From Polyangiaceae bacterium (GTDB taxonomy: Bacteria > Myxococcota_A > Polyangia > Polyangiales > Polyangiaceae): 64,000 nt of DNA. This document shows positions 1-64,000 of the stretch, in pieces. A model generated the notes under the pieces. It did not search any database, was not told the DNA's origin, and saw only the letters and a program-made list of their open reading frames with translations. Numbering within the stretch: the stretch's first letter is position 1; each line of letters starts with the position of its first letter. Made by a program: the position numbers and the translations under genes. The stretch spans positions 1-64,000 of the forward strand of contig JABSRN010000013.1 in assembly GCA_013214025.1 (NCBI GenBank). Reading direction: 5' to 3'.

Positions 1-106
1 CCCCCCCCCCCGCGCGACAGCAATTTGGCCTAGTACGCAATTCACTTCAGTACAAGGGAATGGCGACCATGAAAATCATGCGTCAGGTACGATCCTAGGC
101 TTGATT

Positions 107-151
107 CATCGAGTAATTCGCTCTCACCCAAGGCGAGCGAATTACTCGATG
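107..151. repeat. Perfect 17-bp inverted repeat upstream of the O-methyltransferase gene
   Basis: Bases 107-123 are the exact reverse complement of 135-151, with an 11-base loop between them. The stem is AT-rich in its middle (GAGTAATTC core), unlike the surrounding GC-rich DNA. It ends 40 bases before the start of the O-methyltransferase gene. No T-run follows on the plus strand, so it is not a standard terminator for plus-strand transcription. It could be an operator, a terminator of an upstream gene outside the window, or a mobile-element end. The role is inferred only from position. Confidence 0.7.
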
Positions 152-191
152 GCCCTTCAGCGTATCTGAATCACGCACTACGCTGAGCGAC

Positions 192-857
192 ATGTCGAAA
201 CGGGCGACGCCATTAACGGACGATTTGTATGACTACCTGGTCGCCGTGAGCGTCCGGGAGCCGGAGGCTCTGCGTAGGGTGCGGGAAGAAACGGACCGCA
301 TGCCGGACAGCCAGATGCAAATATCGCCGGATCAGGGCCAATTCATGGCACTGCTGGTGGAGCTGATGGGCGCCACCAGCGCTATCGAAGTGGGGACGTT
401 CACGGGATACAGCACCCTCTCGGTGGCTCGGGCCTTGCCGGCGCAGGGGCAGCTGGTGGCCTGCGAGCTGTCTCAGGAATACGCGGATCTTGCATTGGCC
501 AACGCGGTAGCGGCTGGCGTCGGGGACAAGATATCATTCCGAATGGGCCCAGCGGCAGACAGTCTTCGGGAGTTGATCGAGGAAGGTCAATCGGGCAGTT
601 TCGATTTTGCGTTTATCGACGCTGATAAAGAAGGCTACGACGGCTACTATGAAGCTTGTCTTCAGCTGGTTCGGGTCGGCGGATTGATCGCGATCGACAA
701 TGTACTGTGGGGTGGGTCGGTGACCGATCCCGACAACCCGAGTTCGTCTACCCAGGCCATCCGTGCGCTCAACACGAAAATATATAGCGATGACCGCGTG
801 AGCATCAGCCTGGTGGGCGTTGGCGATGGGCTCATGCTGGCGCGTCGTCGACGCTGA
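192..857 (+). CDS. SAM-dependent O-methyltransferase, caffeoyl-CoA/catechol family
   Basis: The 221-residue product is a class I SAM-dependent O-methyltransferase of the caffeoyl-CoA O-methyltransferase family, normally a cytosolic metal-dependent enzyme that methylates catechol-type hydroxyls. The SAM-binding glycine motif IEVGTFTGYST is at residues 65-75, the acidic metal motif FIDADKEGY at 141-149, and IDNVLWGG at 168-175. Length matches the family. The ATG at 192 follows a TACGCT hexamer by 7 bases and has no obvious Shine-Dalgarno site, which suggests a leaderless or very short leader transcript. The gene converges on the unknown gene at 877-1626, so it is probably transcribed alone. The natural substrate cannot be told from sequence. 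Confidence 0.9.
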   Translation: MSKRATPLTDDLYDYLVAVSVREPEALRRVREETDRMPDSQMQISPDQGQFMALLVELMGATSAIEVGTFTGYSTLSVARALPAQGQLVACELSQEYADLALANAVAAGVGDKISFRMGPAADSLRELIEEGQSGSFDFAFIDADKEGYDGYYEACLQLVRVGGLIAIDNVLWGGSVTDPDNPSSSTQAIRALNTKIYSDDRVSISLVGVGDGLMLARRRR

Positions 858-876
858 GGTTGAAACGACGACGGTC

Positions 877-1626
877 TCAGCTGCGAACGGCGATCGCCCA
901 CGCTATGAAGTCGTCGAGATAGGCGCGCTGGGCGTCGCTTTGGTCCTTCCAGTAAGAACCGAGGTACTCATGAAAGATCTGAATAGACAACGCGAAGGCG
1001 ACGTTGTCGTTGGCGGAACTGCGTCGTTCGCTCTCCCACTCGGCTTGGTCCCAGGCGCGGCTGCGTAGATCCGAGTTGCGAGCAGGACCGAGGCCGGCAT
1101 GCAGGTAGGCCAGGGCACCCGCGGCTTGTTGGGGCACCAGTACGGACACACCGGGGTCGTCCACCGCGTCCGCCGTCAACAATACCGTCGACGTTGCGTA
1201 GTTGGCTGCCAGGGCAGTGTATCGAAGCACCACAGAATCCGCGTGTTCGTCCAGGGCGGTCAGCTTCTTACGTTTGCTGGCGGCCATGGATTGGGCGAGG
1301 GCGTCGACCGTGCGTTGTTCGGCTTCGGGGAGGGCATTGTAACCTTCGTTGCGCGCTTTTTTGACGTCGTCTGTAGAGCCGCCATCCAGCCAGCGATCGA
1401 CCGCGTCGGAGGTATTTGAGGTAGCGGCCCGGGCCGCTGGCGGCATGCACGATTGCGCGACGTACTGGCTGATGGCACGACAAGTGCGCAGTACGCCTCG
1501 ATGTTGATCGGAGCCGGGTTTGGCGGTTCGGGCAAGGCGTTCGAAGGCGATCAATGTCGCCCCGCTCAGCTGCTCGTCCTGATGCACAAGGGGGAGAGAA
1601 AACGGACGCTTTTTCGCGATGGCCAT
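877..1626 (-). CDS. Hypothetical protein, unrecognised family
   Basis: I do not recognise this product. From the ATG at 1626 it has 249 residues; the frame is open further, up to an ATG at 1737, but the added residues look like random translation. The protein appears soluble, with Ala-rich helical stretches and an acidic/aromatic C-terminus (EYLGSYWKDQSDAQRAYLDDF). There is no signal peptide and no membrane segment. It is convergent with the O-methyltransferase and divergent from sucA. Absence of a strong ribosome site leaves the start uncertain. It could be a lineage-specific protein. Confidence 0.55.
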   Translation of the reverse strand: MAIAKKRPFSLPLVHQDEQLSGATLIAFERLARTAKPGSDQHRGVLRTCRAISQYVAQSCMPPAARAATSNTSDAVDRWLDGGSTDDVKKARNEGYNALPEAEQRTVDALAQSMAASKRKKLTALDEHADSVVLRYTALAANYATSTVLLTADAVDDPGVSVLVPQQAAGALAYLHAGLGPARNSDLRSRAWDQAEWESERRSSANDNVAFALSIQIFHEYLGSYWKDQSDAQRAYLDDFIAWAIAVRS

Positions 1627-2150
1627 GGCGCGGGCTATACGACAATCCGAGCCGGGGGAAAGCGGAAAGCCGGACAGCGGGCGGAATATCGCTCGGGCGG
1701 CCTCAGCAGGGCTTAATGGGGGCCGCAAGGCGGCCAAACTCGAATGTACCTCTCCGGTCTGGAGCCCTAGTTACGTAAGTTTCGGCCCGGGGGGCGGCAC
1801 AAGGGTGGGACAGGCTCTGCGGTGACAGAGCTCTGGGTGACGGCCCGGGGGGACTGTTCCCTCCACGTTTCATCGCTCCTTGCCCATTGCCTGCCGCCGC
1901 CCGATTGATATCGTCGGGCTTCCGCGTCCCACCAGGGTTGCGAACTACCGAGGCTCAACAAGATTGACTGCTGCTCACTTGCTGGCGTCCCCAGAGGCGG
2001 CTCCGAAAAATGAACTTTTCGGGTGTAGTTCTCTTTCGTGATTGGCCGACTGTAACGTTTTGTATCGCAGCCGATCGACCACTCATCTAGTAGCCGGATC
2101 CGCCGCATCCCCACCCCATCGGGACGCGAATCATTCCACAGGAAATCACC
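1627..2150. other. Intergenic region and leader of sucA-sucB-lpd
   Basis: This stretch separates the divergent hypothetical gene from sucA. It holds two copies of CGGCCCGGGGGG, at 1783-1794 and 1841-1852. A GGAA just before the GTG at 2151 is the likely ribosome site of sucA. I could not find a convincing -35/-10 pair. Minus-strand open reading through this region into sucA is compositional and not supported as a gene. Confidence 0.5.
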
Positions 2151-5054
2151 GTGACTGAACCGAATACCCAGAGCCTGGCCTTTATCGAGGGCATGTACGA
2201 GCAGTACATGGCAGACCCGGCTTCTGTGCCCGAAGACTGGCATGCGTATTTTCAAAGCCTGGGTCCGACGCCCAACACAGCTGGCTTCGCTCCGAGCTTC
2301 CGATCGAGTTCCATTTTCAATCCGCCGTCGCCCAACGGTAACGGGCCGAATTCGTCCCTGGCTGCGTTGAGCGGCCTGTCGAAGCACTCCGAACCGCCCC
2401 AGTTGGAGCATCCGGAAGAGGTGCAGTCTAACGGGCTCAAGCATCCCCCGGTGGGGTCATTGCGACCGTTCTCCCCGGAGTCGATGGACATTGCGATTCG
2501 GCAGGATCGGGTCGACCAGTTGGTTCGCGCTTACCGCGTTCGAGGACATTTGGCGGCGAAGATCGATCCCCTGGAGATGCCGCGGGCGGACGTTCCTGAG
2601 TTGGATCCTGCTTTTTACCGGCTTCACAACGACGATCTCGATCGCCCCTTCTCAAGCCGGACCATCTACGGCACGGAAACTCTGACCCTGCGCGAAATCA
2701 TTCAGCGCATGAAGGACACCTATTGCCGAGCCATCGGCGTGGAATTCATGCACATCCACGATCTGGAATCCAAGCAGTGGCTGCAAGAGCGGATGGAAGG
2801 CACGGAAAACCGATTGGAGCTCGATAGCGGGGTCCAAACGAAAATTCTCACGGCGCTGACGGACGCGGTAATCCTCGAGGAGTTCATTCAGAAAAAGTAC
2901 CTGGGGGCGAAGAGCTTCTCGCTGGAAGGTTCCGAGAGTCTGATTCCGCTCCTTCACTTGGCTATCGATCGAGCCTCCACCCACGGAGTCGATGAAGTGA
3001 CGCTGGGCATGGCTCACCGAGGTCGCCTCAACGTGCTCGCGAACATCATGGGCAAGCACCCTCGGGACATTTTCCGGGAGTTCGACGATGTGGATCCCCA
3101 GCTGTATCGGGGCCGCGGAGACGTAAAATATCACATTGGTTACAGCTCGGACATGATCACGCACAGTGGCAACAATGTGCACCTGTCGCTGTGTTTCAAC
3201 CCCAGTCACCTGGAGTACGTAAACACCGTGGTGCTCGGCCGGGTGCGAGCCAAACAGGACCGCGCCGGCGATACCGAACGCTCCACCAAGCTGGCGCTGC
3301 TCATTCACGGCGATGCCGCCTTCATCGGAGAAGGCATCGTGCAAGAGACGCTGAACCTCAGCGAGCTGCGCGCCTACCAAGTGGGCGGGGCTTTGCACAT
3401 CATCGTGAACAACCAGATTGGCTTTACCACGCCGCCGTCCCAGAGTCGTTCGACCACCTACGCGACGGACATTGCGAAGATGCTCCAGTGCCCGATCTTC
3501 CATGTAAACGGCGAGGATCCCGAAGCGGTCGCCCAAGTCGTGTATCTGGCGATGGATTTTCGCGCGAAATTCCAGCGAGACGTCGTCATCGATATGTACG
3601 GCTATCGCCGTCACGGCCACAACGAAGGCGACGAACCGGCGTTTACGCAACCCTTGCTGTATCGCGCGATCGCGAAGCGCAAGAGCGTTCGCGAAGGTTA
3701 CTTGGCGACCCTGCTCAAGCTGGGCGGCATCTCCCAGGCCCAGGGTGACCAGATCGCCACCGAGCGAAAACAAGCGCTGGAGGACGAACTCTCCGAAGCC
3801 CGCACCATGCCCAAGAAGACCGACGACAATTGGCTTGGCGGCTATTGGCAGGGCTACACTGGCGGCCCCAGTGCGGCGGTGGATGACGTGCCCACTGGCG
3901 TGGATGCCAGCAAGCTCAGGCAGCTGATGCTCTCGCTCGCTCGGGTACCGTCGGATTTTCGACCCCACAAGAAGATCGAGCGATTGCTGCAAAACCGCGC
4001 CGAGATGGGCGAGGGCAAGCGAAGCATCGATTGGGGCGCTGCCGAGGTAACGGCCTTTGGCTCATTGGTGACCGAGGGCTACCGGGTGCGCATGACCGGA
4101 CAAGACGCCGGTCGCGGAACCTTCAGCCACCGCCACGCGGTGCTTTACGACTACGACGACGGCAATCACTACATGCCGCTGGCTCATATCTCAGACGATC
4201 AGGCGCCCATTGAGGTCTTCAATAGCTGTCTCAGCGAGTCCGGCGTGATGGGTTTCGAGTGGGGGTATAGCCTGGATTGGCCGGATGGTCTGGTGGTGTG
4301 GGAAGCGCAATTTGGCGATTTTTGCAACGCCGCCCAGGTGATCATCGATCAGTTCATTGCCAGCGCCGAAGACAAATGGCGGCGGCTGAGTGGCTTGGTC
4401 CTGCTGCTTCCACACGGATTTGAAGGCATGGGTCCCGAACACTCGAGTGCGCGTTTGGAACGCTTCTTAATGCTGTGCGCCGAAGACAACATGCAGATCG
4501 CGCAGCCCACGACGCCGGCGCAGTACTTCCACTTGTTGCGCCGCCAGGTGCTGCGCCCCTGGCGCAAGCCGCTCATCGTGTTCTCACCCAAGAGTCTGCT
4601 GCGTCACCCCTCGGCTGTCAGCACCGTCGAGGAGCTCTCGGGCGGTCGTTTTCACCGGGTACTTGGCGAATCCGAGCCCTTGGGTGACGGACCAGTCCGG
4701 CGGGTGTTGCTGTGCAGCGGCAAGATCTATTACGAGCTGTTCAAGCACCGAAACGACATCGGACGAAAAGACGTGGCGATTGTGCGCATGGAGCAGCTGT
4801 ATCCCTTGCCCAAGGCGGAGTTGTCCGCCGCGCTGGAAGCCTACCCCAATGGCACGCCGGTATTCTGGGTTCAGGACGAGCCCGAGAACATGGGGGCCTG
4901 GACCTTCATGCGCATGAAGTTCGGGGAGCGGATGTTTGGCCGCTTCCCGTTGAGCGTCGTGGCTCGAGAAGAATCTGCCAGTCCCGCCACCGGCTCTGCC
5001 CGTAGCCACAAAATTGAACAAGCCGAACTCATTGATGAAGCGTTCGGATCCTAG
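2151..5054 (+). CDS. sucA: 2-oxoglutarate dehydrogenase E1 component
   Basis: This 967-residue thiamine diphosphate enzyme decarboxylates 2-oxoglutarate and passes the succinyl group to the lipoyl domain of SucB in the TCA cycle. The N-terminal segment with FIEGMYEQYMADP is the usual E1o N-terminus. The thiamine-binding region runs from HGDAAFIGEG (about residue 386) to the NN pair at 420-421, and the C-terminus has QDEPENMGAW, typical of the family. Length is normal for stand-alone SucA, with no fused succinyltransferase as in actinobacterial KGD. Translation starts at GTG 2151 behind GGAA. The stop is 36 bases before sucB, and lpd follows, so the three form one operon encoding the whole complex. 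Confidence 0.97.
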   Translation: MTEPNTQSLAFIEGMYEQYMADPASVPEDWHAYFQSLGPTPNTAGFAPSFRSSSIFNPPSPNGNGPNSSLAALSGLSKHSEPPQLEHPEEVQSNGLKHPPVGSLRPFSPESMDIAIRQDRVDQLVRAYRVRGHLAAKIDPLEMPRADVPELDPAFYRLHNDDLDRPFSSRTIYGTETLTLREIIQRMKDTYCRAIGVEFMHIHDLESKQWLQERMEGTENRLELDSGVQTKILTALTDAVILEEFIQKKYLGAKSFSLEGSESLIPLLHLAIDRASTHGVDEVTLGMAHRGRLNVLANIMGKHPRDIFREFDDVDPQLYRGRGDVKYHIGYSSDMITHSGNNVHLSLCFNPSHLEYVNTVVLGRVRAKQDRAGDTERSTKLALLIHGDAAFIGEGIVQETLNLSELRAYQVGGALHIIVNNQIGFTTPPSQSRSTTYATDIAKMLQCPIFHVNGEDPEAVAQVVYLAMDFRAKFQRDVVIDMYGYRRHGHNEGDEPAFTQPLLYRAIAKRKSVREGYLATLLKLGGISQAQGDQIATERKQALEDELSEARTMPKKTDDNWLGGYWQGYTGGPSAAVDDVPTGVDASKLRQLMLSLARVPSDFRPHKKIERLLQNRAEMGEGKRSIDWGAAEVTAFGSLVTEGYRVRMTGQDAGRGTFSHRHAVLYDYDDGNHYMPLAHISDDQAPIEVFNSCLSESGVMGFEWGYSLDWPDGLVVWEAQFGDFCNAAQVIIDQFIASAEDKWRRLSGLVLLLPHGFEGMGPEHSSARLERFLMLCAEDNMQIAQPTTPAQYFHLLRRQVLRPWRKPLIVFSPKSLLRHPSAVSTVEELSGGRFHRVLGESEPLGDGPVRRVLLCSGKIYYELFKHRNDIGRKDVAIVRMEQLYPLPKAELSAALEAYPNGTPVFWVQDEPENMGAWTFMRMKFGERMFGRFPLSVVAREESASPATGSARSHKIEQAELIDEAFGS

Positions 5055-5090
5055 CGTGCTCATCGCACCGAGACCCAGAGGAGAAATGTC

Positions 5091-6314
5091 GTGCCCCTAG
5101 AACTTGTAGTCCCCACCGTTGGAGAATCGATCACGGAAGTCCAAATCGGAGAATGGCTCAAGAAGGAGGGCGACGGAGTCCGTCAGGATGAAATCGTCGT
5201 CATGATCGAGACGGACAAGGTAACTGTTGAGCTGCCTGCGCCCGCCGATGGAGTGCTGACCAAAATCACCATGCCCGCAGGCACGACGGCCGAGGTCGGC
5301 GATGTAGTGGGCATCATGGAGGTCGGGGCAGCCCCAGTGGAAACCTCGGCACCCTCGGCACCCTCGGCACCCGCGGTCCCCGGGGCCGCTGCTGCCCCTC
5401 CGCCCCCACCCGTAGGCGCGGCTCCTGTTGCCGGGGGTCACGTGATGCCAGCTGCCCAGCGCGCCATGGCCTCGGCAGGGCTTTCGGCGTCGCAGGTCCC
5501 CGGCACGGGGCCCGGCGGGCGAGTACTGAAAGAAGACGTCGCCGCCGCTGCGGCTCGCCCTCAGGCAGTAGTGATTCCGCCGTCCGTCCCAGCGCCCACT
5601 GTCGAGGCTGGATTCCGCGAAGAAGAAGTTGTGCCTATGAGCCCCATGCGCAAGATGATTGCGAAGCGGCTGGTGGAGGCTCAGCAGACCGCTGCCTTAC
5701 TCACCACCTTCAACGAGGTGGACATGACGGCGGCGATGGCGGCGCGCAAGCAGTACCAGGACGCATTCACTAAGCGCTATGGCATCAAGCTCGGCTTCAT
5801 GTCCTTTTTCATCAAGGCCGCAGTGGACGCGCTCCAGGCCATCCCGGCGGTAAACGCTGAAATTCGCGATACGAACATCGTGTATAAGAACTATTACGAT
5901 ATTGGTGTGGCCGTCGGTGGCGGCAAGGGCCTGGTCGTACCGGTCATTCGCAACGTCGAGCGGCTCAGCTTCGCTGGAGTGGAGCAGACCATCGCGGACT
6001 TTGGCGCCCGAGCGAAGAAGAACCAAATCAAGCTCGACGAGCTTCAGGGAGGCACCTTCACCATTAGTAACGGCGGGATCTATGGCTCGATGATGTCGAC
6101 TCCCATCGTGAACCCGCCCCAGAGCGGCATCCTCGGATTGCACGCTATCCAGGACCGAGCCGTGGTGGTCAACGGACAGGTGGTGGTGCGAAAAATGATG
6201 TACATCGCGCTGACCTACGACCATCGGGTTGTTGACGGTCGCGAGGCGGTCACCTTTCTCAAGCGTATCAAAGAGTGCGTCGAGTCTCCCGAGCGCATGC
6301 TCTTCGAGGTCTAA
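5091..6314 (+). CDS. sucB: Dihydrolipoyl succinyltransferase, E2 of 2-oxoglutarate dehydrogenase
   Basis: This 407-residue core subunit transfers succinyl from its lipoyl arm to CoA. The lipoyl domain spans about residues 1-76 with the lipoylated lysine K43 in ETDKVTVE. A Pro/Ala-rich hinge follows at about 78-115, then the peripheral-subunit-binding domain (AAQRAMASAGL to GGRVLKEDV). The catalytic acyltransferase domain ends with YDHRVVDGREA, where H378 and D382 are the expected catalytic residues. GTG at 5091 has a strong AGAGGAGAA ribosome site. It sits between sucA and lpd, only 3 bases from lpd, which indicates translational coupling. The partner order and the EC-type motifs favour succinyl over acetyl transfer. 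Confidence 0.96.
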   Translation: MPLELVVPTVGESITEVQIGEWLKKEGDGVRQDEIVVMIETDKVTVELPAPADGVLTKITMPAGTTAEVGDVVGIMEVGAAPVETSAPSAPSAPAVPGAAAAPPPPPVGAAPVAGGHVMPAAQRAMASAGLSASQVPGTGPGGRVLKEDVAAAAARPQAVVIPPSVPAPTVEAGFREEEVVPMSPMRKMIAKRLVEAQQTAALLTTFNEVDMTAAMAARKQYQDAFTKRYGIKLGFMSFFIKAAVDALQAIPAVNAEIRDTNIVYKNYYDIGVAVGGGKGLVVPVIRNVERLSFAGVEQTIADFGARAKKNQIKLDELQGGTFTISNGGIYGSMMSTPIVNPPQSGILGLHAIQDRAVVVNGQVVVRKMMYIALTYDHRVVDGREAVTFLKRIKECVESPERMLFEV

Positions 6315-6317
6315 GTC

Positions 6318-7706
6318 ATGGCAACAACTCACGATCTGATCGTCATCGGTGGTGGCCCCGGAGGCTACGTGGCCGCCATTCGCGCAGCCCAGCTCGGCTT
6401 AAATACAGCGGTCATCGAGGCGGACTCCGCTCTGGGCGGCACCTGTTTGCGGGTGGGTTGCATCCCCAGCAAGGCGCTACTGGAGGCCAGCGAGCATTAT
6501 CACCAGGCCAAACACAGCCTGGGCCGATTTGGGGTCGAAATATCCGGGGTCGAGCTCAACCTGCCCAAAATGCTGAAGCGTAAAGACGAGGTCGTCAGCT
6601 CGCTGACTCAGGGCGTGGCCTTCCTGCTGAAAAAGAACAAGGTGACGCGCTACGCGGGCCACGGCAAATTTACGGGGCCGAATACGGTCGTCGTTCATTC
6701 TAAGGACGGCGACACAGAGCTGACGGCCAAGAGCATTATCATCGCGACCGGCAGTCGCGTCGCTCCGCTGCGTGGGGTGGAGCTCGACGGAGACCGCATC
6801 GGAACGAGCACCGAGGCGCTGTCCTATCCCGAGGTGCCCAAACATCTGGTGGTCATCGGTGCCGGGGTTATCGGTCTGGAACTCGGATCGGTCTGGGCCC
6901 GATTGGGCGCCAAGGTCACGGTGGTCGAGTACATGGACAAGATCCTCGGCGGCATGGACGGTGAAATCTGCATCGAAGCCCAGAAGCTATTCAGCAAACA
7001 GGGCCTGGAGTTCCGTTTGGGAGCTGGGGTCACGGGGGCCAAGGCCTCAGGCGACAGCTGTACGGTGGAGATTGACGGCCAGGATCCCATCAGCTGTGAT
7101 CGCGTACTGCTCGCGGTAGGCAGAATCCCCAACACTGAAGGTTTGGGTTTGGATCAGGCCGGCATCAAAACGGGAGCTCGCGGAGTTATCGAAGTTGGCG
7201 CTCACTTTGAGACGAATATTCCGGGGGTGTTCGCCATCGGCGACGTCATCGCGGGACCCATGTTGGCTCACAAGGCCGAAGAAGAGGGCGCCGCCTGCGT
7301 TGAGCGTATTGTTACGGGATATGGCCACGTGAACTACGACGCCATTCCTGGGGTGGTCTACACACATCCAGAAATCGCCTCGGTAGGCAAGACTGAGGAA
7401 GAGCTGAAAGAAGCCGGAGTGACTTACACCAAGGGCAGTTTCCCTTTCATGGCGAACGGTCGCGCCAAGGGCATGGATTCGACGGACGGTCGGGTAAAGA
7501 TTCTCGCCGACAAACAGACGGACCGGGTTCTTGGCATGCACATCATCGGTCCCAGGGCGGGGGATCTGATCGGAGAGGGCGTGAGCGCCATCGAGTTCGG
7601 CGCCAGTGCGGAAGACGTGGCTCGCACCTGTCATGCCCATCCGCAGCTCGGGGAAGCCGTCAAAGAAGCGGCCCTCGCTGTTGAAAAGCGCGCCATCCAC
7701 ATGTAG
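6318..7706 (+). CDS. lpd: Dihydrolipoyl dehydrogenase
   Basis: This 462-residue flavoprotein reoxidises the dihydrolipoyl groups of the E2 subunit and reduces NAD+. It opens with the FAD-binding GGGPGGYVAA motif. The redox disulfide is C43/C48 in GGTCLRVGCIP. A second dinucleotide fold for NAD lies near residue 180 (IGAGVIGLELGSVW). The C-terminal dimer domain carries HAHPQLGEA, which supplies the catalytic His-Glu pair. As third gene of the sucA-sucB-lpd operon it is the E3 of the 2-oxoglutarate complex; it may also serve pyruvate dehydrogenase elsewhere. Confidence 0.97.
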   Translation: MATTHDLIVIGGGPGGYVAAIRAAQLGLNTAVIEADSALGGTCLRVGCIPSKALLEASEHYHQAKHSLGRFGVEISGVELNLPKMLKRKDEVVSSLTQGVAFLLKKNKVTRYAGHGKFTGPNTVVVHSKDGDTELTAKSIIIATGSRVAPLRGVELDGDRIGTSTEALSYPEVPKHLVVIGAGVIGLELGSVWARLGAKVTVVEYMDKILGGMDGEICIEAQKLFSKQGLEFRLGAGVTGAKASGDSCTVEIDGQDPISCDRVLLAVGRIPNTEGLGLDQAGIKTGARGVIEVGAHFETNIPGVFAIGDVIAGPMLAHKAEEEGAACVERIVTGYGHVNYDAIPGVVYTHPEIASVGKTEEELKEAGVTYTKGSFPFMANGRAKGMDSTDGRVKILADKQTDRVLGMHIIGPRAGDLIGEGVSAIEFGASAEDVARTCHAHPQLGEAVKEAALAVEKRAIHM

Positions 7707-8100
7707 CCGCGGGCTCAGCCGCTCCGCAGAGCTTTCAGCTCCTGGGTCGGTGTCTCGGTCCGTCGACTCGCGTTCTCAATCCGAGCGGACCGCGACAAAC
7801 ATGTCTCGGATTGTATCGCCGTGCTTGCCCAGTGGGGGGGGCGCAAAGTTGTACTAGGTGTCCGGAAATTGTGCCCAGTGAGGAGAATATGACACTGTCG
7901 AAGGTGTCAGCTGTGACTTTCCCTTCGCGGTTGCGCCATGTTGGTGCGAACTGAGCTTCGCGTGAGTACTTTGTCGTACCAGCGAATCGAACGGATTCGC
8001 TGCCTGGGTGAGATGATTTGATTCAGCAAGGAACAGTGGCACGGGACCTGCAGCATCGATTGCTCCTAATGCCGCATCGGAACTGGAGGGCATGGACATC
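7707..8100. other. Intergenic region after lpd
   Basis: I see no gene here. There is no clear T-tailed hairpin after lpd. The only local signal is a GGAGG at about 8083-8087 that serves the next gene. Confidence 0.5.
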
Positions 8101-8547
8101 ATGAATACGCAAACGAGACCGCTCACCATCATTGTTTTGGAATCCGCGAGCTCTTGGCCCACCTGGTTTGACCAGTCCGGACAACGCGAGGTGGTAATCC
8201 GCCAAGGGGAGGATGAGTCCCTCTCCGACCTACGACACCGCACGTTGGCAGAGGTCGCAGCCTTGCCGACCGACGAGAGCGTCGCTCTCTGCATCATCGC
8301 GTGCGCCGAGCGCGTAGACCGCAGCGCACAGGCGAATCGACGCTGTCTAGGCGCCGCGATCGTTCGACGACTCGACTGCTCGCTGACCTTTCATGCTTCT
8401 GATCGCACCCAGGGTAGGTTCCGCCATGTCTTGTCCGCGTTGGCAGCCGATGTGGGGCAAGAATGCGGGGCGCAAAACATCTGCGTGCGCTTTTCGCGAC
8501 ACGATTCTATCGTTCCCCTGGTCGCCCCACCTAGTCGGGTAGCCTGA
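8101..8547 (+). CDS. Hypothetical protein, 148 residues
   Basis: I do not recognise the family. The ATG at 8101 is preferred over the ATG at 8092 because GGAGG lies 11 bases before 8101 and only 2 bases before 8092. The product is a soluble alpha/beta-looking protein. It starts with a hydrophobic strand (LTIIVLES), then VVIRQGEDES and DLRHRTLAEVAAL, and later ALCIIACAE, which suggests alternating strands and helices. There is no signal peptide. It stands alone, convergent with the membrane protein gene at 8670-9332. No function can be proposed. Confidence 0.6.
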   Translation: MNTQTRPLTIIVLESASSWPTWFDQSGQREVVIRQGEDESLSDLRHRTLAEVAALPTDESVALCIIACAERVDRSAQANRRCLGAAIVRRLDCSLTFHASDRTQGRFRHVLSALAADVGQECGAQNICVRFSRHDSIVPLVAPPSRVA

Positions 8548-8601
8548 GAGCAGATCTTCGCGGTCATTGAAGCCTGCTGTACTCAGGTCCAGCGGGCTGG
8601 C

Positions 8602-8637
8602 CGCGTTCAGGCCGGGGCGCGGTCAGGGCTGAACGCG
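8602..8637. terminator. Possible bidirectional terminator hairpin between convergent genes
   Basis: CGCGTTCAG at 8602-8610 pairs perfectly with CTGAACGCG at 8629-8637 across an 18-base loop. It lies between two convergent genes. There is no T-run on either side, so intrinsic termination is uncertain. Confidence 0.35.
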
Positions 8638-8669
8638 TTATACCGGGTCGCGCCCAAACTGGGTCGCGC

Positions 8670-9332
8670 TTAAGCGGAGGCTTCTGCTTCGGTGGGGAGG
8701 TCGTCGTTGGCTCGCTCGACTGGGCTTGAGTCGACTGTACTGCCCATAGAGTGGCTCGCGCGGTTGACGTTATCTTCCGGTAGCTCGACCGCGGAGGGAA
8801 CCGCGTGCCCACTCAAGCCGCGCACGAAGTAGTACACGATGGCGATGGCGCCCCAGATGAGGGCGAGCACTACACCGCCGTCCACGATGCCGCGCCAGGG
8901 GTACGGCGCGTAGCGCAAACTGATGATGAAAAACGTCACCATGGCAACGGTGGCCCACGCGATGATGCGATTGCGTCGATTGGCGTGAAAGAAACACATG
9001 CAATACGCCGGCGCGAGCAGCACATGCAGAGGCTGCGGGTTCTTCGCTAGGTACAGGGCGCGGGCGACCACCCGTGGGGAAAACCGCAACTGGAACGCTC
9101 GGTAGCCCTCGGTGTAGGCGCTGAACACCGCCCAGGCCGCATAGATCGCGCCTTGGTAGAGCGTGAGATCGCCGTTTTCGATCGGCTCCAGCGCTCGCGG
9201 AGCGAGTCGAGACACAGCCTGCCCCAGAAGCGCCAGGACGCCGGCGACACCCCACAGCGCGATCAGGAAGCGACCGGGCGTCAGATCCCAGGAAGAGCTA
9301 GCGCGGGCTGTCATAGGCCCGGTATGTAGCAT
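8670..9332 (-). CDS. Multi-pass membrane protein, unknown function
   Basis: The 220-residue product has about five hydrophobic segments: near residues 22-40, 58-75, 98-118, 124-142 and 150-170. A Ser/Glu-rich cytosolic-looking tail of about 45 residues follows. Charged loops with RFSPRVVARALYLA and FFHANRRNRIIAWA look conserved and family-like. I recall similar uncharacterised proteins of this layout in proteobacteria, but no function is established. An alternative ATG at 9314 would shorten it by six residues. It lies downstream of the 864-residue gene on the same strand, 114 bases away, so co-transcription is possible. Confidence 0.65.
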   Translation of the reverse strand: MLHTGPMTARASSSWDLTPGRFLIALWGVAGVLALLGQAVSRLAPRALEPIENGDLTLYQGAIYAAWAVFSAYTEGYRAFQLRFSPRVVARALYLAKNPQPLHVLLAPAYCMCFFHANRRNRIIAWATVAMVTFFIISLRYAPYPWRGIVDGGVVLALIWGAIAIVYYFVRGLSGHAVPSAVELPEDNVNRASHSMGSTVDSSPVERANDDLPTEAEASA

Positions 9333-9446
9333 GCTTGGGGCCGTTTTCCCTACTTCGGTCCGGTGCGCTCAGGGAAAGTCAGATCCCTCTTCGGAATCGC
9401 CGTTTTTAGCTGCGAAACCGCTGAGCTCGCCGTTGTCAGCCCGGTT

Positions 9447-12041
9447 CTATTCGCTGATTTGGGCGAGTAATTCATAGGCTGTACGCCAGCTCTCAGCACG
9501 CGCTGTCACGTAACGGTGCAGCCAGCCGCGGAGCGCGGGACCGTAGGCCCTGCGCGCGGCGGTGGCGATGCTGGGCTCGCCCAACTCCCCCAGCAGCTCC
9601 CGAAACTGCCCGGGCGGCGCGGTGAGCAGGAGCGTTCGGGCCAAATCCTCCTGGGCTTCGGTGCTCTGGCGAAACTGGGCGCGCAGCTCGGCGGGGTACC
9701 GGCTCCACAAGACATCCAACATCGGGCCGTCCGCCTCGGCGCACAGCTTTTCCAGTGCCAGAGCCTGCTGCAAGTGGGGTGCCGGACAGTGGTTCCAGAG
9801 TCCGGCACGCCGGCGTAATTCTGGCTGGGTCGCGAATAGAGCCAGCAGCGTTGGCCAAGCATCGGCATGCACCGCCTCGAAGGGCAACGTCCAGTCGGCC
9901 ACCCTCAACAGTACGGCCCATGTGGTCTTGGGAACCGCATGCCAGAGGGGGCGGGCGCTGGTCGTCTCAAGCTGTTGACGCACGGGAGCGTCGAATCCGC
10001 GTTCGCCCGCCATATTCCAGAAGGCCGCGGCCAGGGTAGGAAAGCCGATGCGCTCCCGTTCTGCCAGTGCGATCAGGGCCAGCAGTAGGAACGGCGATTC
10101 GAGCACCTGCTGCCACAGCTGGGGGGGCAATCTGTCGGTGTCCGCCCGCAGGCCACGCAACAGAGCCGCCGGCGCCAACATCGGGTGCTCGATTTCGGCG
10201 CTCATGCCCAGCGCTTCGTCCAGTCGCGAAATCAGCGCGATGGCTTCCGTGACGATGACGCCGTCATTGTCAGATTCGCTTTTGAGGCACGATAAAATAA
10301 GCTCGAGCGCTTCCGGCAGGCGCTCAGGCAGTTGCTCGAGTTGCCAGGGGCAGAGCAGGCTGGGGCGGGTTTCCGAGCCCGGGTGGTGTTCGGTCAGAGC
10401 CCAGCAGGCCAGCAGCCAAGAGCCATGGCTAAGCAGGGGTTCGGGATCGTCGTAGCCGATGCGCGGGTAGGGCAGACCTTCGAGGTAGAGCGCTAGCTCG
10501 ACCTGCTCTTCCACGAGATCGCTGGCGACATCCCCGCTGGCCTCGACCCCTTCCAAGCAGGCCCAGCCCGCCGTGCGCACGCAGGCTTCGAGCACAGCCA
10601 CCTGCTGGGGAGAGGCGGAGCTGCTCAACTCCAGCACCTCTTCCATGGCGGACACGTCATCCGCCACGGTGGCGCCATACAGCCCACGGATGAGAGGCCC
10701 GGCTGACTGAGGGTGAAGAAGCGCGGCTCCGAGCTGCTGGCTGGGCCCACTGAGCAGCTCTTGAGTCGCCCGATCGAGCACGGCTCCCGCGAGCCACCGC
10801 GGATGGATCGAGAAGTTCTCGCCATCGTCCGGCACCAGAACGTTGGAAGCAATCAGACCCCGCACAATGCGGTACGCCCCGGGCGGCACTCGGCGCAGAG
10901 CTTGATTGACCTCCCGCAGGGTCGCTGGACTACTGGATTCACTGAGGGATCTCTGCACCCAAGTGGGGTCGATGTGACTGGCCGCCTCTTCTGGTACGGC
11001 CCGCATCCATTCGTCTTCGCTGAAGACTTCTGTGAAGCTGCGCGGGCTCTCGCACAACATGTGTTTGGCGAGCTCGATGAGCAGCAGAAAGCCGTCGGTT
11101 TTGAGCCAGTGCGCTCCCGCATGGGTCTTGGCAGCGGCTGTGACCCGGCGCGAAAATTCGCTTTCCGCCAACCCGATGAGCCCTTTGGCACGAGCCGTTC
11201 GCGAGCCCACATCATCCACTAGCCCGACCAAGCTGAGGCACTCGTGAAGGTTATCGACGATGCCATCCTCGGCAAACTCCCGCAGCCATCGACGCGATCC
11301 CTCATGGGCGAGCTGACCATCTTGGGGTAATCGCTCCCCCGCCCAATCGATCAAATCATCGAGCCAGATAGTCGCCGGAGGCGTTCGCAGCAGACTCCAA
11401 GCGCTGTCGGTCTTGCCTGTTGGGGGCCCTTCAGGACACGCTATACAGAGCCGATTGCCGAGCTTCACCGGCGGCCGCACAGGAGCTGCACCCTGCTGCA
11501 AGACAACGAAGAGCGGGAGCTGGGCATCGACGCTGAGTCCTTTGAGTTCTTCAGCGGTTTTCAGGCGCAGGTATCGGGCCCTACCTCGAGACTCAAGCCA
11601 GCGCCCCACCCAGTCCGTCGCGTCACCACTCGACGCTATCCAGCAGTGCTGAGACCATCGATCGGGGTGGCTCAAGGCGTCGGGAATGCCAGGTGGCAAG
11701 CTCTCGCGTGACAGTTCGATCAGGCGAGCGAGGCGCAATTCGGGGACGCGCATCAGTCCGGCATCGCGGTCGACGGATCGCTGCTCGGAGTCCACGCGAT
11801 GTCGCAGACTTGAAATTGGCGCTCCGAGCAATTCGGCAAAGATACCCTGTATTTCAGGCCTATCTCTCAACCACTCAATGTCCGACTTTTTGTCTAACTT
11901 GGACAATAGGGCACTTAGTGAGCGCGATTTCATACGCGACGACTCGGGCCATGCCGAGTGAAGCAGCGCCTGGCGTGCAAATTCGTCGTAGCTGCGCAAC
12001 GGCGGCACCGCGCTGCTCATCAGATCGCGTAGCCAACCCAT
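9447..12041 (-). CDS. Large helical protein resembling a degenerate NTPase
   Basis: The 864-residue product is not recognised. It is Leu/Glu-rich and appears almost entirely helical, with no signal peptide or membrane segment. Residues 130-235 look like an NTPase core: a strand entering SSGDATDWVGRWL, where a Walker A loop would be expected, then LPLFVVLQQ like a Walker B strand, then WLDDLIDWAGERL. The glycines and lysine of a P-loop are absent there. A separate GPPTGKT at 205-211 is one residue short of Walker A. The C-terminal half may be helical repeats. ATG at 12041 has AGGT at a suitable distance. Function is unknown; a decayed STAND-like protein is my inference. Confidence 0.65.
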   Translation of the reverse strand: MGWLRDLMSSAVPPLRSYDEFARQALLHSAWPESSRMKSRSLSALLSKLDKKSDIEWLRDRPEIQGIFAELLGAPISSLRHRVDSEQRSVDRDAGLMRVPELRLARLIELSRESLPPGIPDALSHPDRWSQHCWIASSGDATDWVGRWLESRGRARYLRLKTAEELKGLSVDAQLPLFVVLQQGAAPVRPPVKLGNRLCIACPEGPPTGKTDSAWSLLRTPPATIWLDDLIDWAGERLPQDGQLAHEGSRRWLREFAEDGIVDNLHECLSLVGLVDDVGSRTARAKGLIGLAESEFSRRVTAAAKTHAGAHWLKTDGFLLLIELAKHMLCESPRSFTEVFSEDEWMRAVPEEAASHIDPTWVQRSLSESSSPATLREVNQALRRVPPGAYRIVRGLIASNVLVPDDGENFSIHPRWLAGAVLDRATQELLSGPSQQLGAALLHPQSAGPLIRGLYGATVADDVSAMEEVLELSSSASPQQVAVLEACVRTAGWACLEGVEASGDVASDLVEEQVELALYLEGLPYPRIGYDDPEPLLSHGSWLLACWALTEHHPGSETRPSLLCPWQLEQLPERLPEALELILSCLKSESDNDGVIVTEAIALISRLDEALGMSAEIEHPMLAPAALLRGLRADTDRLPPQLWQQVLESPFLLLALIALAERERIGFPTLAAAFWNMAGERGFDAPVRQQLETTSARPLWHAVPKTTWAVLLRVADWTLPFEAVHADAWPTLLALFATQPELRRRAGLWNHCPAPHLQQALALEKLCAEADGPMLDVLWSRYPAELRAQFRQSTEAQEDLARTLLLTAPPGQFRELLGELGEPSIATAARRAYGPALRGWLHRYVTARAESWRTAYELLAQISE

Positions 12042-12500
12042 GAATTACCTATGGGTTCCGTGTGGATGGGATGGGCACGGGGTCGAATCGGCAGCCTGGG
12101 CTCGCCCCAGTGCCCCGACGGGCCGTGGGAGACCCAATGCCGGATGCCCTCCGGAGCGGGCTGTACGGCCTGCTGAAGCCCTTTTCGCCCTGAGACAGTG
12201 CCTCGAGCCGTTTGATGGCGCCAAACGCGTGTAGGCCATCCGGACGGCCGCCGAGCGTGGGCGGAATTCCCCACGTCGGTCCCCACGTTGCCCACAGGCA
12301 GCAAGTTGCATGATTAAGCATCCTGCGTACATGTATAGTTTGTATGCAGATATAATGAGATAATATAAGGAATTTTGTTGAAAAGACCTGCTGTGCAGGT
12401 AGGTGTAGCACATGCCTACGGGGGGTGAACCTGCCCAGCTACCGACTTATGCCTGTGGAAAATCGCCCGGCCGGTGTGCGCGCGGGCGATTAGTTCGGGA
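12042..12500. other. Intergenic region with an AT-rich island
   Basis: No gene is supported here. Bases about 12305-12380 are strikingly AT-rich for this window and include TATAAT at 12351-12356. A small hairpin, ACCTGC-TGT-GCAGGT, occupies 12386-12400. No good -35 element pairs with TATAAT. The island could be a promoter for the minus-strand gene ending at 9447, a small RNA locus or a scar of acquired DNA. Confidence 0.4.
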
Positions 12501-12938
12501 CTATTTCGATCGATGTAGCCGGACCGAACAGGGGTCGTCGGGGTCGTATTCTTCGTCAGACAGCTCTGAGAAGTCTTCGGTCGCGTCGGCCGCGTCGGCC
12601 GCGTCGTCGATGGCGCGAATCAACACTTCAGTCCGGGCGGTCGGAGCTTCTTCACTCAGATCCGGGTCGGAGGGACTGAACGTGGGCTCGTCCGGCGGCC
12701 AGCCCACGCCAAACTGGGAGACTTCCCATTCCTGCTCGTCGCCGCCCTCTTCGAGATCCTGTATGAGACACCGCAGCATGGCTTCTGCCGGCATATCGAA
12801 GATGTTGTGGGCAGCGTTGTCGTTCGGAGAGGAATGGCGCGTTAGCACCTGTTCTGCAGCTGCGAACTCCAAGAGGAGGTCCCAGGCCTCGTCCTGACAG
12901 TCGGCTTGGCTAGCCATTCGCTGCAACAAGTTGAACAT
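12501..12938 (-). CDS. Acidic hypothetical protein
   Basis: The 145-residue product starts at ATG 12938, which has GAAGGGA in a good ribosome-site position. The N-terminal half (residues 1-65) looks helical, and the C-terminal half is dominated by Asp, Glu, Ser and Ala, including DDAADAADATEDFSELSDEE. The acidic low-complexity tail derives partly from a short GTCGGCCGC-type DNA repeat near 12585-12610. No signal peptide or known domain is seen. It is divergent from the kinase remnant at 13111. The gene call rests on the ribosome site and on amino-acid composition only. Confidence 0.5.
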   Translation of the reverse strand: MFNLLQRMASQADCQDEAWDLLLEFAAAEQVLTRHSSPNDNAAHNIFDMPAEAMLRCLIQDLEEGGDEQEWEVSQFGVGWPPDEPTFSPSDPDLSEEAPTARTEVLIRAIDDAADAADATEDFSELSDEEYDPDDPCSVRLHRSK

Positions 12939-13110
12939 GAGTCCCTTCACATAATCACCTCGCCGGCCTCGAAACTCTCGGCCTTGATGGACCCGAACGG
13001 CTCCGCCAGCAGACACTTGAGTGGGGGAGACAAAAATCGGCCGGATCTACCTCTTTGGGACACTTCCCAGGCGCCGTTGCGAGGCTGGGAGGTGTGAACT
13101 CCTCAACTCA

Positions 13111-13407
13111 GCGCCTCAATACGGTGCACCTCGGTGCGACTCCGGGCTGTGCGGTAGAGCGAGGATCTTTTACGTTTCCGACAACGGCATTGGCATCAAA
13201 GAGAAACATCTGCAGGATGTTTTTCAGATATTCCGGCGCCCCCTCGGACAGGGCGAATACGGCGGCGGCACCGGCGCGGGGCTGACCATCACCCGCAAGA
13301 TCGTCGAACGCTATGGGGGCAGAATATGGCTGGAATCCGTGTTCGGCGAGGGGTCGACCTGCTGCGTCACGCTGGAGCCCGAGCCCGAAGTGAGCGTCGC
13401 GGCCTAG
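13111..13407 (+). pseudogene. C-terminal remnant of a histidine kinase ATPase domain
   Basis: About 99 codons match the end of a HATPase_c domain: the G1 box DNGIGI, the F-box-like QIFRRP, the G2 box GGTGAGL and the closing GGRIWLESVFGEGST. The N box, the dimerisation/phosphoacceptor helix and any sensor domain are missing. The sequence upstream in the same frame is not kinase-like, and no good start with a ribosome site is visible. It ends shortly before a receiver-GGDEF-EAL gene on the same strand, which may once have been its partner. I read it as a truncated relic rather than a functional gene. Confidence 0.75.
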
Positions 13408-13524
13408 CCCGGATTGCTTCCCGGCCGGCTGGGAGCGTTTCAATCCGGACGGGTGTGCTGCGACCGGGGCTCAAGTCTATGGGCAAGTGGCCGATCATCA
13501 GAGTGTCCCCCCACCGGCTCCACC

Positions 13525-15681
13525 ATGCATCGCTGCGATAGAATTCTATTTGTCGACGACGAACCCTCCGTTCGGAGCGCCTTTGCGCGATGCATGCGCC
13601 ACGACGGCTTCATTATCGACGTAGCGAACAACGGCGAGGAAGCCCGCACCTTGGCGGCGAACTACCAGTACGCCGTGGTGGTCACGGACCTCTGCATGCC
13701 GGGTATCGACGGGGTGGCCCTGATCGCTGAGTTGCAGGAATTGCGACCTGAATCCGCTTACATCTTGCTCAGCGGGCGAACCGATCTTGACACGGTCAAG
13801 ACGCTCCAGGCGAAGCGCTCGCTGGAAGCGGTCATCCTCAAGCCCTGGGACCGAGACGAACTGTCGGAGCTGCTTCATCGCGGCATCCAGTCATTCCGGA
13901 GTCGACAGACCGTGGGCAGTCTTTTGCCGGGGGCGGAGGACCGCGGAGTGCGTCTGTTGTTGGTCGAGGACAACCCTATCGACGCTGAGATTGTGTCGCG
14001 CCAGCTGTCTCACTCTGCCGCCGACCGTTACGAGATCGACCAAGTGACGACGCTGGATGCTGCTATTGAGGCGATTTTGTCTTCGGATTACGACGTGGTG
14101 TTGCTGGATCTGTCGTTACCGGACTCCAGCGGCGTGTCTACGTTGCAGGGCATTCAAGCCGCGTCTTCGTCGTTGCCGGTCGTAGTCCTCAGCGGAACGG
14201 ATGACGGCGCGACTGCCATCATGGCGGTGAAGGCGGGCGCACAAGACTATTTGCCCAAGGGGCGAACGGGCGCGAGGTTCCTCCACCGCTCGATTCGTTA
14301 CGCTATCGAACGCAAGCGCAGCGAAGACCGTCTCGCCTATATGGCGCGATTCGACCAGTTGACGGGCTTGGCCAATCGCACCCTGTTGCGGGAGATATTG
14401 CCCCAGGCTATCGCCCGGGCCAATCGGCGCAAGCGCATGGTCGGCCTGTGTTTCATCGACCTGGACAAGTTCAAATCCATCAACGACACCCTCGGCCACG
14501 ATGCAGGAGATACCCTCCTGGGGGAGGTCGCTCAGCGATTGCTCGGGAGCGTGAGGGAGACCGACACAGTGGCCCGACTGGGCGGTGATGAGTTTGCCCT
14601 CGTGCTAGAGGATCTCAATGATGAGTCCGACGTGAGCCCGGTGATCAATCGCATATTGAACGCCTTCGCTACCCCCGCGCGTTTGGGCGACCAGGATGTC
14701 GTGGTCTCACCGAGCATTGGCATCGCTTTCAGCCCGAACAATGGCCAGACGGTGGACCAGCTGCTCAAGGCGGCCGACACGGCGATGTATCGGGCCAAGG
14801 AGCTCGGTGGAAATACGGCGCAGATTTTCTCCGAGAGTGTTCACGCAGCCATCATCGCGAAAAAGAAGCTGGAAGGGGAGCTGCGGATTGCCGTCGAAAA
14901 GAAGCAATTTGTATTGTTCTATCAGCCGCAGCTCGATCTAAAAACGGGCCTCGTGATGGGGGCCGAAGCGTTAATTCGTTGGCAGCATCCGGACGGCCAC
15001 TTGGTGCCGCCGCTGGATTTTATCCCTCTCCTCGAAGAGAGCGGCTTGATCGTTCCGGTGGGGGCGTGGGTGCTAGACGAAGCCTGTGCCCAGGCTCGGG
15101 TGTGGATCGAACGAGGGCAGCCCGACTTTCGAATGGCGGTCAACGTTTCGGCGCGGCAGTTCGAGCATGCTGGATTGGTCGAAGACGTCAGCTCTGCCTT
15201 AACCAAGAACGGTATCGCGGGCCGCAATCTCGAGATCGAAATTACCGAGAGCGTGATGATGCTCGATACCGAGTCGACGCGCTATTCGCTGACCCGCCTC
15301 AAGGAGCTGGGCGTCGGGGTAGCCATTGACGACTTCGGTACCGGTTACTCCTCTTTGGGCTATCTCAGACGGTTCCCCGTTGACACACTGAAGATCGACC
15401 GGAGCTTCGTCCGCGAGGTCTGTGTGTCAGAAGACGACGCGCGCATCGCGTCGGCCGTGCTCGGTTTGGGCCGCGCCCTAGATTTGGCCGTCGTGGCCGA
15501 GGGCGTGGAGACCCAGGAGCACATCAACTATCTCGTTAGCGAAGGGTGCGACTTTGTGCAGGGGTACTTTATCGGCAGGCCCGCCCCGGCCCCGCAGATG
15601 ACCCGGTGGAAACACCGGGACGTGCTGCTCGCTGCGTCGGCGGCCGCGCTGGGCGAGAGCGATATAGAACTCACCGGGTAG
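13525..15681 (+). CDS. REC-REC-GGDEF-EAL c-di-GMP regulator
   Basis: The product has 718 residues from ATG 13525; the open frame upstream lacks domain character. Two receiver domains occupy about residues 5-120 (phosphoacceptor D55 in TDLCMPG) and 140-255 (LLDLSLPD). A GGDEF domain follows with LGGDEFALV and an intact inhibitory site RETD exactly five residues before GGDEF. The EAL domain has EALIRWQ and DDFGTGYSSL, both typical of active phosphodiesterases. The protein therefore may make and break c-di-GMP in response to phosphorylation by unlinked kinases. The kinase remnant immediately upstream suggests that its original partner is lost. Net activity cannot be told from sequence. Confidence 0.93.
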   Translation: MHRCDRILFVDDEPSVRSAFARCMRHDGFIIDVANNGEEARTLAANYQYAVVVTDLCMPGIDGVALIAELQELRPESAYILLSGRTDLDTVKTLQAKRSLEAVILKPWDRDELSELLHRGIQSFRSRQTVGSLLPGAEDRGVRLLLVEDNPIDAEIVSRQLSHSAADRYEIDQVTTLDAAIEAILSSDYDVVLLDLSLPDSSGVSTLQGIQAASSSLPVVVLSGTDDGATAIMAVKAGAQDYLPKGRTGARFLHRSIRYAIERKRSEDRLAYMARFDQLTGLANRTLLREILPQAIARANRRKRMVGLCFIDLDKFKSINDTLGHDAGDTLLGEVAQRLLGSVRETDTVARLGGDEFALVLEDLNDESDVSPVINRILNAFATPARLGDQDVVVSPSIGIAFSPNNGQTVDQLLKAADTAMYRAKELGGNTAQIFSESVHAAIIAKKKLEGELRIAVEKKQFVLFYQPQLDLKTGLVMGAEALIRWQHPDGHLVPPLDFIPLLEESGLIVPVGAWVLDEACAQARVWIERGQPDFRMAVNVSARQFEHAGLVEDVSSALTKNGIAGRNLEIEITESVMMLDTESTRYSLTRLKELGVGVAIDDFGTGYSSLGYLRRFPVDTLKIDRSFVREVCVSEDDARIASAVLGLGRALDLAVVAEGVETQEHINYLVSEGCDFVQGYFIGRPAPAPQMTRWKHRDVLLAASAAALGESDIELTG

Positions 15682-16491
15682 GCTCAACGTGAGCAGGCGC
15701 TTACGTGTGAGGGGGTACCCTGAGACCCTTTTAGCATGGGGCGAAGGGCCGTTTGGGGTGTCAGTATTTTGACGGGTCACCTCTGCCCCACGTTCGCCCG
15801 ATCAGGAGTGAGATGTGCTCAATCTGCTGCGCCGGCCGCCGGCCGGAGGTGTCGCAAAACGGTAATCCTGGGAGCGGCCTCATAGTCTTTCTTTCTGTCC
15901 TTGACCGCAGCCGCCACCGAGGCAAACTGAGTATCTGCCCGCGGGGGGTGGTCGCCGGAACTGTGGGTACCGGCGACGGTCATTGGGAAAACTTTTGGGG
16001 AGGCTTGTCATGGACAGCCAGCATATGGGGCCGCATCGGCTCAAACATCGAATCGCAGCGATACTGCGGCAAGCGCGCAACAAAGTCATCGGCTACGCGC
16101 TGAATCACATTTAGATCGTACAGCGGCTTGGGGGGAGTGGCCCTGCGGCATTGCCGCGGGCCGCATTGCTTGTGTTGTCCGCGCATTGCTTTTGCGATCG
16201 TTTCCGCGGATGCGACGCATGCGATGTGAGCGACGCATGCGATGTGAGCGACGCATGCGATGTGAGCGACGCATGCGATGTGAGCGACGCATGCGATGTG
16301 AGCGACGCATGCGATGTGAGCGACGCATGCGATGTGAGCGACGCATGCGATGTGGGTAAGCGATGTAGCCGTCATGAGCTGCGCCGGCCTCGACGCCGAT
16401 GGTACCTCAGGCTTCGAACGCGTCTCATACGACGAAGTCGCCAGTTTCCTTCGTCCCTCGCGGTGAGCCGCGATGCTGCTGGAAGGCGGGA
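15682..16491. other. Long gene-free stretch containing the GCATGC array
   Basis: About 800 bases with no convincing gene. The open frames that cross it owe their length to the 18-bp array at 16214-16357, whose unit length keeps every frame open. Apart from the array I see no terminator or promoter that I would defend. Confidence 0.5.
16214..16357. repeat. 18-bp tandem array, eight units, each with a GCATGC palindrome
   Basis: Eight head-to-tail copies of GACGCATGCGATGTGAGC occupy 16214-16357. Seven are identical and the eighth differs at two of its last bases (GGGT in place of GAGC). Each unit carries the palindrome GCATGC, extended to CGCATGCG, spaced exactly 18 bp apart. There are no spacers, so this is not a CRISPR. 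Identity of the copies points to recent expansion. Translated, one plus frame gives repeated DACDVS and one minus frame gives HIACVA, but neither frame has gene-like flanks. Confidence 0.95.
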
Positions 16492-16929
16492 CTACTTGAG
16501 TTTGCGCACGGTCATCCAGGTGCCGCGTTGTGCGCAATTGGATGCTTGAGTTTTGAGCGACTGAGCGTGTTGCTCCAACAAGAACAATGTGTGTGCGCCC
16601 AGCTTTCGTCGGTGGGCGAAGACGGGGGCGGCCTCGGCGCTGGCGCTCGCTTGAAGCGTCAAAGTTCGGTCCAGTGTCGCCAACTGCGCGCGAGCGAGAC
16701 GACGGGTGGACCCCGCCTGATTGAGCATATCGTTGAGACAACGGGTGGGGATTGTTCTGCCGTCTTTTCGGGCGCTTCGCAGCTGTTGGTGGATCTCCAC
16801 GTTGATGCGCTCAATCACATTCACTCGCGCGCGCTCGGCTCGGAGCGCGGCGCGGCTCTGGGAGTCGGCGGTCGCCGGGAGCGCCCACAGGAGCCAGGGG
16901 AGGACTAGGCCGTATCTGATCTTGTTCAC
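16492..16929 (-). CDS. Small exported protein, unknown function
   Basis: From the GTG at 16929 the product has 145 residues. It opens with a short basic N-terminus, a hydrophobic core (LVLPWLLWALPATA) and polar residues, which is a Sec signal peptide with cleavage near residue 22. The mature part is Arg/Ala/Leu-rich and probably helical, with two cysteines (in RCLNDML and SNCAQRG) that could form a disulfide. It lies 109 bases downstream of the outer-membrane barrel gene on the same strand. No family is recognised. The frame is open beyond 16929, but those residues are not protein-like. Confidence 0.55.
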   Translation of the reverse strand: MNKIRYGLVLPWLLWALPATADSQSRAALRAERARVNVIERINVEIHQQLRSARKDGRTIPTRCLNDMLNQAGSTRRLARAQLATLDRTLTLQASASAEAAPVFAHRRKLGAHTLFLLEQHAQSLKTQASNCAQRGTWMTVRKLK

Positions 16930-17038
16930 GGGGGCTTGGATGCCAATGCCGCCTTGGATGTTCAACGGACTGGCCGAAGGAACTCCCTTGAATTTTCTCG
17001 GCCGCCTCAAAGCCTCGAATTGACGGAGAAAACGCCGC

Positions 17039-18790
17039 TTACTGGAGGTACTTGAATCCGACGAATACTTGATCTGTCGTTGAGTATACCCCGCCGATGG
17101 CGGTGTTTGGCGTGCCCAGCTCGGCCGGCGCCTTGCCCTCGATAATGACCGCACCCGCCTCTAGAATCAGGTTGTCCGAGTACTCGTAGCTGACCCGCGG
17201 GGTCAGGAGGATCGTCTCGGGGGACTCGAATCCAATGTAGGTGCCGCCCAGCTCGATGTTGATTGGGTCGAATTTGGTGATCTGGACGATGCCGCCGATT
17301 CCCATCAGCGTGCCTGCGGTACTGAATCCAAACCACGCTCGCCGGTCATCTGCTGGGCCGCTGGTGGTCTTCATGTAGAAGCCTTCGCCAATGATTGTCG
17401 CGACTTCGTCCTCAATCCACTCCATCCGGGCGGCGAAGTGCAGCAGGTTCGTTGTGCCGGCGAGCGGGCGCTCGTTGGGGCGAACGGCGTTCATCGTCTT
17501 GTTGATGTCGACGGCAGCCTGAAAACCCACCTGGGTGGGTCCGACGTCGGTGGCGACATCGGCGGCCGCGACGTAGTAGCGATTGTAGGTAGCTTCAAGC
17601 GGGCGCCCATTGGCGGCATCCGCTTTCATTTTAGACGAGGGGTTGTCCGCGTTAATGTACGCGTAAAATTCCCGGCTGACTTCGATCACGGGGATTTTCG
17701 CGATGGTGGTCGCTGCGGTGATCGCAAGCTCCGCTGTGGGGGAGCGTATCTCCACGCGCGCTAGAGCCTGGGGATGTCGGAAGTCCGCGGTGGGCCCTGA
17801 GTTTCGGGCGGTATCCATGGATGAGGTGGAGAGGCTGGAGCGTCCTCCCATCTTGGCTTCGATTTCCCCGATGTCTTTGCTCTCGTTATCCGCCATGTCC
17901 ATCTCGGCGATGGCCAGCAAGGCGTAGTCAGTCCCGACGAGATTGACCTTGTGGGGCTCGAATAGGGGGACAAAGTAGAGCTGGACGCCCATCCAAGGCT
18001 GGGGCTCAAAATCTAGTCGCGCTGCCAACTGACCGATATCGGTCATGCCCGGAGGCGTGAGGGGTCCGCTGCGCATGTCTTTAACACCCAGCGGGTTGGC
18101 TGACTCGAACACATCGAACCTGCCCGTGGCGATGACCTGGTAGCCCCCACGTAGATGCAGACCGTCGGCGACCGTGTGGTCGATGTAGGCGCTGATGGGG
18201 ACGATGTCGAAGCTGTAGCGCTGGGGAGGATCACTCAGCACGTTGTTTTGTCGCTGACCAAAGTCGAAGCGCCCTCTTACGGCGATTGCGTAGCGAGTGT
18301 ATTCGCTGGCTTCGTGCTCCACTCCGATAGATGCGGTGTGGACGGTGCCCAGTACGTCCTCGCGATCGTTGTCGCGAGAGATGTGGGTCATCACCCGCGC
18401 GGCGTACTCCATCCAGCCGTTGGAGATGCCGTCGAACGCTTCTTCCTCGTCGTCGAATTCGCCATCGCCGAGTTCCGGGTCGTCGAAGATCTCGCCGTCC
18501 TCGTCGCCGCCGCCCTCGTCGTCGTCCTCGATGTCCTCGTCGTCGTCGTCGTCGTCGTCCTCGATGTCCTCGCCGTCTTCGGACTCAAAATTTCCGTTCT
18601 CTTCACCATCGGCGCTCACGTCGACGACGGTCACCCCGTCGGAGTTGGCAGTGGCTTTCTTGCCCGAACCGCCCGTATCGTCGAGCACGACGACGTCGGG
18701 TTCCACGTTTCGCCTACGTTGCGCATGAGCGCTAGAGACGATCAGGAGGATCACGAATGGCAGCAGGGGGAGGGGCTTCGCTAGTTTCAT
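17039..18790 (-). CDS. Outer-membrane beta-barrel protein with acidic N-terminal tract
   Basis: The 583-residue product has a clear signal peptide ending in SSAHA-Q. Residues about 60-125 are extremely acidic, with runs of Asp broken by Gly and Glu. From about 130 on, alternating hydrophobic/polar strands with many Tyr, Phe and Gly suggest an outer-membrane barrel of the kind encoded beside MMPL exporters and lipoprotein-sorting proteins. The acidic tract would sit in the periplasm or at the pore and could bind divalent cations (inference). The upstream gene on the same strand encodes a LolA-like protein, but a strong terminator at 18902-18932 lies between. No substrate can be assigned. Confidence 0.75.
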   Translation of the reverse strand: MKLAKPLPLLPFVILLIVSSAHAQRRRNVEPDVVVLDDTGGSGKKATANSDGVTVVDVSADGEENGNFESEDGEDIEDDDDDDDEDIEDDDEGGGDEDGEIFDDPELGDGEFDDEEEAFDGISNGWMEYAARVMTHISRDNDREDVLGTVHTASIGVEHEASEYTRYAIAVRGRFDFGQRQNNVLSDPPQRYSFDIVPISAYIDHTVADGLHLRGGYQVIATGRFDVFESANPLGVKDMRSGPLTPPGMTDIGQLAARLDFEPQPWMGVQLYFVPLFEPHKVNLVGTDYALLAIAEMDMADNESKDIGEIEAKMGGRSSLSTSSMDTARNSGPTADFRHPQALARVEIRSPTAELAITAATTIAKIPVIEVSREFYAYINADNPSSKMKADAANGRPLEATYNRYYVAAADVATDVGPTQVGFQAAVDINKTMNAVRPNERPLAGTTNLLHFAARMEWIEDEVATIIGEGFYMKTTSGPADDRRAWFGFSTAGTLMGIGGIVQITKFDPINIELGGTYIGFESPETILLTPRVSYEYSDNLILEAGAVIIEGKAPAELGTPNTAIGGVYSTTDQVFVGFKYLQ

Positions 18791-18901
18791 AGACTATGCG
18801 AGTACCCAATTAACACAACGTGTTGGGGTTCTGCGTTTTTTTGGTGGGTCCGCGATGTCGCCCGGGGGAGCATTGACTGTTGGTGGCAGCTACAAAATTG
18901 C

Positions 18902-18932
18902 ACAGAGGAGGACGTATGTCGTCCTCCTCTGT
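18902..18932 (-). terminator. Intrinsic terminator for the lipoprotein-sorting gene
   Basis: A perfect 13-bp stem (ACAGAGGAGGACG at 18902-18914 against 18920-18932) has a 5-base loop. On the minus strand the stem is followed by GCAATTTTG. It lies 46 bases beyond the stop at 18978, so it should end transcription of that gene before the barrel gene. Confidence 0.75.
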
Positions 18933-18977
18933 TGTCCCCGCTAATTTTCTAGGATGACCGCTGCTCGGCCCTGGCGC

Positions 18978-19745
18978 TCAGTGCTCGATGGCGCTGGGGG
19001 TGAACTGGCTGTCCTTGAGGTTCTTGCGGATATCAACGTCGTCGATAATTAATTCGGTCGAGTGACCGTTCTCACTCTTCATCAGACTCTTGGTGATGGT
19101 TTTCTGACCCTCGATGGTTTCGACCTTCTTGGTGTACATAGTCTTCATTAGACGGCCTTTCTTATCGAAGAACTTGGTTCGCATAGGAACGAAGTCATTC
19201 TTACGAACCCAGGTCTGGACCTTGGAGTAGTTGCTCTTGGCGGACGGCTTCATCTTCGAGACGATGACGTAGGTCTTGACCGTGCCGACCTTGTCGTCCT
19301 TGAGGCGCTCGTGAACGGCTCGGGTGGCGTCCATGCCGCGCAAGTCGGCGTAGGTGAAGTCGCTTCCCATGAAGCTACCATTACGTTCGCGACCGGAGAT
19401 GCGGCGACGCTTCTTGAGGCCGGGCAGGTAGATGTGCTGGTGGTCTTTTCCGCTCTTCGTTTCGAGCATCAAGAACGCTGTACCGGCGATTTTCTGCGGC
19501 GAGGTGAACCGGATGACCGTTTCGCTTCGGCCTTCGACTTTTCGCCCCAGCAGTCGCATCTGGCGGACGCTCTTACTCTTGCCCTTCTTCAAGATCATTC
19601 GGGTTTTGATCTTGGCGCCTTCCCAGGAGAAGCCATTGGACGACTCCATCTTTTCGGCGATTTGTTTCCCGGAGAGCCCAGCGTGCGCCGGTGCGATCCA
19701 CAGTAGGGAGATAAGGAGAATTGGAACTAAGCGTGAAACAGACAT
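18978..19745 (-). CDS. LolA-like outer-membrane lipoprotein-sorting protein
   Basis: From ATG 19745 (GAGG ribosome site) the product has 255 residues with a signal peptide ending near APAHA-G. The mature protein matches the family annotated as outer membrane lipoprotein-sorting protein: ETVIRFTSPQKIAGTAFLML, then YLPGLKKRRRISGRERNGSFMGSDFTYADL, which are its signature segments. These proteins have a LolA/LppX-like half-barrel that carries a lipid or lipoprotein across the periplasm. They usually act with an MMPL exporter and an outer-membrane barrel. Here the barrel gene is next door and an MMPL gene is 28 kb away. Longer starts upstream add residues that are not signal-like. Confidence 0.88.
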   Translation of the reverse strand: MSVSRLVPILLISLLWIAPAHAGLSGKQIAEKMESSNGFSWEGAKIKTRMILKKGKSKSVRQMRLLGRKVEGRSETVIRFTSPQKIAGTAFLMLETKSGKDHQHIYLPGLKKRRRISGRERNGSFMGSDFTYADLRGMDATRAVHERLKDDKVGTVKTYVIVSKMKPSAKSNYSKVQTWVRKNDFVPMRTKFFDKKGRLMKTMYTKKVETIEGQKTITKSLMKSENGHSTELIIDDVDIRKNLKDSQFTPSAIEH

Positions 19746-19922
19746 ATCTAAAACCTCGACGCAACATCGTCCCCATTCATTCACTGAGTCAAGCACGAAG
19801 GGCGGTTGCAATTGTTCTTACGCCAACCTGGCTAGGGAGCTTCCCGCTTTGACGCACTGTGCTGACAAAAATATTCAATGCTCGCCTATGACCTCATCTT
19901 CGTGGAGGTTTCGGGGAAAATC

Positions 19923-19986
19923 GGGCTGTCGTCCCCTACTCGGGACGATTTCGAGCTAAGTCGTCCCGAGTACGGGACGACAGCCC
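19923..19986. repeat. Large nested inverted repeat upstream of the HMG-CoA synthase gene
   Basis: A 26-base arm at 19923-19948 pairs with 19961-19986 with a single mismatch, around a 12-base loop. Each arm itself contains TCGTCCC-N6-GGGACGA, so four copies of that heptamer occur in alternating orientation. The element could form one long hairpin or two short ones. It lies between the divergent sorting-protein gene (start 19745) and the HMG-CoA synthase gene (start 20037). No T-run follows. It may be an operator for a dimeric regulator, a REP-like element or an RNA structure. Confidence 0.85.
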
Positions 19987-20036
19987 GCCCGTGTGGACTG
20001 CCGTCTGATACCGCTTCAAAATTGGTTCCTGGCTTT

Positions 20037-21515
20037 ATGACTGAATTTGCTGCTTCTCCCGGTGTGAGCGCTTTGAGCGCCTACTTTCCGCCGTTCCGAG
20101 TGTCCCTTGAGGACTGGTGCGGCTGGACGGACAATTCGTGGGAAAAAATTCGGGCGGTGGTCGGGAAGAGTTTCCGGATTTGTGGCCCGCAACAAAATGT
20201 CTACACCATGGCGGCAAGTGCCGTTCTGCGGCTTATTGAGCAGAACGATATCGATCCTCGCACGATTGGGTTTTTAGGACTCGGTACAGAGTCCAGCACC
20301 GACAACGCCGCAGGAGCTGTGATTGTGCGTGGAATGGTCGACCGTGCCCTAGACGAATTGGGTAAGCCGCGGCTGCCCAGAAGGTTGGAAGTCCCGGAAT
20401 TTAAGCACGCCTGTCTGGGCGGCATGTACGCCCTCAAGGGCGCCATGCGTTACGTCGCGACCGACGGCGCTGGGTCGAAGGCCATCGTTGTGGCATCCGA
20501 TGTCGCCGAATACGAGCGGGGAACCAGCGGCGAACAAACCCAAGGCGCGGGTGCTGTGGCGATGTTGGTGGAGGCCGAAGCTCGATTGTTCGAGGTGGAT
20601 CTCGCACACTGTGGGACCGCGTCGGATTATCGCGGTCCCGATTTTCGAAAGCCCTTCGCGCGGCATTTCTCTGACGGTTATGCCGCCCGCACGCAGCGTG
20701 TCAGTGATTTTCCCATATTCAGCGGCAAGTACTCGACCTTTTCCTACCTCGACGAAACGGTGCATGCCGTCGAGGACATGCTGAGCCGGCTGAACGTTTC
20801 CGCCGGTCAGTATTATCGTGACGTAAGCTATCTGTTCTTCCACCGGCCGTACCAGATGATGCCCATCCAGGCGATGAGCTTCCTCTATGTTCGTGGTTTG
20901 GTGCGAGGGGATAATCATCAGCGCGAACTGTCCGAGCTCTGCGCCGAGGCAGGGGTGGACCTGCAGGAGTTGGCCGAGGAATGTGCCTCAACGCCGGATC
21001 TTTACGGAGCCGTTCTCGCGGGCAACGCGGAAACCGATCCCTATCGTTCGACCAGCAAGCTCGCGAGCTTGGTTAGGCGCCGGCCGTCCTTTCGAGAATT
21101 GCTCGCCGAAAAGATGAGTTTGGGGTCCGCCGCGGTCGCCCATATCGGCAATCTGTACACGGCGGCGTTGCCTGCCTGGTTGGCGGCTGGGATGGAAGCC
21201 GCGGAAGCCTCCGGACAAGAACTATTGGGGGCCCCGATGGTTGCTGTCGGCTACGGCAGCGGTGACGCCGCAGAATCGTGGCCGTTGCGAGCGGTCCCAG
21301 GTTGGCAAGAGGCTGCCCGTAATATCCGATTCCAGGAAGCTCTAGCGGAGCCTGTGGCTCTGACCCGTCAACAGTACGAGGCGCTTCACGACGGCGGGCA
21401 GTTGCCGGATCTGAATTATTCCCCTCGCGGAGAGTTCGTGATCAGCCGGGTCGGGGAGACCTACGAGTCGAGTTTCCAGGATCTGGCCGTCGAGTATTAC
21501 GACTACATTCGCTGA
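20037..21515 (+). CDS. Hydroxymethylglutaryl-CoA synthase family protein
   Basis: From ATG 20037 the product has 492 residues with the thiolase fold of HMG-CoA synthases, which condense acetyl-CoA with acetoacetyl-CoA in the mevalonate pathway. The catalytic triad is visible: E85 in GLGTESSTD, C126 in KHACLGGMYAL, and H269 in FFHRPYQMM. GNAETDPY and later SLGSAAVAHIGNLYTAALPAW match the C-terminal family pattern. It is about 100 residues longer than MvaS of Gram-positive bacteria. A polyketide beta-branching synthase is an alternative, but no polyketide genes are nearby. The frame is open upstream through the inverted repeat, which is not coding-like. No other isoprenoid gene is adjacent. Confidence 0.82.
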   Translation: MTEFAASPGVSALSAYFPPFRVSLEDWCGWTDNSWEKIRAVVGKSFRICGPQQNVYTMAASAVLRLIEQNDIDPRTIGFLGLGTESSTDNAAGAVIVRGMVDRALDELGKPRLPRRLEVPEFKHACLGGMYALKGAMRYVATDGAGSKAIVVASDVAEYERGTSGEQTQGAGAVAMLVEAEARLFEVDLAHCGTASDYRGPDFRKPFARHFSDGYAARTQRVSDFPIFSGKYSTFSYLDETVHAVEDMLSRLNVSAGQYYRDVSYLFFHRPYQMMPIQAMSFLYVRGLVRGDNHQRELSELCAEAGVDLQELAEECASTPDLYGAVLAGNAETDPYRSTSKLASLVRRRPSFRELLAEKMSLGSAAVAHIGNLYTAALPAWLAAGMEAAEASGQELLGAPMVAVGYGSGDAAESWPLRAVPGWQEAARNIRFQEALAEPVALTRQQYEALHDGGQLPDLNYSPRGEFVISRVGETYESSFQDLAVEYYDYIR

Positions 21516-21880
21516 GCTTTTTCTCCTCGAGGGGGCGTTCTCGGCGGCGCGGACGGCAATGAACTTCGCCTGTCTGGTGCGATTGACTACATTGCCCCAC
21601 CTGATTGGGGCCCGCGTCGACAGTGTCTCATGGCCCCGATAAGGCCAGATTGGGGGCCGTTCGCGATTTTAGGCAGTCCAACATATGGCTACAAAACGGT
21701 GTTATTTCGGTGGGTTGACTTGCTTAGCGCTAGCTTGACTACGAAAAGAAGCACAGACTACTTGCCGGGTCGACGGCGTCGATCCATCCATTCGCCGCAA
21801 ACGGGCTTCCGCGCCCGACTCTGGCACCCGAGCATCGGGGCTTTCTTAGCTTGATAGAGCAAGCAATTAACGAGGTTTTC
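21516..21880. other. Intergenic region and presumed rpoD promoter region
   Basis: No gene is seen. TTGACT occurs at 21715-21720 and again at 21735-21740; the second is 18 bases before TACTTG (21759-21764), a weak promoter candidate. GAGG six bases before the GTG at 21881 sets the rpoD start. Confidence 0.4.
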
Positions 21881-23737
21881 GTGGGAACAAAGAAGTCGGA
21901 CCGCACCACCAATCGCAAGACCGGTACGAAGGCGCCCAGCGCAAAACCGAAGACCGCTGCTAAGATCAAGGCGTCGACCAAGAAGGCCGAAGCAAAAGCG
22001 TCGGCTGCGGATAAACCGGTTGCGGCAAAAAAGAAGGCTGCCAAAAAGGCGGCGGCCACGCCCAAGGTGAGCGAGCCCAAAGCCAAGGCGACGCCGAAGG
22101 CAAAGCCGAAGGCGGCACCCAAAGCCAAGGCGGCACCCAAAGCCAAGGCGGCACCCAAAGCCAAGGCGAAAGCGGAGCCAAAGGTAAAAGCCAAGGCCGT
22201 ACCGAAGGCGAAGGCGAAAGCCGCTCCCAAGACTATGGCCGCGTCGGATTCAGCACCGCCCACAGATAGCGGCTCCGCTAGTTCGATGAAGGCAGCCAAG
22301 AGTAAAGCCTTCTTGACCTACGCGCAGGTTAACGATGCTCCGACTGAGGGCAAGAAGCCTGCAGAGGCAGCGCCAGCCCCCAAGCCGAAGGCCAAGAAGG
22401 TCGAGCCGTCTATGGATGCGGCCTACGGTCGCAGCAACGACCCGGTCCGCATGTACCTACGTAAGATGGGTAGTGTGGCCTTGCTGACTCGCGAGCGGGA
22501 GGTGGAGATCGCCAAACGCATAGAAGCGGGTGAAGAATACGTACTCGAAGTCATTCTTCAGAGCCCTGTCGCCCCCCGCGAGATCATCGCCGTAGGTGAA
22601 CTGCTCCGCGCCCACAAAGTGCGGGTCAAAGATCTCGTCCGTGACACGGACGACGAGGAACAAGAGTTTGACGAGGAGGAGGCGGATCGCTCTGCCATCC
22701 GGCTCATCGACAAGGTCAAACGCCTCGACAAGAAAAATTCGGCACTTCATCAGGAAATGAAGACGGCGGTAGACGATCGCAAGAAGCAGATCGGAAAAGA
22801 CCTGACGAGCAACCGTGCCGACATGGTGAAGACGCTGACGGAAATGCGCTTGAACAAACCCACCGTTGAGCGCCTCGTTACCCAGCTGAAGGCGATCTAC
22901 CAGCGCTTCAAGGATGCGGACCCTGCGGAACGAAAAGAGCTCGAAGAGGAGTTCTGCACCGATCAAAAAGAACTGCGCGATGTCTACAGCGATGTGCGTA
23001 AGGGCGAGCGGAAAGCGGAGCGCGCCAAGGCCGAGTTGGTCGAGGCCAACCTGCGGCTCGTGGTGTCCATCGCGAAGAAGTACACCAACCGGGGCCTACA
23101 GTTCCTCGACCTCATTCAAGAGGGCAACATTGGGCTGATGAAGGCCGTTGATAAGTTCGAGTACAAGCGTGGCTACAAGTTCAGCACCTACGGCACGTGG
23201 TGGATCCGCCAGGCGATCACTCGCGCCATCGCGGACCAAGCACGCACCATCCGAATTCCGGTGCATATGATCGAGACGACGAACAAATTGGTTCGAACCT
23301 CTCGCTACTTGGTACAGGAGCTGGGGCGTGAACCCACTCCCGAAGAAATCGCTGAGAAGATGGAGCTCCCCCTCGATCAGGTCCGGAAGGTCCTGAAGAT
23401 CGCCAAGGAGCCTCTGAGCCTTGAGACGCCTATCGGTGAGGAAGGCGACAGCCATCTCGGTGACTTCATCGAGGACAAGAACGCTATCAGCCCTTCGGAT
23501 GCGGTCATCAACTTGAACCTGAGCGAGCAGACGCGAAAGGTTCTCGAGACTCTCACTCCGCGCGAGGAAAAAGTCCTCCGTATGCGTTTCGGCATCGGCG
23601 AGAAGAGTGACCATACCCTCGAAGAGGTCGGTCAGGACTTCGAGGTCACCCGCGAGCGAATCCGGCAGATCGAGGCAAAGGCCCTACGCAAGCTCCAGCA
23701 CCCGAGCCGATCTAAAGAGCTGAAGAGCTTCGTCTAG
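21881..23737 (+). CDS. rpoD: Primary sigma factor RpoD with Lys/Ala-rich N-terminal tail
   Basis: The 618-residue product is the housekeeping sigma-70 factor. Region 1.2 ([18 protein letters not shown]) begins near residue 187. Region 2 is complete, with the region 2.4 and 2.3 hallmark [16 protein letters not shown]. Region 4 ends with [17 protein letters not shown]. The usual acidic region 1.1 is replaced by about 140 residues rich in Lys, Ala and Pro, including a repeated PKAKAA motif, so the N-terminus is strongly basic. GTG at 21881 with GAGG six bases upstream is preferred to TTG at 21851. The gene is single, with its own leader. The basic tail resembles histone H1-like sequences and may bind DNA (inference). 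Confidence 0.94.
22112..22165 (+). repeat. Three exact 18-bp repeats in the rpoD tail
   Basis: GCGGCACCCAAAGCCAAG is repeated three times without change at 22112-22129, 22130-22147 and 22148-22165. It encodes AAPKAK in frame. Exact DNA identity, rather than only protein similarity, suggests recent copy-number change by slippage. Confidence 0.95.
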
Positions 23738-23954
23738 ATTATCCGCCCAGCAGCCGAATTCCAGCCGGCCGGGCTAGAACGGGGCGTGAGCAGCACCGGC
23801 GCGTTGCTGTCCCTTTGTGGTGGGGCGCTGTCCCATAGAGGCTCGCCCTCCGCGGACAGCTGCGTTTCTCGACCACTGAGGGTGCCTCCGGACTATTCGT
23901 CCGCCACGGGGCTGGTTACACTCCGAGCTCACCTTTGAGAGTGGGCGGCGGGAC

Positions 23955-26900
23955 ATGCAGATAATCAATCGGAAGCGCTTCTGGCAGACCGCCAGCTCCC
24001 TAGCGGCAAACACCAAGCTCCGCTCTGCGGGCATGGCGTTGCAAAACGCGATGGAGTTGTATCGTCTGGGTCACTTGGCCAAGCCTTACAGTGCGCCCTA
24101 CTCGGTCGTCGCGGAGTTTCGCATCTTTCGTTTGCGGCGATACGACGCGCGGGCGACCCAGAGCCCTGATCCCAGTCTCGCGCCGATCCTGCTCGTGCCG
24201 CCGCTGATGTTGAGTTCCGAAATATACGATGTCGCCCCGGATGCGAGTTTCGCTGCCACCATGGTGGATCACGGCTTGGACGTGTGGGTGGTCGACTTTG
24301 GTGAGCCGGCGAACCAACCCGGTGGCATGTCGCGTACCTTTGACGATCACGTGCGCGCCGTAGTGGAGGCGGTCGACGAAGTGCGCCGGCGCACCGAGCG
24401 CGACGTGCATCTCGCGGGGTATTCTCAAGGCGGTATGTTCGCCTATCAGGCGGCCGCGATGCGCAAGTCCGAGGGGATTGAGTCGGTCATCACTCTGGGG
24501 GCCCCCGTGGACATTCACGCCACTATCGATGGCGTCAGCCCCGCCGCGATGGCGCGTGCCTTCGGTGCCATCAGTTCCGTGGCTCGCGGCCGGATGGAGC
24601 GTATGGAGGGCATCTCGGGTACTTTGCTTGGCAAGGGCGTGAGGTTATTCAGCGTCAAGAAGGAGGCCAGTCAGCTGTTGGATTTCGTCCGCAAGTTGGC
24701 GGACCGCCAGGCGCTAGAAAAATCTGAGACTCGACGTCGCTTCTTGGCTGGTGAGGGCTTCACGGCTTGGCCGGGACCCGCGCTCCGTCAGTTCTTTGAT
24801 GATTTTATTGTTCACAATCGGATGATCTCGGGTGGCTTCGTGATCGATGGTCAAACGGTCACTCTCTCCGATATCACCTGTCCGGTTTTATACTTCTTGG
24901 GTACCCGGGACGCCTTGGCTCGTCCCCGCGCGGTCCGTGCCATCAACTCAGTGCTGACGGATGCGGAGGTATTTGAGGTTCAGGTAAAATCCGGACACAT
25001 CGGCTTGGTTGTCGGCCCCATCGCTTCGGAAAAAACCTGTCCGACGATCGCCGAGTGGGTGCGCTGGCAGGCCAATGAAGGCCGCCGCCCTACGTCGCTG
25101 CCGCGGCACACTGCAGAACCGCAGCCGAAGGCGGCAGCGAAGGACGAGTTTGATTTCGACGTGCAGTTTGACGTGAAGCTTGCGGTGGATTCCGTCGGCG
25201 ATGCCGTCGGCAACGCATTCGCGCGACTGGGTGAGGTGTCTCGGGACGTGGGCGATGCTTTCGATAGCCTGCGTTACCAACTTCCGCGGTTGAGCACTCT
25301 GGAGAAAATTGAGAAAACCACTCGGATCAGCTTCGGAAAATCGCTGTCTGATCAGGCCCTCGCCATCGGTGACGAAACGTTTTTCTTGTGGCAGGGCAGA
25401 GCTCTTTCCTACGCAGACACCGACCAACGGGTGGGTTATGTCGTCCGTGGCTTGATTCAGTGCGGTGTTCGCGAAGGCCAGCGTGTGGGGGTAATCATGG
25501 GGTCTCGCCCGAGTTATCTTTCAGCGGTCGCCGCCCTCAACCGCATCGGTGCGGTGGCGGTCTTGCTCGGTCCTGAGATGGGCCGGGTTTCTCATGCTCG
25601 GGCGCTAGAAATGGTTCCCTGCGAATACGTAATCACCGATCCCGAGAGGGCGGAAAGTACCCGCGCATTGGTAGACGTTGACGTGCTGGTCCTGGGGGGA
25701 GGCGCTGAGGAACGCAGCTTGGCGGCTGGGATCACCGATCTCGAAGCAATCGATCCGGAGGAAGTGAAGCTGCCGGATTGGTACAAGCCGGACCCCGGGC
25801 GAGCCGCGGATCTCGCGATGATCATATTCACGGCGGGCAACGATGACGAACCCCGCTCGGCGCGCATCACGAACCGGCGTTGGGCATTTTCCGCTTACGG
25901 TACCGCCGCGGCGGCCACGCTGACTCCGAAAGACACCGTCTATTGCAGCATGCCGCTTCATCACGCCGCCGGCATGCTGGTGAGCGTCGGTGGTGCTCTG
26001 GTGGGCGGCGCGCGGCTGGCGCTGGCCGAATGCTTTGAGCCGGAGCTGTTTTGGCACGACGTACGCCGTTACGGCGTGACCGTCGCCTTCTATGCAGGTG
26101 AGATGATGCGCGGACTGACACTGGCTCCCCGTACGAAGAGTGATTCAAAGAATTCCCTGCGGCTGTTTGCCGGGAGTGGCATGCGGGCCGACGTTTGGCG
26201 CCGCTTGGTGGAACGTTTCGGTCCCGTCGGCGTGTTGGAATTTTACGCCTCCACCGAAGGCAATGCCGTGCTGGCAAATGCTTCCGGAGAAAAGCTCGGA
26301 TCGCTCGGTCGTCCCCTTCCGGGCAGCACGGACATGGTGGTGGCGCGCTACGACTTTGGAGCTCGGGAATTCATTCGCCGCGACAATGGTCGATTCATTC
26401 GCTGTCAGGTGGACGAGCCCGGCATGATGATCGCCCGCGTGGACGAGACCCATCCGTCCTCGGCCTTTGACGGCTACACCGAGGAGTCGGCGACCGAAGG
26501 CCGGATCCGGCGGGGCGTCTTCGAAGACGATGATGTCTGGTTTGTGTCCGGGGATATTCTCCGTCGAGACGAAGACGGCGACTACTGGTTCGTGGACCGC
26601 GAGAGCGATGTGGTGATCTCCGAAGACGGCGTGAATTTCTCCGTGGAGGTCGAAGACGCACTGTACGAACTTCCCAGCGTTGCTCGTGCAGTGGTGTACG
26701 GCGTCTCGGTCGACGGCATCCCCGCGCACGTGCTGGTCGCCAATGTGGTTCCCAAGTCGGGCGAACACTTAGAGCCGGCAGAGCTGACCGTGGCGCTGGC
26801 GGCTCGTTTGCCTGTCGACAAATGGCCCAAGGTTGTGCACGTGGTGCACAGCATCGATCTGTCGGACGGCTACCGCTCTGTGAAGTCCCCATTGCGCGCG

Positions 26901-27041
26901 GGTGGCCTGGGGACCCCCGGCCAGGGCACACTGTGTCTGGACGCCGAGCAAAAGACCTATGGGGCGGTTCAGGCGGATGATTACGACGAGACTGTTCGTC
27001 GGTCTGTGAGCGTATCGGTCCAAGCCGCAGTCGTTCACTGA
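23955..27041 (+). CDS. Fusion of PhaC-like alpha/beta hydrolase and acyl-CoA synthetase
   Basis: The 1028-residue product has two enzymes. Residues about 20-375 are a PHA-synthase/depolymerase-like alpha/beta hydrolase with nucleophile motif GYSQGG (Ser where PhaC has Cys), acid LGTRDAL and His in SGHIGLVVG. After a linker rich in Asp and Val, residues about 450-1000 are an adenylate-forming acyl-CoA synthetase with FYASTEGN, SGDILRRDEDGDYWFVDR and the C-terminal lysine in RSVKSPLR. The phosphate loop is divergent (FTAGNDDEPRSARI instead of TSGTTGxPK). A TACACT at 23917-23922 could be the -10 element. The pair might hydrolyse an acyl ester and then activate the acid. Similar fusions are known in Actinobacteria, as I recall. 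Confidence 0.88.
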   Translation: MQIINRKRFWQTASSLAANTKLRSAGMALQNAMELYRLGHLAKPYSAPYSVVAEFRIFRLRRYDARATQSPDPSLAPILLVPPLMLSSEIYDVAPDASFAATMVDHGLDVWVVDFGEPANQPGGMSRTFDDHVRAVVEAVDEVRRRTERDVHLAGYSQGGMFAYQAAAMRKSEGIESVITLGAPVDIHATIDGVSPAAMARAFGAISSVARGRMERMEGISGTLLGKGVRLFSVKKEASQLLDFVRKLADRQALEKSETRRRFLAGEGFTAWPGPALRQFFDDFIVHNRMISGGFVIDGQTVTLSDITCPVLYFLGTRDALARPRAVRAINSVLTDAEVFEVQVKSGHIGLVVGPIASEKTCPTIAEWVRWQANEGRRPTSLPRHTAEPQPKAAAKDEFDFDVQFDVKLAVDSVGDAVGNAFARLGEVSRDVGDAFDSLRYQLPRLSTLEKIEKTTRISFGKSLSDQALAIGDETFFLWQGRALSYADTDQRVGYVVRGLIQCGVREGQRVGVIMGSRPSYLSAVAALNRIGAVAVLLGPEMGRVSHARALEMVPCEYVITDPERAESTRALVDVDVLVLGGGAEERSLAAGITDLEAIDPEEVKLPDWYKPDPGRAADLAMIIFTAGNDDEPRSARITNRRWAFSAYGTAAAATLTPKDTVYCSMPLHHAAGMLVSVGGALVGGARLALAECFEPELFWHDVRRYGVTVAFYAGEMMRGLTLAPRTKSDSKNSLRLFAGSGMRADVWRRLVERFGPVGVLEFYASTEGNAVLANASGEKLGSLGRPLPGSTDMVVARYDFGAREFIRRDNGRFIRCQVDEPGMMIARVDETHPSSAFDGYTEESATEGRIRRGVFEDDDVWFVSGDILRRDEDGDYWFVDRESDVVISEDGVNFSVEVEDALYELPSVARAVVYGVSVDGIPAHVLVANVVPKSGEHLEPAELTVALAARLPVDKWPKVVHVVHSIDLSDGYRSVKSPLRAGGLGTPGQGTLCLDAEQKTYGAVQADDYDETVRRSVSVSVQAAVVH

Positions 27042-27244
27042 ACCGGAATTCAGCGACAATTTTTAATTGTCCGCCGTATCACGCAGACATCGTAAGAGTT
27101 TTCTTTCATTCGAGCAGGGAAGGTTTTTCCTCCAACTGACGGATAATTCGTGTGAATATCCCGGCGCTCGAACGCGTCTGGTTGGTTCAGATCATTCTTT
27201 TTTCTGCGCTACCTCGCGCCACAACCCACTCGAGACGGAAAGCT

Positions 27245-28246
27245 ATGAAAGCCACTCGATCCATTCCCGCGCTCATTGCGCTAACTCTAGGTATGTCCGC
27301 TGCGACTGAGGTGTCTGCGAAGACCACCCTGCGTATCGCGACTCTCGCTCCGAAGGCTTCTTCGTGGGGCAAGGTAGTTAAGGTTTGGCGCAAAGCCGTC
27401 ATCAAGAAGAGCGGCGGAGCCTTGGACCTGAAGGTGTTTTACAACGCCGTTCAAGGCCGCGAGAACGCCATGGTCGGCAAGATGAAGGCTGGCCAGTTGG
27501 ATGGTGCGCTTCTATCGACTCAGGGGCTCTCGGCCATCAACCCGGACGTTCGAGCTCTCGCTCTGCCCGGTCTGATTTTGGACTGGAATAGCCTTGAGAA
27601 GGTCCGCAAGGCTCTCACTCCCGCCTTCAAGAAAGCCTACGAAGAGAAGGGCTACATCCTCTACGGTTGGTCGGACGCTGGTCTCATGCGTGGGTTCTCC
27701 AAGGGTGTAAAGGCCACCAAGCCTTCTCAGCTTTCGGGCAAGCGCGTTGTGTTGTTCAACGATGACGCGATGAGTGCTCAGGCAAACTCGCTCATTCCCG
27801 GCCTGGTGTCGGTCCCCCTCGATCCCTTCGAGACCTTGCCGCAGATTCGCTCTGGTAACGTGAACTACGTCACCGTGCCGGCCATCGCTGCGGAGCAGCT
27901 GCAGTGGACACCGCATCTGCAATACACCTACGATCGCATCTCTGGCGCAGCGACCGGTGGCACTCTCTTCAAGAAGGCCCCCCTCGACGCCCTCCCCGCC
28001 GACGTGCGCGCTGGCTTCATGAGCATCGCGACTCGGTTGATTCCCTACAACACCAAGAACAACCGCGCTGAGGACGATGCGTCCTTCCGACGCATCGCCA
28101 AGAAGCTTGAAGTTGTGAAAATTTCCGGTGCTGATAAAGCCGCCTGGGAAGCTCACGACAAGAAGGCTCTGAAGAAGATTGCTCAAGGAACCATGCCGCG
28201 AGCGCTCGTATCTAAGGTCGCGAAGCTGGTGGGCAAGTCCCTCTAG
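27245..28246 (+). CDS. TRAP-type solute-binding protein, DctP family, orphan
   Basis: From ATG 27245 the 333-residue product has a signal peptide (cleavage near EVSAK) and the DctP fold: TLRIATLAPKASSWGKVV at the N-terminus, then GLSAINPDVRALALPGL and the GYILYGWSDAG strand. DctP proteins bind an organic acid in the periplasm and deliver it to DctQ and DctM membrane subunits. Neither partner gene is adjacent, so this is an orphan. It may work with a distant permease or in an unrelated role, as happens in myxobacteria. GGAAAG lies just upstream. The gene ends at a strong terminator (28294-28325), so it is transcribed alone or with the gene before it. Confidence 0.85.
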   Translation: MKATRSIPALIALTLGMSAATEVSAKTTLRIATLAPKASSWGKVVKVWRKAVIKKSGGALDLKVFYNAVQGRENAMVGKMKAGQLDGALLSTQGLSAINPDVRALALPGLILDWNSLEKVRKALTPAFKKAYEEKGYILYGWSDAGLMRGFSKGVKATKPSQLSGKRVVLFNDDAMSAQANSLIPGLVSVPLDPFETLPQIRSGNVNYVTVPAIAAEQLQWTPHLQYTYDRISGAATGGTLFKKAPLDALPADVRAGFMSIATRLIPYNTKNNRAEDDASFRRIAKKLEVVKISGADKAAWEAHDKKALKKIAQGTMPRALVSKVAKLVGKSL

Positions 28247-28293
28247 TTTGGCGATACCAGCGCTCAGAATCGGCCCTGCGGGGCCAATTCTGG

Positions 28294-28325
28294 AAAAAAC
28301 CACTTCGATTCGAGGTGGTTTTTTC
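28294..28325 (+). terminator. Intrinsic terminator after the DctP-like gene
   Basis: AAAAAACCAC at 28294 pairs with GTGGTTTTTT ending at 28325, with a wobble pair and a short TCGATTCGA centre. The A-run before and T-run after make it bidirectional in form. It lies 47 bases after the stop. Confidence 0.85.
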
Positions 28326-28514
28326 GTTGGTGAAGAGCCCCAACAGGCTGCCAAGGGCTGGAGTACCTGCGCTGGCGGACCCCCAGAGCCGGGGTAACGC
28401 CGTCGGGTCTGCGAGCGGGGCACGCCTTCGCGACTAAATCCTGGACCGTCAGCGGGAGCTGTGGTTCTTTAGCCAAAATTACGGTTAATCGGCGCGTTCG
28501 CCGGAGGTAGCAAA

Positions 28515-29024
28515 ATGAACTTGAACAAAGCTTGGTTTTTGACGGTTGGACTTCTTGCGACGGGTGTTGCGGTCACAGCCTGTGGCGACGACGACGACCC
28601 CACAACGACCTCCGACAGTGGCGGCGCTGCGATGGATAGTGGTTCCGGCACCGGCGGCACGCCTGGCACCGGCGGCACGGCTACCGGCGGCACGGGCGGC
28701 GCCGATAGCGCCGCCATGAGTCCCGCATATGAGGAGGTCGTGGCATGTCTCGGTTACGCGGAGGACCCCCAGGCGGAGACTGTGCAATGTGGCGATAACA
28801 CCTGCACCGGCGGGGTGGTATTTGGCGCGCTCAAGCTGGACGCTTGCTGCTCTGACACCGATCCCAATGTTTGTGGTCAAGACACCGAAGCCGTCGCTAC
28901 AGTCGCGAACCTGCGTGAGACCGGAGCCCCTCCGGTTGAGGTCGGTTGCTTCAATGCTACCGAAATTGAGGAAGCACTCGTTGCCAACGTTGACGTGGCA
29001 ACCTTCCCCTGCGTCGGCGAGTAA
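28515..29024 (+). CDS. Cysteine-rich lipoprotein with Gly/Thr linker
   Basis: The 169-residue product has a lipoprotein signal with the Cys in GVAVTAC at about residue 23. An Asp/Thr/Gly-rich linker follows, with GTGGTPGTGGTATGGTGG. The C-terminal domain of about 100 residues has several cysteines (for example LDACCSD and QCGDNTC), likely paired in disulfides in the oxidising envelope. A GGAGG lies 9 bases before ATG 28515. This layout is common in myxobacterial surface or periplasmic lipoproteins. Function is unknown. The Asp run directly after the Cys (GDDDD) would tend to retain it in the inner membrane if the E. coli +2 rule applies. Confidence 0.82.
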   Translation: MNLNKAWFLTVGLLATGVAVTACGDDDDPTTTSDSGGAAMDSGSGTGGTPGTGGTATGGTGGADSAAMSPAYEEVVACLGYAEDPQAETVQCGDNTCTGGVVFGALKLDACCSDTDPNVCGQDTEAVATVANLRETGAPPVEVGCFNATEIEEALVANVDVATFPCVGE

Positions 29025-29061
29025 ACAGCTCCAGGTGAGCATCGCGGTCTGCTGATCGCTA

Positions 29062-29141
29062 GCATTTAGCGAGGTCCGTTCTTGAGAACGGGCCTCGTTT
29101 TGCATTTAGCGAGGTCCGTTCTTGGTAACGGGCTTCGTTCG
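29062..29141 (+). repeat. Tandem 40-bp duplication carrying a terminator hairpin
   Basis: Bases 29062-29101 and 29102-29141 are head-to-tail copies that agree at 35 of 40 positions. Each begins GCATTTAGCGAGGTCCG. The differences fall in the loop and the descending arm. Confidence 0.9.
29070..29101 (+). terminator. Terminator of the cysteine-rich lipoprotein gene
   Basis: CGAGGTCCGTTC pairs with GAACGGGCCTCG across a 3-base loop with one wobble pair, and TTTT follows. It is the first copy of the tandem duplication and lies about 45 bases after the stop at 29024. The second copy has two more mismatches and a broken T-run, so it is probably the weaker one. Confidence 0.8.
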
Positions 29142-29438
29142 TTATTTCGAAACACCAGGAGGTAGGGCCGTTCTCGCCAACTCTAGGCGGGACCGCGTCG
29201 AGTTGGCACGCTTCTGCATCGACTCGGTATCGCCGTTTTAGGGGAGGCGCGGATGACTAGCCGGCGAGGGGATATGGGGACTCAGGGGGCAGCCAAGAAA
29301 GAGGAAGTGGACGAGATGGAGCCCGCGTCAATGGTGGCTGCTCCAGTCGTCGAAGCGTGATCTGCGAGAAGACGTTTCTCTGATTCAGCTCGGGCAGTTG
29401 GCCAAGCGCGAGCCAGCCTTCGGAATCAAGTTGCTCGC

Positions 29439-29579
29439 CTAGGTCAACAGCAGCGCGCTTGCCGAGAGGTCGAGAGCTCGAGCGACGCCACTGATACTAC
29501 GCTCACCCGTCGTACATTGCTTGATCGCCTTCGCCTTAAACTCTTCCGTAAATACTCTTCTGATTCTTCGTTTTGCCAT
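29439..29579 (-). mobile_element. IS3-family transposase OrfA fragment
   Basis: A 46-codon frame from ATG 29579, with GGAGAG upstream, encodes RRIRRVFTEEFKAKAIKQC then GVARALDLSASAL. This is the helix-turn-helix start of IS3-family OrfA (HTH_Tnp_1). The remainder of OrfA and all of OrfB are missing, and the frame ends after LSASALLLT. No terminal inverted repeats could be identified. It is a dead remnant of an insertion sequence. Confidence 0.75.
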
Positions 29580-29980
29580 TGGACTCTCCATTCGCACTTT
29601 CGCGCATATCTGGGTGTCCGCCAAATCGGGTCAGGTCCACTCGTGGAGTTGCGCGATCGTGCGGGCGCGATCGTCCTGATTCGACACGTCGTCCCAACGG
29701 GCCGCCAGTTGTTCGGCTCCGAGAACAGTCTTGTCGGGGGTCGGATAACGTAGCGCCACAGTGCTTCGGCTCTGATCAACGGCTCTCGGCGAGCTTTGTT
29801 AAGCGCAGGATTGCAGCAATTCATAGTTATTTCAGTGGCTTATGCCTGCGCGCCGGCCGTTCCGACTGGGAGTTGGCCCTCGGACTCGCCGGCGAACGGT
29901 GGCCCCGGGTCCCGAAGTTTCGAAAATCGGAGCAATTGCGATGGTTCGGATCTGGCGAATTGTAGCGCGCCCACACTAGG
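29580..29980. other. Gene-free stretch beside the IS remnant
   Basis: No complete gene is seen. A minus-strand open frame across 29444-29824 has no recognisable domain. The stretch may hold decayed coding DNA displaced by the insertion element. Confidence 0.4.
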
Positions 29981-30358
29981 ATGCGCGCTGTGCTCAGCCG
30001 CTTGGTGAAGGTCGGTTTTGAGGCCGTGGTGTTGGCGTTCGCCTTTTACGCTTTCGCGTTCGTGCCCCTGGGCCAGCATACGGCGCTCGAACACATTCGT
30101 CGCATCGTTGCCACTCCTCCGGCTCAGGAAGCGGGCCAAGAGGCGAAGGCAGCGTTCCAACGGCTAGTGAAGCGAGTGAGTGACGGCGGGCTGAACGCCC
30201 CCGAACGCAATGCAACGAAACCGCTGACCAGCGCGGGCACGGCCATCTTGCCTCCCTTGGCTCCGGGGGCGCCTGGGCCTGCTGATGCGGCGACAGTCGC
30301 CGTGACCCCAGCCGAAGGGGAGCTGGCTCCAGGTAACGGCTCGACAGCGACGCCCTGA
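29981..30358 (+). CDS. Small single-pass membrane protein, unknown
   Basis: The 125-residue product has one hydrophobic segment near residues 11-29 (VGFEAVVLAFAFYAFAFVPL), followed by a helical stretch with AKAAFQRLVKRV and a Pro/Ala/Gly-rich tail. It is probably anchored in the inner membrane with the tail in the periplasm. Either ATG 29981 or the in-frame GTG 29990 may be the start; TAGGAT at 29977 is 7 bases before the GTG, which fits a leaderless transcript. It converges on the HDOD gene, with 24 bases between the stops. No function can be given. Confidence 0.55.
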   Translation: MRAVLSRLVKVGFEAVVLAFAFYAFAFVPLGQHTALEHIRRIVATPPAQEAGQEAKAAFQRLVKRVSDGGLNAPERNATKPLTSAGTAILPPLAPGAPGPADAATVAVTPAEGELAPGNGSTATP

Positions 30359-30382
30359 CTCTGGGGGCTTTGAGGATCGGTT

Positions 30383-31615
30383 CTAAGCAGCCGTGAGCGA
30401 CTTGGCGAGGCTGCGCCACTCGTCGAGATGGTCCAAGCTATGCCAGCGCTCGAGCATGTGGCTCCGGCTATGGTCGGACGCGTCAGTGAGTTCCCCCTCG
30501 GGGTTCTCACTGAGTTGCCATCCGATGAAGGTCGCCCAGGCAACGCCAAACTCCTCGTGCTCGGATTCTTCGGGGCACTCATGGTGGGCGACGGCGTCGA
30601 CAATGTTCATGGGCAAGCCCCACAGCCCCAAGAGGTAGGCACCGATTTGTGCGCTGGTCACTCCGAGCAACTCTTGTTCGATTTGACTACGAGATAACTC
30701 ACCGTCCATCAACCGACGAGAGATGGCGAGGAAGCGAGACGGCGCTCGGGCCGCCAAAATCAGCTGTCCGATGCCGTGAAACATACCTGCCAGAAATGCG
30801 TCGTCTGCGTGGGGGCTGTTTCGGAGCGTTTCTTGAGCGAGCTTGGCGGTTGTTAACGAGCGTGCCTGCAGTCGCTCCACTTCCCCCGCGATGCTGGGCG
30901 GAATGGGGAACAACGCCCTGATTTCGTCCGCTAGCACCAAGGCGCGGATCGCGTTGACGCCGAGGTAGGCGACGGCTCCTCCTAGGGCACCCATAGGTTT
31001 CGGTAGAGCGAATAGGGCAGACGAGACCAGGTGCATAATACGGGCGGACATGCCGACATCCTGCTCGATGATTTCTGTGACCTGCAGGATGCCCGTAGTG
31101 GAATCGGCGAGGGCTGAGACAAGCTCCGAGTAGGTCTTCGGCACGGCGGGCATGGCGTTGGTGCTGCCGATGAGTCGGCGCACATCGATGCAGGCCATGG
31201 TCTGGCGCAGTCGGATGGCGCGACTCAGACCCCGCGCGAGAACGTCCCCATCGAAGGGATTGTCGATAGCGCTGTGGGCGAAGGGCACGGACAGCAGAGC
31301 CGTGACGGCATCGGAGTAGTGCGAACACACGACCCGGACGATGTCGGGTTTTTCATCCTGAACGCAACGAACCAGGCTCTGGCGCTGGGCCAGGCTAGCG
31401 CTGTCGGTGACCACCAGAATGTCGAGACTAGTGGGGCTCTTGATTCGCTCCCGGGTGGCGCCGTCAGTCGTTAGAAACTCAAGGGCCCACACCGAGCTGT
31501 AGGGCGCCAACAGCGTTCGCAGCGCCTCCCTCAGTTGCGCATCTGCCTCCCAAATGGCGATCCTCCCAACGTGACCGTTGACGTCGGACTCGGGGGGCTC
31601 GGATTCCGGATTCAT
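30383..31615 (-). CDS. HDOD-domain signalling protein with degenerate receiver
   Basis: From ATG 31615 the product has 410 residues. Residues about 15-135 look like a receiver domain, but the usual acidic DD pair is replaced (IAIWEADAQL) and the conserved Lys position reads IDNPFDG, so phosphotransfer is doubtful. The HDOD domain follows (about 150-350): MPAVPKTYSELVSAL, IIEQDVGMSARIMHLVSSALF, AVAYLGVNAIRAL, FLAGMFHGIGQLI and AVAHHE. HDOD proteins are HD-like proteins, mostly non-catalytic, that act in signalling, motility and stress. The frame is open to 31684. No ribosome site is obvious at either start. Confidence 0.85.
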   Translation of the reverse strand: MNPESEPPESDVNGHVGRIAIWEADAQLREALRTLLAPYSSVWALEFLTTDGATRERIKSPTSLDILVVTDSASLAQRQSLVRCVQDEKPDIVRVVCSHYSDAVTALLSVPFAHSAIDNPFDGDVLARGLSRAIRLRQTMACIDVRRLIGSTNAMPAVPKTYSELVSALADSTTGILQVTEIIEQDVGMSARIMHLVSSALFALPKPMGALGGAVAYLGVNAIRALVLADEIRALFPIPPSIAGEVERLQARSLTTAKLAQETLRNSPHADDAFLAGMFHGIGQLILAARAPSRFLAISRRLMDGELSRSQIEQELLGVTSAQIGAYLLGLWGLPMNIVDAVAHHECPEESEHEEFGVAWATFIGWQLSENPEGELTDASDHSRSHMLERWHSLDHLDEWRSLAKSLTAA

Positions 31616-31894
31616 GGGGACAAGATCCTGACGGGTGTCGATGAGCGCGGCGGCACAGGGGCAGCTCAGCAGCCAAGACGGCACTTCCAGCCGTTGCTTC
31701 AGGGGTTGTTTGTTGCGGCCTCAAAACGCCGGGGCGAGGCGACCGCAGAGGACGGAGGCGATTCGGCCCATGGCTAATCTTGGTCATTCCCCTGCAGCCA
31801 AAAATTTCCGACGTTTAGCCGCACTGCGTCGCGAATTTTTACTGGAATCGGGACTCCGATGACTCAATTTGCTGCTGGTCCCCCTTGCAGATGT

Positions 31895-31922
31895 TTGTGC
31901 GCGGCGGACAACCGCCTAGACT
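31895..31922 (+). promoter_or_regulatory. Candidate promoter of the paired lipoprotein genes
   Basis: TTGTGC (31895-31900) and TAGACT (31917-31922) are 16 bases apart. The -10 element is only 9 bases before the ATG at 31932, so the transcript would have almost no leader. Confidence 0.4.
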
Positions 31923-31931
31923 GTCGCTCTT

Positions 31932-32819
31932 ATGAATTCGGCCCCCCGTTTTGTGCTTCTTGGGCTCTTGACTCTGCTCTCCCTCGGCTGCGCCGAGGAC
32001 ATCGTGGATAGGGAGCCGGTGGTGGTGAAGGGCCGGGTGCTGATGTACGAGGACGGCGTCGCCGTGGAACACCTCGGGCCCCGGCCTGGCGTTACGGTTT
32101 GTTATCACCACGATAGCGAATCCGTTGATACCTACCTGGGCGACTGCGTCGTCAGTAACGAGGACGGGTACTACGAACTAGGCTCGGTTCCCTACAACTC
32201 ACGAGTTTTGCTCAGCTACTGCGACGACGAAAACTGCGCCTACAACTACAGCGCAGAGCCGGACTCTGACGCTATCGTCCCGACGTTGCGCATGCTGAGC
32301 ACCACCGACAGCAAAGAGCTGTTCATGGCGATCCAGACTCCGGTGATGTCGTGGCGGGATATGCATAGCTTGGCGGCAACCATGAAAGAGGAAGGCCTAG
32401 ACGATCTGTCCGTTGCGAACTTCTTGCCGCCCACCAAAGGTCTGGTGCAATTTTTTGCAGTCGATGCCGGCGATTCACCACTGTCGAAGGTAAGAGTCGA
32501 AATTTACCTGGACCAGGACCGGGGCGAGTTTTTCGCTGGCGATGAGTTCGAGGTGGACGGCGAGATGGTCACGTTGTTGGAAGGGGTCGTGTACACACCT
32601 GAGACGGGAGAGCCTCGGGACGGACTCGAAGAGACCTCGTCCAAGGGTGTGGGCGTGCTCGAACGCATCGTGCCGGGCAAATACGGGCTCAAATTTTACC
32701 ACAGCCGTTTGACTGAGCAGTCGATGTTTTCGGACACCGGCTGGGACGCCGGCGAGTACGTCGAAGTCAAAGTTGTGGCGGGGTTCATGACCGCGATGGT
32801 GGGAGTGCAGTTTCTGTGA
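31932..32819 (+). CDS. Lipoprotein, first of two tandem paralogues
   Basis: The 295-residue product has a strong lipobox (LLSLGC) with the lipidated Cys at about residue 20. The mature chain starts CAEDIVDREPVVVKGRV, a beta-rich segment resembling a carboxypeptidase-regulatory-like fold (VPYNSRVLLSY). Later segments include IVPTLRML and FFAVDAGDSPL. The next gene encodes a paralogue with the same pattern. The stop overlaps the next start by four bases, so the two are translationally coupled. Both are probably anchored at the outer membrane. Function is unknown; no enzymatic motif is visible. Confidence 0.8.
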   Translation: MNSAPRFVLLGLLTLLSLGCAEDIVDREPVVVKGRVLMYEDGVAVEHLGPRPGVTVCYHHDSESVDTYLGDCVVSNEDGYYELGSVPYNSRVLLSYCDDENCAYNYSAEPDSDAIVPTLRMLSTTDSKELFMAIQTPVMSWRDMHSLAATMKEEGLDDLSVANFLPPTKGLVQFFAVDAGDSPLSKVRVEIYLDQDRGEFFAGDEFEVDGEMVTLLEGVVYTPETGEPRDGLEETSSKGVGVLERIVPGKYGLKFYHSRLTEQSMFSDTGWDAGEYVEVKVVAGFMTAMVGVQFL

Positions 32820-33898
32820 GTCGCTCAGTGAGATACTCGAAGTACACCGTGGGCCCTCTGGTGGCGTCAGCTTTGGCAGGCATCACAGCTTTGGGCACTC
32901 CCAGCTGCGCCGAAGACTTGGTCGACCGAACGCCGGTGTTAGTGCGGGGCGTGGTGGTAGACGCTGAGGAAGGCGTGCCTCTCGAAGAATCAGAGGGCCT
33001 CGAAGGAGTGGTCGTGTGTGTGCACCCCCAGAGCGAAAAGAGCAACTACGGCGACTGCGTAAAGACGGCGGCCAACGGCGAGTTTGAGCTGCCCAATGTG
33101 CCGCACAACGCCAATGTCTTGATCAAATTCTGCGCGACCGAGCAGTGCAAGGTACCCGGAGTCGGTTCGGACGGGCTCATCCCGACGATTCGAATGATTC
33201 ACACGACGGACAACGACGAGCTCATCATGGTGATTCGCACTCCCATGCTGAGCGAGGGCGATCTCGGCGAGGTCTCCATCGCCAACGTGGTGACTCAGGC
33301 AGATACTAACGCCGGCATCAAGCCTTCCGGTTCGATCGCATTTTTCGCAGTCGACAAGGGCGATGAGGCCCTCGAGGGATTCGCCGTGAACATCACGACG
33401 GCTGCTCGCTTCCCCACAGCTGACGGCGGTGAGCGACGATTACCGGTGTCCCAGCTTTCCGAGCCGACGCCAACCGCGTTGGAGTACGGCGTTCCCGAGT
33501 CTGACGGCAGCGTGCCCGGCGGTCCCCCGCGCCATGATGGTGGTTTAGACGACACCATCGATAGATCCACGTCGTCGGGCAATGGCGCTCAGCGAAAGCT
33601 GGCGCCCGGCGACTACCTGGTGAGTTTTCAGCACGATCGCACGCCCTGTACCATTCGTTTCTCCGAGACCGGTTGGGCACCTGAGTGGGGATCTGACGAC
33701 GTGCCGAGGGACGACACCGTACGAGCCCGTGTGGTGACCAAGTTCATGACCGTTATGGTGGGCATGCAATGTCGAGAGACCCAGCCGGACGAAGAAGAGC
33801 CGGTACTCACGACTCGCGGACTCTTCGCGGCACCCGCGCTCGACGCTACGCCGCCGCCCCCTGTGGATGCCAGCGTCGCCTCCCTCGACGGCGGTTGA
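32816..33898 (+). CDS. Lipoprotein, second of two tandem paralogues
   Basis: The 360-residue product aligns with its upstream neighbour over most of its length: CAEDLVDRTPVLVRG, then NYGDCVKTAANGEFELPNVPHNANVLIKFC, LIPTIRMIHTTDNDEL and FFAVDKGDEAL. The Cys that starts the shared block lies in GTPSC, a weaker lipobox than that of the neighbour. It gains a Gly/Asp-rich insertion near residues 215-255 and a Pro-rich C-terminal tail. Translation starts at GTG 32816, which overlaps the upstream TGA. The two paralogues may form a complex. No catalytic residues are recognised. Confidence 0.78.
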   Translation: MSRSVRYSKYTVGPLVASALAGITALGTPSCAEDLVDRTPVLVRGVVVDAEEGVPLEESEGLEGVVVCVHPQSEKSNYGDCVKTAANGEFELPNVPHNANVLIKFCATEQCKVPGVGSDGLIPTIRMIHTTDNDELIMVIRTPMLSEGDLGEVSIANVVTQADTNAGIKPSGSIAFFAVDKGDEALEGFAVNITTAARFPTADGGERRLPVSQLSEPTPTALEYGVPESDGSVPGGPPRHDGGLDDTIDRSTSSGNGAQRKLAPGDYLVSFQHDRTPCTIRFSETGWAPEWGSDDVPRDDTVRARVVTKFMTVMVGMQCRETQPDEEEPVLTTRGLFAAPALDATPPPPVDASVASLDGG

Positions 33899-33997
33899 AC
33901 GGTCACGATAGCCCGGGGCCCTGCTCCGGCGGATGGAACGCTGAGGCGGCGCTACTCGTGGCGCATGGGCTAGACCCTTGGAGGCCAGCGGCGGCGC

Positions 33998-35398
33998 CTA
34001 CGCCGGTTTGACTTCCGAGGCTTTTTCGCCGGACGGCATGGGCGCAGTCATGACACGGTTTTTTCCGTTGGCCTTGGCAGCATAGAGAGCGGCATCGGCT
34101 CTTCGCAGCAAGGTGGACGGAGTGTCGGTGATGGGCGCGAGTTCGGCGACTCCGACACTGACCGTGATGGGGATGATCTTGTCGGCGTCGGACTCGCCCG
34201 CGTAGCTGAACCGATAGGCCGCGATGCGTTCCCGAAGGCGATTGCAAACGACTTTAGACTCCGGTGCGCCCGCGTGAACCATCAGGATTGCGAACTCTTC
34301 GCCGCCGTAGCGAGCGACAATGTCTGTGCTGCGGACGGAGGCAACCACGACATTGGCCATATGGGAGAGCACCATGTCGCCGGCGAGGTGACCGTGGCCG
34401 TCGTTCACTTGCTTGAAGTTGTCGATATCCACCATCGCGACACATAATTGATGGTTGTAGCGCTTGCCCCGCTCGACTTCTTGCTCGATGCGGAGCTTGA
34501 AGAAGCGGTGGTTGAAACAACGCGTGAGACCGTCGCGGATGGCCATCTCTCGCAGGTTCGACAGTCGTTCCAAATGGGAACGCACCCGGGCGATCAGTTC
34601 CTGGGGTTCGAACGGCTTCGAGATGTAGTCGTTGGCGCCGGCTTCCAAACCTTGCACGCGCTGTTCGACGTCTCCCCGACGAGTGACGAAGATAATCGGC
34701 GTGTCCTGCAGCGACGGGTGACTACGAATACGCCGGCACAGCTCCAGCCCGTCAATCTTCGGCATGATGATGTCCATCACGATCAGATCCGGCAACTCGC
34801 TCTCGATGACATGCAGGGCGCGCTCGGGTTGGCAGCAGTAGCGACTCAAGAAACCTGCCGCGCGTAGACAGTTGTCGATCATCCCGGCGCTGAACTCGTC
34901 GTCGTCAATAACGAGAATTTTCGACAGCTCTCGACCTTCGCCGAGGCGAGCCGGTACCACAACACCACCGCGAGGAGCGATGGACTGCTTCATGTCGTCC
35001 GTGATGGCGATTTCGACACTGCTGTCGCCGGTTTCCTCAGCTTTTAGGGCCTTCGCTTCCGCGTACCGTTGAAGTTCGACGGTGACCGCTTCCATGGCGT
35101 CCGAAAAAATCAGAGCGGCGGTTTTGGTATCGGTGCTCCTGCCGAGGTTCAGCTCGTTGGCGACGCGTTCGGCCATCACGGCAACGTAACCCAGCAGCGG
35201 GAGCCCGACATTGCGACTTGTGCCAGCCAGGCGGTGGAAGAAATCGAAGATCGCTTCGAGGGCTTCCTTGTTGGTGGGGTCTACGGAAAATTTATCGAAC
35301 TGGATTTTGACTTCCGGAAATAGTCCTAAGATGTCCGCTAGGAACAGTTCCTTGAGCTCTTCAACTTGCTCTCCAGAGAGCCCGAGCGGTGTCCCCAT
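33998..35398 (-). CDS. Hpt-REC-GGDEF diguanylate cyclase
   Basis: From ATG 35398 the product has 466 residues. The N-terminal 110 residues are helical and carry FFHRLAGTSRNVGL, which resembles the phosphoacceptor histidine of an Hpt domain. A receiver follows (ILVIDDDEFSAG, phosphoacceptor in VMDIIMPKIDG, Lys in ISKPFEP). The GGDEF domain has RYGGEEFAIL, an active-type motif, and the inhibitory site RSTD five residues before it. It should synthesise c-di-GMP when the receiver is phosphorylated. The internal Hpt might pass phosphate in a relay. The frame is open to 35551, but the extra residues are not domain-like. No kinase gene is adjacent. Confidence 0.9.
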   Translation of the reverse strand: MGTPLGLSGEQVEELKELFLADILGLFPEVKIQFDKFSVDPTNKEALEAIFDFFHRLAGTSRNVGLPLLGYVAVMAERVANELNLGRSTDTKTAALIFSDAMEAVTVELQRYAEAKALKAEETGDSSVEIAITDDMKQSIAPRGGVVVPARLGEGRELSKILVIDDDEFSAGMIDNCLRAAGFLSRYCCQPERALHVIESELPDLIVMDIIMPKIDGLELCRRIRSHPSLQDTPIIFVTRRGDVEQRVQGLEAGANDYISKPFEPQELIARVRSHLERLSNLREMAIRDGLTRCFNHRFFKLRIEQEVERGKRYNHQLCVAMVDIDNFKQVNDGHGHLAGDMVLSHMANVVVASVRSTDIVARYGGEEFAILMVHAGAPESKVVCNRLRERIAAYRFSYAGESDADKIIPITVSVGVAELAPITDTPSTLLRRADAALYAAKANGKNRVMTAPMPSGEKASEVKPA

Positions 35399-35689
35399 CC
35401 CTTCATCATACGCGGGCCAGACGTTCTGACCACCCCAAGACTCGATGGGAGTTCTCAAGACATGTGGGGGTGGATTTGCCGGCGTCGCCCCTGCGGGCGC
35501 AATTGGCGTTTTTTTTCGGGGATTCCGACTTATGCGACGACCGAAAAGCACCCAGACGGGATTCGATACAACTATTTAAGAGGGCTCACTTACATAGTCG
35601 CCGGCGGAGGGCATTTTTTGGCGGTTGCCCGGGGATAAGGGCCGGCGAGGCTCCCCCGACCTATTGGCGAGGGTCAATGGCGCGGTCGA

Positions 35690-36601
35690 TCACCCGCGTG
35701 ATTCGGCGGCTCCGTTCTGGCTGAGTCGCCGATGCCAAAACATCGCCGGCACACAAACACTCAGCGACACGCCGCCGTAAAGCAGCACCACGAAGATGGC
35801 GCCGTCGGCTATGGGATCCACGACGCCCGGGATGGCGGGCAGGATGGAAGCCTTGATCAGGATCCCCAAGCTGGTGTTTCGAAAGCAGCTTTCGATCCCG
35901 ATAGCGATACGGTCGCGCCGGGGCACGCCCAACAGGGAGCCGGGGAAGAATCCGATGGCGAAGGCAGCGAAGCCGAAGCCGAAGATGAGGGCGGGGCCTA
36001 TCCATCCGAAGGCTGCGGGATCGATGCGACCGGCGGTACCGATCCCCACGGCCATGACGAGAACGATGACGAGGCTGGCGCGCACCAATGGTTTGGCGAT
36101 TCGCTTGGCAATGTCGGGCCGGTGGCGGCGGATCAGCATGCCGGTGGTGAGCGGAAGCAGCAGCAGCACGAATATCTCGAAAGCGATCCGCTGCACGGGG
36201 ATCTCGGCGGAGGCACTCAATAGGCCTGCGGTCAGGCTGTGGAGGATCAATGGGGCCGTCACCAGGCAGATGACGGTGGTGACCCCTGTCAGAGCGATCG
36301 ACAGAGCGATGTTTCCCCGCGCAAAATAGCTCAGAATGTTCGACATGCTGCCTCCGGGCACACACGCGACGATGGCAAGGCCCACGGCCAAGGACGCTGG
36401 CAAGTCGAGACCCCGGATGATCAGCCACGCGAGCAGGGGGATGCCCACCACCTGGACGAGCAGACCCCAGGCGATGGACTTTGGAGAACGGATGAGCTCA
36501 TGAAAATCGCGGCCCGCCAGGGTGGCGCCCATGCCGGTCATGGCGAGGATCAGTTGCAGAGCTGCGACGTAATACTCGTACTTCAAAAACAACTGGGACA
36601 C
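35690..36601 (-). CDS. BASS-family sodium:organic anion symporter
   Basis: From GTG 36601 the 303-residue product is an integral membrane protein with 8-10 hydrophobic segments. It shows the bile acid:sodium symporter pattern: MTGMGATLAGRDF near the N-terminus, VACVPGGSMSNILSYFARGN (the sodium-site region), and GIESCFRNTSLGI in the crossing helix of the second half. Such proteins import bile acid-like or small organic anions with Na+. The open frame reaches 36754, but the added residues are Arg-rich and not membrane-like. No clear ribosome site marks the start. It is divergent from the wrecked potassium channel. Confidence 0.85.
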   Translation of the reverse strand: MSQLFLKYEYYVAALQLILAMTGMGATLAGRDFHELIRSPKSIAWGLLVQVVGIPLLAWLIIRGLDLPASLAVGLAIVACVPGGSMSNILSYFARGNIALSIALTGVTTVICLVTAPLILHSLTAGLLSASAEIPVQRIAFEIFVLLLLPLTTGMLIRRHRPDIAKRIAKPLVRASLVIVLVMAVGIGTAGRIDPAAFGWIGPALIFGFGFAAFAIGFFPGSLLGVPRRDRIAIGIESCFRNTSLGILIKASILPAIPGVVDPIADGAIFVVLLYGGVSLSVCVPAMFWHRRLSQNGAAESRG

Positions 36602-36758
36602 GGCTGACCAGGTTAGGTGGGGAGGGGCACGGCGCCCCCGGCGACGGAACCTATCCGCCTGCGGGCCCCCGCGGAAGCCGTGGAACCGGCACAACACTAA
36701 CTGTTCTTGGTCAGGATGGGCTACGGTGCCGATGCAGACGGCAGGGATCGGCACTGAG

Positions 36759-37661
36759 ATGGACCGGGAAGTCCCTTAGCCCGTCCGTGGGCTGTCGGCG
36801 CTGGCATTGCTAGCGGTGGTGATATTCTTCGGCGCGGCAGTCCTCTCGGCGAGTAGTTCCGGTCAATACTCGCTGATGGACGCGGCCTACTTTGCGGTGA
36901 TTACGGTGTAGACTGTGGGCTATTCGGAAATGACGGAGGTGGAGACACTGATCGGCTGATCGGCCGGCGACCGATGCCCATTGGGTGGATGGTTTGCGGC
37001 GTGGTCGCAGTCGTTTATTTTCAGTCGATGCTGACCGCGGTGTTGGTGGAGGGCGCCATCGTTAAGGCGCTGAAGAATGAGGATCATGGACAAGAAGATC
37101 GCTGGCATGTCGGGCCATATCGTTGTTGTCGGAGCAGGGCGAGCATGACGCCGCCCATCAACCTTCCGGCTCTGGAGCGCCCCTTATGCGGCGCCACGAG
37201 CGTGGCGCTTGCTGCTTAGATTCTTGCTACCCCATGTCCTATTCGCGTTGACACATTCCGGATCGTTGCCAAAGCAAACGTGGAATCCGCGGAGGCCAAA
37301 CTAGAGAAAGCCGGCGCGGACGTAATCGGTGAACGCGCACCGTATCGGTGGCATGCGCATGCTGAGCGAGATGGTACGTCCCCAGGCCGTTGAATTCCTG
37401 GACAGCATGTTCGGGCGAAGTGGCGATAACCTGCGTTTTGATGACGTAATGGTCCCCAAAGGCTCCCGGATGGTGGGACAGTGTCTGTGGCAAGCTCTGA
37501 TTCAGGAAGAAACGAATCTTTTGGTGGTGGCAGTCCGGAACGCCGACAGGGAATACATCTACAATCCGGCTTCCAGTTTTGAACTTCGTGCCGGAGTTCG
37601 CCCAATTGTATTGGGCGAAGCGGGAGACATCGCCAAACTGAAGAAACTCATCGCAGTTTAG
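36759..37661 (+). pseudogene. Wrecked potassium channel with TrkA-N and TrkA-C domains
   Basis: The pieces follow the order of a two-helix bacterial K+ channel. From ATG 36759 the frame stops at 36777, reopens as VRGLSALALLAVVIFF and runs to TAG 36909, just before the selectivity-filter text TVGYSEM. The second helix and LTAVLVEGAIVKALKN lie near 36974-37080. A frame change then gives MSGHIVVVGAGRA, the start of a TrkA-N Rossmann fold. Most of TrkA-N is deleted. VAKANVESAEAKLEKAGADVI resumes near 37263, and after a one-base shift near 37330 the TrkA-C end (MRMLSEMVRPQAVEFLDSM to LKKLIAV) is intact to 37661. At least two stops, two frame changes and one deletion are present. Confidence 0.85.
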
Positions 37662-37678
37662 TACCGGTCGCGACTAGT

Positions 37679-38437
37679 ATGCGCGCCGTGACTGAGACCA
37701 ACGTTTGGCGCCGATGCAGTACCTGCCGCAAGGATTTGGCCTACAAAAGCGGGTATTATCGCTGCAGTGTTTCCACCTGCAACAAGAAGCGTACCGCCCT
37801 CTACTTCTGTTCTGTTCCTTGTTGGGACGCTCACCGCGCCGAGGCGAACCATCGGGACGCCTGGGCGGAGGAAGAAACCGCCCCTACGGAGGAGGAATGG
37901 GCTGAACAGCGCAACGCGACCACAAGAAAAGCCTCACCCAAAGCCAAGTCCGGCCCGGCGGCTAAGCCTCCGATGGTGCCACCTACGCCCCAGGGCAAGG
38001 TGAAGACCGAGGTGCTGGTTGTTGCGTCGCGATTCAACGCCTACGTGAGCCAGCGCTCCCGATACAAGACCACAGAGAGCGTGTTGTACCCACTCTCGGA
38101 CCATCTGCGAGAGGTCTGCGACGAGGGCGTAGCCGCTGCCCTACGTTCCGAGCGACGCACGTTGATGGATCGCGATTTAGCGCCATTGTTTGAGGGTCAG
38201 GATACCGGCGGAGAGCCCGAATCCGAGAAGCAGGTTCTCGTCGTCGTGACTCGACTGAAGGCCTACGTGAAGGCGTCTTCTGGGATGAATACGGCGGAGT
38301 CGGCAGTCGTCGTGCTGTCCGAGCATCTGCGCTACCTCGCGCGTCGAGCTATCCAAGAAGCCGGCCGTGCCAACCGTACGATATTGCTGGATCGGGACGT
38401 CACGGCAGTGCTGACCGGCGGTCGCGGAGAGGGCTAG
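37679..38437 (+). CDS. Zinc-finger protein with two histone-fold domains
   Basis: The 252-residue product has an N-terminal treble-clef-like zinc finger with C13, C16, C29, C34, C44, C48 and H52/H58, similar in spacing to HIT or MYND fingers (YFCSVPCWDAHRAEANH). A Lys/Pro/Ala linker leads to two copies of one domain, at about residues 111-161 and 186-236. Each has a VLVV(A/V)(S/T)R start, a long central helix (LSDHLREVCDEG; LSEHLRYLARRA) and a closing RRTLMDRDL or NRTILLDRDV. This order matches the histone fold of archaeal HMf and of bacterial histones, including the Arg-Thr pair before the last helix. The product would be a double histone with a zinc finger, likely DNA-binding (inference). 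In-frame GTG 37688 is 7 bases after TAGTAT, so the start may be there. Confidence 0.8.
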   Translation: MRAVTETNVWRRCSTCRKDLAYKSGYYRCSVSTCNKKRTALYFCSVPCWDAHRAEANHRDAWAEEETAPTEEEWAEQRNATTRKASPKAKSGPAAKPPMVPPTPQGKVKTEVLVVASRFNAYVSQRSRYKTTESVLYPLSDHLREVCDEGVAAALRSERRTLMDRDLAPLFEGQDTGGEPESEKQVLVVVTRLKAYVKASSGMNTAESAVVVLSEHLRYLARRAIQEAGRANRTILLDRDVTAVLTGGRGEG

Positions 38438-38447
38438 TCCCCTATTA

Positions 38448-38484
38448 ACAGCGCTCCTGCTCACAGCGCTCCTGCTCACAGCGC
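38448..38484. repeat. 15-bp tandem repeat, about 2.4 units
   Basis: ACAGCGCTCCTGCTC is repeated exactly at 38448-38462 and 38463-38477, with a partial third copy to 38484. It begins 10 bases after the stop of the histone-fold gene. No role is apparent. Confidence 0.85.
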
Positions 38485-38606
38485 AATTCCGAAAGAGGGC
38501 CTCCGACAGGGCGTTCTAGGCGGTAGTTCAACGGACGATGGTGTCCGTTTTGACGCTCGTCTGGCGCCAAAGGCAGTGGCGTCGAAGGCAGCTGTGACGA
38601 AGCGGC

Positions 38607-40154
38607 TCAGGGTCGCAGCGAATACTTCATCGGACCTTGGCTCGGGTCGAGTTGGGGCGTCACCTGATCCAGCCAGTCGGCGGCGTAGACCCGAGTTTCC
38701 CGGGGATCGATCAAGTCGTGGATGCCGAAATCTTCGGCGCGGGGAAAAATGGACTGGCCCAGGGCCATTTCGTCCTCCAACTCGCGTCGACGAGCGGCTG
38801 GATCGTCCGCGCTCTCTATCTCTCGTCGGAATCCGAGGGCCACTCCGCCTTCTACGGGCATAGAGCCAACTTCAGCGCTCGGCCACGCGATGACGGTGGC
38901 GCCCGGTCCGAGTTGGATGCCCTGGGCCACCCCGAAGGATTTGCGCAGCACGATGGCTAGCCACGGCACGCGACTCTGGACCGCCGTAAACAGCGTTTCG
39001 GTTCCGTAGCGAATGGTTCCCGCCTCTTCGGCAGCTTTGCCGATCATGAAGCCCGGTTGATCGATGAAGCTGAGCATGGGGAGGTGGAAGGTGTCACAGA
39101 GCTCGATGAAGCGGCGCACTTTTTGGGCCGACTCCGCCGTCATCGCTCCGCCGTCCCGCATGCAGTCGTTCGCCATGACGCCTACGCTGTGCCCGTTGAG
39201 CCGAGCTAGGCCTGTGACCATGCTGCGGCCGTAGAACGGCGTTTTCTCGAAAAAGCTGCCGTGATCCACGATGCGAGTGAGCAACTGACGAACGTCGTAG
39301 GCACGGCGGCGACGGCTGGGCATGATTTGCAGAAGCTCTTCGTCAGCGCGCCCGGCGGGATCGCTTCCTTTGAGCATGGGCGCTAACTGACCACTGTGGG
39401 AGGGAAGGTAACTGAGAAAGCGCGTGATCTGGGCGCACAGAGCGGGCTCGTCCTTGGCGATGTTGTCGACGACACCGCTCTTGCTGTGCAGGTGCGCGCC
39501 GCCCAGCTCTTCTTTGGTGATTTTTTGCCCCAGCGCCCGTTCTACGAGAGCGGGCCCCCCGGTCATCACTTGGGCATCGCCGGTCATGACGGAGAAATGC
39601 GAGGCTACCAAGCGCGCCGCCGGAAATCCCGCAACCGCCCCGAGAGCCGCGCACACCACCGGTACGGTGGCGAGCGCCTCTACGCTCAGTAGCGTTTGCT
39701 GAGAGGCCGCCGTCATGTCGAAGCCCGACTGCCCTCGCCGCCCGGAGATACCCTGGATGCTGGCGCCACCGGAATCGAGCAATCGCACCAACGGAATTCG
39801 GCGCTCGATGGCGAGCTTCTCGGCGTAGAGCGCTTTCTTTAGGCCGGTGGTTGTGTAGGCGGCTCCGCGTAGTGTGAAGTCGTCGCCGCAGATGACGGCG
39901 CGACGTCCGCCAATCTTGCCAGTGCCGACAACGGCGTTGGCCGGGGTGAAAAGTTCCGTGCCGTGGTCGTCTTCGGTGGTGCCGGCGATACGACCGATCT
40001 CCCGGAAGCTATCGCTATCCGTCAGGGTATCGATGCGTTCGCGCACGGTGAGGCGCCCGCGATCGTGCATTTTTTGGACGGCCTCTTTGCCGCCCATTTG
40101 TTTCGCCGTCTCGCGGCGCTGATTCAGGCGCTCGACATCATCGTCCCAGGTCAC
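38607..40154 (-). CDS. Acyl-CoA carboxylase carboxyltransferase subunit
   Basis: From GTG 40154 the 515-residue product is a biotin-dependent carboxyltransferase of the propionyl/methylcrotonyl/geranyl-CoA carboxylase beta family. It has both crotonase-like halves: DRGRLTVRERID and LLDSGGASIQG in the first, and FIDQPGFMIGKAAE and GPGATVIAWPSAEVGSMPVEGG in the second. It transfers CO2 from carboxybiotin to an acyl-CoA. No biotin carboxylase or BCCP gene is adjacent, so its partner is elsewhere. It lies downstream of two CoA-transferase genes on the same strand with a 120-base gap, suggesting one operon. The open frame to 40235 adds Arg-rich residues that do not fit. Substrate is not determined. 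Confidence 0.9.
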   Translation of the reverse strand: MTWDDDVERLNQRRETAKQMGGKEAVQKMHDRGRLTVRERIDTLTDSDSFREIGRIAGTTEDDHGTELFTPANAVVGTGKIGGRRAVICGDDFTLRGAAYTTTGLKKALYAEKLAIERRIPLVRLLDSGGASIQGISGRRGQSGFDMTAASQQTLLSVEALATVPVVCAALGAVAGFPAARLVASHFSVMTGDAQVMTGGPALVERALGQKITKEELGGAHLHSKSGVVDNIAKDEPALCAQITRFLSYLPSHSGQLAPMLKGSDPAGRADEELLQIMPSRRRRAYDVRQLLTRIVDHGSFFEKTPFYGRSMVTGLARLNGHSVGVMANDCMRDGGAMTAESAQKVRRFIELCDTFHLPMLSFIDQPGFMIGKAAEEAGTIRYGTETLFTAVQSRVPWLAIVLRKSFGVAQGIQLGPGATVIAWPSAEVGSMPVEGGVALGFRREIESADDPAARRRELEDEMALGQSIFPRAEDFGIHDLIDPRETRVYAADWLDQVTPQLDPSQGPMKYSLRP

Positions 40155-40274
40155 GGGCGTGAGTGTATCAGGAGCTGGGCGAGCTCTGAAGCACGGCCGA
40201 TTCGCGCCCCCCGAACGAAACCCCCTCCGACGCAATGCGGCCCGGACGGACGCCAGCCCCCGGCGATCGTTCGC

Positions 40275-41495
40275 CTAGACGAACAGTTCTTCGCTCGTTA
40301 GTCGGTCGATTTCCGCGATGGTGTAGCCGAGGATTTTCGTTAAGATCTCGCGGTTGTGCTCGCCCAGCAGAGGTCCGGGCTTATCGAAGCCGCCCCCGCT
40401 CTCGGAGAGCCGGAAACCAGGGCGCTCGAAAGCGGCGCGTCCGAGGTACTTGTGTTCGAGCCAAACGAAGTGCCCGCGGTGGTTCAGCGCCGGATCCTCG
40501 AGCAGGTCGGCTTGATTGTTCAGCGCTCCGGCTTCGACGCCCGCGGCTTGTAGTTTCGACATCAGCTCATTGCGGTCGAAGGCCTGGCTCCATTCGCCGA
40601 TCGTTTTGTCGATGTGTTCCTGCGCCTCGACGCGCCCTTCGAGAGAATCGTAAGAGCTGTTGTTGAGCGCCTCTGGGTTGCCCATCTCTTTCTTGAGAGC
40701 TGTCCATTCGGTGTCGGTTTGTACTGCGATGGCGATCCAGCGGTCATCCCCGGTAGTGGGATACACATTGTGTGGGGCGGCGAACTCGTCGTGGTTGCCG
40801 CGCCGCTCTTCGGTCTCGTTGTTGGCGCTCTGGCGTACGATGGCGGCAGACATACTGTAGACGGCCGTTTCGATCTGGGAGACATCGATGTAGCGGCCTT
40901 CGCCGGTGCGACGCCGATGAAATAGAGCCGCCGCGATGGCACAAGCCACGTACTTGGGCGACAGGGAATCGGTAATGGTGCCGAAGGGGCCGACAGTTTC
41001 CCGCCCGGGCCAGCCGGTGACGTAGGCGAAGCCCGAAAGGGCCGTACCTTGTCCGCCAAAGCCTGGGTAAAGCCGGTCGGGGCCTGTTTGCCCAAACAAG
41101 CAACCCGACGCCATCACCAAATCGGGCTTCAGTTTCTTGAGATTTTCGTAGGTGAGCCCCCACTTCGGCATCACCTTGGGCGAGAAGTTTTCGCACACGA
41201 GATCGGCCCACTGCACCAAGCGTCGAACGATGTCTGCGCCTTGTTCGTGTTTCATGTTGACGGTCAAGCTTTGCTTGTCCGTATTGAGCAATGCGAACAT
41301 CAGTGCGCTGTCCATACGCTCGGCCATAGTATCCGTCTTGACGGCCATCATGAGGCGCAAGAAATCGGGTCTGTGGGCAGACTCGATACGAATGACGTGG
41401 GCCCCTTGCTCCGAAAGGTAGCGGGTGGAAATGGGGCCAGCCGCGCCAGCGCCCAGCTCCAAGACCTTGAGTCCCTTGAATACGCGCTCAGTCAT
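40275..41495 (-). CDS. Family III CoA-transferase (CaiB/BaiF), second of a pair
   Basis: The 406-residue product has the CaiB/BaiF/formyl-CoA transferase fold. It starts with FKGLKVLELGAGAAGPISTRYLSEQGAHVIRIE. The catalytic aspartate is in RYIDVSQIETAVYS. The C-terminal region HRGHFVWLEH is typical. Such enzymes move CoA between acids, usually as interlocked dimers. Its start overlaps the stop of the upstream CoA-transferase gene by one base (TGATG), so the two are translationally coupled and may form a heterodimer, as in BbsEF-type enzymes. The downstream carboxyltransferase suggests a joint pathway of acid activation and carboxylation. Confidence 0.92.
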   Translation of the reverse strand: MTERVFKGLKVLELGAGAAGPISTRYLSEQGAHVIRIESAHRPDFLRLMMAVKTDTMAERMDSALMFALLNTDKQSLTVNMKHEQGADIVRRLVQWADLVCENFSPKVMPKWGLTYENLKKLKPDLVMASGCLFGQTGPDRLYPGFGGQGTALSGFAYVTGWPGRETVGPFGTITDSLSPKYVACAIAAALFHRRRTGEGRYIDVSQIETAVYSMSAAIVRQSANNETEERRGNHDEFAAPHNVYPTTGDDRWIAIAVQTDTEWTALKKEMGNPEALNNSSYDSLEGRVEAQEHIDKTIGEWSQAFDRNELMSKLQAAGVEAGALNNQADLLEDPALNHRGHFVWLEHKYLGRAAFERPGFRLSESGGGFDKPGPLLGEHNREILTKILGYTIAEIDRLTSEELFV

Positions 41496-42709
41496 CAGAT
41501 CACCCCCTGCTGTCGCAATGCGCTGACTTTCTCTGTGGATATGCCGGCCTCCTGCAGTACGGCGTCGGTATGTTCGCCGAGCTTGGGAGCCTTGCCGCGA
41601 ATTCGAACATCGTTACCAGTGGTTTTGGCAAAGAAATTGGGGTGTTCAATACTGGCCCCCAACTCTGGATAATCGAGGGTCACGAAGAGATCGCGACTGC
41701 GCAGTTGGCGGTGAGCCAACACCTCTGCCGAGTCGTTGCAAGGAGCCAACATGATGCGCCGTTTCACACTTTCCTCGAACAACTCGGCGCGCGTCTTGGT
41801 CTCGAAGAACGAGCCGAAGGCCTCTTCGAGGGGCGCAATCTCTTCAGAAGTCATCGAGAACACGTCGTAGTTTTTCCAGTTGTAGTTCTTCAGCCACTCA
41901 GGCGCGCAACCGGTCTCGTCCATATATTCTACGGTGGCCACCAGGTTGGGGACTCGGGTCGGTCCGCCGCGCAGACCGTAGGAGATGTAACCGTCCTTGA
42001 CCTTCCACACTTCTCGGGAAGGTCCGACACGGTAGCCCGCCCGGTGATTGATCACACCGTCTACCGAGTAGTTGCCGGTGTGGCAAAGCAGAGTCGACGT
42101 GTGGGTCTCCTGCATCGAGACGTCGACGAACTGCCCGCGCTGGGAGTCTTCTCGTGAATAGAGCGCCATGATGATGCCCAGCACCGCTTCGGGGGCGGCG
42201 TGATAGTAACTGGTCGGCATCGTGCAACGAATGGGCGGGCGATCGGGATCGCCCGTCATTTGCAGGTTGCCGCTCATCGCCACGATGACCAGATCGTGGG
42301 CGTTGTAGTGAGAGTAAGGGCCGTCTTGTCCGAAGGGGCTGATGGCGCAGTAAATCAACTTGGGGTTGTCTGCCACGAGTGCGGCGTAACCGAGCCCACG
42401 GTCCTTCATGAGCCCGGGCTGGAAAGACTCCAGCACGATGTCTGCCTGCTTGGCAAGAGTGCGGAAGACGTCTTGTCCGTCTGGTTGGTCTAGATCCAGC
42501 GTGATGCCGCGTTTGCTCGTGTTGAGCGCGAGCCAGGGGAGGCTACGCTCGGGGCCCTCCTTGCCTGCCAAGAACGGCCCTCGCTGGCGGATAGCGTCAC
42601 CTGTGGGAGCTTCGATCTTGACGACGTCGGCGCCCATATCGCCGAGAATCTTCCCGGCGAGGAAACCTCGTTCACAGGTGAGATCGAGTACGCGAATTCC
42701 GGATAGCAT
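41495..42709 (-). CDS. Family III CoA-transferase (CaiB/BaiF), first of a pair
   Basis: From ATG 42709 the 404-residue product begins MLSGIRVLDLTCERGFLAGKILGDMGADVVKIE, the usual N-terminus of the family. The catalytic aspartate is in GQFVDVSMQET. The C-terminal segment LFVTLDYPELG and NFFAKTTGNDVRIRGKAPKLGEHTD is typical. GAGGA lies about 12 bases upstream. The frame is open to 42817, but the extra residues are not family-like. The stop overlaps the start of the second CoA-transferase. Two different subunits side by side favour a heterodimer with narrow acid specificity. Substrates are unknown. Confidence 0.9.
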   Translation of the reverse strand: MLSGIRVLDLTCERGFLAGKILGDMGADVVKIEAPTGDAIRQRGPFLAGKEGPERSLPWLALNTSKRGITLDLDQPDGQDVFRTLAKQADIVLESFQPGLMKDRGLGYAALVADNPKLIYCAISPFGQDGPYSHYNAHDLVIVAMSGNLQMTGDPDRPPIRCTMPTSYYHAAPEAVLGIIMALYSREDSQRGQFVDVSMQETHTSTLLCHTGNYSVDGVINHRAGYRVGPSREVWKVKDGYISYGLRGGPTRVPNLVATVEYMDETGCAPEWLKNYNWKNYDVFSMTSEEIAPLEEAFGSFFETKTRAELFEESVKRRIMLAPCNDSAEVLAHRQLRSRDLFVTLDYPELGASIEHPNFFAKTTGNDVRIRGKAPKLGEHTDAVLQEAGISTEKVSALRQQGVI

Positions 42710-42963
42710 GATGTGTTGTCCTCGCAGCGGTGCGCCGGCGATGGACCGTTTCATCGAGGGCAGCGTGCAAGCATCTAGCGCAGTTCTTCGGCTCCGTCGA
42801 GATGGACTGGCGTGCACGAAACACTCTCAGGCCCGGCGTATTTGGTTCTCTACCGGGGCCCGTCAATATTCGGTCTTGTGAAGGCTGACCCCTGGGGAAG
42901 TGCTGGAAAGGGTGATCTAGCGTAGGCAACTTGGAGTGCCCGCGCGAGCGACCGCTGTGGGCC

Positions 42964-43461
42964 TCAACAGTAGTCGCTACGCCCTTCAACGCTGAGCACA
43001 TTGCCCCTCCGGTCTCGCTCGACTTGGCAACACGCGTCCAGCTCCGCGAGCAACTTCTTGCGGCCCCGTTGCACTCGCGTGCGGGCGCCCGAAGGGGAGA
43101 GGCCCAGCTGGCTGGCCAGTTCGGGTTGGGGCACTCCGTCGAGCTCGCTGAGCTGGAGCGCGGTGCGAAATTCCTTCGGTAGCTGGCCGATCATGGGCTC
43201 CAGCCATGACGCGACGGTAGCGTTGAGCTCGTCATCCTCGGCGCCTGATTCGGGAGCCATCTGAGCGTCATAGCTGCCCGCGGAATCGCTGTCGTTGGTT
43301 AACGACAGTTCGGTCAGGCGCCGTCCTTGGCGGCGGTACTGATCGACGATGGCATGGCGCGCAATGCGGTACCCCCAGGCACCCAGTCGGTCTTCGTCCT
43401 GCAGCTGGTCGCGTTGCTCGTGCACCTTCAAGAAGACATCTTGCACGATATCCTCGGGCAA
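42964..43461 (-). CDS. ECF-type RNA polymerase sigma factor
   Basis: The 165-residue product from TTG 43461 has region 2 (PEDIVQDVFLKVHEQRDQLQDEDRLGAWGYRIARH) and region 4 (LPKEFRTALQLSELDGVPQPELASQLGLSPSGARTRVQRGRKKL), so it is an extracytoplasmic-function sigma factor. The C-terminal tail is Cys/Arg-rich. The annotated start removes part of region 2.1: upstream in frame, codons encode KKNWSALRSDLFRFVNRRVRDSA, which is clearly sigma-like and open back to a TAA near 43620. That extension has no ATG, GTG or TTG. An ATG nearby lies in another frame. Either a rare start or a frameshift is involved. No anti-sigma gene is adjacent. Confidence 0.85.
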   Translation of the reverse strand: MPEDIVQDVFLKVHEQRDQLQDEDRLGAWGYRIARHAIVDQYRRQGRRLTELSLTNDSDSAGSYDAQMAPESGAEDDELNATVASWLEPMIGQLPKEFRTALQLSELDGVPQPELASQLGLSPSGARTRVQRGRKKLLAELDACCQVERDRRGNVLSVEGRSDYC

Positions 43462-43701
43462 GGCCGAATCGCGAACCCGGCGGTTGACGAAACGGAACAG
43501 GTCGCTACGTAGCGCGCTCCAGTTTTTCTTGAGGAGTGCCGCATTGCGAGGTCCTTGGTGCGCTGGGGCGACGTGATGCGGGGCTGGCTGGGGATGGATC
43601 GGCCATGGTGCTGCGAATGTTTAGGAGCGGCTGTTAATGTTAAGTTCGTTTTGGCCGGTTGCAAGACAAGAGGCTGGCGCTGAATCGAGTTCCGCGATGA
43701 A

Positions 43702-44202
43702 CTACAGTAGAGCCCATCGCGGAATCATTCGTAAACTGCAACATTCGGGCGCGCAGCAAGCTTGCCCCTCTTCTGCTCGCTCGGCGCGTGCCTGCGTTTC
43801 TTCTTCGTCGGAGGCCTTGCGCAGTGCGGCGAATAGCTCCCATCGGTTGCCATCCGGATCTGTCGCCCACACCTTGTCCTGCTCCGAATAACAACAGACG
43901 GTCTTTTCTTCCTTCATAGAAGTCAGACCTAGTTCGTCGAGTCGTCTTGTCGAGCGCATGACGTCGCTAGTATCCGCCAGTTGGATGCCAAAGTGAGCGC
44001 CCGGGGCGGCGACCGCTGCCGTGCTCTCCAACAGACTGAGGTTCAGGGGCGGGGATTCGAGTTGGCACTTGGCGTAGCCTGGGCGGACTTTGCTGGGTTC
44101 CCGGCCGAATAATTGTGCGTAGAACTGGGTGCTTTTGTCGATCGAGCGCACGCTCAAGCTGATGTGGGCGGCGATGGGCCGGCGGAAGATGGCTTCTGAC
44201 AT
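43702..44202 (-). CDS. arsI: ArsI/CadI-type vicinal-oxygen-chelate protein
   Basis: From ATG 44202 (AGGAG upstream) the 166-residue product is a glyoxalase-fold protein. It has HISLSVRSIDKSTQFYAQLFG, AHFGIQL, and VCCYSEQDKVWATDPDGNRWELF. The vicinal cysteines before the metal-binding Glu are the hallmark of ArsI, which cleaves the carbon-arsenic bond of methylated or aromatic trivalent arsenicals, and of the related cadmium-induced CadI. H13 and the His and Glu above would bind the metal. The tail has further cysteine pairs (CCAPECC), also common in ArsI/CadI. No arsR, arsM or arsenite efflux gene is adjacent, so the physiological role is uncertain. Confidence 0.8.
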   Translation of the reverse strand: MSEAIFRRPIAAHISLSVRSIDKSTQFYAQLFGREPSKVRPGYAKCQLESPPLNLSLLESTAAVAAPGAHFGIQLADTSDVMRSTRRLDELGLTSMKEEKTVCCYSEQDKVWATDPDGNRWELFAALRKASDEEETQARAERAEEGQACCAPECCSLRMIPRWALL

Positions 44203-44305
44203 TAGGAGACTCCTGTTGGCTGTTTTCTTCGCCAATTAGTGGTTTCCTATACAGACGCTGCCACCGGGGGATGGACGCAGCTTTTTGACCAAGCAGCTCA
44301 ACATT

Positions 44306-46099
44306 ATGGCCAATCCACTCATCCGCGACCGACTTGTCGACTTCTTGCTCAACGAGGTGCTTCATGTGAGCGACTTGTGCGACCTGCCCGAGTTCGAGGA
44401 CTACAGCACCGAAACTTTTGATCTTCTGCTCGATTCAGTCCGCAAGCTCGCGCGGGGCCCGATGTTTGAGACTTACCGGGAAATGAACGACGCCCCGGCG
44501 CATTTTGACGGCAAGCGGGTGATCACGAGTGAGCGAATGAAAGATCTCTACCCGCGGCTGGTGGAGCTGGGCATGACCAACGCCACTCGTCCGAAGGATG
44601 CTGGCGGGCAACAGCTGCCCTGCGTGATCATGGGCGTCTGTGCCGCGTACCTGTCCGCGGCGAACGTGAGCGCGACCTGTTTTGCGACCTTGTCCATCGG
44701 AGCGGGCCATCTGATCGAAGCCTTCGGTAGCCATATCCTCCGGGAGCGCTACATGGCGCCTATTTATTCCGGCGAATGGACCGGTACTATGGCTCTCACC
44801 GAGCCCCATGCGGGCAGTAGTCTCGGCGATGTCGCGACCAAAGCGCTGCCCACCGATGGCGAGCATTATCTCATCAGCGGCTCGAAAATTTTCATATCCG
44901 GCGGCGATAATAGCTTCAGCGAAAACATTGTTCACTTGGCCTTAGCGCGGATCGAGGGCGCACCGGCAGGCATTCGAGGCATTTCCTTGTTTGTGGTCCC
45001 GGCCAAACGTCTAGAGGGCACAGATTTGGTGGACAACGATGTCACGCCGACGGGCACCTTTCACAAGATGGGTTGGCGGGCTCTGCCCTCGATTGCACTC
45101 ACCTTTGGCGAGGCGGGGGATTGTCACGGCTATCTGGTGGGTGAGCCCCACCGCGGCATGCGGTACATGTTTCAGATGATGAACGAAGCTCGCATTGGAG
45201 TGGGCTTACACGCAGCGGCAACCGCGTTGGTAGCCTATGAGGAGTCCTTGGCCTACGCTAAAGAGCGACCCCAGGGCCGTGCTCTCAAGGGCAAAGCGGA
45301 TGGCCCCCAGGTCAACATCATTGAGCACGCGGACGTCAGGCGCATGTTGCTTCGGCAAAAGGCGATATCCGAGTCGGCGTTCGCGCTGGTGCTCATCTGT
45401 GGGCAGTACATGGATCTGTCGCGTTATGCCACCGAAGCGGCCGAGCGCGAACGGGCGGAAAAGTTGCTGGAGCTGCTCACTCCGGTCACCAAGACCTTCG
45501 CTGCTGAACAGGGTTTTGAGAGTAACGCTCTGGCGGTGCAGGTATTGGGTGGCGCGGGCTACACCAGCGAGTACTTACCGGAAGCTTGGCTGCGGGATCA
45601 AAAGCTCAACAGTATTCATGAAGGCACGACGGGTATTCAAAGCCTGGATCTCTTGGCCCGCAAGGTGTTCGGGACTGGCGGTGCGAGCTTGGTGGGCTTC
45701 GCCAAAGAGATTGCTCTCACGATCGAGGCGGGCAAATCGGCGGGGGTGGAGGAGAGCTGGCTGAAAGCCTTGGAGACTGCTACCGCAGACGTTGGGGAGT
45801 TGAGCCAAGTGCTTGGAATGCGCGCCATGGCGGATGCGGAAGCGGGCATGCGCCATAGCCACGACTACTTGGACATGTTCGGTACTCTGGTGATCGGTTG
45901 GGTGTGGGTCAGGCTGGCGACGGCAGCGAGTCGTGGCATCAAGAACGGCGGCGCACGCGCTGACAAAAGTTTCTATGATGGTCAGCTGCGCTGCGCCCAG
46001 TACTGGTTCGCTAACGAAATGCCGAGGGTCAAAGAATTGGCCCGCCGAATTGAAGTCGGCGACGATAGCTATGCCGCGATGGACCACGATAGTTTCTAA
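44306..46099 (+). CDS. Acyl-CoA dehydrogenase
   Basis: From ATG 44306 the 597-residue product is a flavin acyl-CoA dehydrogenase of the long, about 600-residue type with a C-terminal extension. It has MALTEPHAGSSLGDVATKA (FAD-binding strand), SGSKIFISGGDN, and the catalytic segment LRDQKLNSIHEGTTGIQSLDLL with its Glu. It oxidises an acyl-CoA to the enoyl-CoA and passes electrons to ETF. It is divergent from the ArsI-like gene with about 100 bases between starts. A longer TTG start at 44285 exists. The chain length of the substrate cannot be told, but the C-terminal extension is typical of enzymes for long or aromatic acyl chains. Confidence 0.92.
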   Translation: MANPLIRDRLVDFLLNEVLHVSDLCDLPEFEDYSTETFDLLLDSVRKLARGPMFETYREMNDAPAHFDGKRVITSERMKDLYPRLVELGMTNATRPKDAGGQQLPCVIMGVCAAYLSAANVSATCFATLSIGAGHLIEAFGSHILRERYMAPIYSGEWTGTMALTEPHAGSSLGDVATKALPTDGEHYLISGSKIFISGGDNSFSENIVHLALARIEGAPAGIRGISLFVVPAKRLEGTDLVDNDVTPTGTFHKMGWRALPSIALTFGEAGDCHGYLVGEPHRGMRYMFQMMNEARIGVGLHAAATALVAYEESLAYAKERPQGRALKGKADGPQVNIIEHADVRRMLLRQKAISESAFALVLICGQYMDLSRYATEAAERERAEKLLELLTPVTKTFAAEQGFESNALAVQVLGGAGYTSEYLPEAWLRDQKLNSIHEGTTGIQSLDLLARKVFGTGGASLVGFAKEIALTIEAGKSAGVEESWLKALETATADVGELSQVLGMRAMADAEAGMRHSHDYLDMFGTLVIGWVWVRLATAASRGIKNGGARADKSFYDGQLRCAQYWFANEMPRVKELARRIEVGDDSYAAMDHDSF

Positions 46100-46268
46100 G
46101 CGCGGAGATCGGCCGTAGCGATCGATAAATTCCGGGGGTTTCTAGGGGGCCGTAGCAGACTCCGGTGATTCCCGGCCGAACTCCGCTATTCCAGGGCTGG
46201 CGACGAGCGGGCAGATGAACTACCTAGCTGGAGCGGGGTTCGCTTTGGGAGCCTTCAATCAATCAGCC

Positions 46269-46754
46269 ATGCGTGTATCTCCGGAAAACTTTCGTGCCGC
46301 CCTTGGGCGTTGGGCTAGCGGTGTGACTGTGGTTACTGCCCGCTTCAAGCAGGGTGCTCACGGCATGACCGCCTCATCGTTGGTGAGTGTGTCCCTGAGC
46401 CCGGCGCTCATCTCCGTGTGCATGGCAAAAGATGCCCGCACCCTGGAGTGGATGACCGCCTCCCAGGCCTTCGCGGTGAACGTTCTCTCCAGCGAGCAGG
46501 AATCGCTGTCTCGCCACTTTTCATCTGCGGAAACCGATCGGGACCGGCTCAAGGATGTGGCCTTCGGCGAGCTCAGCACCGGCAGCCCCGTTCTCGACGG
46601 GGCGGCTGTCGTGCTCGATTGCCGGATGCACGCTATGCATCCCGCGGGGGATCACGTGTTGTGCATCGGCGAGGTCGTGCAGACGCGAGTGTCCGACAAG
46701 GCCCCGTTACTTTTCTATCGGGGCGAGTACCGGCGTTTGGATCCTAAAGTCTGA
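46269..46754 (+). CDS. Flavin reductase-like protein, FMN-binding split barrel
   Basis: From ATG 46269 the 161-residue product matches the flavin reductase domain family: FRAALGRWASGVTVVTARF, HGMTASSLVSVSLSPALISVCMA, FAVNVLSSEQESLSRHF and HVLCIGEVV. These proteins reduce FMN or FAD with NAD(P)H and feed partner monooxygenases, or are oxygenase components themselves. No partner monooxygenase is adjacent, though a P450 is 15 kb away and uses a different electron chain. The open frame reaches back to 46215, but the added residues lack family features. It is probably co-transcribed with the EamA gene, 47 bases downstream. Confidence 0.87.
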   Translation: MRVSPENFRAALGRWASGVTVVTARFKQGAHGMTASSLVSVSLSPALISVCMAKDARTLEWMTASQAFAVNVLSSEQESLSRHFSSAETDRDRLKDVAFGELSTGSPVLDGAAVVLDCRMHAMHPAGDHVLCIGEVVQTRVSDKAPLLFYRGEYRRLDPKV

Positions 46755-46801
46755 AGTGCTGCAAGCGGGCGGTAGCGCTGTCCGTCTCAGCATCTGAACT
46801 C

Positions 46802-47698
46802 ATGACCCCGACTCAGAAAGGCGTTGTCCTCACTCTCCTCGCCTCCACGGGCGCAGCCGTATTCTTGTCGGTGTTCAAGCTCGGCACCGAGTACGGCAGC
46901 TTGCAGCACGCCGTCCTGTTTCTGCTCGGTTCGGCTGCCGCCTTCAACACGGTGGCGAGCATCGTCTCCACCCGGTCTCTCGCGGTAATTCGTCTCGACC
47001 GAAAGAGCTTCGCTATCTCGGTGGTGTTTGCTCTACTGACTCTCGGCGGCAATCTGTGCGCCACCTTAGCGTTGCAGCGCATCTCGGCTCCGCTGACGAG
47101 CGTCTTTCAGCAAACCCAAGTAGTGCTGGTGGCGTATCTTGGTGCGCGTTGGCTAGGAGAGACCCTGACGAGCCGGTTTTGGATAGGGGGGCTCCTCGCC
47201 GGCTTCGGACTGGTGTTGCTGCGGTTGGATGCCGCTCGAATTTCGGAGTTCAATGCGGCTGGTACCACCTACGCTACCCTGTCGGCACTGTGTTTCGCTC
47301 TCATGGCGGTCATCACCAAACGCTACATTCATGAAATACAGCCGATCGCCGTCAACGCTGTGCGGCTCTGGATGGCGGTATTGATATGGGTGCTTTATCA
47401 CGGGCTGCCACAGCTGGCCGAGCTTCGCTGGCAGCTGATTGCCTGCTGTGGGGTGGCTGCGTTCCTGGGGCCGTTTCTGGCGCGAATCGCCTTGATGTAT
47501 TCTTTGCGATATATCCCGGCGAGCTTGACGACATTGCTGGGGCTGATCACGCCGGCTTTGGCACTGATTCCAGCGTTTATCGTGTTCGGCATGCTGCCGA
47601 CCTCCCGTGAGCTCCTCGGCAGTATCGTGATGATCGCTGGCATTGCCCTGCCGACACTGGGGGCCCTGCGCGACTCGCCGACAGCTGCTCCGGTTTAG
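46802..47698 (+). CDS. EamA/DMT-family transporter
   Basis: The 298-residue product has ten hydrophobic segments in two EamA repeats, with the first repeat ending near FGLVLLRLDAARIS and the second near LGSIVMIAGIALPTLGAL. Conserved family motifs include FQQTQVVLVAYLGARWLGETL and LLGLITPALALIPAFIVFGMLPTSRELLGS. DMT exporters move small metabolites or amino acids out of the cytosol. Its stop overlaps the convergent MMPL stop by 4 bases. It is the last gene of a probable flavin reductase-exporter pair. Substrate is unknown. Confidence 0.9.
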   Translation: MTPTQKGVVLTLLASTGAAVFLSVFKLGTEYGSLQHAVLFLLGSAAAFNTVASIVSTRSLAVIRLDRKSFAISVVFALLTLGGNLCATLALQRISAPLTSVFQQTQVVLVAYLGARWLGETLTSRFWIGGLLAGFGLVLLRLDAARISEFNAAGTTYATLSALCFALMAVITKRYIHEIQPIAVNAVRLWMAVLIWVLYHGLPQLAELRWQLIACCGVAAFLGPFLARIALMYSLRYIPASLTTLLGLITPALALIPAFIVFGMLPTSRELLGSIVMIAGIALPTLGALRDSPTAAPV

Positions 47699-50361
47699 GC
47701 GCTGGCGGGCGCGGGGCCAGGTTCGGGTCGCTGGGCGGAACTGGGAGGAGGCTCGCTCTTAGGAGATCGGTCTTTAGGAAAGGCATCGAGCCCGTGGGCA
47801 GTCGTTCCCGAGTTGGGTCCGTCGGGTTGAACTCGCCTCGACGTTAGCGTGCGGTCTGCTCGGAAGAAGGAGCGCAGCACGGCAGGCGTATAGATGAGAT
47901 CCACTAATAGGGCGAAGATGACGGTCACAGCCACTAGAGCGCCGAAGGCGGAAACGTTTTGCATCTCAGCCGTTAGAAACACGCCGAAGCCACAGACCAG
48001 AACCACGCTGGTGCTGATCATGGCACGGCCACTGTGCTGGAAGGCGAGACGGATTGCCTCGTCGATGTTCTTTGTGGCGATCAGATGGGAGCGAAACTGA
48101 TGCAGAAAGTGAATCGTGTCGTCGACCGCGATGCCCAGGGCGATGCTAGCGACCAGCAGCGTACCCATGTCGAGGGGGATGCCGGTGAGGCCCATCATGC
48201 CGAGGGTCATGAGCACGGGCAGCAGATTCGGAATCATCGCTAGCAATCCGAGGCGGAGCTCACCCAACAGCAGCACCATCAGGACGGTGATGAAACCGAA
48301 GGCGATACCGAAGCTGCGTACCAAGTCCCAGAGTAGTGCTTTCATGATGACGGCGCCGGTGTAGAGGCCGCCCCCGGGCTTGATGGTGGCCAGCGTTATC
48401 GTATGTGCTTGGATTCCGTCTTCGACGTGTTTGAGAATGTGGACATAATCTGTAGTGCCGCGCCACTTCACTCGAAAATTCATGATGGCGGCGCTGGCAT
48501 CGACTGTCATCAATCGCTTCAGCTGGCTGGGGGAGGAACTCTCGAACATGGTGAACATATCGTTCACGCCCTCTTGAGTGTCCGGCAGCCGGTAAGACGA
48601 TGAATCGGTGGAGTGAAGCGCACGGTGGCTCTCCCGAATCGGATCCAGAATGCTCGTGGCATTTGTCACGAAGGCTTCGGATTCGCCAGGTTGTTTGAAG
48701 GCGAGAATATGCTTCTCTAGCTTTTGGAGGCCCACCAGGATGCCCCGGTCTTTGAGTGTTTTCCCGGGGGGCGCTTCCACGAGCAGGACGAGGTTTCGTG
48801 ACCCGCCCATATTTTCGTCCTGATTGGTAATCGCTTGGATGATCGGGTCGTCGTCGGGGAAGGCATTGAGATCGTTGTGGCTCGGCCGAATGGTCCAGGA
48901 GCTGGCGATCGCAGAGATTCCGATGAGACCGCCTACCGCTAGGGTAACGCGCCGCCGTGTCGGCGTGGACGAGAAGCGGTCGCACAGCGCCAGTCCTCGG
49001 TCGATGAGATCGGGCCCCAGTCGTTCGGGCTTGGCGCCGAGTAGGCTCTTCGTGTTGAAGCTCAACACGATAGGCAGAAATACAACAGAGTGGATGAGAG
49101 TGGCGAACACCCCGAAGGCACCCGCCAGGCCAAAGTCCGTGATCGCTCGGAGATACGCGAAGTAGAACGAGAGCAGACCCAGACAGGTAGTCAGGGTCGT
49201 GTACATCACCGGTTTGCCCGTGCTGGCGATGGAATGCACGATGGCGTCATGATTGCTCATGCCGTCCCGCCGGGCGTCTCGGTAGGCAGATTGCACGTGA
49301 ACCGAGTCCCCGAGTCCAACGCAGAACAAGAACGCCGGCAGAATATTGCTGATGAGCGTTACCTGGGAGCCAACGACGGCGATAAACCCAAAGGTCCAAA
49401 TCGTTCCCTGCCCGACTACCAACAGCGGGCCGATCACCCCTAGCGGGTGTCGAAACAGGATGAACAACAGAATAATCATGACGACGGCGGAAGTGCCGCC
49501 GAGCACGCCCAGATCTCGCATCGTGGCGCGGATGGTCGCAGCGCCCAGGGCGGAGTGCCCGCCCACGGTGATCCGAAAGTCGTCCGACCGGTGTTTTTCT
49601 GCGATTCGAACCACTTCGTCGTAGACCACTCCGAGATCTTTTTCGTCGACGTAGTCGAGATTCACCAATAGGGCCGAGTACGTTCCCTCGGGATTCACTA
49701 CCTGCCCGAGAACGGTGTCGTCGGTACCCACTCGCTTGCGGATGGCGGGAAGCTCGGCCGCTGAGGGCCACTCATCGAATAACCCCTCCACAACCAAGCC
49801 GTCATTTTTCCAAAGCGTCTGACGAACGTTGAGAATAGACGTGATGCGCTGGACGATGCTGCCGCCGGCCTCTTCGCCCCAGCCCTCGTCATCCAGATCG
49901 GCGAAATCGTCGTCGCCCATCTCGTCGCCAGCGGCATCGCTGCTCTCGCCGAAATTTCGGTACCGGGGAATGATTTTAGACTTACCGACGGCCCTTCGCA
50001 GCCCAAGGCTCTCGAGTTCGAGATCGACAGCTGCGAGCTCAGTCTGGAGTTTTTTCAATTGTTCCAGATAGGGCAGGGAATAGACGTCGCCCTCAACCAG
50101 CACGATGAACAGCGAGTCGTCACCGAAACGGTCACGAATGTCTTCCAGCGTGGCGACCGCGTCGGATCTATCCGAAATGGTGGCGGCCGCGGTCGTATCG
50201 ACTCGCAACCGCGTGGCGGCCGCGTGGGCGAAAAATGCGGTTAGCCCCAGAGTGAGCAGCAGGAGCGGAATGCGAAATCGCAAAACGAAACGCGCCCAGG
50301 CTGCGAACCAGGGGCTCTTGGGGTCGATCGGATTCTTGGTATTCGCGCTGGTCATCGGCAC
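47695..50361 (-). CDS. MMPL/RND-family exporter (HAE3 type)
   Basis: The 888-residue product is an RND-superfamily transporter with about twelve membrane helices in two halves, each with one helix followed by a periplasmic domain. Helix-4-like motifs include LGDSVHVQSAYRDA in the first half and ALGIAVDDTIHFLHQF in the second, with the acidic residues used for proton relay. HAE3/MMPL proteins export or move hydrophobic molecules such as hopanoids and other lipids. It is divergent from the ABC-F gene and overlaps the EamA stop. The LolA-like and barrel genes at 17-19.7 kb are the type of partners it usually has. Confidence 0.9.
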   Translation of the reverse strand: MPMTSANTKNPIDPKSPWFAAWARFVLRFRIPLLLLTLGLTAFFAHAAATRLRVDTTAAATISDRSDAVATLEDIRDRFGDDSLFIVLVEGDVYSLPYLEQLKKLQTELAAVDLELESLGLRRAVGKSKIIPRYRNFGESSDAAGDEMGDDDFADLDDEGWGEEAGGSIVQRITSILNVRQTLWKNDGLVVEGLFDEWPSAAELPAIRKRVGTDDTVLGQVVNPEGTYSALLVNLDYVDEKDLGVVYDEVVRIAEKHRSDDFRITVGGHSALGAATIRATMRDLGVLGGTSAVVMIILLFILFRHPLGVIGPLLVVGQGTIWTFGFIAVVGSQVTLISNILPAFLFCVGLGDSVHVQSAYRDARRDGMSNHDAIVHSIASTGKPVMYTTLTTCLGLLSFYFAYLRAITDFGLAGAFGVFATLIHSVVFLPIVLSFNTKSLLGAKPERLGPDLIDRGLALCDRFSSTPTRRRVTLAVGGLIGISAIASSWTIRPSHNDLNAFPDDDPIIQAITNQDENMGGSRNLVLLVEAPPGKTLKDRGILVGLQKLEKHILAFKQPGESEAFVTNATSILDPIRESHRALHSTDSSSYRLPDTQEGVNDMFTMFESSSPSQLKRLMTVDASAAIMNFRVKWRGTTDYVHILKHVEDGIQAHTITLATIKPGGGLYTGAVIMKALLWDLVRSFGIAFGFITVLMVLLLGELRLGLLAMIPNLLPVLMTLGMMGLTGIPLDMGTLLVASIALGIAVDDTIHFLHQFRSHLIATKNIDEAIRLAFQHSGRAMISTSVVLVCGFGVFLTAEMQNVSAFGALVAVTVIFALLVDLIYTPAVLRSFFRADRTLTSRRVQPDGPNSGTTAHGLDAFPKDRSPKSEPPPSSAQRPEPGPAPASA

Positions 50362-50454
50362 TTTTCCACTGGGCCCCCCTCAGCCTTCTATTTGTGGCTC
50401 CTCTATAGCAGAGACAGGGGGCCTATTGCTGCCGCGAAATGCTAGAAGCTCGCG

Positions 50455-52371
50455 ATGCCCGTCCTTGACGCAACACAGCTGAGTAAAGCATTTGGTGGGG
50501 AACCCATTCTGACGGACGCTACCCTGACGATTCGGCGCGGAGAACGCGTCGGTTTGGTCGGAAACAACGGCACGGGAAAAAGTACACTCGGTAAGATCCT
50601 GGCCGGCGTTTCCGAAGCAGACGGCGGCGAAATTCGGCGCAGGAGGGGTTCGACGGTCGCCTATTTGAGTCAGGTTCCCGATCTGCCGGAGGACTTGAGT
50701 GCAAAAGACGCTGTCTTGCACGCCCTCGTGGATTGGCGCGCTGCGCTAGAGCGGCACGAGTCGCTCAGTGCCAAGCTGGCGGAGACCAGCACGGACGCTC
50801 TGCTCGATCAGCTGCAAGAGGCATCGGAGGATGTGGAGAAGCTGGGCGGTTGGGATCTTGCCCATTCCGCTGAGGCCATCATGCATAAGCTGGGGATCTC
50901 AGACACTGAGCAGATGATCGGAAGTATGAGCGGCGGGGAACAACGTCGCGTTGCTCTCGCTCAGATCCTCGTGTCTCCGCCTGATCTGGCGATCCTCGAC
51001 GAGCCGACCAACCACCTGGATCTGGACGCTATCGAGTGGCTCGAAAACCATATGGTGACGGCCTACCCGGGTGCGCTGCTACTCATCACCCATGACCGAA
51101 CTGTGCTCAATCGCGTCGTGACGCGGACTCTGGAGCTGGAGAGCGGCCGACTGCATTCCTACGAGGGAGGGTGGGAAGCCTATCTCTTCGCCAAAGCGGA
51201 GCGGGAATCCATCGCTGCACGGACAGAGTCGAACCGTCAGAACTTCCTGCGCACGGAACTAGAATGGTTGCGTCGTCAGCCCAAGGCGCGCACCGGCAAA
51301 CAAAAAGCGCGCATCGGTCGGGCGGAAGCCGCTATTGACGCCAAACCAATGGCAGCTACCGGCGAGGTCAAACTCGGAGCAGCCGGGGAGCGTCTAGGCT
51401 CGACCATTGTGGAGCTGCGGAACGCGACGGTCAGCATTGGCGATCGCGTGCTCATTCGAAACTTCACCATGGGTTTGATGGCTGGCGAGCGCATCGGTAT
51501 CGTGGGGCCAAATGGTGTGGGCAAGACGTCGCTGCTGCGCGCGCTGATGGGCGAGCTAGAGCTCAGCGGTGGCGAGCTCACAGTCGGCAAGAACACGCGC
51601 TTTGGCTACTTCGATCAGACCCGTTCGGGACTGGACGACAACAAGACTATTCGTGAAAATGTCGCTGACGACAGTCAGTACGTGACGTGGAATGAACAGC
51701 AGCTGACGGTGTTCAACTACCTGGAGCGCTTCCTGTTCACCGGTGAACGAATTCGCCAGCCTGTGGGTTCGCTTTCGGGTGGGGAGCGGGCGCGGGTGGC
51801 CCTGGCCAAGATGTTACTCGGAAAAATGAACGTGCTGCTCCTCGACGAACCAACGAACGATCTCGATGTGGCGACCCTGGGGGCGCTGGAACAGCTGTTG
51901 CTGGGCTTCAAGGGAACCGCCTTGGTGGTGACTCATGACCGCTACTTCTTAAACCGGATCGCCACCAGTGTGCTCGCCTTCGAACCCGGCGGAAGAGTTA
52001 GCCTGTACCGAGGCAACTACGATGCCTATCTTGCGAACCGCCCGGCGCGAGCGGCACTGGAAGCGGCGGCAAAAAAAGCGTTGTCCGAGGTCCAACAGCC
52101 GTCACCGTCAGCGAGTGCCGATCCGGTAGCGAAATCAACGGTGAAGCTCGGCTACAAAGACAAGCGGGAGTTGGATGGCCTGCCCGCACAAATCGAGGGT
52201 TGGGAAGCCAAAATTTCTGCGGTGGAGGCGAAACTAGCCGATCCCGATCTGTACACAAAAGACACAGCGCTGGCAGCCGAGCTAAACACCGAATTGGCAC
52301 AGCTCACGACAGAGTTAGATTCCAAAATGGAGCGCTGGGAATTTCTAGAAACCAAGCGCGAAGGCGGTTGA
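50455..52371 (+). CDS. uup: ABC-F ATPase, Uup-like
   Basis: The 638-residue product has two ABC ATPase domains on one chain without membrane segments, the ABC-F layout. Walker A motifs are GNNGTGKST (from residue 36) and GPNGVGKTS (from 351). Signatures are MSGGEQRR and LSGGERAR; the Walker B is LAILDEPTNHLDLD. The C-terminal coiled-coil domain (GYKDKRELDGLPAQIEGWEAKI) is the Uup-type DNA-binding tail. ABC-F proteins act on ribosomes, and Uup also affects DNA transposon excision. It is 93 bases from the divergent MMPL start. A hybrid kinase pseudogene follows. Confidence 0.88.
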   Translation: MPVLDATQLSKAFGGEPILTDATLTIRRGERVGLVGNNGTGKSTLGKILAGVSEADGGEIRRRRGSTVAYLSQVPDLPEDLSAKDAVLHALVDWRAALERHESLSAKLAETSTDALLDQLQEASEDVEKLGGWDLAHSAEAIMHKLGISDTEQMIGSMSGGEQRRVALAQILVSPPDLAILDEPTNHLDLDAIEWLENHMVTAYPGALLLITHDRTVLNRVVTRTLELESGRLHSYEGGWEAYLFAKAERESIAARTESNRQNFLRTELEWLRRQPKARTGKQKARIGRAEAAIDAKPMAATGEVKLGAAGERLGSTIVELRNATVSIGDRVLIRNFTMGLMAGERIGIVGPNGVGKTSLLRALMGELELSGGELTVGKNTRFGYFDQTRSGLDDNKTIRENVADDSQYVTWNEQQLTVFNYLERFLFTGERIRQPVGSLSGGERARVALAKMLLGKMNVLLLDEPTNDLDVATLGALEQLLLGFKGTALVVTHDRYFLNRIATSVLAFEPGGRVSLYRGNYDAYLANRPARAALEAAAKKALSEVQQPSPSASADPVAKSTVKLGYKDKRELDGLPAQIEGWEAKISAVEAKLADPDLYTKDTALAAELNTELAQLTTELDSKMERWEFLETKREGG

Positions 52372-52419
52372 GCCCAATACGGCGGCACCGACAAGCGGCC
52401 GACTGACGACCGCACACTA

Positions 52420-53995
52420 GTGGGCGTGCTGGGCCGGCGTACGGAGTCGGCGCCCCGGCCCGATGGCCTCGCCGATCGGGTGCTCTGGATGCTGGGGCTC
52501 ACTGCGCTGCTCGGGGTCGGGCTTGTGTTCTGGCTGCATCGCGAGCGAGAGCGCAAGATCGTGGAGACCAACGCCGTTCTGACTACGACGGTGGCTGAGT
52601 CTCTCTTACTGGGCGAAGAAGCCACAAGCGCGAGAATTGAGAAGGAGAAGGCAAAGGCCGAGTAGATATCAGAATTAGCGGAGGCGGCTAGCGTGCTTGC
52701 CCAGGCAGCAACCTCCGACGCTGAGAATGCGAGCCGTGCGCGGGGCGATTTCTTGGCGAAGATGAGCCACGAAATTCGTACGCCGATGAACGGAGCCATC
52801 GGCATGATGGCTTCCCTTCAGGACACCCAGCTGACCGCCGAACAGCAAGACTACGTCGACACGCTCAAATCGTCGGCGAACATACTGCTAGCGATCATCA
52901 ACGATATCTTGGATGCCCGCAAGCTCGACGCGGGTAACGTCGAGTTGGAGGTCCTACCCACGAATCTCACCGATGTATTGGATGGCGTTATCCGCTTGTA
53001 CGCGGGGCAAGCTAAAGATGCGGGGCATCTCTTTGGGCATCTCGGTAGACGACTCGGTGCCGAACTACGTGGATGCCGATCCGACACGCCTTCGCCAAGT
53101 GCTCAACAATCTCGTGTCGAACGCGTTGAAATTCACGTCGAAGGGTTCCGGGAACATCCGCTGCGAAATGTTAGAGATGAAAGAAGACGCTGTTCGGTTA
53201 CGACGGCTTGTCCTCGATACCAGAATCGGTATCCCGGAGGGCCGCCAAGCGACGATACTTGAAGCTTTTGGGCAGGCGGATGTGTCCACCACGCGGGAGT
53301 ATGGGGGGACGGGCTTGGGTCTGAGCATTGTGACGCGCCTGGTATCCTTACTGGGGCCAGCGTGTACCTGGCGAGCACGGTGGGGGAAGGGAGCCGGTTC
53401 GGCTTTGCACTCAAGTTCCCGATCACTCAGCCATCCGCCGTCGTGAGGGTGCTCAGCGAAGCGCCCGTTCGTGAACGCTTTGAGGGCATGCGGGTGTTGT
53501 TGGTGGATGACAACACTGTCAACATCAAGGTGGGCAAGCGATTGCTGGAAAAAATGGACTGCGAAGTCACCTCGGCCGTCCACAGACAGCAAGCCGTTGA
53601 TGCCTGGAAAGAAGGCAACTTCGATTTGATACTCATGGATTGCCAGATGCCGATCATTGACGGTTTTCAGGCGACTCGGAGTATTCGTCGAGCTCGAGCT
53701 CGAGCTCGAGCTCGACGAAGAGCACGCGACCATCATCGCATTGACGGCGAGCGCCTTGGTATCGGACCAGCAGCAGTGCACTGACGCGGCAATGGGCGGA
53801 TTCCTATCGAAGCCCCTGCAAAAAACGCCTCTAGCGAAGCTGTTCACGCGGTGGGCGCGCGACAACGATCAGTTGTCGGCCTCGGCTGGCCAGGGCTTGC
53901 TGCTTACGCGGCGGGGGCGGACGCTAGATCGGGCGCTGACGGCGGAACCGCAGTGGTTCGGGCGGTACGCAACATTTCGGTCTTGCCGGTCATGA
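52420..53995 (+). pseudogene. Hybrid sensor histidine kinase broken by stop and frameshifts
   Basis: The segments of a hybrid kinase are in order but in different frames. A membrane anchor (LWMLGLTALLGVGLVFWL) and coiled coil end at TAG 52663. The HisKA part (GDFLAKMSHEIRTPMNGAIG, with the phosphorylatable His) lies at 52690-53010. The ATPase part (VDADPTRLRQVLNNLVSNALKF to EYGGTGLGLSIV) is one frame over, and its G1 box reads DTRIGI instead of DTGIGI. A receiver (LLVDDNTVNIKVG, LMDCQMPIIDG) lies in another frame from 53362 and shifts again near a GAGCTC repeat at 53690. The last 92 bases overlap the convergent desaturase gene. Confidence 0.88.
53690..53713. repeat. Four tandem GAGCTC hexamers in the kinase pseudogene
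   Basis: GAGCTC is repeated four times without change. In the receiver frame it reads RARARA and in the next frame ELELEL; the protein homology continues in the second. Because six is a multiple of three, copy number changes here cannot themselves shift the frame. Confidence 0.9.
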
Positions 53996-55100
53996 TATTG
54001 AGCGTCTTCCGCACGCGTTTCCACACGCCTTCTTGCACGTAGGGAATGCCGTATTTTTCGCAGGCTGCCTTCACCTTGGGTTGCAGCTTGCGGTACTCCA
54101 AGGGAGTCATGTCGGGCCACAAGTGGTGCTCGATTTGGTAGTTGAGCCAGCCGTGTAGCCAGTCGTTCAGATCGCCACCGGTGCGGTAGTTTGTGGAGCC
54201 CAAGATCTGGCGCAGATAGAACTCGGCGCGACCCTTGCTCTGGGTATCGAATCTGTAGAGGTCTTCGCCACAGTGGTTGGTGCCGATGATCGCGAAGGCA
54301 TGCGCGTTGGCGAGGATCTCGCCCATCATACTATTGGCGGCGACGCTCGCAGTAGCCCAAGTTCCCAGCGGGCTGAACATGGCGGGAATGGCGACGAAGT
54401 GCCAGGCAGCGTAGGGGCCGAGGCAGGTCTTCCAAAGTTCGGCGCCGCGCTCTCCGCGAGGATCCCAAACGTCTTTTCGTAGGATGCTACGGGGGTCCGG
54501 CTCTTGACCGGCTTTTTTCGCCCGCACGGCCCGGGCTTCCATCAGAGTGGTTGGGGCATAGTAGCTCCATTTCCAAGTCGTAGCGATGATGAAGCTGGAG
54601 AGGTAACGCAAGGGCCGGGAGAGTTTCATCTCTTCCAACCAATACATGTTTTCTTCGACCAGATCGGGGTCAGCGACTTCGCCTAATCGATAGTGATGAA
54701 GTTGATTGTGTTCGACATTCCAGCCTTCGGGGGAGATCCAGTCGAACCAGTCGATGTATCGTCGCCAACCCTGAGCGAATACCGCGCTGGTGTATCGATC
54801 GGGCACGTTCGATACTTTGTCGAAGCCACCGTGATTGATGTGGTGAGCCACGATGGCCCATCGCGTGTTTTTGCCCAAAGCGATGAGGGCCGGAGAGATC
54901 GGATTGGGCGCGATCCAGGCAGTCCCGTAGCCGAGCGCCGAACAGGCGCGGCCCCAGCGCTCGATCTTCTTGAGATGCGTGAGCTCTTCGCCGGTACGCG
55001 CTGCCCGGGTTTCTTTTGCTATGGCCGAGAGGTCTTTGGCCAGGGCTTCTACGTTTTTTCGCGGAAACCCGCAGATCGTTTCAGATTTCGACTCGGCCAT
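53904..55100 (-). CDS. Membrane fatty acid desaturase
   Basis: From ATG 55100 the 398-residue product is a di-iron membrane desaturase. The three histidine boxes are HHINHGG, HNQLHH and QIEHHL; the Gln at the start of the third box is typical of front-end desaturases, though the usual cytochrome b5 domain is absent. Several hydrophobic segments surround the boxes (YLSSFIIATTWKWSYYA, YAAWHFVAIPAMFSPL). It should introduce a double bond into membrane or acyl-carrier fatty acids using ferredoxin-type electrons. The frame is open to a TTG at 55139, but the added residues are not conserved. The 3' end overlaps the kinase pseudogene. Product and position of the double bond are unknown. Confidence 0.88.
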   Translation of the reverse strand: MAESKSETICGFPRKNVEALAKDLSAIAKETRAARTGEELTHLKKIERWGRACSALGYGTAWIAPNPISPALIALGKNTRWAIVAHHINHGGFDKVSNVPDRYTSAVFAQGWRRYIDWFDWISPEGWNVEHNQLHHYRLGEVADPDLVEENMYWLEEMKLSRPLRYLSSFIIATTWKWSYYAPTTLMEARAVRAKKAGQEPDPRSILRKDVWDPRGERGAELWKTCLGPYAAWHFVAIPAMFSPLGTWATASVAANSMMGEILANAHAFAIIGTNHCGEDLYRFDTQSKGRAEFYLRQILGSTNYRTGGDLNDWLHGWLNYQIEHHLWPDMTPLEYRKLQPKVKAACEKYGIPYVQEGVWKRVRKTLNIMTGKTEMLRTARTTAVPPSAPDLASAPAA

Positions 55101-55220
55101 CAGGGCAGGGGTGATGGCACACAGCGCGCGCTGATTCAAGAACCCGGCTGATTACTTGGCAGTTTGTGCCAATTGCGGATGTGCCCGGCGGCCATTGAGC
55201 CGCCCGCAGGCGGGCAAGCT

Positions 55221-55427
55221 TCAATAGTGAGGCGGCTTTTCGTGGGGCATATCCCCCCGTTCTGCGCCAGCGCGCATGTAAGTATCCAGCTTTTGTAGCT
55301 CTGCCTTGAGGGCGTCGATGGCACGTGCCTGGTCGACGATCACGTCACTCAGTTCAGAGATCGTCTTGTCTTGATAGGCGAGTTTGGTTTCGATGATGAT
55401 CAGTCGCTCGTCCTCGTGTTCACTCAT
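55221..55427 (-). CDS. slyX: SlyX-family protein
   Basis: The 68-residue product from ATG 55427 is a short coiled coil: RLIIIETKLAYQDKTISEL, then DVIVDQARAIDALKAELQKL, ending GDMPHEKPPHY. The heptad pattern and the PPHY end are typical of SlyX, a widespread protein of unknown function. It is downstream of the ABC-F gene (55477) on the same strand, with 49 bases between, and could be co-transcribed with it. Confidence 0.88.
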   Translation of the reverse strand: MSEHEDERLIIIETKLAYQDKTISELSDVIVDQARAIDALKAELQKLDTYMRAGAERGDMPHEKPPHY

Positions 55428-55476
55428 GGCGTTCCTCAATCGGCGTTGGTCGGTCGGCGTTGGGCACCGGTTGAGC

Positions 55477-57546
55477 TCAGCGTTTTCCGCGCTCTAGATC
55501 TTCTTGCAAACGGGTCCACTTGGCGGTCTTCTTTTCCACTGTGGAGGCGTCTCGCTGGTAAGCTTCGAGCAGCTTGTTCCGCCGCACCGGATCATCATAC
55601 AGCTTCGGATCACCGAGTTCACCATCGCGCTGGGACTGCAGCTTCTCCAAAGCGGCGATCTCGTCTTCTAGCGTCTCCACTTGCTTGCGAAGGGGAGCGC
55701 CTTGGCTCTTTTTTTGCCGCGCCTCGGCTTCGGCGCGCTTGCGTGCCTTTTCTTCTGCTCGACTTCGTTTTTTGGGAGGAACGGATTCATTGCCTTGCCT
55801 GCTAGCGGCGGTTTGGGAATTTCGTCCCGAGCCCCCCGAGGCCTGCCCCATAGCCGGCTTCCCTTTGCTGGTGGTGGGCTCGGCTGCGGCTTTGTGGACG
55901 ACGACATCGCCGTTTTCGCGGGTGGCGCAGGTTTGCAGGTATTCGTCGAAGGTACCTGGATACACTTCGACCTTGCCGTCCTCGACAGACCATATTTGCG
56001 TGGCCAGGGCGCGAACGAATCCTCGGTTGTGGCTGACGAATAACAGGGTGCCGTCGAAGGTCTCCAACGCCTCTCCGAGTCGTTCGCTGGACACGAGATC
56101 CAAGTGATTCGTTGGCTCATCCATCAGCAAGACATTGCCGGGATTGATCAACAGCTGGGCCAGCGCTACCCGCGCTCTCTCTCCACCTGACAGCACGTCA
56201 ATTTTCTTTTCGATCTCTTTGTCACCGAACAACATGGCGCCCAGCACCGCGCGGGTGCGCTGCGGACTGCCGTCCTTCGCCCGGTGATGAACCTCGTCGT
56301 AGACGGTACTCTCGCCGTGCAGGGACTCGGCGTGATGCTGGGCGTAGTATCCGACCTTGGCATTGTGCCCAAAGGTGAATTCGCCGCTACTGGCTTCCAG
56401 TTCACTGGCAAGGATGCGTAGAAGCGTTGTCTTGCCAGCCCCGTTCTTGCCAATGATGCCGATACGATCCCCCCGGCGTATCAACAGCTCAACATTGTTG
56501 AGGACCTGGTTGTCGCCGAAGTTCTTGCACAATTCTTCGGTTCGCAAGACATCTTGACCGGCACGCTCTGACGGCGGAAAACGGAAATTGATGGTCGCGT
56601 GCTCCTGGTAGAGTTCCACTTTCTCCATCTTTTCGAGGGCGCGCACGCGGCTTTGCACCTGGGCGGCCTTGGATGCTTTAGCGCGAAAGCGGGAGATGAA
56701 GCTCTCCAGGTGTTCACGTTCCTTCGCCAGATTCGCTGCGCGGTTCTGGAGCAGCACTCGCTCCTCTTCTCGTTGCTTGAGGTACTTGTCGTAGTCGCCC
56801 GGGTAACTTCGCATGCCTTCCGGTTCGAAGCTGAGGACCCGATTGATCTGCTCGTTGAGAAATTCCCGATCATGGCTGATCAAGATGAACGCGCGGTTGT
56901 AGCGTTTCAGAAAGCTGGAGAACCAAGCGACTGATGGCATGTCCAAGTGGTTGGTCGGCTCGTCGAGCAGCAATAGATCGGGACGTTGAAAGAGCAAGGC
57001 GGCGAGTACCGCCCGCATCATCCAGCCACCGCTGAACTCCCCCAGGTCGCGCGCGTGGTCGCTATCAACGAAACCAAGTCCGGAGAGAATGCGTTTGGCT
57101 TCGAATTCGGAGTAGTGGGTGTCGAAGTCCGAGACCTCTTCGTGCAGTTCGGCGACTCGACCGGCTAACTCCATGATGTGCTCCTCCTGGCAAGCAGCGC
57201 CGGGACCGGCGGAGAGCTCTTCGAGCTCGGCAGTCGAGGAACTCAGAGCTGCGTCCAGTTCCTTTCGCCCCGGTACGCTCGCGAGAACGAAATCGAGCAG
57301 CTCGTTGCCGCTCTCGAGCACGACGTCCTGTCGGAGGTAGCCGAGGCGCATCCCGCCTGTTCGCAAAATCTGCCCGCCGTCCGCAGTTTGTTCCCCTGCC
57401 ATCAGCTTCAGCAAAGTGCTTTTACCGGAGCCATTGGGGCCGATCAGGCCGATCCGATCATTGTCGTCAATTCTGACGGACATGTCGTCGACGATGGATT
57501 TGCCCCCGAGCATGAGGGAAATGTTTTGGAAGTCGAGAAGGCTCAC
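55477..57546 (-). CDS. ABC-F ATPase, second copy
   Basis: The 689-residue product starts at GTG 57546 with SLLDFQNISLMLGGKSIV. It has two ABC domains with Walker A motifs GPNGSGKST and GKNGAGKTT and signatures FSGGWMMR and LSGGERAR. The linker between domains is Arg/Lys-rich. A basic low-complexity region and a coiled C-terminal domain (KQVETLEDEIAALEKLQ) follow. It is a ribosome-associated ABC-F protein of the YheS/Uup type, distinct from the copy at 50455. It lies between the SNF2 gene and slyX on the same strand, 44 bases after the SNF2 stop, so the three may form an operon. Function in translation is inferred. Confidence 0.9.
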   Translation of the reverse strand: MSLLDFQNISLMLGGKSIVDDMSVRIDDNDRIGLIGPNGSGKSTLLKLMAGEQTADGGQILRTGGMRLGYLRQDVVLESGNELLDFVLASVPGRKELDAALSSSTAELEELSAGPGAACQEEHIMELAGRVAELHEEVSDFDTHYSEFEAKRILSGLGFVDSDHARDLGEFSGGWMMRAVLAALLFQRPDLLLLDEPTNHLDMPSVAWFSSFLKRYNRAFILISHDREFLNEQINRVLSFEPEGMRSYPGDYDKYLKQREEERVLLQNRAANLAKEREHLESFISRFRAKASKAAQVQSRVRALEKMEKVELYQEHATINFRFPPSERAGQDVLRTEELCKNFGDNQVLNNVELLIRRGDRIGIIGKNGAGKTTLLRILASELEASSGEFTFGHNAKVGYYAQHHAESLHGESTVYDEVHHRAKDGSPQRTRAVLGAMLFGDKEIEKKIDVLSGGERARVALAQLLINPGNVLLMDEPTNHLDLVSSERLGEALETFDGTLLFVSHNRGFVRALATQIWSVEDGKVEVYPGTFDEYLQTCATRENGDVVVHKAAAEPTTSKGKPAMGQASGGSGRNSQTAASRQGNESVPPKKRSRAEEKARKRAEAEARQKKSQGAPLRKQVETLEDEIAALEKLQSQRDGELGDPKLYDDPVRRNKLLEAYQRDASTVEKKTAKWTRLQEDLERGKR

Positions 57547-57590
57547 GCGGCGCTCATAGCACTGCTTGCCAGGAATTCACCCGGGATTCG

Positions 57591-60506
57591 CTATTCCAAC
57601 AGTGCCAGGAGTTCATCCCGACCCAAGCTCTGGCTCTGAGCGGCGTCCCCGAGGGCGGATCCTGCGAGATCTCGCTTCTTTTCCTGGAGAGCCAGGATTT
57701 TTTCCTCCACCGTGTCGGCCGCGACGATCCGGTGAACAAATACCGCGCGGTCCTGACCAATACGGTGCGCTCTGTCAGCGGCTTGGTCCTCGACGGCGGG
57801 ATTCCACCACAAATCCAGCAGAAATACGTGATCCGCGGAAGTGAGGTTGAGTCCAGTGCCGCCAGCTTTCAGGGAGAGCAGCATCACGGGGACGTCTGCA
57901 TCCGTCTGAAACTGTTCGACGACCTGACCGCGGTTTTTTGTACTGCCGTCCAGCCGACGGAACGCCAGCTCTTCCTCTTTTAGCGCCGGCTCAACCAAGT
58001 CCAGGAGCGACGTCCACTGGGAGAACACGAGTGCCTTGTGCCCATTGTCAACACAGGCGCGCAACATGCTTCGAAGTTGGGACACCTTCGACGAGCTTTC
58101 GGCAGTTTGCCCAGGGATCAGTTGCGGGTGACAGGCGGCTTGTCGGAGGCGTAGTAATGCCTCTAGTGCCTTCATGACGTTGCCGCCTTCCCGCAGTCTG
58201 TCTACGATTTCCTTCTGACTGGCGGCTCGAAGGGTGTCGTAGAGTTGTCGCTCGCTTTCACTCAGCGTTACCTTCACTACGTTATCGATCCGCGGAGGCA
58301 ACTCGGCCGCGACCTCGGCCTTCATGCGGCGGAGGATGAAGGGACGGATCTTTTGCCGGAGGATCGCTGACCGCTCGGCATTGCCATCGGCTACGGGGAT
58401 GGCGAAGCGCTCGCGAAATTCGCGACGGCTGCCGAGCAGTCCAGGATTCGTAAAGTGAAACTGGCTCCACAGTTCCTCTAGGCGATTCTCCACGGGAGTG
58501 CCGCTGAGGCTGATGCGGAAATGGGCTTTGATTTGGTAGGCGGCCTGGGCGACCTGGCTCTCGGGGTTCTTGATATTTTGGGACTCGTCGAGCACGGCGG
58601 TGTCCCAAATCACTTCAGACAGTTTGTCTTCGTCGATTCGGAGAAGGGCGTAACTCGTGAGGGTTACCGCCGCCTTGGCGTTCAGTTCGCGGCGCGCCCC
58701 GTGATATCGGCAAATACTGAGCTCGGGTCGGAAGCGGCGAATTTCTGCCGTCCAGTTGTCGATCAAGCTGGTGGGGCAGACCACCAGGCTACGGCCCTGC
58801 AACGCGCAGATCGCTTGCAGGGTTTTACCGAGACCCATGTCGTCAGCGAGCAGTGCGCCCAGATGGGCATCTCGCAGGAAGCAGAGCCAGTTGACGCCGT
58901 GGTGCTGGTACGGGCGCAATTCGGCATTCACTTCGGGGGATTTTGCTTCCGGGATCTCCGTGAAGCCATCCAGCAAAGGACGCAGGCCATCGAAGCTGGG
59001 AGGGAGAGGGGCGTCCAAGGATTCGCACAGGGCCGCGACCGCCGGTGCAGCCCAGGCTGCCACACCCTTGGCTGCCCGATCGGCGTCAGCGGCGGTCAAC
59101 AGGTCCTGTAGCTCGTCAGCGTGGGCCGACAACCACTCCACAGGCAACGGTGCCCAGCCCCCGCCATCCAGCGGTACAATTTTCAGCCCGGCGTTCCACG
59201 CCTTGGCTACAGATTCTGCCGAGCTGCCTTGCCCCTTGGCACCCTCGAACTCGACCCGCAGTCGGCCCTCGGTTTCGACCATGCGCGGCACCAGTTCAGT
59301 CCTCGACAGTTTTCGACCCTTCACGGAGCCTTCGTCGAAGCGCGACAATTTGTCAGCGAGGGTTGTGGCTTCGGGCCCCGCAACATGCAGGCGATTGCCG
59401 GGAAGCATGTTGAGCTCATTTCGGAGTCGCTCTTTCAGCTTTCGTTCGAGCTCGAGCTTCCGGATGGGCAAGACACCCAAGCCGAGATACGTTAGGATCT
59501 TATTATCGACACGGGCACAGGGAGGCTCGCCATAGACCACCGTCGCCATGGCGCTCAGCGTGTGACCCTCCTGCTGGATTTCGATGGCGATTCGGGGAAC
59601 GAGATCGGGGTCTGTTCTCGGTAGCTTTGTGGTTCGGATCTTGAACGGAATCCGGTGTTGGATTTTGGGCAGGACCTCTGAGGTCAGCTCCGCTACCTGT
59701 TCCTGGCTGAACTTTTGACTGCTGGGGAGTTGCTGTAGCCGGAGCCCAGAGAGATCGGTCTCACGCAGTTTACGGACCTTGTCACCACACATGACAAGAT
59801 TTGCCGCGAGCACCTCCGTCACGCTCGGGTCTCGCTCAATCACGAGTTCGAAACCGTCGCCCGAGTCTTGGAGGTAGCCGTGGGGGCTGATTCGTTTGTG
59901 CTCGATGATGACGCTCTGCCCGTCGATTTCTACGCCGCTGGCCCCCTCGAGCAGTTCGAGGATAGCACTCAGCATCTCAGGAGGGAGCAGCCCGCGTCCG
60001 CGAGTAAGTAGCAGCCGATCGATGCGCAAATCTTCGTCGCGGAGGGGGACTTCGTCGCCGCTTTCTCTGATGTGTGAGTGGATGGACCCAGCCAGCTCTG
60101 CATCCGGCACTCCGGGCTTTCGAATGGCTCGGAACAACAACAAGGCGGCATGTTGTCGGCGTTTGAATTGGTAGATTAGCTTGGGCTCGTCGGAGGCTGT
60201 CTCAGGCAGGCGAGTGCCCGTCTCCAGGGCTTTACGAATGGCGAGGATCGCGCCAACTACGTGTTCGCAGGGATCGATCTTGCCTAGACAACTACAATCC
60301 CATTCCGCATCTTCGGGGTAGAGCAGCACTGTGGGCGCCACCATTCGGCCTGGGTCCTTGACCCGACAGCTGAGTTCCCCGTCCTCGCCGTCCCGTTGAT
60401 TGGTGACGGCACCGCTCCGCGACAGTTCTACGCCTCGCGACCAAGTGCGTGCGGCGCAATGAGCTCGAACGGCGCGTTGGATCTCCTCCACGTCGCGGAT
60501 GTACAT
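57591..60506 (-). CDS. SWIM zinc-finger SNF2-family ATPase
   Basis: The 971-residue product has an N-terminal SWIM zinc finger (WDCSCLGKIDPCEHV), a long helical middle, and a SNF2 ATPase at the C-terminus. The ATPase has LADDMGLGKT (motif I), DESQ in place of DEAH (motif II), SGTPVENRLEELWSQFHF (motif III) and a helicase C half with LSLKAGGTGLNLTSADHVFLLDLWWNPAVEDQAADRAHRIGQ. SNF2 proteins translocate on DNA and remodel protein-DNA complexes. The SWIM finger probably binds DNA or protein. Bacterial SWIM-SNF2 proteins are often linked to DNA repair or transcription (HepA/RapA relatives). ATG 60506 has no strong ribosome site. Confidence 0.92.
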   Translation of the reverse strand: MYIRDVEEIQRAVRAHCAARTWSRGVELSRSGAVTNQRDGEDGELSCRVKDPGRMVAPTVLLYPEDAEWDCSCLGKIDPCEHVVGAILAIRKALETGTRLPETASDEPKLIYQFKRRQHAALLLFRAIRKPGVPDAELAGSIHSHIRESGDEVPLRDEDLRIDRLLLTRGRGLLPPEMLSAILELLEGASGVEIDGQSVIIEHKRISPHGYLQDSGDGFELVIERDPSVTEVLAANLVMCGDKVRKLRETDLSGLRLQQLPSSQKFSQEQVAELTSEVLPKIQHRIPFKIRTTKLPRTDPDLVPRIAIEIQQEGHTLSAMATVVYGEPPCARVDNKILTYLGLGVLPIRKLELERKLKERLRNELNMLPGNRLHVAGPEATTLADKLSRFDEGSVKGRKLSRTELVPRMVETEGRLRVEFEGAKGQGSSAESVAKAWNAGLKIVPLDGGGWAPLPVEWLSAHADELQDLLTAADADRAAKGVAAWAAPAVAALCESLDAPLPPSFDGLRPLLDGFTEIPEAKSPEVNAELRPYQHHGVNWLCFLRDAHLGALLADDMGLGKTLQAICALQGRSLVVCPTSLIDNWTAEIRRFRPELSICRYHGARRELNAKAAVTLTSYALLRIDEDKLSEVIWDTAVLDESQNIKNPESQVAQAAYQIKAHFRISLSGTPVENRLEELWSQFHFTNPGLLGSRREFRERFAIPVADGNAERSAILRQKIRPFILRRMKAEVAAELPPRIDNVVKVTLSESERQLYDTLRAASQKEIVDRLREGGNVMKALEALLRLRQAACHPQLIPGQTAESSSKVSQLRSMLRACVDNGHKALVFSQWTSLLDLVEPALKEEELAFRRLDGSTKNRGQVVEQFQTDADVPVMLLSLKAGGTGLNLTSADHVFLLDLWWNPAVEDQAADRAHRIGQDRAVFVHRIVAADTVEEKILALQEKKRDLAGSALGDAAQSQSLGRDELLALLE

Positions 60507-60895
60507 GAGAAGGAGCCAACTTGACCAGCCCCTCTGTGGGCATCCGGCAAATTGATACCGCTGCGCGACCGGGTCTTCGACCCAATTTTTAGGGGAATAT
60601 TCGGAGTTCTCGTGGCGATGGAATTCGGATTCTCATGTCTTAGGGACGATTCGAGTCGATTACGCTGAATCTTCGATGGTTCCCGTCGTTGACTAATCAA
60701 CAGGGCTCCGGGATGGCCCTCTCGATTTGATGCGCGGTCTTAAGCTCGAGCAGGTTGGGATGCCTTCAAAACCGGCTATCTGTGCAAGAAAGTTGAACAT
60801 GCGAATGGGGTTTGCCTAGCAGTTGTGATACCTAGCCCTGCCGAGCCCGCCCCCAACTGCGAGCCCGCAATATCTCTTAGCGCGAGGAATATCGA
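60507..60895. other. Intergenic region between SNF2 and small basic gene
   Basis: This 389-base stretch lies between divergent genes. I see no gene, hairpin or repeat that stands out. GCGAGG lies about 10 bases before the GTG at 60896. Confidence 0.5.
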
Positions 60896-61159
60896 GTGAA
60901 AGCACGACCTAGTATCGAAAAGCGCCGCAAAGAACGAGCACGTCAGGACAAGAAGCGAGAAAAGAGCGAGCGACGCTCGGATCGCAAAGTCGAGAAAGCT
61001 GACCGCCCTGCCCGAGAAGACGGCGCCGATCCCGATATTGATCACATCGTTCCGGGCCCCCAGCCGATAGAAGTCGACACTTCCCTCGATCGCTACGTAG
61101 ACCCACTGGCCGAAGTTAATTCGGACGAGAGTGGCCAGGACGAAAAAGCCGAAGCCTGA
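60896..61159 (+). CDS. Small highly charged protein
   Basis: The 87-residue product starts at GTG 60896. Its N-terminal half is strongly basic (SIEKRRKERARQDKKREK and further RxxRK patterns) and probably a single helix. The C-terminal half is acidic (DGADPDIDH, DPLAEVNSDESGQDEKAEA). Small basic proteins of this type occur beside core genes in delta-proteobacteria, as I recall; function is not known. A minus-strand frame of similar position is less protein-like. It is 207 bases before the SCP2 gene on the same strand. Confidence 0.6.
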   Translation: MKARPSIEKRRKERARQDKKREKSERRSDRKVEKADRPAREDGADPDIDHIVPGPQPIEVDTSLDRYVDPLAEVNSDESGQDEKAEA

Positions 61160-61366
61160 ATTCGGGCCCTTGTGTTTGGCCGGTGTGCAGCTTCGGAAAC
61201 CGCCGAAAATCTGCACTAATTGGCCCCCTGGGCACAAATTATCCCTTTGCTCGCTCGCCTCGCGGACGGTAGAAGTCCTCTCGTTGGTCGCGGTGTGTAA
61301 CCGAGGCCCCTGCCGGTCCCGCGGGGATCGAGTTCCACCTACCGAAAAACCACAGGAGACATCACC

Positions 61367-61696
61367 ATGGCAACAGCCAAAGAAATCATGGACGGCGCGA
61401 ACACCAAACTGACCGCAGATCCGGCACAGGCCGAAGGCATCGGCGCGGTTTACAAGTACGTCCTCGAAGGGGACGGCGGCGGCACGTTCGTCATGAACTG
61501 CAAAGATGCCCCCGGCGTCACCGAAGGCGAGGGCGACGCCCAGTGCACCCTTCGTATGAATGCCGCTGACTTCGTGGACATGGCCGAAGGCCGCGCCAAC
61601 GGTCAGCAGCTGTTCTTCACGGGCAAGCTGAAAATCGAAGGCGACATGGGGCTAGCCATGAAGCTACAGCAGCTCACGAAGCTCTTCACGAGCTGA
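61367..61696 (+). CDS. SCP2 sterol-binding domain protein
   Basis: The 109-residue product is a single SCP2 domain: GIGAVYKYVLEGDGGGTFVMNCKDAPG, ADFVDMAEGRANGQQLFFTGKLKIEGDMGLAMKLQQLTKLF. SCP2 domains hold sterols, fatty acyl-CoAs or other lipids in a hydrophobic tunnel in the cytosol. AGGAGA lies 6 bases before ATG 61367. A strong terminator follows at 61745. It lies beside a cytochrome P450 gene, which would suit a shared lipid or sterol substrate, although the terminator makes them separate transcripts. Confidence 0.92.
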   Translation: MATAKEIMDGANTKLTADPAQAEGIGAVYKYVLEGDGGGTFVMNCKDAPGVTEGEGDAQCTLRMNAADFVDMAEGRANGQQLFFTGKLKIEGDMGLAMKLQQLTKLFTS

Positions 61697-61744
61697 ACGA
61701 GCCCCAGCAGCGTCTGAGATCAGCGTAAGCTGACTCAGACCAAT

Positions 61745-61784
61745 AACAGGCAGCTACGGCAACGTGGCTGCCTGTTGTGTTTTG
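61745..61784 (+). terminator. Intrinsic terminator after the SCP2 gene
   Basis: AACAGGCAGC at 61745-61754 pairs perfectly with GCTGCCTGTT at 61767-61776 across a 12-base loop, and GTGTTTTG follows. It lies 48 bases after the SCP2 stop. Confidence 0.85.
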
Positions 61785-61858
61785 TATCAAGCAGGATCTG
61801 TTTACTTACCGCCGGGACGGTAGGTGCCGAGACTTTATTGTTCGATCGGTGGTCCTGG

Positions 61859-61888
61859 TTGCAGCTGGCAAATCGCCGGGGCTAATCT
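61859..61888 (+). promoter_or_regulatory. Candidate promoter of the cytochrome P450 gene
   Basis: TTGCAG (61859-61864) and TAATCT (61883-61888) are 18 bases apart. The -10 element is 5 bases before ATG 61894, so the transcript would be leaderless. This supports 61894 over the upstream open start at 61777. Confidence 0.5.
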
Positions 61889-61893
61889 GGCTC

Positions 61894-63081
61894 ATGCGCT
61901 TCGACCCTTTTTCTAAGACGTTCTTCAACGACCCCTACGAACTGTATGGGCAGCTGCGTGACCACGAACCCGTGCACCACAACCCTGAGCTGGGGTTTTA
62001 TGCTTTGTCTCGCTTCGACGACGTGCTGGAGGCCGCCATGGACACCAAAGTGTTCAGCTCGGCATGGGGGGTCACGGTTCGTCCGATGAGTCCCGAGCGC
62101 ATCGCAGCCATGCCGATGATCATCATGATGGATCCGCCGAAGCAGACTCGTCACCGACGTCTCGTGAGCAAGGCCTTCACCCCTAAGCGCATCGCGGCCA
62201 TGGAGGACGTGGTTCGAGATTTGACTCTGGAGTATCTGAATCCGCTGTTGGAGGCCGGAGGCGGCGACTTCGTCCGGGACTTCGCAGGCTGTGTGCCAGT
62301 AGAAGCCATCAGTTTATTGCTCGGCGTCCCCAAGGCGGATCGACAGTGGTTGCGGGATGCCGTGAACGATTCGTTGACTGTCGAGGAAGGCACCGGAAAT
62401 CCTACCGCCACGGGGATTGCGGCATCAAAAAAGAAGATGGGATACTTCTTTTCGCTGGTGGCGGAGCGCCGAACAAAACCTCAGGAGGACTTGATCAGTG
62501 CGCTGGTAGCCGCCGAGGTAAAATCCGACACGGGCGAGATCGAGAAGTTAACGGACAAAGAAATCGTCGGCTTCTGCAGCTTGTTGCAGGCGGCCGGTAG
62601 CGAGACTGCGACGAAACTCATGGGGGCTCTGTTGGTGTTGCTGCATCGCCACCCGGATGCCCTGCAGGACCTTCGAGCCGACCCGTTGGGGATCCCCGGC
62701 GCGGTCGAGGAAGCTCTGCGCTACTGGCCACCGTCACAAATCCAGGGGCGGACGACCACCGAGGAGATAACGCTCCACGGCGTGACCATGCCAAAGGAAT
62801 CGCGGGTGCTGTTGCTGACAGGCGCGGCTTGTCGCGACGGGCGGCAGTTTCCGGAACCCGACCGATTCGACATCAAACGTCAGTTCCCGATTCAGCTTTC
62901 ATTCGGTCATGGGGCTCACAAGTGCATCGGCGCATCCCTGGCTCGCTTGGAGACACGAATAGCCTTCGAACTGTTGTTTGCTAGCACGAAGGAAATCAGT
63001 ATCGATGAATCGCGTGCTGAACGAGTGCAAATGTCGAACGTCGCGGGTTACTCGTCGATTCCGATGACAGTGGTGTCCTGA
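61894..63081 (+). CDS. Cytochrome P450
   Basis: The 395-residue product from ATG 61894 is a soluble bacterial class I P450. The heme-ligand loop is SFGHGAHKCIGASLARLE with the axial Cys. The EXXR motif is EEALRY. The I-helix oxygen motif reads LLQAAGSETATK, with Glu in place of the common Asp. It hydroxylates an organic substrate with electrons from ferredoxin, but no ferredoxin or reductase gene is adjacent. The neighbouring SCP2 gene hints at a lipid or sterol substrate (inference). The open frame upstream crosses the SCP2 terminator and is not used. Confidence 0.92.
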   Translation: MRFDPFSKTFFNDPYELYGQLRDHEPVHHNPELGFYALSRFDDVLEAAMDTKVFSSAWGVTVRPMSPERIAAMPMIIMMDPPKQTRHRRLVSKAFTPKRIAAMEDVVRDLTLEYLNPLLEAGGGDFVRDFAGCVPVEAISLLLGVPKADRQWLRDAVNDSLTVEEGTGNPTATGIAASKKKMGYFFSLVAERRTKPQEDLISALVAAEVKSDTGEIEKLTDKEIVGFCSLLQAAGSETATKLMGALLVLLHRHPDALQDLRADPLGIPGAVEEALRYWPPSQIQGRTTTEEITLHGVTMPKESRVLLLTGAACRDGRQFPEPDRFDIKRQFPIQLSFGHGAHKCIGASLARLETRIAFELLFASTKEISIDESRAERVQMSNVAGYSSIPMTVVS

Positions 63082-63082
63082 G

Positions 63083-63724
63083 TCATTCCCAGACTCGACA
63101 CTCCAGCCACAGTACGGGGTTGTCTAGGGAGCTGGCGGTGCAAATACTGTCGAAGCTGTCGGCATTGAGCACCCCAGGTCCCCCCCCCTCGCGTGGACTC
63201 TGCCAAAGGCAGACTTCCCCGGTTTCGCAGACGAGCCCGGTTTGTCCCGGATCGCAGTTGTAGTCGGGGGCCGCGAGCCCCAGCACTTCCATCTGAGTCG
63301 GGGTGGCGCACACGAACACATCGTCGCAAAAAGTCCCGACCTCCAAGTTGCCGCCACGCACGAAGAACATCGAGGCGTCGCATTGTCCGGGGGCAAAACC
63401 CGTTGTTGAAATGGCGCTCTCCGAGCCGCCTCCGCCTGAGTTCATCGCGCCGGCCGTGCCAGCGCTGTTTGGGCTTCCTCCCGCGGGCTGTCCACCGCTA
63501 GCGCTGCCGCTGATGTCTCCGCTGCTCCCGGTGCTTCCGCTGCTGTCAGCCGGGCTAGTAGAGCTGAGGTCGGAATCTTGAGCGGCATCAGAGGCTCCAT
63601 CCGGTGTTCCGGAATTGGGACCCACAGCGGAGCTCGAGCTGTCGCTGCACGCCGGTAGCAGCGTCCCAATCACGATCAGCGCGCGGGAGAGGTTGAATCG
63701 ATATGAACCATGGGGATGACGCAT
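63083..63724 (-). CDS. Cysteine-rich lipoprotein with Ser/Gly linker
   Basis: The 213-residue product has a lipoprotein signal (lipobox LLPAC, Cys near residue 26). A low-complexity linker of Ser, Gly, Asp and Ala runs to about residue 105. The C-terminal domain has several cysteines (APGQCDASMFF, TFCDDVFVCA, YNCDPGQ, VCETGEVCLW, SICTAS, LECRVW), probably disulfide-bonded. The layout resembles the lipoprotein at 28515-29024, though the domains are not obviously related. The stop lies one base from the convergent P450 stop. Function is unknown. Confidence 0.8.
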   Translation of the reverse strand: MRHPHGSYRFNLSRALIVIGTLLPACSDSSSSAVGPNSGTPDGASDAAQDSDLSSTSPADSSGSTGSSGDISGSASGGQPAGGSPNSAGTAGAMNSGGGGSESAISTTGFAPGQCDASMFFVRGGNLEVGTFCDDVFVCATPTQMEVLGLAAPDYNCDPGQTGLVCETGEVCLWQSPREGGGPGVLNADSFDSICTASSLDNPVLWLECRVWE

Positions 63725-64000
63725 TGTGTCTCACTAGGTGCTGGGCGCTATTCGGTCGGATTCGCTGGGTGGATGTATGGGTGGTAAATTGGGATTCGCT
63801 GACTTTCCCGCAGTCGCAAAAACCTGGTCTGGCGGCGCGGGTTAGCTCTTCACCATAGCGATTCAGCCATGCCCAGTTCCATTGGCGGGGGAGCCGATGT
63901 CGCATCTTGGGCCAGAACGTCGGTCTCTTGTATTCCTTTGTACACCTAGTTTGATAACCGATGAATAGGGCCCACAGGAGAAGAGTCTCCTAACTAACGA

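Follow-up and report, generated by a model that had tools for sequence, protein, structure and literature searches.

A ZZ histone variant with two histone folds in one chain and asymmetric DNA-contact residues in a Polyangiaceae bacterium

Introduction

One idea under discussion is that histone doublets mark a stage on the way from symmetric homodimers to obligate heterodimers. In bacteria, proteins that join a finger to an alpha3 histone were named ZZ histones by Schwab et al. in 2024, with one fold each, and the main text of that paper makes no mention of doublets in this class (PMC11390915). Crystals of the Bdellovibrio histone HBb (Bd0055) with DNA revealed that a single DNA contact combines loop 1 from one monomer with the partner's loop 2, the first monomer contributing K12, T23, S24, and A25 and the second K52, T53, and R57; simulation added contacts by N22 and K16 (PMC11317129). 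The bacterial entries in a 2026 review of double histone folds are only those of the 1WWI/1R4V type (DUF1931), which it describes as devoid of DNA-binding residues (PMC13088155).

Here, we describe a gene from a Polyangiaceae bacterium, found in a 64,000-nucleotide stretch of contig JABSRN010000013.1 (the window), whose product combines a finger with two histone folds. A text search of the literature returned no ZZ histone doublet; supplementary tables, which lie outside such a search, may list such sequences.

Results

The window protein carries two alpha3 histone folds

A histone-fold HMM built mainly from single-fold homologues matched the window protein (Table 1) twice, at residues 111-167 (i-E about 2e-25) and 186-241 (i-E about 3e-23), bearing out the two tandem repeats noticed in a first-pass annotation of the sequence. 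The folds are 41% identical to each other. With phmmer, fold 1 found HBb/Bd0055 (8cmp/8fvx; E 6e-4); for fold 2, the match was 9qt0, a histone of Leptospira (E 0.018). The fold profile reached HBb/Bd0055 at E 6e-20, followed by 9qt0 (3e-10), the Thermococcus face-to-face histone 9f2c (9e-8), and HMfB (1e-3); HBb outranked all archaeal nucleosomal histones in this search, and both repeats, which had been proposed to be histone folds, grouped with bacterial and archaeal histones. The two folds are thus of the alpha3 (bacterial) histone type, closest to HBb-type folds and with a short alpha3. On its own, the window protein gave no real match in Pfam or NCBIfam, and DUF1931 (PF09123) did not match it at E up to 5; DUF1931 matched 1 of 21 fold members, at 0.044.

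Table 1. Location and supporting evidence of the gene, its parts, and related loci
Feature	Position	Strand	Basis or remark
Zinc-finger (putative) double-histone-fold gene	37679..38437	+	ATG start, open frame, 252 aa, stop included; homologues
N-terminal Cys/His finger, residues 9-70	37703..37888	+	Invariant ligands; pLDDT mostly 93-98; D0LYE7-like spacing
Basic K/A/P-rich linker, residues 71-109, net +4	37889..38005	+	Composition; low pLDDT at residues 81-110
Histone fold 1, residues 111-167; loop 1 degenerate, loop 2 intact	38009..38179	+	HMM, phmmer, region scores
Acidic inter-fold linker, residues 172-184, net -4	38192..38230	+	Composition; pLDDT about 75
Histone fold 2, residues 185-241; loop 1 intact, loop 2 degenerate	38231..38401	+	HMM, phmmer, 9ezz superposition, region scores
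Doublet L008			G122; same MAG as L154, CG_4_9_14_3_um_filter_63_12
Doublet L033			G227; L155, MAG labelled Geobacter sp. QR_Bin.25
Doublet L151			Co_bin.297
Fourth doublet			The window protein
Finger-only locus L042	3972-4175		
Finger-only locus L120	983-1180		
Finger-only locus L125	1038-1238		
Finger-only locus L128	1032-1235		
Finger-only locus L146	964-1170		

The R-D clamp of HBb (R51 and D58) is kept in both folds, as R159/D166 and R233/D240. The HBb triplet R51-K52-T53 corresponds to R159-R160-T161 in fold 1 and to R233-T234-I235 in fold 2. Because the family HMM aligns the second copy ungapped, with R-T-I where the family has R-K-T, fold 2 keeps the clamp arginine without the canonical threonine. 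The Arg-Thr pair that had been read in both copies stands for fold 1 (R160-T161) and needs correction for copy 2, where the gap inserted to align it is unneeded and the canonical threonine is missing.

The finger resembles that of the ZZ histones

The eight finger ligands (C13, C16, C29, C34/C44, C48, H52, H58) are all present in the window protein and are invariant both in an alignment with 14 homologues and in a separate 19-member finger alignment, in agreement with the C/H-rich N-terminus and the ligands named at first pass. Seven of the eight positions match those of the ZZ histone D0LYE7 at a constant offset of 7. The fourth ligand is printed as C53 in the legend of Fig. 4 of PMC11390915 (C43 in the profile), where constant spacing predicts C55; the Cys-x3-Cys spacing occurs in every homologue that we aligned, and the printed C53 does not fit it. 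Judging from the sequences, C55 may have been meant.

Among the Pfam finger families, HIT, MYND, and ZZ included, none matched above its curated cut-off; MYND (0.017) and MYM/FCS (0.026) each gave weak hits in two of the finger proteins. The name "ZZ" therefore rests on the structural comparison of Schwab et al., and, of the "HIT/MYND-like finger" put forward in the first-pass annotation, the eight-ligand finger holds and the HIT/MYND label is unproven. By analogy with the ZZ histones, the finger would be expected to bind two zinc ions. Related Myxococcota families also contain proteins of 66-69 residues that consist of the finger only, with all eight ligands and no histone fold (Table 1).

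The two folds are predicted to pair within one chain

We modeled the protein with AlphaFold2 from an 84-row alignment that is deep for the finger and fold 1 and in which fold 2 is covered by the four doublets only. The model has a pLDDT of 85.9 and a pTM of only 0.55; a single-sequence model (pLDDT 38) was set aside. Both repeats are predicted to adopt the three-helix alpha1-L1-alpha2-L2-alpha3 histone fold, with helices at residues 116-127, 133-156, and 168-171 in fold 1 and 190-201, 207-230, and 238-245 in fold 2. Short strands appear at both loop 1s (130-131 and 204-205) and both loop 2s (161-162 and 235-236). Pairing of loop 1 and loop 2 strands across partners is established for histone dimers, and, because loops 1 and 2 lie at opposite ends of the 24-residue helix of one fold, the modeled strands point to pairing between the folds.

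The best Foldseek match was the doublet histone of Methanopyrus kandleri, 1F1E (E 1.5e-5), which VIA-align superposed over 131 residues with a Z of 10.4 and an rmsd of 3.0 Å. Similar Z values were obtained for SOS (10.7), single chains of H2A-H2B, the viral doublets of Melbournevirus, and the DUF1931 protein 1WWI (10.1), so these structural ties of the model show the double-fold arrangement and not the function. Fold 2 superposed on DNA-bound HBb (9ezz) at 1.5 Å over 62 residues. Together, the model predicts that the two folds pair inside one chain as a 1F1E-like pseudodimer. This predicted pairing and the histone profile matches support the earlier proposal of a pre-fused histone dimer.

DNA-contact residues are lost asymmetrically

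We mapped the HBb contact positions onto both folds, except for A25, whose contact with DNA involves no polar side chain. At the site where fold 2 supplies loop 1 and fold 1 supplies loop 2, seven of eight residues are kept (K194, K198, N204, and T205; R160, T161, and R165), with A206 differing, whereas the opposite site, formed by fold 1 loop 1 and fold 2 loop 2, keeps only three of eight (T131 and T132; R239) and differs from HBb at N120, S124, K130, T234, and I235. When each fold is counted by itself, five residues are kept in either one; it is the pairing of loops across folds that brings out the asymmetry. Given that loop 1 and the partner's loop 2 make one contact in HBb, the window protein would keep one end contact, with the other largely lost. 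The S/T and K/R contacts of alpha1 are kept.

Position 120, an asparagine in fold 1, is Lys or Arg in 143 of 143 single folds. The position-weight score of fold 1 loop 1 (z -4.6) lies under all 143 single folds and that of fold 2 loop 2 (z -4.1) in their lowest 1.4%; the remaining two loops are nearer normal (z -0.4 and -1.7). Doublet L008 has the same two loop losses (z -4.6 and -5.5). No asymmetric loss was seen in L033 and L151, which keep both sites, and the pattern is thus found in only two of the four doublets. Among random single-fold pairs, 0.16% reach a cross-fold site difference of at least 4, a comparison that was made after the pattern had been seen, that takes its site boundaries from the HBb paper (PMC11317129), and that rests on two proteins. 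These residue patterns suggest that the doublet now grips DNA at one end only, and the worn site could represent DNA binding on the way to full loss.

A degraded loop 1-loop 2 site would also be compatible with a double fold that has left DNA to become a protein-binding scaffold, as in SOS, SPT3, and DUF1931, with the finger and the folds assembling a regulatory complex. Fold 1 has a net charge of 0, SOS and 1WWI match the model as well as the DNA-binding doublets do, and the DUF1931 doublets are described as having no DNA-binding residues (PMC13088155). However, one site retains seven of the eight HBb contact residues, the alpha1 contacts persist along with the R-D clamps of both folds, and fold 2 has a basic composition (net +4, pI 10.4); we regard a scaffold role as unlikely.

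Single-fold ZZ histones need pairing between chains to form a histone dimer, and the 13-residue linker alone would not exclude swapping; the folds of the window protein might pair between chains, giving a dimer or a chain of doublets that bridges two DNA segments. Against this, the AlphaFold2 model has the two folds packed against each other in the same chain, much as in 1F1E, the complementary loop losses fit a fixed fold 1-fold 2 pair, and no tandem histone fold is known to homodimerize via its folds according to the 2026 review (PMC13088155). Pairing between chains therefore seems improbable to us.

Doublets are rare and scattered among single-fold relatives

An initial scan of genome contigs with the window protein alone found no relative. 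Homologues were gathered from Myxococcota genomes and from named contigs; those on named contigs belong mostly to Myxococcales, Polyangiaceae, and other deltaproteobacterial MAGs, with some from Bdellovibrionales and others. Phage or plasmid homologues were absent at E 0.01. The 161 distinct finger proteins comprise 13 without a histone fold (some cut by contig ends), 144 with one, and 4 with two, so that doublets make up 4 and single-fold proteins 144 of the 148 distinct finger-plus-histone proteins. The doublets (Table 1) sit in scattered lineages, and relatives with identical finger spacing have one fold. With two folds against the single fold of the ZZ histones, we call the window protein a doublet variant. 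Beyond the finger proteins counted with the fold HMM, a wider draw of 379 genomes, queried with L151, gave no further clear doublet among the matches listed, and the families of G122 (one genome) and G227 (two genomes) held none either.

Within each doublet, the two folds are 40-55% identical, and each is equally near to, or nearer to, some single folds; a recent internal duplication was rejected on these grounds. In a tree of the 57-residue folds, fold 2 of three doublets groups with three single folds (support 0.865), and the fold 1s are scattered. The rarity and scatter of the doublets, together with the residue losses in two of them, would be in keeping with a second fold that is a neutral, decaying duplication in a protein that functions no differently from single-fold ZZ histones. 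We consider this very improbable: the divergence between the folds implies that the duplications or fusions are old, and yet both folds have stayed open, with site-specific losses and both clamps intact.

Small ORFs of 64-106 aa that match only the histone fold were also observed (G012:C57:43744-43947, G022:C9:66626-66826, and G085:C77:5064-5306). At least G022 and G085 carry a finger histone in addition to a fold-only ORF, which suggests that two histone types occur in one genome.

Genome context and proposed mechanism

Upstream on the same strand, a 110-aa ORF with a TrkA_C (RCK_C) domain (window 37329-37661) ends 17 bases before the histone gene; it is no recurrent neighbor at other ZZ histone loci. 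On the minus strand, window 38607-42817 holds the gene for a carboxyl transferase and, after it, two for CoA-transferase III, with no apparent relation to the histone gene. A conserved operon around ZZ histone genes was rejected, as no neighbor family occurred in more than 6 of 127 loci.

The genome has four HU/IHF-family genes, and searches with PF00808 and with the family profile found no other histone-fold protein. Because PF00808 missed even the window gene, the family-profile search is the one that counts. Bulk packing is thus unlikely to depend on the window protein. The ZZ histone of Bdellovibrio has low expression according to Schwab et al. (PMC11390915).

On balance, we think it probable that the window protein is a single-chain, asymmetric pseudo-heterodimer of the ZZ histone class that bends DNA as HBb does, has one intact end site, and serves as a finger-tethered local accessory factor. 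The alpha3 fold, present twice in the chain, would pair internally, and the resulting pseudo-heterodimer, obligate and asymmetric, would bind and bend DNA in the manner of the HBb homodimer. Contact would be made by the paired alpha1 helices and the intact site (fold 2 loop 1 and fold 1 loop 2), and wear of the opposite site would leave the end contacts unequal, one firm and the other loose. The finger, on its flexible basic linker of ~39 residues, is probably a tether that links the module to DNA or a partner, and the doublet would thus act locally and not as a bulk nucleoid packer. Finger-based targeting, including the "targeted chromatin factor" of the first-pass annotation, is inferred here, as are zinc binding and the binding and bending of DNA.

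Discussion

The combination of a finger with a single histone fold is already known from the ZZ histones (PMC11390915); the unusual feature is the second fold. The doublet extends the ZZ histones. We offer only tentatively the broader proposal that doubling of the fold in a zinc-finger histone has independently given bacteria histone pseudo-heterodimers that are obligate and asymmetric; with one end contact lost, these would bend DNA directionally at places set by the finger. If true, bacteria would have taken a step like the one that led from the homodimers of archaea to the heterodimers of eukaryotes. A doublet of the DNA-binding HBb lineage would provide a small test system for the doublet-step idea, one in which the asymmetry can be measured and single-fold relatives share the family and order.

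The closest described proteins are the ZZ histones, represented by D0LYE7 of Haliangium (PMC11390915), with which the window protein shares an N-terminal C4 + C2H2 finger of matching spacing (7/8), a bacterial-dimer-like alpha3 fold after the finger, and occurrence in the same bacterial groups; the published architecture has one fold, whereas the window protein has two and an asymmetric loss of DNA-contact residues. HBb/Bd0055 of Bdellovibrio (8cmp, 9ezz, 8fvx, 8fw7) is alike in fold sequence, R-D clamp, and most DNA-contact residues, but is a 64-residue singlet homodimer without a finger. HMk (1F1E) and the viral histone doublets likewise have two folds per chain, with the internal pairing that is predicted here; however, they are not of the HBb (alpha3) type by sequence, lack a finger, and share only 15% identity. 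Finally, the DUF1931 proteins (1WWI and 1R4V; VIA Z 10.1 and 7.9) are also bacterial double histone folds, but they are reported to be without DNA-binding residues and have no finger, whereas the window protein belongs by sequence to the alpha3/HBb branch.
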